From contig JAUXGM010000043.1 of NCBI GenBank assembly GCA_030622125.1, positions 1-15,420 of the forward strand: DNA of 15,420 nt, in the 5' to 3' direction. Shown here piece after piece: positions 1-15,420 of the stretch. Numbering within the stretch: position 1 is the stretch's first letter; every line of letters begins with the position of its first letter. The stretch comes from a bacterium (lineage in GTDB: Bacteria; AUK180). The notes beneath the pieces were generated by a model. It did no database searches. It was not told the DNA's origin and was given only the letters and a program-made list of their open reading frames with translations. The position numbers and the translations under genes were made by a program.

Positions 1-1
1 T

Positions 2-991
2 ACGCTTGGGGCTCCTCTTGATCCTATTACATTTAATTGGGTCAATAACAATACGAGATTGGAATTTAGAACTGTTAATTTGTACCTCTCTACACAGAGT
101 TATTTAATAAAGATATCAAAGAGTGCAAGGGATAGTATCGGAAACGGTATTTTTGGAAGTTATACCGGCGCAATCTGTAATGAATTCACAACAACCGATT
201 GGTATCAACCATGGGATCCGGGCGGAACAGGGATCTGGTATGATTATGGGAAACCTATTGGTTTTATTATAGAAAATGACGGTGGCGTAGGAAACTGGGA
301 TAACAGTAATCTGGGAAATATAACGACATCCGATTCCTTTACCGTGCTATTTGGTGATTGGATAGTTATGGCTTATGAAGAGGTTCTGCCTGCTGATGTA
401 AATGCAACGAATATTACATTTTCTCCGGCTGTGGATTTTACCATTACAACTACTGATAACATATATTATACACTTGTTCCGACTGCTCCGCTTACAGCCG
501 ATACCGACTATACGATATCCATTAATATGGGCAATATCATTGACACAAATAATAATTCTGGAGCCGATGGTTATTATCCGATGGGGATTGGCGTGGACGG
601 CAATGATAATGTTATGAGGGTCAAATTTAATACTCACACAACACAGACGGATGCACTTCATTACGGTGGTTACAGCTGGGTTGATTTCTATGAAGAGGTA
701 AGATTCTGGTTCAATACACCGAATACCGATAATGATTATTTAGACCATTCAACAATAAACTATGATACCATTTCTATTGATGGTAGAAATTTCTATATTG
801 AATTGGAGGACAGTATCCTTGATAAGAGAACCTATATAAAGATCAAAAGCGTGGATAATGAAAGTTTAAGATGGTATTGGGTCAATTTTAGTTATAAGAT
901 TGCGGATATCGATGGTTATACACTTGACGGAAATTGGAATAACCGACTCGAAGGTGATGACAGAGACGATTACAGTAAATATATAAATTAA
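2..991 (+). CDS. Secreted/surface protein with SbsA-like Ig modules, C-terminal fragment
   Basis: The frame is open from the window edge (position 2) to the TAA at 989-991, so the start lies upstream and only about 329 C-terminal residues are visible. The sequence is rich in Asn, Asp, Thr, Tyr and Gly with short alternating beta-like segments and almost no Cys, typical of extracellular beta-sandwich repeats. Two stretches resemble bacterial Ig-like SbsA (Big_5) modules: one around 410-570 (PLTADTDYTISINMG then an Asp/Asn-rich turn) and one around 740-960, ending in DIDGYTLDGNW, the usual 'D..G..LDG' close of that fold. No membrane anchor or sorting signal is evident at the C-terminus; it ends in an acidic tail. 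It probably acts outside the cell or on its surface. The Ig-module call is by motif only, and any catalytic or adhesive domain would be upstream. Confidence 0.6.
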   Translation, partial: TLGAPLDPITFNWVNNNTRLEFRTVNLYLSTQSYLIKISKSARDSIGNGIFGSYTGAICNEFTTTDWYQPWDPGGTGIWYDYGKPIGFIIENDGGVGNWDNSNLGNITTSDSFTVLFGDWIVMAYEEVLPADVNATNITFSPAVDFTITTTDNIYYTLVPTAPLTADTDYTISINMGNIIDTNNNSGADGYYPMGIGVDGNDNVMRVKFNTHTTQTDALHYGGYSWVDFYEEVRFWFNTPNTDNDYLDHSTINYDTISIDGRNFYIELEDSILDKRTYIKIKSVDNESLRWYWVNFSYKIADIDGYTLDGNWNNRLEGDDRDDYSKYIN

Positions 992-998
992 ATTTGAC

Positions 999-1027
999 TT
1001 GACTTTTTTTTTTAAAAAATGTATAAT
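999..1027 (+). promoter_or_regulatory. Sigma-70-type promoter for the outer-membrane barrel gene
   Basis: TTGACT (999-1004) and TATAAT (1022-1027) are separated by exactly 17 bp, predicting a start near 1034 and a short leader before the SD at 1041-1045. The spacer is mostly a run of ten T (1004-1013) followed by six A, so replication slippage there would change promoter spacing. Confidence 0.7.
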
Positions 1028-1050
1028 TAAATAACACATTGGAGGTGCTT

Positions 1051-2562
1051 ATGAAAAAGATGTTTTTCATTGCAATGGTAATGGTTATTGCCATTTTTGT
1101 TTTTGCTGATACAGGAGACCTTGGCGGTGCTTCCGTAGCAGTAAGAGATGCATGGAATGATGCTGAATTCTTGCCGGCAGCTGCGGCGTTCTATCCAGAT
1201 GAGATGGTCTTAAAATTGGATTTTGATTACGGTATGAACAATACCAAGTTTTCCAACTATTATTCCTATTATAATTCTACTGGAATGACAGCGGATTATA
1301 AATATGATAAAGCTGATAAGGTCAGTTTTATTTCCCCGGCATTAAAGGGGCGAATGAGAATGGGACCCTTGGCATTTTCACTGAAATTCAAATCACCGAT
1401 CGCCGGATATAAATCCACAGACGATACGGATAGCGATTACGATATGACAAATCCCGGTACCGATTGGTACAAAAAAAATGATGAATTTTCACTCAAGAAC
1501 GGATTTCCAATTGATCTGGGACTTAAGATCGGTTTTGCATTTTCGGAAATGATGGGAGTAGGTCTTAATTTCAATTTTAATAAACAAAATTATGTCCAAG
1601 AAGACACTTATTACAGAGAAGATGAAACCGGTGTTTTAGATGATGATACATACGGAAGCGAAATAAATTTAAGTGAGATACAATTCGGTTTAGGTGCAAT
1701 TTTTCATAAAGAAAAAATCGTCGGCGGATTATCCTTTCAAATGTCAAATCTAAAAGCAGATCAAAGAACCACAGTTGATAAATGGTGGAACGGATCAGCA
1801 ATTATTGATAATTGGACCGACGATAAAGATATGTATCCCATTACAAATATTAAATACAACGGTTTCAGAATAAACGGAATTTTGAGATATATGTCATCAG
1901 AAAATTTTACAGCGGGATTGGCATTTGTATATGATCATTTTACACCGGAAGTTGAGATGGAAACGAAAACTTATGATCCGTATGCCGTAATTGATGAAGG
2001 TTCAATAAATATTATCAATATTGCACCGGGTGTTTGGTATCATACAAAGAAATATGAATTTGCGTCCGATATTGTTTGTATGCTTCCTTCCGTAAAAATG
2101 GATATGTTGGACTATCCGTTAGGACCGGATAATCCGGCAGTAGTTGACTCTGATATGGAATTAAAAGCATTTATCTGGATATTCAGAGCAGGCGGTAGTG
2201 CTCAATTAACAGATAAATTAAAATTATCGTTCGGATATCAAAGAATGAATGTTAGTGGGACCGTAACTTCAAAAGATTACGATAATACCGGAGACCCTTT
2301 TGTTAATTATGAAGACGAAACAAAAATGTCAAATTTGATGGGTATATCAAATAATGCATTTTCTTTCAAAATGAATTATTCCTTATCCGAAGATATGTCC
2401 ATTGTTTACCGATTGAATGTCGGTACATACCTTGACGAAAATGATCCCGAATTTATCAAAGATCTTCTTCCTTATGTCGGATCTATGGGTAGTACTATCG
2501 GAAATATTGATGTTTCCAGAACAATGACACATAAGGTTGCATTTATATACTATTTTAAATAG
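1051..2562 (+). CDS. Outer-membrane beta-barrel protein, FadL/OmpP1-like
   Basis: A 503-residue predicted outer-membrane protein. The ATG at 1051 is chosen because GGAGG lies at 1041-1045 and a clear signal peptide follows (MKKMFFIAMVMVIAIFVFA, cleavage about residue 19-20); the frame could extend back to a TTG at 1039, but that would sit on the SD. After cleavage comes a Gly/Ala-rich segment (GDLGGASVAVRDAWNDAEF, then PAAAAFYP) resembling the N-terminal plug of FadL/OmpP1/TodX porins. The rest shows alternating amphipathic strands rich in Tyr, Phe, Asp and Asn and ends in VAFIYYFK, a plausible terminal barrel strand. FadL relatives pass hydrophobic molecules across the outer membrane, but the substrate here cannot be told. 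The gene is monocistronic, with its own promoter and a strong terminator. Confidence 0.65.
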   Translation: MKKMFFIAMVMVIAIFVFADTGDLGGASVAVRDAWNDAEFLPAAAAFYPDEMVLKLDFDYGMNNTKFSNYYSYYNSTGMTADYKYDKADKVSFISPALKGRMRMGPLAFSLKFKSPIAGYKSTDDTDSDYDMTNPGTDWYKKNDEFSLKNGFPIDLGLKIGFAFSEMMGVGLNFNFNKQNYVQEDTYYREDETGVLDDDTYGSEINLSEIQFGLGAIFHKEKIVGGLSFQMSNLKADQRTTVDKWWNGSAIIDNWTDDKDMYPITNIKYNGFRINGILRYMSSENFTAGLAFVYDHFTPEVEMETKTYDPYAVIDEGSINIINIAPGVWYHTKKYEFASDIVCMLPSVKMDMLDYPLGPDNPAVVDSDMELKAFIWIFRAGGSAQLTDKLKLSFGYQRMNVSGTVTSKDYDNTGDPFVNYEDETKMSNLMGISNNAFSFKMNYSLSEDMSIVYRLNVGTYLDENDPEFIKDLLPYVGSMGSTIGNIDVSRTMTHKVAFIYYFK

Positions 2563-2577
2563 GATATAGTTTTATTT

Positions 2578-2604
2578 AAGGGAGGGAAGTTCCCTCCCTT
2601 TTTT
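2578..2604 (+). terminator. Rho-independent terminator after the barrel gene
   Basis: GGGAGGG (2580-2586) pairs with CCCTCCC (2592-2598) across a five-base AAGTT loop, flanked by AA/TT that extend the stem, and is followed by six T (2599-2604). It lies 15 bp after the stop codon, isolating the barrel gene from the efflux operon downstream. Confidence 0.93.
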
Positions 2605-2662
2605 CATTATAAGATTTAGTATTTATTGTTTTTTTTAAAATTTTTTAGGACAGGAATGTTTT

Positions 2663-2690
2663 TTGCAAAACATTTTAAATATTCTATAAT
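2663..2690 (+). promoter_or_regulatory. Probable promoter of the tolC-like operon
   Basis: A perfect TATAAT (2685-2690) lies 16 bp after TTGCAA (2663-2668), just downstream of the terminator and 46 bp before the first gene of the operon. The -35 match is weaker than the -10. The same TTGCAA-16-TATAAT arrangement occurs before pta on the other strand. Confidence 0.55.
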
Positions 2691-2736
2691 CATTTTTAAA
2701 AATTAAATAAATAATATTTTGAAAAAGAGATAAAAT

Positions 2737-4014
2737 ATGGTACCATTAAATATGTTGCAGCGAATAATTATATTCCTACTTTTTTTATCGGTTTCAATTA
2801 ACGGAAGTGATTTACAAGGATATTTCGAAAATTACCTTGATTCTTGTAATACAATGAAACCCGTTAATTATGAGATCATTAAGAATAAATATGAAAGAAG
2901 AGTCATTATCTCGCAATCCTATCCGAAACTTATTTTCAATACAAATTTCTCAAAGTATTCAGGTGTTTACGATTTGAATTCAATTCAGGCGAAATATTTG
3001 AATTTTACATTTGATGTTGATGTAAATTTTGCGAAAAATCTTCGGGTTGAATTTTCCATATTGCAAAATCTCTACTCAGGTGAAAAGATATACGATTTGA
3101 AACGAATTAACAAGAAAAAATCCGGAATATTGAAATTGAAAAAAGAAAGAACAAAATTTGAAGGGCTTAAAACCTTTATTGAAAAATACAGTCGGCTGCT
3201 TATTATGAGAAATGAAATATCATTATTGAAGGTAAGATATTCCATTGCAAAGAACAAATGGTCAAAATTGAAAAACCGTATTATGAAAGGCGGTGATGAA
3301 TATTCTCTAAACGAAAAACAATTAAACAATTTGAAAAATCTCTATGAACTAAAAAAAAACGGGTTTATAAAAGAATATGATGAGTTTTTGAAGAAGACAA
3401 AAATGATTACACTTGACATAAGGGATATTGATTGGCAAGACAATATATTTAATTATAACGAAAATTTTTTAGACATTGATATTATCAAAAGAAATATCTC
3501 CCTTTTATACATACAAAAACGGTTGAATTCGGATAATTTTAAACCCACGATAGATCTTTTTTTTACTTACGGGTTACAGGATGACGATATGGAAACCCTG
3601 GATGACGGTTATACGGCAGGTATTGTTATCAATTGGAACATTTTTGACGGTTTCAAGGATAAATACAACAATAAAGTGCTTGATGTAAATATCAAAGAAA
3701 AAAATGAAACATTGAACAAATTGAGGAAAGAGAGTCGCCGAAACTTTGATTTTATAAGAAAACAAATTGATGTTTTAAATGATTACTATGAAAATGAGAG
3801 AATAATTATTAGTATATTGAAAGGGAAACTTGATAGAAAAGGACTTGATCTTGAAAAAGGAATTATAGGCAGAGATAAATTTTTACAAAGTAAGCGGGAT
3901 TATTTGGAAGAAAATGAGAAATTTTTAAAGTATTCCAGGGAATATATTTTAAATATTTATAATATGGCATTATTGTCAAATAATATTAAAGGTTTTTGGC
4001 GGGTGGTAAAATGA
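2737..4014 (+). CDS. TolC-like outer-membrane efflux protein
   Basis: A 425-residue protein of the outer-membrane efflux (OEP/TolC) type: a trimeric channel-tunnel that docks on an inner-membrane pump through a membrane-fusion protein. An N-terminal signal sequence is visible (hydrophobic IIIFLLFLSVS at residues 10-20). The body is two long Lys/Glu/Asn-rich helical stretches separated by short beta segments, the usual duplicated architecture. The segment GYTAGIVINWNIFDGFKDK (about residues 290-308) matches the family signature 'G..l.W.lFdGg'. The ATG at 2737 has only a weak SD (AGAG about 8 bp upstream); an ATG at 2752 is possible but has none. Its TGA (4012-4014) overlaps the next ATG (4011), so it is coupled to the fusion-protein gene. 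It is first in the operon. Confidence 0.82.
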   Translation: MVPLNMLQRIIIFLLFLSVSINGSDLQGYFENYLDSCNTMKPVNYEIIKNKYERRVIISQSYPKLIFNTNFSKYSGVYDLNSIQAKYLNFTFDVDVNFAKNLRVEFSILQNLYSGEKIYDLKRINKKKSGILKLKKERTKFEGLKTFIEKYSRLLIMRNEISLLKVRYSIAKNKWSKLKNRIMKGGDEYSLNEKQLNNLKNLYELKKNGFIKEYDEFLKKTKMITLDIRDIDWQDNIFNYNENFLDIDIIKRNISLLYIQKRLNSDNFKPTIDLFFTYGLQDDDMETLDDGYTAGIVINWNIFDGFKDKYNNKVLDVNIKEKNETLNKLRKESRRNFDFIRKQIDVLNDYYENERIIISILKGKLDRKGLDLEKGIIGRDKFLQSKRDYLEENEKFLKYSREYILNIYNMALLSNNIKGFWRVVK

Positions 4015-5090
4015 AAAAGATAATATATGTAATGATCTTTGCAGTGATTCTTGTTATAACCGGTGTTATTCTTTTTGGAAGAAAGGAATCGGTGATCTTT
4101 GGAAAAGTAAGATATGGGAATGTGTTTGATGATATCTCATTTTCCGGAAAGGTGAGATGTTCCATGCTGAAAAAATATTTTTTTCCGTTTAATCAAGGTG
4201 AGGTTATCGATATCCCAAAGATCGGTAAAAAAATAAAAAAAGGTGAAACTGTTTTGAATTTAAAATGCAACGAAATAGAAAACGGTTATAGTATGGCAAA
4301 AATTGAGTATGAAAGCAGCTTAAATAAATTAAACAATTTAAAAATAACATTTAAAGAGAAGTCCCGTCTTTACAAGGATAAGCTCATATCAAATGATGAT
4401 TACAATATCTTTAAGAATCAGTTCAAGATAGCAGAAAACGGTTTGAAATTAGCCAAATTAAAATTATCCAATTTTAATGATATGTATAATAAATTGAATC
4501 CCAAATCTCCATTTGAAGGTGAGGTACTGGACAGGAATAAAAACGACGGTGAAAATATTTATAAAGGAGAATATATTTTGGCTTTCGGTAACAGGAATAA
4601 TCTCTATATTGAGAGTTTTCTAAGTGAATATGACAGGCGAAGGATCGAGGTGGGGAACAATGTGGAAATATCATTTGATTATCTCGGTAATAAAAAATAT
4701 TCGGGCACAATTTCAGAAATTTCCTTTATTAAAAAAATACAAGATCTGAGAGAAAAATACAGGATCATAATAAAAGTAAATAATTCGGATAAAGACATCT
4801 TAATAGATTCCAATTGCAATGTCTATCTTATTATTAAAAAGTATGAAAATTATTACTATTTCCCTGAAGACGGTTTATTGGATGATGGTTCGAAAATTTT
4901 TTATTACGGAATAATCAAACATTATGCTTATAAAAGAGAAATTGACAATATTATCAATGTCAAGGGTTATATCCTGCTTAAGGAATGCGGATCCAAAAAT
5001 GTTATATTAAATATTTCGGATTTGAAAAAGTTTCCTAAAAAAATATTAATCAAGGAGAAAAAAAAGGTTGAAATTAAAGGATTACTTTGA
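4011..5090 (+). CDS. Periplasmic adaptor (membrane-fusion protein) of an efflux system
   Basis: A 359-residue HlyD/MacA-type adaptor linking an inner-membrane pump to the TolC-like channel. The ATG at 4011 follows GGGTGG (4001-4006) and opens a single N-terminal membrane anchor (MKKIIYVMIFAVILVITGVI). Then come the first half of a lipoyl/barrel-sandwich domain (GEVIDIPKIGKKIKKGETVL, about residues 64-83), a Lys/Leu-rich helical hairpin (about 95-160), the second lipoyl half starting SPFEGEVLDRNKNDGENI (about 165), and a beta-barrel (about 195-250). The C-terminal part beyond 260 is less typical. The 'G(x)V..i....G..V..G..l' lipoyl pattern is the main evidence. Its end overlaps the permease start by 23 bp, as expected of a MacA-MacB pair. 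Confidence 0.82.
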   Translation: MKKIIYVMIFAVILVITGVILFGRKESVIFGKVRYGNVFDDISFSGKVRCSMLKKYFFPFNQGEVIDIPKIGKKIKKGETVLNLKCNEIENGYSMAKIEYESSLNKLNNLKITFKEKSRLYKDKLISNDDYNIFKNQFKIAENGLKLAKLKLSNFNDMYNKLNPKSPFEGEVLDRNKNDGENIYKGEYILAFGNRNNLYIESFLSEYDRRRIEVGNNVEISFDYLGNKKYSGTISEISFIKKIQDLREKYRIIIKVNNSDKDILIDSNCNVYLIIKKYENYYYFPEDGLLDDGSKIFYYGIIKHYAYKREIDNIINVKGYILLKECGSKNVILNISDLKKFPKKILIKEKKKVEIKGLL

Positions 5091-6270
5091 ACAAAGTGTA
5101 GAAAATTTTTTTGCACATAAACTAAGAAGTTTTCTTATAATTTTAAGTATCATCATTGGTGTTAGCACCATCATTATTTTTACCTCTTTAAGCCAGGCTG
5201 CGCAAAAAAGAATTATGGCTTCCGTTTCAAAGATCGGTTCAAAACTCCTCTTTGTAGTTTCAGGGAAGATGAACTCATTTTCTCAATATGGCAGGAGCAA
5301 CATTAACCTAAATTGGGATACTTTTAATAAAGTAAATAAATTAAAAGAGGTTGAAGCCGTTGTTCCGCAAGTGGGAACATCTATGTGGGTAAAGTATAAA
5401 AATAAAAACATAAATACATATATCTTCGGTGTCAATTCCGACTTTCTTAAAGTCAGGGAATATAAAGTGTTAAAAGGTAACTTTTTTACTAAATACGACA
5501 GTGAGAGTGGAAGCAATTATTGTGTTATAGGTTATGATATTTATAAAAAATTGGGAAAGCAAAAAGACATTATCGGGAACGGTTTATATCTTGGAAAAAA
5601 CGGAATTTATTGCAGAATAGTAGGTGTGTTAAGTCCGAAAGGGCAAAACTTTGCAGTTAATCAGGATGAGAGGATCTATGTTCCCATAAAGTTTTTACAA
5701 AATGAAATAATAGGAAATAATGACATTTCTATTTTCTACATAAAAGTAAAAGATGAAAAATTAATTCCATTAGTAAAAAATAAGGTGGAAAAAATTCTTC
5801 AGAAAGAATATAAAAAGGATGCAGAAAATTTTACGGTTCAAAGTCAAGGAGAAATCCTCGGCACTATGAATTTTATTTCCGATACATTCACAATATTTAT
5901 ATTTATGATCGCTTTTATATCACTTGTTGTGGGCGGCATCGGTATAATGAATATTATGTTAATATCGGTTAATGAGAGAAGAAAAGAGATCGGGTTGAGA
6001 AAAGCGGTTGGGGCAAAATCCATTGAAATTCAGTTACAGTTTCTCATTGAAGCCGTACTCTTCACAACATCCGGGGGAATATTAGGTTTTTTGTTTTCTG
6101 TGCTTGTATTATTCATATTGCGGTTAATTACTTCCTGGCATTTTTATCTCTCCCCGTTTATAGTAGTATTATCGTGTTTTATCAGTTTGATCATCGGAGT
6201 AGTATTCGGTTTTTTCCCTGCGAAAAAAGCATCAAAGGTTACTCCTTCCGAAACATTGAGGGAATTATGA
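5068..6270 (+). CDS. MacB/FtsX-type ABC transporter permease
   Basis: A 400-residue inner-membrane permease of the MacB/LolC/FtsX class. These mechanotransmission proteins couple ATP hydrolysis in the cytoplasm to substrate movement in the periplasm. A first membrane helix (residues about 21-39) is followed by a periplasmic MacB-PCD-like domain (40-265) and three further helices (about 272-300, 325-350, 362-384). The signature after helix 2 is intact: NIMLISVNERRKEIGLRKAV then GAK, with PAKKASKVTPSETLREL at the C-terminus. The start is TTG at 5068, with AAGGAG at 5052-5057. In many Gram-negatives MacB carries a fused N-terminal ATPase; here that domain is absent and no Walker A motif is encoded elsewhere in the operon, so the ATPase must be supplied in trans. 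Confidence 0.9.
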   Translation: MKLKDYFEQSVENFFAHKLRSFLIILSIIIGVSTIIIFTSLSQAAQKRIMASVSKIGSKLLFVVSGKMNSFSQYGRSNINLNWDTFNKVNKLKEVEAVVPQVGTSMWVKYKNKNINTYIFGVNSDFLKVREYKVLKGNFFTKYDSESGSNYCVIGYDIYKKLGKQKDIIGNGLYLGKNGIYCRIVGVLSPKGQNFAVNQDERIYVPIKFLQNEIIGNNDISIFYIKVKDEKLIPLVKNKVEKILQKEYKKDAENFTVQSQGEILGTMNFISDTFTIFIFMIAFISLVVGGIGIMNIMLISVNERRKEIGLRKAVGAKSIEIQLQFLIEAVLFTTSGGILGFLFSVLVLFILRLITSWHFYLSPFIVVLSCFISLIIGVVFGFFPAKKASKVTPSETLREL

Positions 6271-7520
6271 TTTTAAAAATATTGCTTGAAAAAAAACATG
6301 TTATGAAAATGAATGCAAAAACCTTGCAAAAGTATTATTTAAGAAAGTTGAATAAAATAGTATGTTTTGCCTGTAAAAATTCCCCATATTATAATGAGTT
6401 GATCAATAAAACAAATATAAAAAAGATAAGATCACTTAAAGATTTTGGAAAAATACCTTTTTTAACCAAACAAATTATCAGAGAAAACTTTGAAAAGATA
6501 AGAGTACCCAAAATTAAGGGATACAAAGTGAGAAGCACTGGAAGTTCAGGTGAACCTCTTGAAATATATAAAAATAAAAATTCCATATACAGAACACTAT
6601 TAATGGGAAATCCTGTTTTCATAGCAAAGTATTTGAATTTGTCATTGAATAACATACTGCTGCTTCTTTTAAATGATGAACATTCCATAGAAAATATTTT
6701 GACAAATCCTTTGGATAAATTTTTAAAGGTACAAAAATTTCTCATTACTGTTGATAAAGATATTGAATATATCACAAAATTTATTTATGAAAAAAATATT
6801 GAATTTATCATTACATATCCTCATATGTTAAAAAATATTGCAAATGAAGCAAAAAACAAAAATATTAAATTCCCTAATTTAAAATTGGTATTGATCAGCG
6901 GTGAACTCATAACGGATAATTTTGTTCATAAGTATGAAGAATTTTTCAATTGCTTCATTATGAATTCATATATTTCCACCGAAGGAGGTTTAATGGCGGT
7001 TTTTCTTCCACAGGTAAACGGTATGAAGATAGTTTATGACAATGTTTATATTGAGACAATTGACGAGGAGGGAAAAAGCGTATTCAATAAAGAAGGGCGT
7101 ATAGTAATAACCGATCTGAATAATAAGGCTTTCCCGCTTATTCGCTATTCGGGTCTGAAAGATAAAGGTATCATTACCTTTGATAATAAGCAAAGACCCA
7201 TATTAAAAGTAATATTAGGTCGAGAAATGGATGAAATAGTAAATTCTGCTCAAAGGCATTTTTCCTCGTATATTTTTACGGATATTCTTGAATCGGTTCC
7301 TAATATCAATAAATTTCAGATTCATCAGTTAGACCATGACAGATTTAAAATACTTATTGAAGCCGGTAAAGATTTGGAAAACATTGATGAAATTCAAGGT
7401 GAAATAAAAATCCGGTTTGAAGAGGTTTTAAAGGAAAAAATTGAGCTTAAAATTGAACCGGTGGATGAAATTGAAACGGAAAATCAGATGTTTTATGTTG
7501 TAAAAAACCATTTTTTATGA
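6267..7520 (+). CDS. PaaK/CapK-like adenylate-forming enzyme
   Basis: A 417-residue member of the phenylacetate-CoA ligase/CapK branch of AMP-forming enzymes, which activate a carboxylic acid as an acyl-adenylate. The N-terminus has the family pattern CFACKNSPYYNELI (33-46). The nucleotide loop is STGSSGEPL (90-98), followed by SGELIT (211-216), YISTEGG (235-241, equivalent to the 'YG.TE' motif) and an ILGREMDEIV hinge (316-325). One motif is abnormal: the 'RY.tGD' stretch reads RYSGLKD (293-299), so the acidic residue that normally grips the ribose is displaced. The ATG at 6267 forms an ATGA overlap with the permease stop, with GAGGGA 3 bp before it. An ATG at 6303 is an alternative. The acid substrate is unknown. 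Confidence 0.75.
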   Translation: MILKILLEKKHVMKMNAKTLQKYYLRKLNKIVCFACKNSPYYNELINKTNIKKIRSLKDFGKIPFLTKQIIRENFEKIRVPKIKGYKVRSTGSSGEPLEIYKNKNSIYRTLLMGNPVFIAKYLNLSLNNILLLLLNDEHSIENILTNPLDKFLKVQKFLITVDKDIEYITKFIYEKNIEFIITYPHMLKNIANEAKNKNIKFPNLKLVLISGELITDNFVHKYEEFFNCFIMNSYISTEGGLMAVFLPQVNGMKIVYDNVYIETIDEEGKSVFNKEGRIVITDLNNKAFPLIRYSGLKDKGIITFDNKQRPILKVILGREMDEIVNSAQRHFSSYIFTDILESVPNINKFQIHQLDHDRFKILIEAGKDLENIDEIQGEIKIRFEEVLKEKIELKIEPVDEIETENQMFYVVKNHFL

Positions 7521-8428
7521 AAATAAGAAGAGCAAATATTGCTGATAATGAAAAACTCCTTGATCTGGAAATGACATTGAGTCAGGGAAATAAAATTTCA
7601 TTAAAATTTATGAAAAAGGATTTTTTTTATTTGAATGATTTTTTTGAAAATATATATTTTATTGTCGAAGAGAATGACAGAATTATAGGTTCCATAGGTC
7701 TTGGCATAAAATATTACAGATATACCGGTCAAAAAGTAAAAGCGGGGTATATTCACAGCTTGCGTATTGCAAAGGAATATCAAAAAAAAAATATTCGGGA
7801 ATTCATCATAGTTCACAAAGATTTTTTCAGAATGTTTAAAGAGGAGAATCTGGATTTTGTATATGCATTTATAAAAAGTGATAACGAAAAAGCGAAAAAT
7901 TTTGCCGTAAAACGACATTTTATTCCATTGTTTACCTTTGGCATTAATGTGATACCAACCATAAAAAAGGCAAAAAAAGAGATAATATTGAATATAAGAA
8001 CGATCGATTACAGAAATGAACAAATGGTTATTCCCGAAAATTTTTCATTTTTACAATATAATTCAACAATATATTCGGTAACGGATTATTCGAAGTATCT
8101 GAAAATATTTGCAGAAAAGGTGCCGTCATCATTATTGTTCCTGTCAAAGATCATATTCGGGAAATATACCGTTGAACAATTCGAAAAAAGAGGCAGACTG
8201 CTCTCATACGGAATACTGAATATTGTGGAATCAAAAAGTAAAAAAGAGATTAAAGAGATAATAAAATATGAAAAACAGAATTTTTATAATAAACAGATCA
8301 ATGTTATGGGGCTGGTAAACAGAACAAAATACAAGATTTCTAATCCCATTGTTCTTAAAAACACACTCTTTGTTCTTTTCAGGAACCAAAAATTTACAAA
8401 AGAGCAATTTGTTTCGGATGTCTTTTAA
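7517..8428 (+). CDS. GNAT-like acyltransferase with a novel C-terminal half
   Basis: A 303-residue protein, last gene of the operon, joined by an ATGA overlap (7517-7520) to the adenylate-forming enzyme. The first 145 residues follow a GNAT fold: MKIRRANIADNEKLLDLE (strand 1/helix 1), FIVEENDRIIGSIGLGI (48-64), YIHSLRIAKEYQKKNIREF (78-96, motif A) and DNEKAKNFAVKRHFIPL (122-138, motif B-like). The acetyl-CoA loop 'Q/R-x-x-G-x-G/A' reads QKKNIRE, so both Gly are lost and cofactor binding may be altered. Residues 150-303 resemble nothing I recognise; they are Lys/Ile/Phe-rich without obvious membrane helices. It may transfer the acid activated by its neighbour, but that is inference. Its end overlaps the convergent pyrF gene by 4 bp. 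Confidence 0.6.
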   Translation: MKIRRANIADNEKLLDLEMTLSQGNKISLKFMKKDFFYLNDFFENIYFIVEENDRIIGSIGLGIKYYRYTGQKVKAGYIHSLRIAKEYQKKNIREFIIVHKDFFRMFKEENLDFVYAFIKSDNEKAKNFAVKRHFIPLFTFGINVIPTIKKAKKEIILNIRTIDYRNEQMVIPENFSFLQYNSTIYSVTDYSKYLKIFAEKVPSSLLFLSKIIFGKYTVEQFEKRGRLLSYGILNIVESKSKKEIKEIIKYEKQNFYNKQINVMGLVNRTKYKISNPIVLKNTLFVLFRNQKFTKEQFVSDVF

Positions 8429-9093
8429 TCGCTTAGATTTTTTAGGAGTTTTTCTGTTCCACCGGAGAAAAGAGAGCGTCCCATTACAATATAATCAGCA
8501 CCATTTTCAAAGGCTTCTTTTGGTGTAGCCGTCCTTTTTTGATCGTTTTTGGAATCATCTTTGTATCTGATACCCGGGGTAACCTTAATCAAATCTTCCA
8601 TATTAAGCCTTAATTTAAGATCACTTGCAGACATTACTATCCCTTCAATTTCCGAGTCAATTGCCATTTGTATTCGGCTATTTAATAGATCATGTAGGTT
8701 ACTGCCTGAATTTAAAAGTATTAGATCGTTTGTATTCAAACCGGTTAAAAGCGTAACGCCGAGAATATTTACATTATGATCTTTTCCTATTTTTGACAAT
8801 TTTTTTAGTCCGTCAATGCCGCTTCCAATATGAACGGTGAAGAAATGAAAACTATATTTTTTTGCCAATGAAAGAAACCCCTTTTCCATTGTATTCGGAA
8901 TATCATCAAATTTGAGATCAAGAAAAACCTTTTTGCCTTCATTTTTAAGAAATTTTAGGACCCGCTCACCATCCGAATAAAAAAGTTGGTATCCGATCTT
9001 AAAAAGAGAAATATCCCTTTTTATTTTATCATAATTCTTTTTAAATTCATCGAATCCCGAAAAATCCATTGCAGCAAATACTTTGCTTATCAT
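8425..9093 (-). CDS. pyrF: Orotidine 5'-phosphate decarboxylase
   Basis: A 222-residue enzyme making UMP from OMP, the last step of de novo pyrimidine synthesis. The catalytic Asp-x-Lys-x-x-Asp motif is intact in FLDLKFDDIPNT (D59, K61, D64). MDF (9-11) and KIGYQLF (32-38) are the first substrate-binding strands, and VTPGIR with the phosphate-binding ADYIVMGRSLF (C-terminal quarter) complete the TIM barrel. Length is normal for the bacterial short form. The ATG at 9093 overlaps the pyrD stop (ATGA) and is preceded by GGGGG on its strand (9102-9106). It is the last gene of the pta-pyrD-pyrF operon. Confidence 0.95.
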   Translation of the reverse strand: MISKVFAAMDFSGFDEFKKNYDKIKRDISLFKIGYQLFYSDGERVLKFLKNEGKKVFLDLKFDDIPNTMEKGFLSLAKKYSFHFFTVHIGSGIDGLKKLSKIGKDHNVNILGVTLLTGLNTNDLILLNSGSNLHDLLNSRIQMAIDSEIEGIVMSASDLKLRLNMEDLIKVTPGIRYKDDSKNDQKRTATPKEAFENGADYIVMGRSLFSGGTEKLLKNLSD

Positions 9094-9971
9094 AGTAATA
9101 TCCCCCGAATATCATTAAGATCTTTGTAACCTTTTTTTGTCAAATATTCTCTGATATTCTTAATTATTTCTACCGGTTTTTTCGGATCAAAGAAGAGAGA
9201 AGAACCGATCTCAACAAGATCGGCACCGACCATTAAATATTTGATAACATCCTTGTAATCCCAGACCCCACCGCATCCAATTATCGGAAGGGAAGTCCAT
9301 TTCCGGACATCATATATTGTTCTCAGACCGATTGGCAAAAGAAATCTGCCGCTCATACCGGCACTTTTGTTCTCAAAGTAGAACTGTTCTTTTTCAATGT
9401 CTATCTCCATTCCGGAGATTGTATTCATAAGCGTTAGTCCATCAAAACCGATCTCTTCAAGTAATTTAATATTCGGTTCATTTACCTGATCATAAGAAAG
9501 TTTTGGGAAAATAGTGATGTTGCCAAGTTCCTTTCTTACCGCCAATAAAAGTTCTTTTATTTCAATAATATCCGTTATGATCTTCTTTCCCTTTATATTC
9601 GGACATGAAAGATTCAATTCTATTATGTTTATATTTTTTTCAATCAGAACCTTTTTGAAGACAGATATCTCATCCTCATCTAAAACAGCAATTGAGGCAA
9701 TGATGTTTGTTCTTATATCCTTAAACGGTTCAATATCCAATTTTTCAATTCCGGGATTTGTGAGTCCGATAGAGTTCATCATTCCCGCCGGTATCTCTAA
9801 AAGTCGTTCGCCCTCATTCCCAATTCGTTCGTTTCTTGTATATGTTTTAAGCACAATACCGCCAAATGGAATTGATCCATAGAATTCAAGATTTTTTTCA
9901 GAAAAGGTACCCGATGCCGTTAAAAGCGGGTTATTAAAATAATAGCTACCTATTTTTACACTCAGATCCAT
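9090..9971 (-). CDS. pyrD: Dihydroorotate dehydrogenase, class 1B-type catalytic subunit
   Basis: A 293-residue FMN flavoprotein oxidising dihydroorotate to orotate. Visible family features are NPLLTASGTF (14-23), VLKTYT with Lys42, NSIGLTNPG (66-74), and the active-site Cys123 in ELNLSCPNIK (118-127). The FMN-phosphate end reads IIGCGGV and then GADLVEIGSSLF. A Cys rather than Ser as base and the soluble, short N-terminus place it in class 1 (1B/PyrDB-like). Class 1B enzymes normally pair with the iron-sulfur subunit PyrK, which is not in this window. The start has no recognisable SD and lies 5 bp after the pta stop, so translation is probably coupled to pta. Confidence 0.93.
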   Translation of the reverse strand: MDLSVKIGSYYFNNPLLTASGTFSEKNLEFYGSIPFGGIVLKTYTRNERIGNEGERLLEIPAGMMNSIGLTNPGIEKLDIEPFKDIRTNIIASIAVLDEDEISVFKKVLIEKNINIIELNLSCPNIKGKKIITDIIEIKELLLAVRKELGNITIFPKLSYDQVNEPNIKLLEEIGFDGLTLMNTISGMEIDIEKEQFYFENKSAGMSGRFLLPIGLRTIYDVRKWTSLPIIGCGGVWDYKDVIKYLMVGADLVEIGSSLFFDPKKPVEIIKNIREYLTKKGYKDLNDIRGILL

Positions 9972-9976
9972 AAAAT

Positions 9977-10960
9977 TTAAAGTAGTAGTGAACTTACAGA
10001 AGCAGTATCCACAATGTCCTCAAAAGAGCAGCCTCGTGAAAGATCACATAATGGCTTTGCAAAACCCTGTATTATGGGTCCTATGGCAAGGGAATTACCA
10101 ATCCGCTGAACAAGTTTGTAGCCGATATTTCCAGAGTTAAGATCAGGAAATATAAGAACATTTGCCCTGCCTGCTATTTTAGAATTTCCTGCTTTCCTCT
10201 TTGCTATTTCGGGAACTATTGCTGCATCAAGCTGTATCTCACCGTCATAGTTGAAGTTTACCTTTCTCTCTTCAAGTATATTGCAGCTGTCTATTACCTT
10301 TTGAGCTTCGGGTGCCTTTGCCGAACCCTTTGTAGAAAAAGAAAGCATTGCGATCCTTGGTTCTATGTTGAGTATTTTCTTAGCATTTTCAGCAGTCATC
10401 ATAGCAATATCAGCAAGCTGAACGGAGGTAGGATTGGGGACAACCGCACAGTCGGCAAAAAATAGAACACCATCATCACCATATTCTTTTTTAGGGGTAA
10501 CCATAATAAAGAAACTCGATATTGTTTTTATTCCTTCTTTTAAACCGATTATTCGCAATCCTGCTTTTAACACGGTTGCCGTTGTATTCATTGCCCCTGC
10601 AACTAAAAGATCACCATAACTATGTCTTAAAAGCATTGCACCGAAAAATACATCCTGAAGAACCTCTTTTTTTGCCTGCTCATAAGTAATTCCTTTTTTT
10701 TCTCTTAAATGGTAATATTCGTCAATGAATTTATCCCGCTCCTTAAAAGAGTCGGGATCAACGATCTCTATTTTATTCAGATCTACATTATTTTTCTTTG
10801 CATCATCTAAAATTGTATTCGGATTGCCAACGATGATCGGTTGAGCGATCCCTTCTTTTAGAAGGACTTCCGCTGCCTGAATGGTTCTTATATCCTGACC
10901 TTCGGGAAGTATGACCTTTTTGAATAGTTTTTTTGCTTTTTCCCGTATCTTTTTATTCAT
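9977..10960 (-). CDS. pta: Phosphate acetyltransferase
   Basis: A 327-residue single-domain Pta interconverting acetyl-CoA and acetyl-phosphate; with acetate kinase it yields ATP in fermentation or activates acetate. The ATG at 10960 is chosen over one 39 bp upstream because GGAG sits 7-10 bp before it and the family N-terminus begins there (KKVILPEGQDIRTIQAA). Family motifs include AGAMNTTATVLKAGLRIIG (121-139), PNPTSVQLADIA (176-187), LSFSTKGSA (206-214), and the strongly conserved NSGNIGYKLVQRIGNS and GPIIQGFAKP near the C-terminus. S308-R309 and D315 in DLSRGCSFED match the CoA/catalytic residues known from the Methanosarcina enzyme. There is no N-terminal DRTGG/BioD-like extension. It heads the operon and has its own promoter; ackA is not adjacent. 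Confidence 0.95.
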   Translation of the reverse strand: MNKKIREKAKKLFKKVILPEGQDIRTIQAAEVLLKEGIAQPIIVGNPNTILDDAKKNNVDLNKIEIVDPDSFKERDKFIDEYYHLREKKGITYEQAKKEVLQDVFFGAMLLRHSYGDLLVAGAMNTTATVLKAGLRIIGLKEGIKTISSFFIMVTPKKEYGDDGVLFFADCAVVPNPTSVQLADIAMMTAENAKKILNIEPRIAMLSFSTKGSAKAPEAQKVIDSCNILEERKVNFNYDGEIQLDAAIVPEIAKRKAGNSKIAGRANVLIFPDLNSGNIGYKLVQRIGNSLAIGPIIQGFAKPLCDLSRGCSFEDIVDTASVSSLLL

Positions 10961-10981
10961 AATTGACTCCAATAATAGTTT

Positions 10982-11009
10982 ATTATATATTTTTTTCAAG
11001 GAATTGCAA
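10982..11009 (-). promoter_or_regulatory. Probable promoter of the pta-pyrD-pyrF operon
   Basis: Read on the minus strand, TTGCAA (11009-11004) and TATAAT (10987-10982) are 16 bp apart and lie just upstream of the pta SD. The predicted start is near 10975, giving a leader of about 15 nt. Element content and spacing are the same as in the tolC-operon promoter. Confidence 0.55.
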
Positions 11010-11070
11010 ATTTTTTTGAAAAAAGTGTCAGGTTGGTGTTTTGGTTCTTTCAGAATTTATTGATAGAAAT

Positions 11071-11099
11071 TTGAAAAAAAATAGAAAAAGTGTTATATT
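11071..11099 (+). promoter_or_regulatory. Promoter of the restriction-modification pair
   Basis: TTGAAA (11071-11076) and TATATT (11094-11099) are 17 bp apart, and TG at 11091-11092 adds an extended -10. Transcription should start near 11106, only about 11 nt before the methyltransferase ATG, with the AAGGA SD (11106-11110) at the very 5' end of the message. It is divergent from the pta promoter. Confidence 0.55.
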
Positions 11100-11116
11100 T
11101 ACTTTAAGGATGTAAA

Positions 11117-12406
11117 ATGAAAACAAATCATAAAATAATAATTGGCGATTCAAGATGCATGAATGAGGTAGGTGATAAATCTATTCATTTAATAATTACT
11201 TCTCCACCATATTGGCAGTTAAAAGACTATGGGAGAAAAAAGCAAATTGGATTTAATGATTCTTATGAAGATTATATTAATAATCTAAATTTAGTTTGGG
11301 ATGAATGTTACAGAATTTTAGATAATGGTTGTAGATTATGTATTAATATTGGTGATCAGTTCGCACGTTCAGTTTATTACGGTAGATATAAAGTAATCCC
11401 GATAAGAACAGAAATTATTAAATTTTGTGAAACTGTTGGTTTTGATTATATGGGAGCTATAATTTGGCAAAAAGTTACTACATGCAATACGACTGGCGGT
11501 GCGACCATTATGGGTTCTTTTCCATATCCCAGGAATGGAATAATTAAATTGGATTATGAATTTATACTTATATTTAAAAAACCGGGGAAAGCAAAGACAA
11601 TTCCAAAAGAAATAAAAGAAAAATCAAAAATGACTAAAGAAGAATGGAATGAATTTTTTATAGGTCATTGGAAATTTTCCGGGGTAAAACAAGATAAACA
11701 TTTAGCTATGTTTCCATTTGAATTACCCAGGCGATTGATAAAAATGTTTTCTTTTGTTGGAGATACAGTTTTGGACCCATTTCTGGGCAGTGGAACAACA
11801 TCTCTTGCTGCGAATAAATTGGAAAGAAATTCAATTGGTTATGAAATAAATTCTGATTTTTTGCCGTATATCACCGATAAAATAGGATTTAAATCAAATG
11901 ATGAACATTATATTATTTTAAGTCAAAAATCCATTGATCAAAAAGAAATTGAAAGGCGAATTAAAAAATCGCCTTATATTTTTAAAGATCCTATTAAGTT
12001 TAATAAAAAAGTGGATCCAAGAAAACAGCAATATGGTTCCAAAATAACTTTAAAAGATAACAAAAATAATAGCAAAAAATTATTTTCTGTTAAAGATATT
12101 ATAAGTCCAAATCTTATAGTATTAGATAATGGATGTAAAATCCAATTAATAGGGATTACTCCAATAAAGAATAAACAAACAAAAGCGATAATTTTTTTAA
12201 GAGAAAAAACTAAGGGACAAAAAGTATATTTAAACTTTGATAAATCAATTAGCAATAGTGATGGTACAATATCAGCGTATTTATATTTAAAAAATAAAAC
12301 ATTCGTTAATTTACATTTACTTAAAAATGGATTAGTAAATGTTGACACGAACGTCAACTTCCGATATAAAAGTAGGTTTTTAAAAGTTATTGATCAAGAG
12401 AATTAA
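11117..12406 (+). CDS. N4-cytosine-type DNA methyltransferase with SNase-like C-terminal domain
   Basis: A 429-residue modification enzyme transferring methyl from SAM to a base in DNA. Motif IV comes first as TSPPYW (28-33), the form typical of N4-cytosine methyltransferases, and motif I (SAM site) comes later as LDPFLGSGTT (219-228), giving the beta-class order. The GDS (10-12) and YEINSDFL downstream of motif I fit the fold. After about residue 325 the protein changes character: IVLDNGCKIQLIG, then SAYLYLKNKTFVNLHLLKNG (about 384-403) matches the OB-fold of staphylococcal nuclease (compare 'LAYIY..GK.VNEALVR.GLA'). The nuclease residues are gone: Arg35 becomes Gln, the Asp40/Glu43 loop reads ITPIKN, and the Arg87 position is Thr. 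This tail is probably a DNA-binding module. It lies 1 bp upstream of the endonuclease gene. Confidence 0.9.
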   Translation: MKTNHKIIIGDSRCMNEVGDKSIHLIITSPPYWQLKDYGRKKQIGFNDSYEDYINNLNLVWDECYRILDNGCRLCINIGDQFARSVYYGRYKVIPIRTEIIKFCETVGFDYMGAIIWQKVTTCNTTGGATIMGSFPYPRNGIIKLDYEFILIFKKPGKAKTIPKEIKEKSKMTKEEWNEFFIGHWKFSGVKQDKHLAMFPFELPRRLIKMFSFVGDTVLDPFLGSGTTSLAANKLERNSIGYEINSDFLPYITDKIGFKSNDEHYIILSQKSIDQKEIERRIKKSPYIFKDPIKFNKKVDPRKQQYGSKITLKDNKNNSKKLFSVKDIISPNLIVLDNGCKIQLIGITPIKNKQTKAIIFLREKTKGQKVYLNFDKSISNSDGTISAYLYLKNKTFVNLHLLKNGLVNVDTNVNFRYKSRFLKVIDQEN

Positions 12407-12407
12407 T

Positions 12408-12992
12408 ATGACAAGAAAAATAAAAATCAAAACCATTGAATTAGAACAATTACTTAATGTGGATAAATATGATTTTCCTAAATATTCTACACAGATATTA
12501 AATTTAGCTAATCAAAATGCACAAGGTACTAGACCCAAAGTTGTTGGACAATTATCAGATTTGATTCAAGAATTTAATGGTAAAACAATCAAAGAATGGG
12601 AAAATTGGTATTTGAAAAAACATCCAAAGGCAATTGAAAATGCTTCCGACAAGATATTCTCAATGGTAGAAAATTTTAAGGATGTAATGAATAAAATTGA
12701 TAAGGACTTAATAACAACTTGGGTTAAAGATTTAGTAATAATAAAAACGTTTATTGGTTTACGTTTTCAAGAAGCCATCCTAAAAAAAATATCACATTTG
12801 TTAAATAAAAATTATAGATTAGCAATTCCCGAAGAAGAATCTCAAGGAATTGACGGGTTTATTGGAAATATACCAGTTAGTATTAAACCACATACATACA
12901 AAATAAAAAAGGCATTATCTGAAGAAATTGATGTGAAAATAATCTACTATGAAAAGAAAAAAGATGGATTAAATATTTATTTTTCGCTATAA
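12408..12992 (+). CDS. MjaI-like type II restriction endonuclease
   Basis: A 194-residue protein immediately after the methyltransferase (1 bp gap), started at the ATG at 12408 with AAGAG 7 bp upstream. The N-terminal segment STQILNLANQNAQGTRPKVV (27-46) is what I recall as the hallmark of the MjaI restriction endonuclease family (CTAG cutters). A PD-(D/E)xK-like site is visible: D149 in QGIDGFIG and the downstream SIK (158-160), with Ser in place of the usual acidic residue; E122 in the preceding helix may complete the site. Together with the methyltransferase it would form a restriction-modification system. The family match is from memory of the motif. The stop overlaps the convergent degP-like gene by 16 bp, with no terminator between them. 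Confidence 0.75.
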   Translation: MTRKIKIKTIELEQLLNVDKYDFPKYSTQILNLANQNAQGTRPKVVGQLSDLIQEFNGKTIKEWENWYLKKHPKAIENASDKIFSMVENFKDVMNKIDKDLITTWVKDLVIIKTFIGLRFQEAILKKISHLLNKNYRLAIPEEESQGIDGFIGNIPVSIKPHTYKIKKALSEEIDVKIIYYEKKKDGLNIYFSL

Positions 12993-14380
12993 AATGTATA
13001 TATTTTACCACCGTTTCTTGAAAGGTAGAACATTACTCCTTTGTGCGTATTCACCTTTGAGATTGCTTCAAGGTAATCATCCATTGTTACTATCTTTTTG
13101 TTGTTTATTTTTAATATTACATCACCAATTTCCAACCCGGCTCTTTCAGCAAATTTTCTACTTTCAATCTCAACTATAATAATACCGTTAACATCCCTTG
13201 GTATTCTATATCTTGCTCTCACATTTTCGGTAAGTGATTGAACCTTTAATCCAAGTTTATCATTTTTTATGTGTTCTTTTGCTTTTGCTGTTCTGTTTTC
13301 TTTATTTTCACCTAATGTAACCGAAATATTTTTATACTTTTTATTTCTCCATAGTTTTAATTGAACTCTATCGCCAGGTTTATGAGAAACGATCTTCATA
13401 CGAAGATCCTCCCGATATTTTACTAATTTCCCATTAACACTAACGATAATATCACCACTTTTTAATCCTGCTTTTTCGGCAGCGGAACCATTTACAACCT
13501 CTGTTATAAGAAGACCATTTTCACCCTTATAATTAAACCCCTTTTTTAGATCATCCGTTAATGATTGTGTAGAAACGCCGAGAAAACCCCTTTTGACATT
13601 TCCTCCCTTTTTCAATTGCGGAAGAATGGTTGTAGCGAGGTTGATGGGAACGGCAAAGCCGATTCCTTGAAATCCACCGGTTCTGGATATAATTGCCGTA
13701 TTTATGCCGATAACTTTACCTTCCAGATCTACAAGAGGACCGCCCGAATTTCCGGGATTTATTGCGGCGTCCGTCTGGATCATTTTTTGCAATTGCGAAT
13801 TGGTAATTCCATCTCTTCCAAGGGCACTTACAATACCCGAAGTAACGGAAAAGTTAAGTCCAAAGGGATTCCCAACCGCAATAACCCATTGTCCTATCTG
13901 CAGATCATCGGAATTTCCAAGTTTAGCAGCCGGTAAATTCTTTCCATTGATCTTAATTAGAGCAATATCGGTCATCGGATCCGTTCCCTTAACCTTAGCT
14001 TCAAATTTTTTACCGGATAAAAGCGTAACAGTGATCTTATTCGCGTCTTTGACAACATGATAATTTGTCAAAATATAACCATTCTTTGAGATAATAAAAC
14101 CACTTCCAAGTGAATTTACCTTTCTCTTCGACGATCTATGATCATGAGGTGCTTCACCAAAAAAGTATTTAAAAAAATCATCATCAAAAAAAGGAGAAAA
14201 GCCTCGGATCTCAATCTCACTTTCGGTGCTGATATTAACAACCGACTGCCTTACCTTACCTGCAACATCTACAAATGCTTTTGAAATATTTTTTAATTGT
14301 TCTGTTGTCGCAGGGGACTGAGAAAACACCATAGATGCAAAAAATACAAGTACAAAAACGAGAGAAAAAATTTTCTTCAT
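12977..14380 (-). CDS. degP: Periplasmic serine protease, HtrA/DegP family
   Basis: A 467-residue quality-control protease/chaperone of the periplasm. The start at 14380 is fixed by GGAGGT (14390-14385 on its strand) and a signal peptide (residues 1-20, cleavage before Gln21); the frame extends 28 codons upstream without support. The trypsin-like domain holds the complete triad: H108 (ILTNYHVV), D138 (DPMTDIALIKI) and S212 (INPGNSGGPLVD). A LoopA-like acidic/aromatic insertion (FSPFFDDDFFKYFFGEAPHD) follows the first strands. Two PDZ domains follow: PDZ1 (about 265-360, RGFLGVSTQSL, KAGLKSGDIIVSVNG) and PDZ2 (about 375-465, RAGLEIGDVILKINN). Size and domain order match DegP/MucD. It is single on its strand, with a probable promoter at 14434-14407. 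Confidence 0.95.
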   Translation of the reverse strand: MKKIFSLVFVLVFFASMVFSQSPATTEQLKNISKAFVDVAGKVRQSVVNISTESEIEIRGFSPFFDDDFFKYFFGEAPHDHRSSKRKVNSLGSGFIISKNGYILTNYHVVKDANKITVTLLSGKKFEAKVKGTDPMTDIALIKINGKNLPAAKLGNSDDLQIGQWVIAVGNPFGLNFSVTSGIVSALGRDGITNSQLQKMIQTDAAINPGNSGGPLVDLEGKVIGINTAIISRTGGFQGIGFAVPINLATTILPQLKKGGNVKRGFLGVSTQSLTDDLKKGFNYKGENGLLITEVVNGSAAEKAGLKSGDIIVSVNGKLVKYREDLRMKIVSHKPGDRVQLKLWRNKKYKNISVTLGENKENRTAKAKEHIKNDKLGLKVQSLTENVRARYRIPRDVNGIIIVEIESRKFAERAGLEIGDVILKINNKKIVTMDDYLEAISKVNTHKGVMFYLSRNGGKIYTFYSEK

Positions 14381-14406
14381 CTCTACCTCCAAAAAATTAA
14401 AAAGCA

Positions 14407-14434
14407 AATATAAACTTTGCATTAAATATGCCAA
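14407..14434 (-). promoter_or_regulatory. Possible promoter of the degP-like gene
   Basis: On the minus strand TTGGCA (14434-14429) and TATATT (14412-14407) are 16 bp apart, ending about 26 bp before the start codon. The match is moderate. A heat-shock or envelope-stress sigma site would be expected for some degP genes, but I see no convincing GAACTT-type element. Confidence 0.35.
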
Positions 14435-14530
14435 ATTGTAACTTCTTTGATATTGGAATCTCAATTATTTTACTGTATAAAAAAAACGAAAATAATGTAT
14501 AAAATGGAAACAGTGAAAATGCAAATACAG

Positions 14531-14560
14531 TTCAAAGGTTCAAAGGTTCAAGGTTCAAAG
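14531..14560 (+). repeat. Tandem TTCAAAGG repeat
   Basis: Nearly four copies in a row: TTCAAAGG (14531-14538), TTCAAAGG (14539-14546), TTCAAGG (14547-14553, one A short) and TTCAAAG (14554-14560). It lies in the gene-free interval and contacts no promoter or coding region, so it is probably a neutral microsatellite. Confidence 0.85.
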
Positions 14561-14701
14561 TTTAAATACAATTCAGAATCGTCATTCAAAGCAACTCCTC
14601 CCATCCGTCATTCTGAACCCCTTGTGGGTGAAGAATCTACAAAAGAAGAGGTTGGAGGTTGGTAAGAAAAAAAATATAAAAATCCGAAAAACCACAAAAG
14701 A

Positions 14702-14746
14702 GGGACATACCTCAACTTTCTGATTTTTAAAGTTGAGATGTGTCCC
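14702..14746. repeat. Imperfect inverted repeat, 18-bp arms, 9-nt loop
   Basis: The arms 14702-14719 (GGGACATACCTCAACTTT) and 14729-14746 (AAAGTTGAGATGTGTCCC) pair at 16 of 18 positions if a G-T wobble is allowed (the mismatched block is TAC against ATG at the middle), with loop CTGATTTTT. There is no T-run after it on the plus strand; on the minus strand CTCTTTT follows, so weak terminator action in that direction is possible. The form suits a REP-like element or a relic of a transposon end. Confidence 0.8.
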
Positions 14747-14852
14747 GGATTCTTCCTTAGATAACGATAGACCACCCGAGAACAATATAGATAAGGCAAT
14801 AAGGAAATAAAGGAATGAGGAAAAACAACATAAAAAAAAATTCAAAAAATCC

Positions 14853-14881
14853 TTGACATTTATAAAAAAAAAAGATATAAT
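14853..14881 (+). promoter_or_regulatory. Consensus sigma-70 promoter of the tRNA-tuf operon
   Basis: Perfect TTGACA (14853-14858) and perfect TATAAT (14876-14881) are 17 bp apart, the strongest promoter in the window, as expected for stable RNA and EF-Tu. The predicted start is about 14888, 17 nt before the first tRNA. The spacer includes ten A (14864-14873). No GC-rich discriminator of the stringent-control type is evident. Confidence 0.9.
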
Positions 14882-14904
14882 CCTAATTTATTGTATAATT
14901 GCGT

Positions 14905-14977
14905 GCTGGAGTAGCTCAGTTGGCAGAGCACCTGATTTGTAATCAGGCGGTCGTGGGTTCAAATCCCTCCTCCAGCT
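14905..14977 (+). tRNA. tRNA-Thr (anticodon UGU)
   Basis: A complete 73-nt cloverleaf. Acceptor GCTGGAG pairs with CTCCAGC (14970-14976), followed by discriminator T. The anticodon stem CCTGA/TCAGG encloses TTTGTAA, with anticodon TGT at 14938-14940 (reads ACA and wobble codons). The T-loop is TTCAAAT; the T-stem GTGGG/CCCTC has one T-T mismatch. No CCA is encoded. It is first in the cluster. Confidence 0.96.
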
Positions 14978-15011
14978 TATGTTATTTTATTTTATAGCCT
15001 ATATTTGTGAG

Positions 15012-15037
15012 GACCTAAGATTATATATTCTTGGGTC
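15012..15037 (+). other. Hairpin in the spacer between tRNA-Thr and tRNA-Tyr
   Basis: GACCTAAGA (15012-15020) and TCTTGGGTC (15029-15037) form a 9-bp stem (one T-G wobble) with an 8-nt TTATATAT loop, ending 6 nt before the tRNA-Tyr gene. No T-run follows, so it is not a terminator. It may guide cleavage of the tRNA precursor (RNase III-like) in the only long spacer (66 nt) of the cluster. Confidence 0.6.
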
Positions 15038-15043
15038 AATAAT

Positions 15044-15131
15044 GGTGGGATGGCCGAGTGGTTAATGGCACCAGACTGTAAATCTGGCAACGGTAGCGTT
15101 TGCGGTGGTTCGAATCCATCTCCCACCACCA
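15044..15131 (+). tRNA. tRNA-Tyr (anticodon GUA)
   Basis: A class II tRNA: acceptor GGTGGGA pairs with TCCCACC (15121-15127), discriminator A (15128), and the 3' CCA is encoded (15129-15131). The anticodon stem CCAGA/TCTGG encloses CTGTAAA, with GTA at 15078-15080. The long variable arm CAACGGTAGCGTTTG and a T-loop of the TTCGAAT type are as expected for bacterial tRNA-Tyr. Confidence 0.97.
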
Positions 15132-15134
15132 TTG

Positions 15135-15210
15135 GCGGGAATAGCTCAATTGGTAGAGCATCACCCTTCCAAGGTGATTGTTGCGGGTTCGAGCCCCGTT
15201 TCCCGCTCCA
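15135..15210 (+). tRNA. tRNA-Gly (anticodon UCC)
   Basis: Acceptor GCGGGAA pairs with TTCCCGC (15200-15206), discriminator T, and CCA is encoded at 15208-15210. The anticodon stem TCACC/GGTGA encloses CTTCCAA, with TCC at 15168-15170 (reads GGA/GGG). The T-loop TTCGAGC is standard. It begins 3 nt after the CCA of tRNA-Tyr. Confidence 0.97.
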
Positions 15211-15212
15211 GT

Positions 15213-15420
<208 letters not shown>

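What the first reader, a model, noticed from the sequence alone, without database searches (positions are those of the whole stretch)
12050..12406. DNA methyltransferase fused to a catalytically dead staphylococcal-nuclease-like domain
Seen: after the beta-class methyltransferase core (motif I at residues 219-228), residues about 325-429 align by eye with the OB-fold of staphylococcal nuclease, especially SAYLYLKNKTFVNLHLLKNG. Known: that nuclease needs Asp21, Arg35, Asp40, Glu43 and Arg87. Here Arg35 is Gln (CKIQLIG), the Asp40/Glu43 loop is ITPIKN and Arg87 is Thr (SDGTISAY). Inference: the nuclease fold has been recruited as a non-cutting DNA-binding or target-recognition module of a modification enzyme. 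I do not know a described case of this arrangement.
Basis: partly seen in the sequence, partly recalled or inferred. Interest (0 to 1): 0.72.

Follow-up and report, generated by a model that had tools for sequence, protein, structure and literature searches.

The report
Methyltransferase with dead nuclease-fold tail
A DNA-marking enzyme of a bacterial restriction-modification system carries at its end a staphylococcal-nuclease-shaped domain that has lost its cutting residues; it is shared by a widespread family and probably helps the enzyme hold DNA, but it is an add-on to an otherwise well-known kind of system.

Summary
The ORF at 11117-12406 (429 aa) is a beta-class DNA methyltransferase (PF01555). 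Residues 317-429 are predicted with high confidence as a staphylococcal-nuclease fold (VIA Z about 16, 2.1 A over 111 residues to 1SNC). All five catalytic positions are replaced here (D21N, R35Q, D40T, E43K, R87T), and no member of an 80-protein alignment keeps the catalytic set.

The next gene (12408-12992) is an MjaI-family restriction endonuclease, 53% identical to the MjaI-family endonuclease gene beside M.MthZI, so this is most likely a CTAG (m4C) restriction-modification pair. The tail is ancestral to the family, evolves faster than the core but under purifying selection, and is missing in four scattered members, one beside an apparently intact endonuclease. With M.MthZI lacking it, that argues against a target-recognition role. 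Best explanation: a non-cutting accessory DNA-backbone-binding module, like the unrelated tail of CcrM. I found no published description. New variant of a known kind.

The parts
11117..12406 (+). beta-class DNA methyltransferase with C-terminal SNase-like domain, 429 aa, stop TAA
11201..11212 (+). motif IV, SPPY (residues 29-32), typical of N4-cytosine enzymes
   Evidence: sequence; invariant in 80 relatives
11771..11800 (+). motif I, LDPFLGSGTT (residues 219-228), after motif IV as in the beta class
   Evidence: sequence; core columns invariant or nearly so
12035..12046 (+). conserved GSKI at the linker (residues 307-310); kept as GSKI/GSVI/GSRI or GSK in members without the SNase domain
12065..12403 (+). 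degenerate SNase domain (residues 317-429)
12110..12169 (+). stretch with the lost catalytic positions: N332 (D21), Q343 (R35), T348 (D40), K351 (E43)
12266..12268 (+). T384 at the position of Arg87
12408..12992 (+). MjaI-family restriction endonuclease, 194 aa, its ATG one base after the methyltransferase stop codon (TAATATG)
   Evidence: PF09568 E 2.9e-72; 53% identical to the MjaI-family endonuclease beside M.MthZI; junction

Best explanation
This is the methyltransferase of a two-gene MjaI/MthZI-type restriction-modification system, most likely methylating CTAG at cytosine N4. Its tail is a staphylococcal-nuclease domain that joined the methyltransferase before the family radiated, lost its metal-binding and general-base residues, and stayed as a non-cutting accessory module. 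Shown: fold (by prediction), fusion, loss of catalytic residues, conservation, adjacent endonuclease. Inferred: the tail contacts the DNA backbone non-specifically, raising affinity or residence so that methylation keeps ahead of the endonuclease, while the core reads the sequence.
For: SNase fold. Catalytic positions lost family-wide. Tail is net basic: +11 here, family mean +6.5, range +1 to +12. The old active-site cleft of the family has R/K at the R35 position (77/80) and Lys or Arg at the D40 metal position (76/80), as expected if it now holds phosphate without metal. Close pairs with measurable dS give domain dN/dS of roughly 0.05-0.13, so the domain is kept by selection. MjaI-like endonuclease genes or fragments are found in 66 of 80 loci. 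CcrM, also beta-class, has a C-terminal non-specific DNA-binding domain after a short linker, and loses activity without it (PMC6787082). In the small sample, three of four tail-less members have no intact endonuclease seen nearby.
Against: No DNA-binding test exists. In this particular protein the cleft is neutralised (Q343, T348), and its domain is among the most diverged of the family. One tail-less member (L155) sits beside an apparently intact endonuclease, so the tail is not always needed. Net charge alone is weak evidence. Relative placement of the two domains in the model is not known: no PAE was given and residues 305-318 have pLDDT under 50.
Confidence: 0.5

Rival explanations
1. The tail is a structural or dimerisation element that stabilises the methyltransferase, with no direct DNA contact.
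For: The most conserved tail residues (L344, G346, Y388, L391, N393, T395, F396, N398) include the SNase structural motif (TFxN and neighbours), also found in secreted SNases, so conservation may reflect folding only. The linker GSKI motif is kept even without the tail, so the linker rather than the tail may pack on the core.
Against: A family-wide basic cleft (R/K343, K348) is not needed for folding.
Confidence: 0.27
2. The tail is a target-recognition module that sets the sequence specificity.
For: It is attached to a sequence-specific enzyme in nearly all members of the family.
Against: M.MthZI shares the core and lacks the domain; tail-less members exist, one with a full-length MjaI-like endonuclease; the core of beta-class enzymes has its own recognition region between motifs (established knowledge), and this core matches solved beta-class enzymes that lack the tail.
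Confidence: 0.08
3. The tail recognises something else: the nascent mRNA, the partner endonuclease, or modified or single-stranded nucleic acid, giving regulation of the pair.
For: Degenerate SNase domains have turned into protein-binding modules elsewhere (eTudor, PMC7641849); the gene lies directly upstream of the endonuclease.
Against: No sequence feature points to it; the tail is also present where no endonuclease was found nearby and in a viral contig without one near (L173).
Confidence: 0.12
4. The tail is still a nuclease using other residues.
For: The fold is intact; the family keeps R35 (R 59 of 80) and Asp at the D83 position (78/80).
Against: Metal ligands D21 and D40, base E43 and R87 are replaced; no aligned member has the whole set, and none has Asp at D40.
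Confidence: 0.03

Closest known systems
M.MthZI / MthZI (CTAG restriction-modification, plasmid pFZ1) and M.MjaI / MjaI
   Same: beta-class methyltransferase core 37% identical to M.MthZI over about 280 aa; partner endonuclease in the same family, 53% identical to the MjaI-family gene next to M.MthZI; M.MthZI characterised as a 4mC CTAG enzyme (PMC5867850)
   Different: M.MthZI is 355 aa with no SNase match; its endonuclease gene is convergent rather than downstream in tandem. M.MjaI itself was not compared here.
TTHA0409 of Thermus thermophilus (2zie), beta-class methyltransferase
   Same: closest solved core: E 4.6e-53; Z 25.1, 229 residues
   Different: 297-aa chain; the match covers only the core
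CcrM of Caulobacter
   Same: beta-class core followed by a linker and a C-terminal domain; there it binds DNA non-specifically (PMC6787082)
   Different: its tail is SAND/PWWP-like, not SNase; methylates adenine in GANTC
Staphylococcal nuclease (1SNC) and bacterial SNases (PF00565)
   Same: same fold, Z 15.7, about 20% identity
   Different: catalytic residues and the loop before helix 1 lost; fused to a methyltransferase
eTudor domain (Tudor-SN lineage)
   Same: degenerate, probably inactive SNase domain kept as a non-cutting module (PMC7641849)
   Different: eukaryotic, with a Tudor domain inserted; binds methyl-arginine

Membership tests
beta-class DNA methyltransferase (PF01555) | methyltransferase core with SPPY/DPPY before the SAM motif FxGxG | tested here: met
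   PF01555 E 4.4e-44; SPPY 29-32, FLGSG 222-226; solved beta-class relatives at Z 19-25
N4-cytosine CTAG methyltransferase (MthZI/MjaI type) | homology to M.MthZI | tested here: met
   37% over about 280 aa, E 5e-44
N4-cytosine CTAG methyltransferase (MthZI/MjaI type) | methylates CTAG at cytosine N4 | not testable with these tools
   inferred from the partner endonuclease and from M.MthZI; needs methylome sequencing
MjaI-type restriction-modification system | adjacent MjaI-family endonuclease | tested here: met
   PF09568, 242.3 bits against cut-off 22.7, whole profile
Staphylococcal nuclease (PF00565), as a fold | OB barrel plus helices of the SNase fold | tested here: met
   Z 15.7, rmsd 2.1, 111 residues to 1SNC; 21.5 bits against cut-off 21 for the domain alone
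Staphylococcal nuclease (PF00565), as an enzyme | D21, R35, D40, E43, R87 present | tested here: not met
   N, Q, T, K, T at these positions

The most novel reading that the evidence does not exclude
A widespread, previously undescribed class of restriction-modification methyltransferases in which a dead nuclease domain was turned into a metal-free phosphate clamp (Lys or Arg in place of the Ca2+-binding Asp40) that holds DNA for methylation: a nuclease recycled as the guard against another nuclease.
Probability: 0.25. Interest if true: 0.6.

Novelty: new variant of a known kind. Interest (0 to 1): 0.42.

Why it matters
It shows a nuclease fold kept, under selection, as a non-cutting part of an enzyme that protects DNA. 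The family is common in uncultured bacteria and archaea, is usually found next to an MjaI-like endonuclease, and includes natural tail-less members, so the role of the tail can be tested directly by comparing natural and engineered truncations. It does not change the understanding of restriction-modification itself.

Tried and rejected
Sequence search of the tail alone against the PDB found nothing; only the profile gave one weak staphylococcal nuclease match (E 0.0042), so the fold rests on structure prediction and on Pfam hits of relatives. Search of phage records with the tail: no match. Literature searches for a methyltransferase-SNase fusion found no described case, in an open-access library only; domain databases may list the architecture. 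No standalone form of the degenerate domain was found: hits below about 1e-22 were fused to this core, or were broken genes or fragments, except L124, a separate nuclease with an intact catalytic set. Weaker hits that I examined were separate nucleases or other proteins without a methyltransferase core; not all were examined.

Full report
Observation. The window encodes a 429-aa methyltransferase at 11117-12406. Pfam gives N6_N4_Mtase over residues 23-252 (4.4e-44) and SNase near its cut-off over the tail (21.5 bits for the tail alone against 21; 18.5 in the whole protein). NCBIfam's thermonuclease model also matches the tail (1.3e-6, far under its own cut-off). Tails of relatives match PF00565 above the cut-off: 24.5 to 38.1 bits in seven tested.

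Structure. AlphaFold2 on an 80-sequence alignment predicts the tail at pLDDT mostly 92-97, with strands and helices in SNase order; the domain folded alone gives the same elements. VIA-align gives Z 15.7 at 2.1 A over 111 residues to 1SNC for the full model, and Z 15.6 at 2.0 A for the domain alone. The core matches TTHA0409 (Z 25) and other beta-class enzymes. The linker (305-318) is not confidently modelled, so the placement of the two domains is unknown.

Catalytic residues. Aligned with separate, intact SNases found in the same searches (for example L124, with DGDT, R, VDTPE and KYGR), the window protein has N332, Q343, T348, K351 and T384 in place of D21, R35, D40, E43 and R87, and lacks about ten residues of the loop before helix 1. 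Over 80 aligned proteins the D21 position is mostly Glu (58), R35 is Arg (59) or Lys (18), D40 is Lys (72) or Arg (4), E43 is mixed, and R87 is Asn (66). None has the full set and none has Asp at D40; the best keeps three of five.

Family. The core averages 82% pairwise identity and the tail 60%. In close pairs where dS could be estimated, tail dN/dS is roughly 0.05-0.13 and core about 0.03-0.05, apart from one nearly identical pair (L003/L006) with too few changes to judge. So the tail is faster but constrained. The window's tail is the second most diverged of the 80 (48% mean identity).

Ancestry and losses. A tree of the cores, rooted on M.MthZI, places tail-bearing proteins in the deepest clade, and four tail-less members (L142, L155, L161, L165) in separate places: support 0.93 for L142 with L007, 0.99 for L155 with L046, 0.93 for the clade of L165, weak for L161. 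The tail was thus probably ancestral and lost several times. L155 lies beside a 215-aa endonuclease that matches nearly the whole profile; L142 and L161 have no MjaI-like endonuclease next to them; L165 has a shortened one near the end of the stretch held. All four keep a GSKI-like linker end (GSKI, GSVI, GSK, GSRI).

Context. The gene directly downstream (12408-12992, its ATG one base after the stop codon) is an MjaI-family endonuclease (junction), 53% identical to the MjaI-family endonuclease gene next to M.MthZI on plasmid pFZ1. The core is 37% identical to M.MthZI, which is a characterised 4mC CTAG enzyme (PMC5867850). MjaI-like endonuclease genes are found in 59 of 80 loci by a single-sequence search, plus seven more, some only fragments, by a profile built from these. 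Some of the rest lie near contig ends. CTAG specificity is therefore likely but not tested.

Mechanism. The tail cannot plausibly cut. It is unlikely to set specificity, since M.MthZI and the tail-less members do without it. It is kept by selection, is basic (+11 here, family mean +6.5), and in most members has positive residues where the nuclease held phosphate and Ca2+. CcrM shows that a C-terminal domain of a beta-class enzyme can bind the DNA backbone non-specifically and be needed for activity (PMC6787082). I therefore favour an accessory DNA-holding module (0.5). A purely structural role is the main rival (0.27).

Novelty. Both halves are known families and the system is of a known type. 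I found no paper describing the fusion in the library searched; domain databases may already list it. New variant of a known kind.

Noticed in passing
L007, L012, L018, L042 and others, downstream of the methyltransferase: Very similar methyltransferases (about 65% identical or more) are paired with two strongly diverged kinds of MjaI-like endonuclease: close to the window's (E about 1e-70 to 1e-86) or remote (E about 1e-4 to 1e-9). If both protect the same site, the endonucleases have diverged or been swapped while the methyltransferase stayed.
   Followed up: partly
L173:2065-3465: A viral contig carries the methyltransferase with the SNase tail, a longer C-terminus and no MjaI-like endonuclease in the stretch held; a neighbouring ORF (120-1973) looks like a contractile tail sheath protein by eye.
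   Followed up: partly
L114, L119, L120: A subgroup of 458-468 aa has an insertion of about 35-45 residues in the core near profile position 195, a His at the R35 position, and no MjaI-like endonuclease found next to it.
   Followed up: no
window 14905-15285: Cluster of four tRNA genes: Thr(tgt), Tyr(gta), Gly(tcc), Thr(ggt); the short ORFs listed there are spurious.
   Followed up: no
window 12977-14464: HtrA/Deg-like protease gene (by eye) on the minus strand, convergent with and overlapping the 3' end of the endonuclease gene by 16 bases.
   Followed up: no
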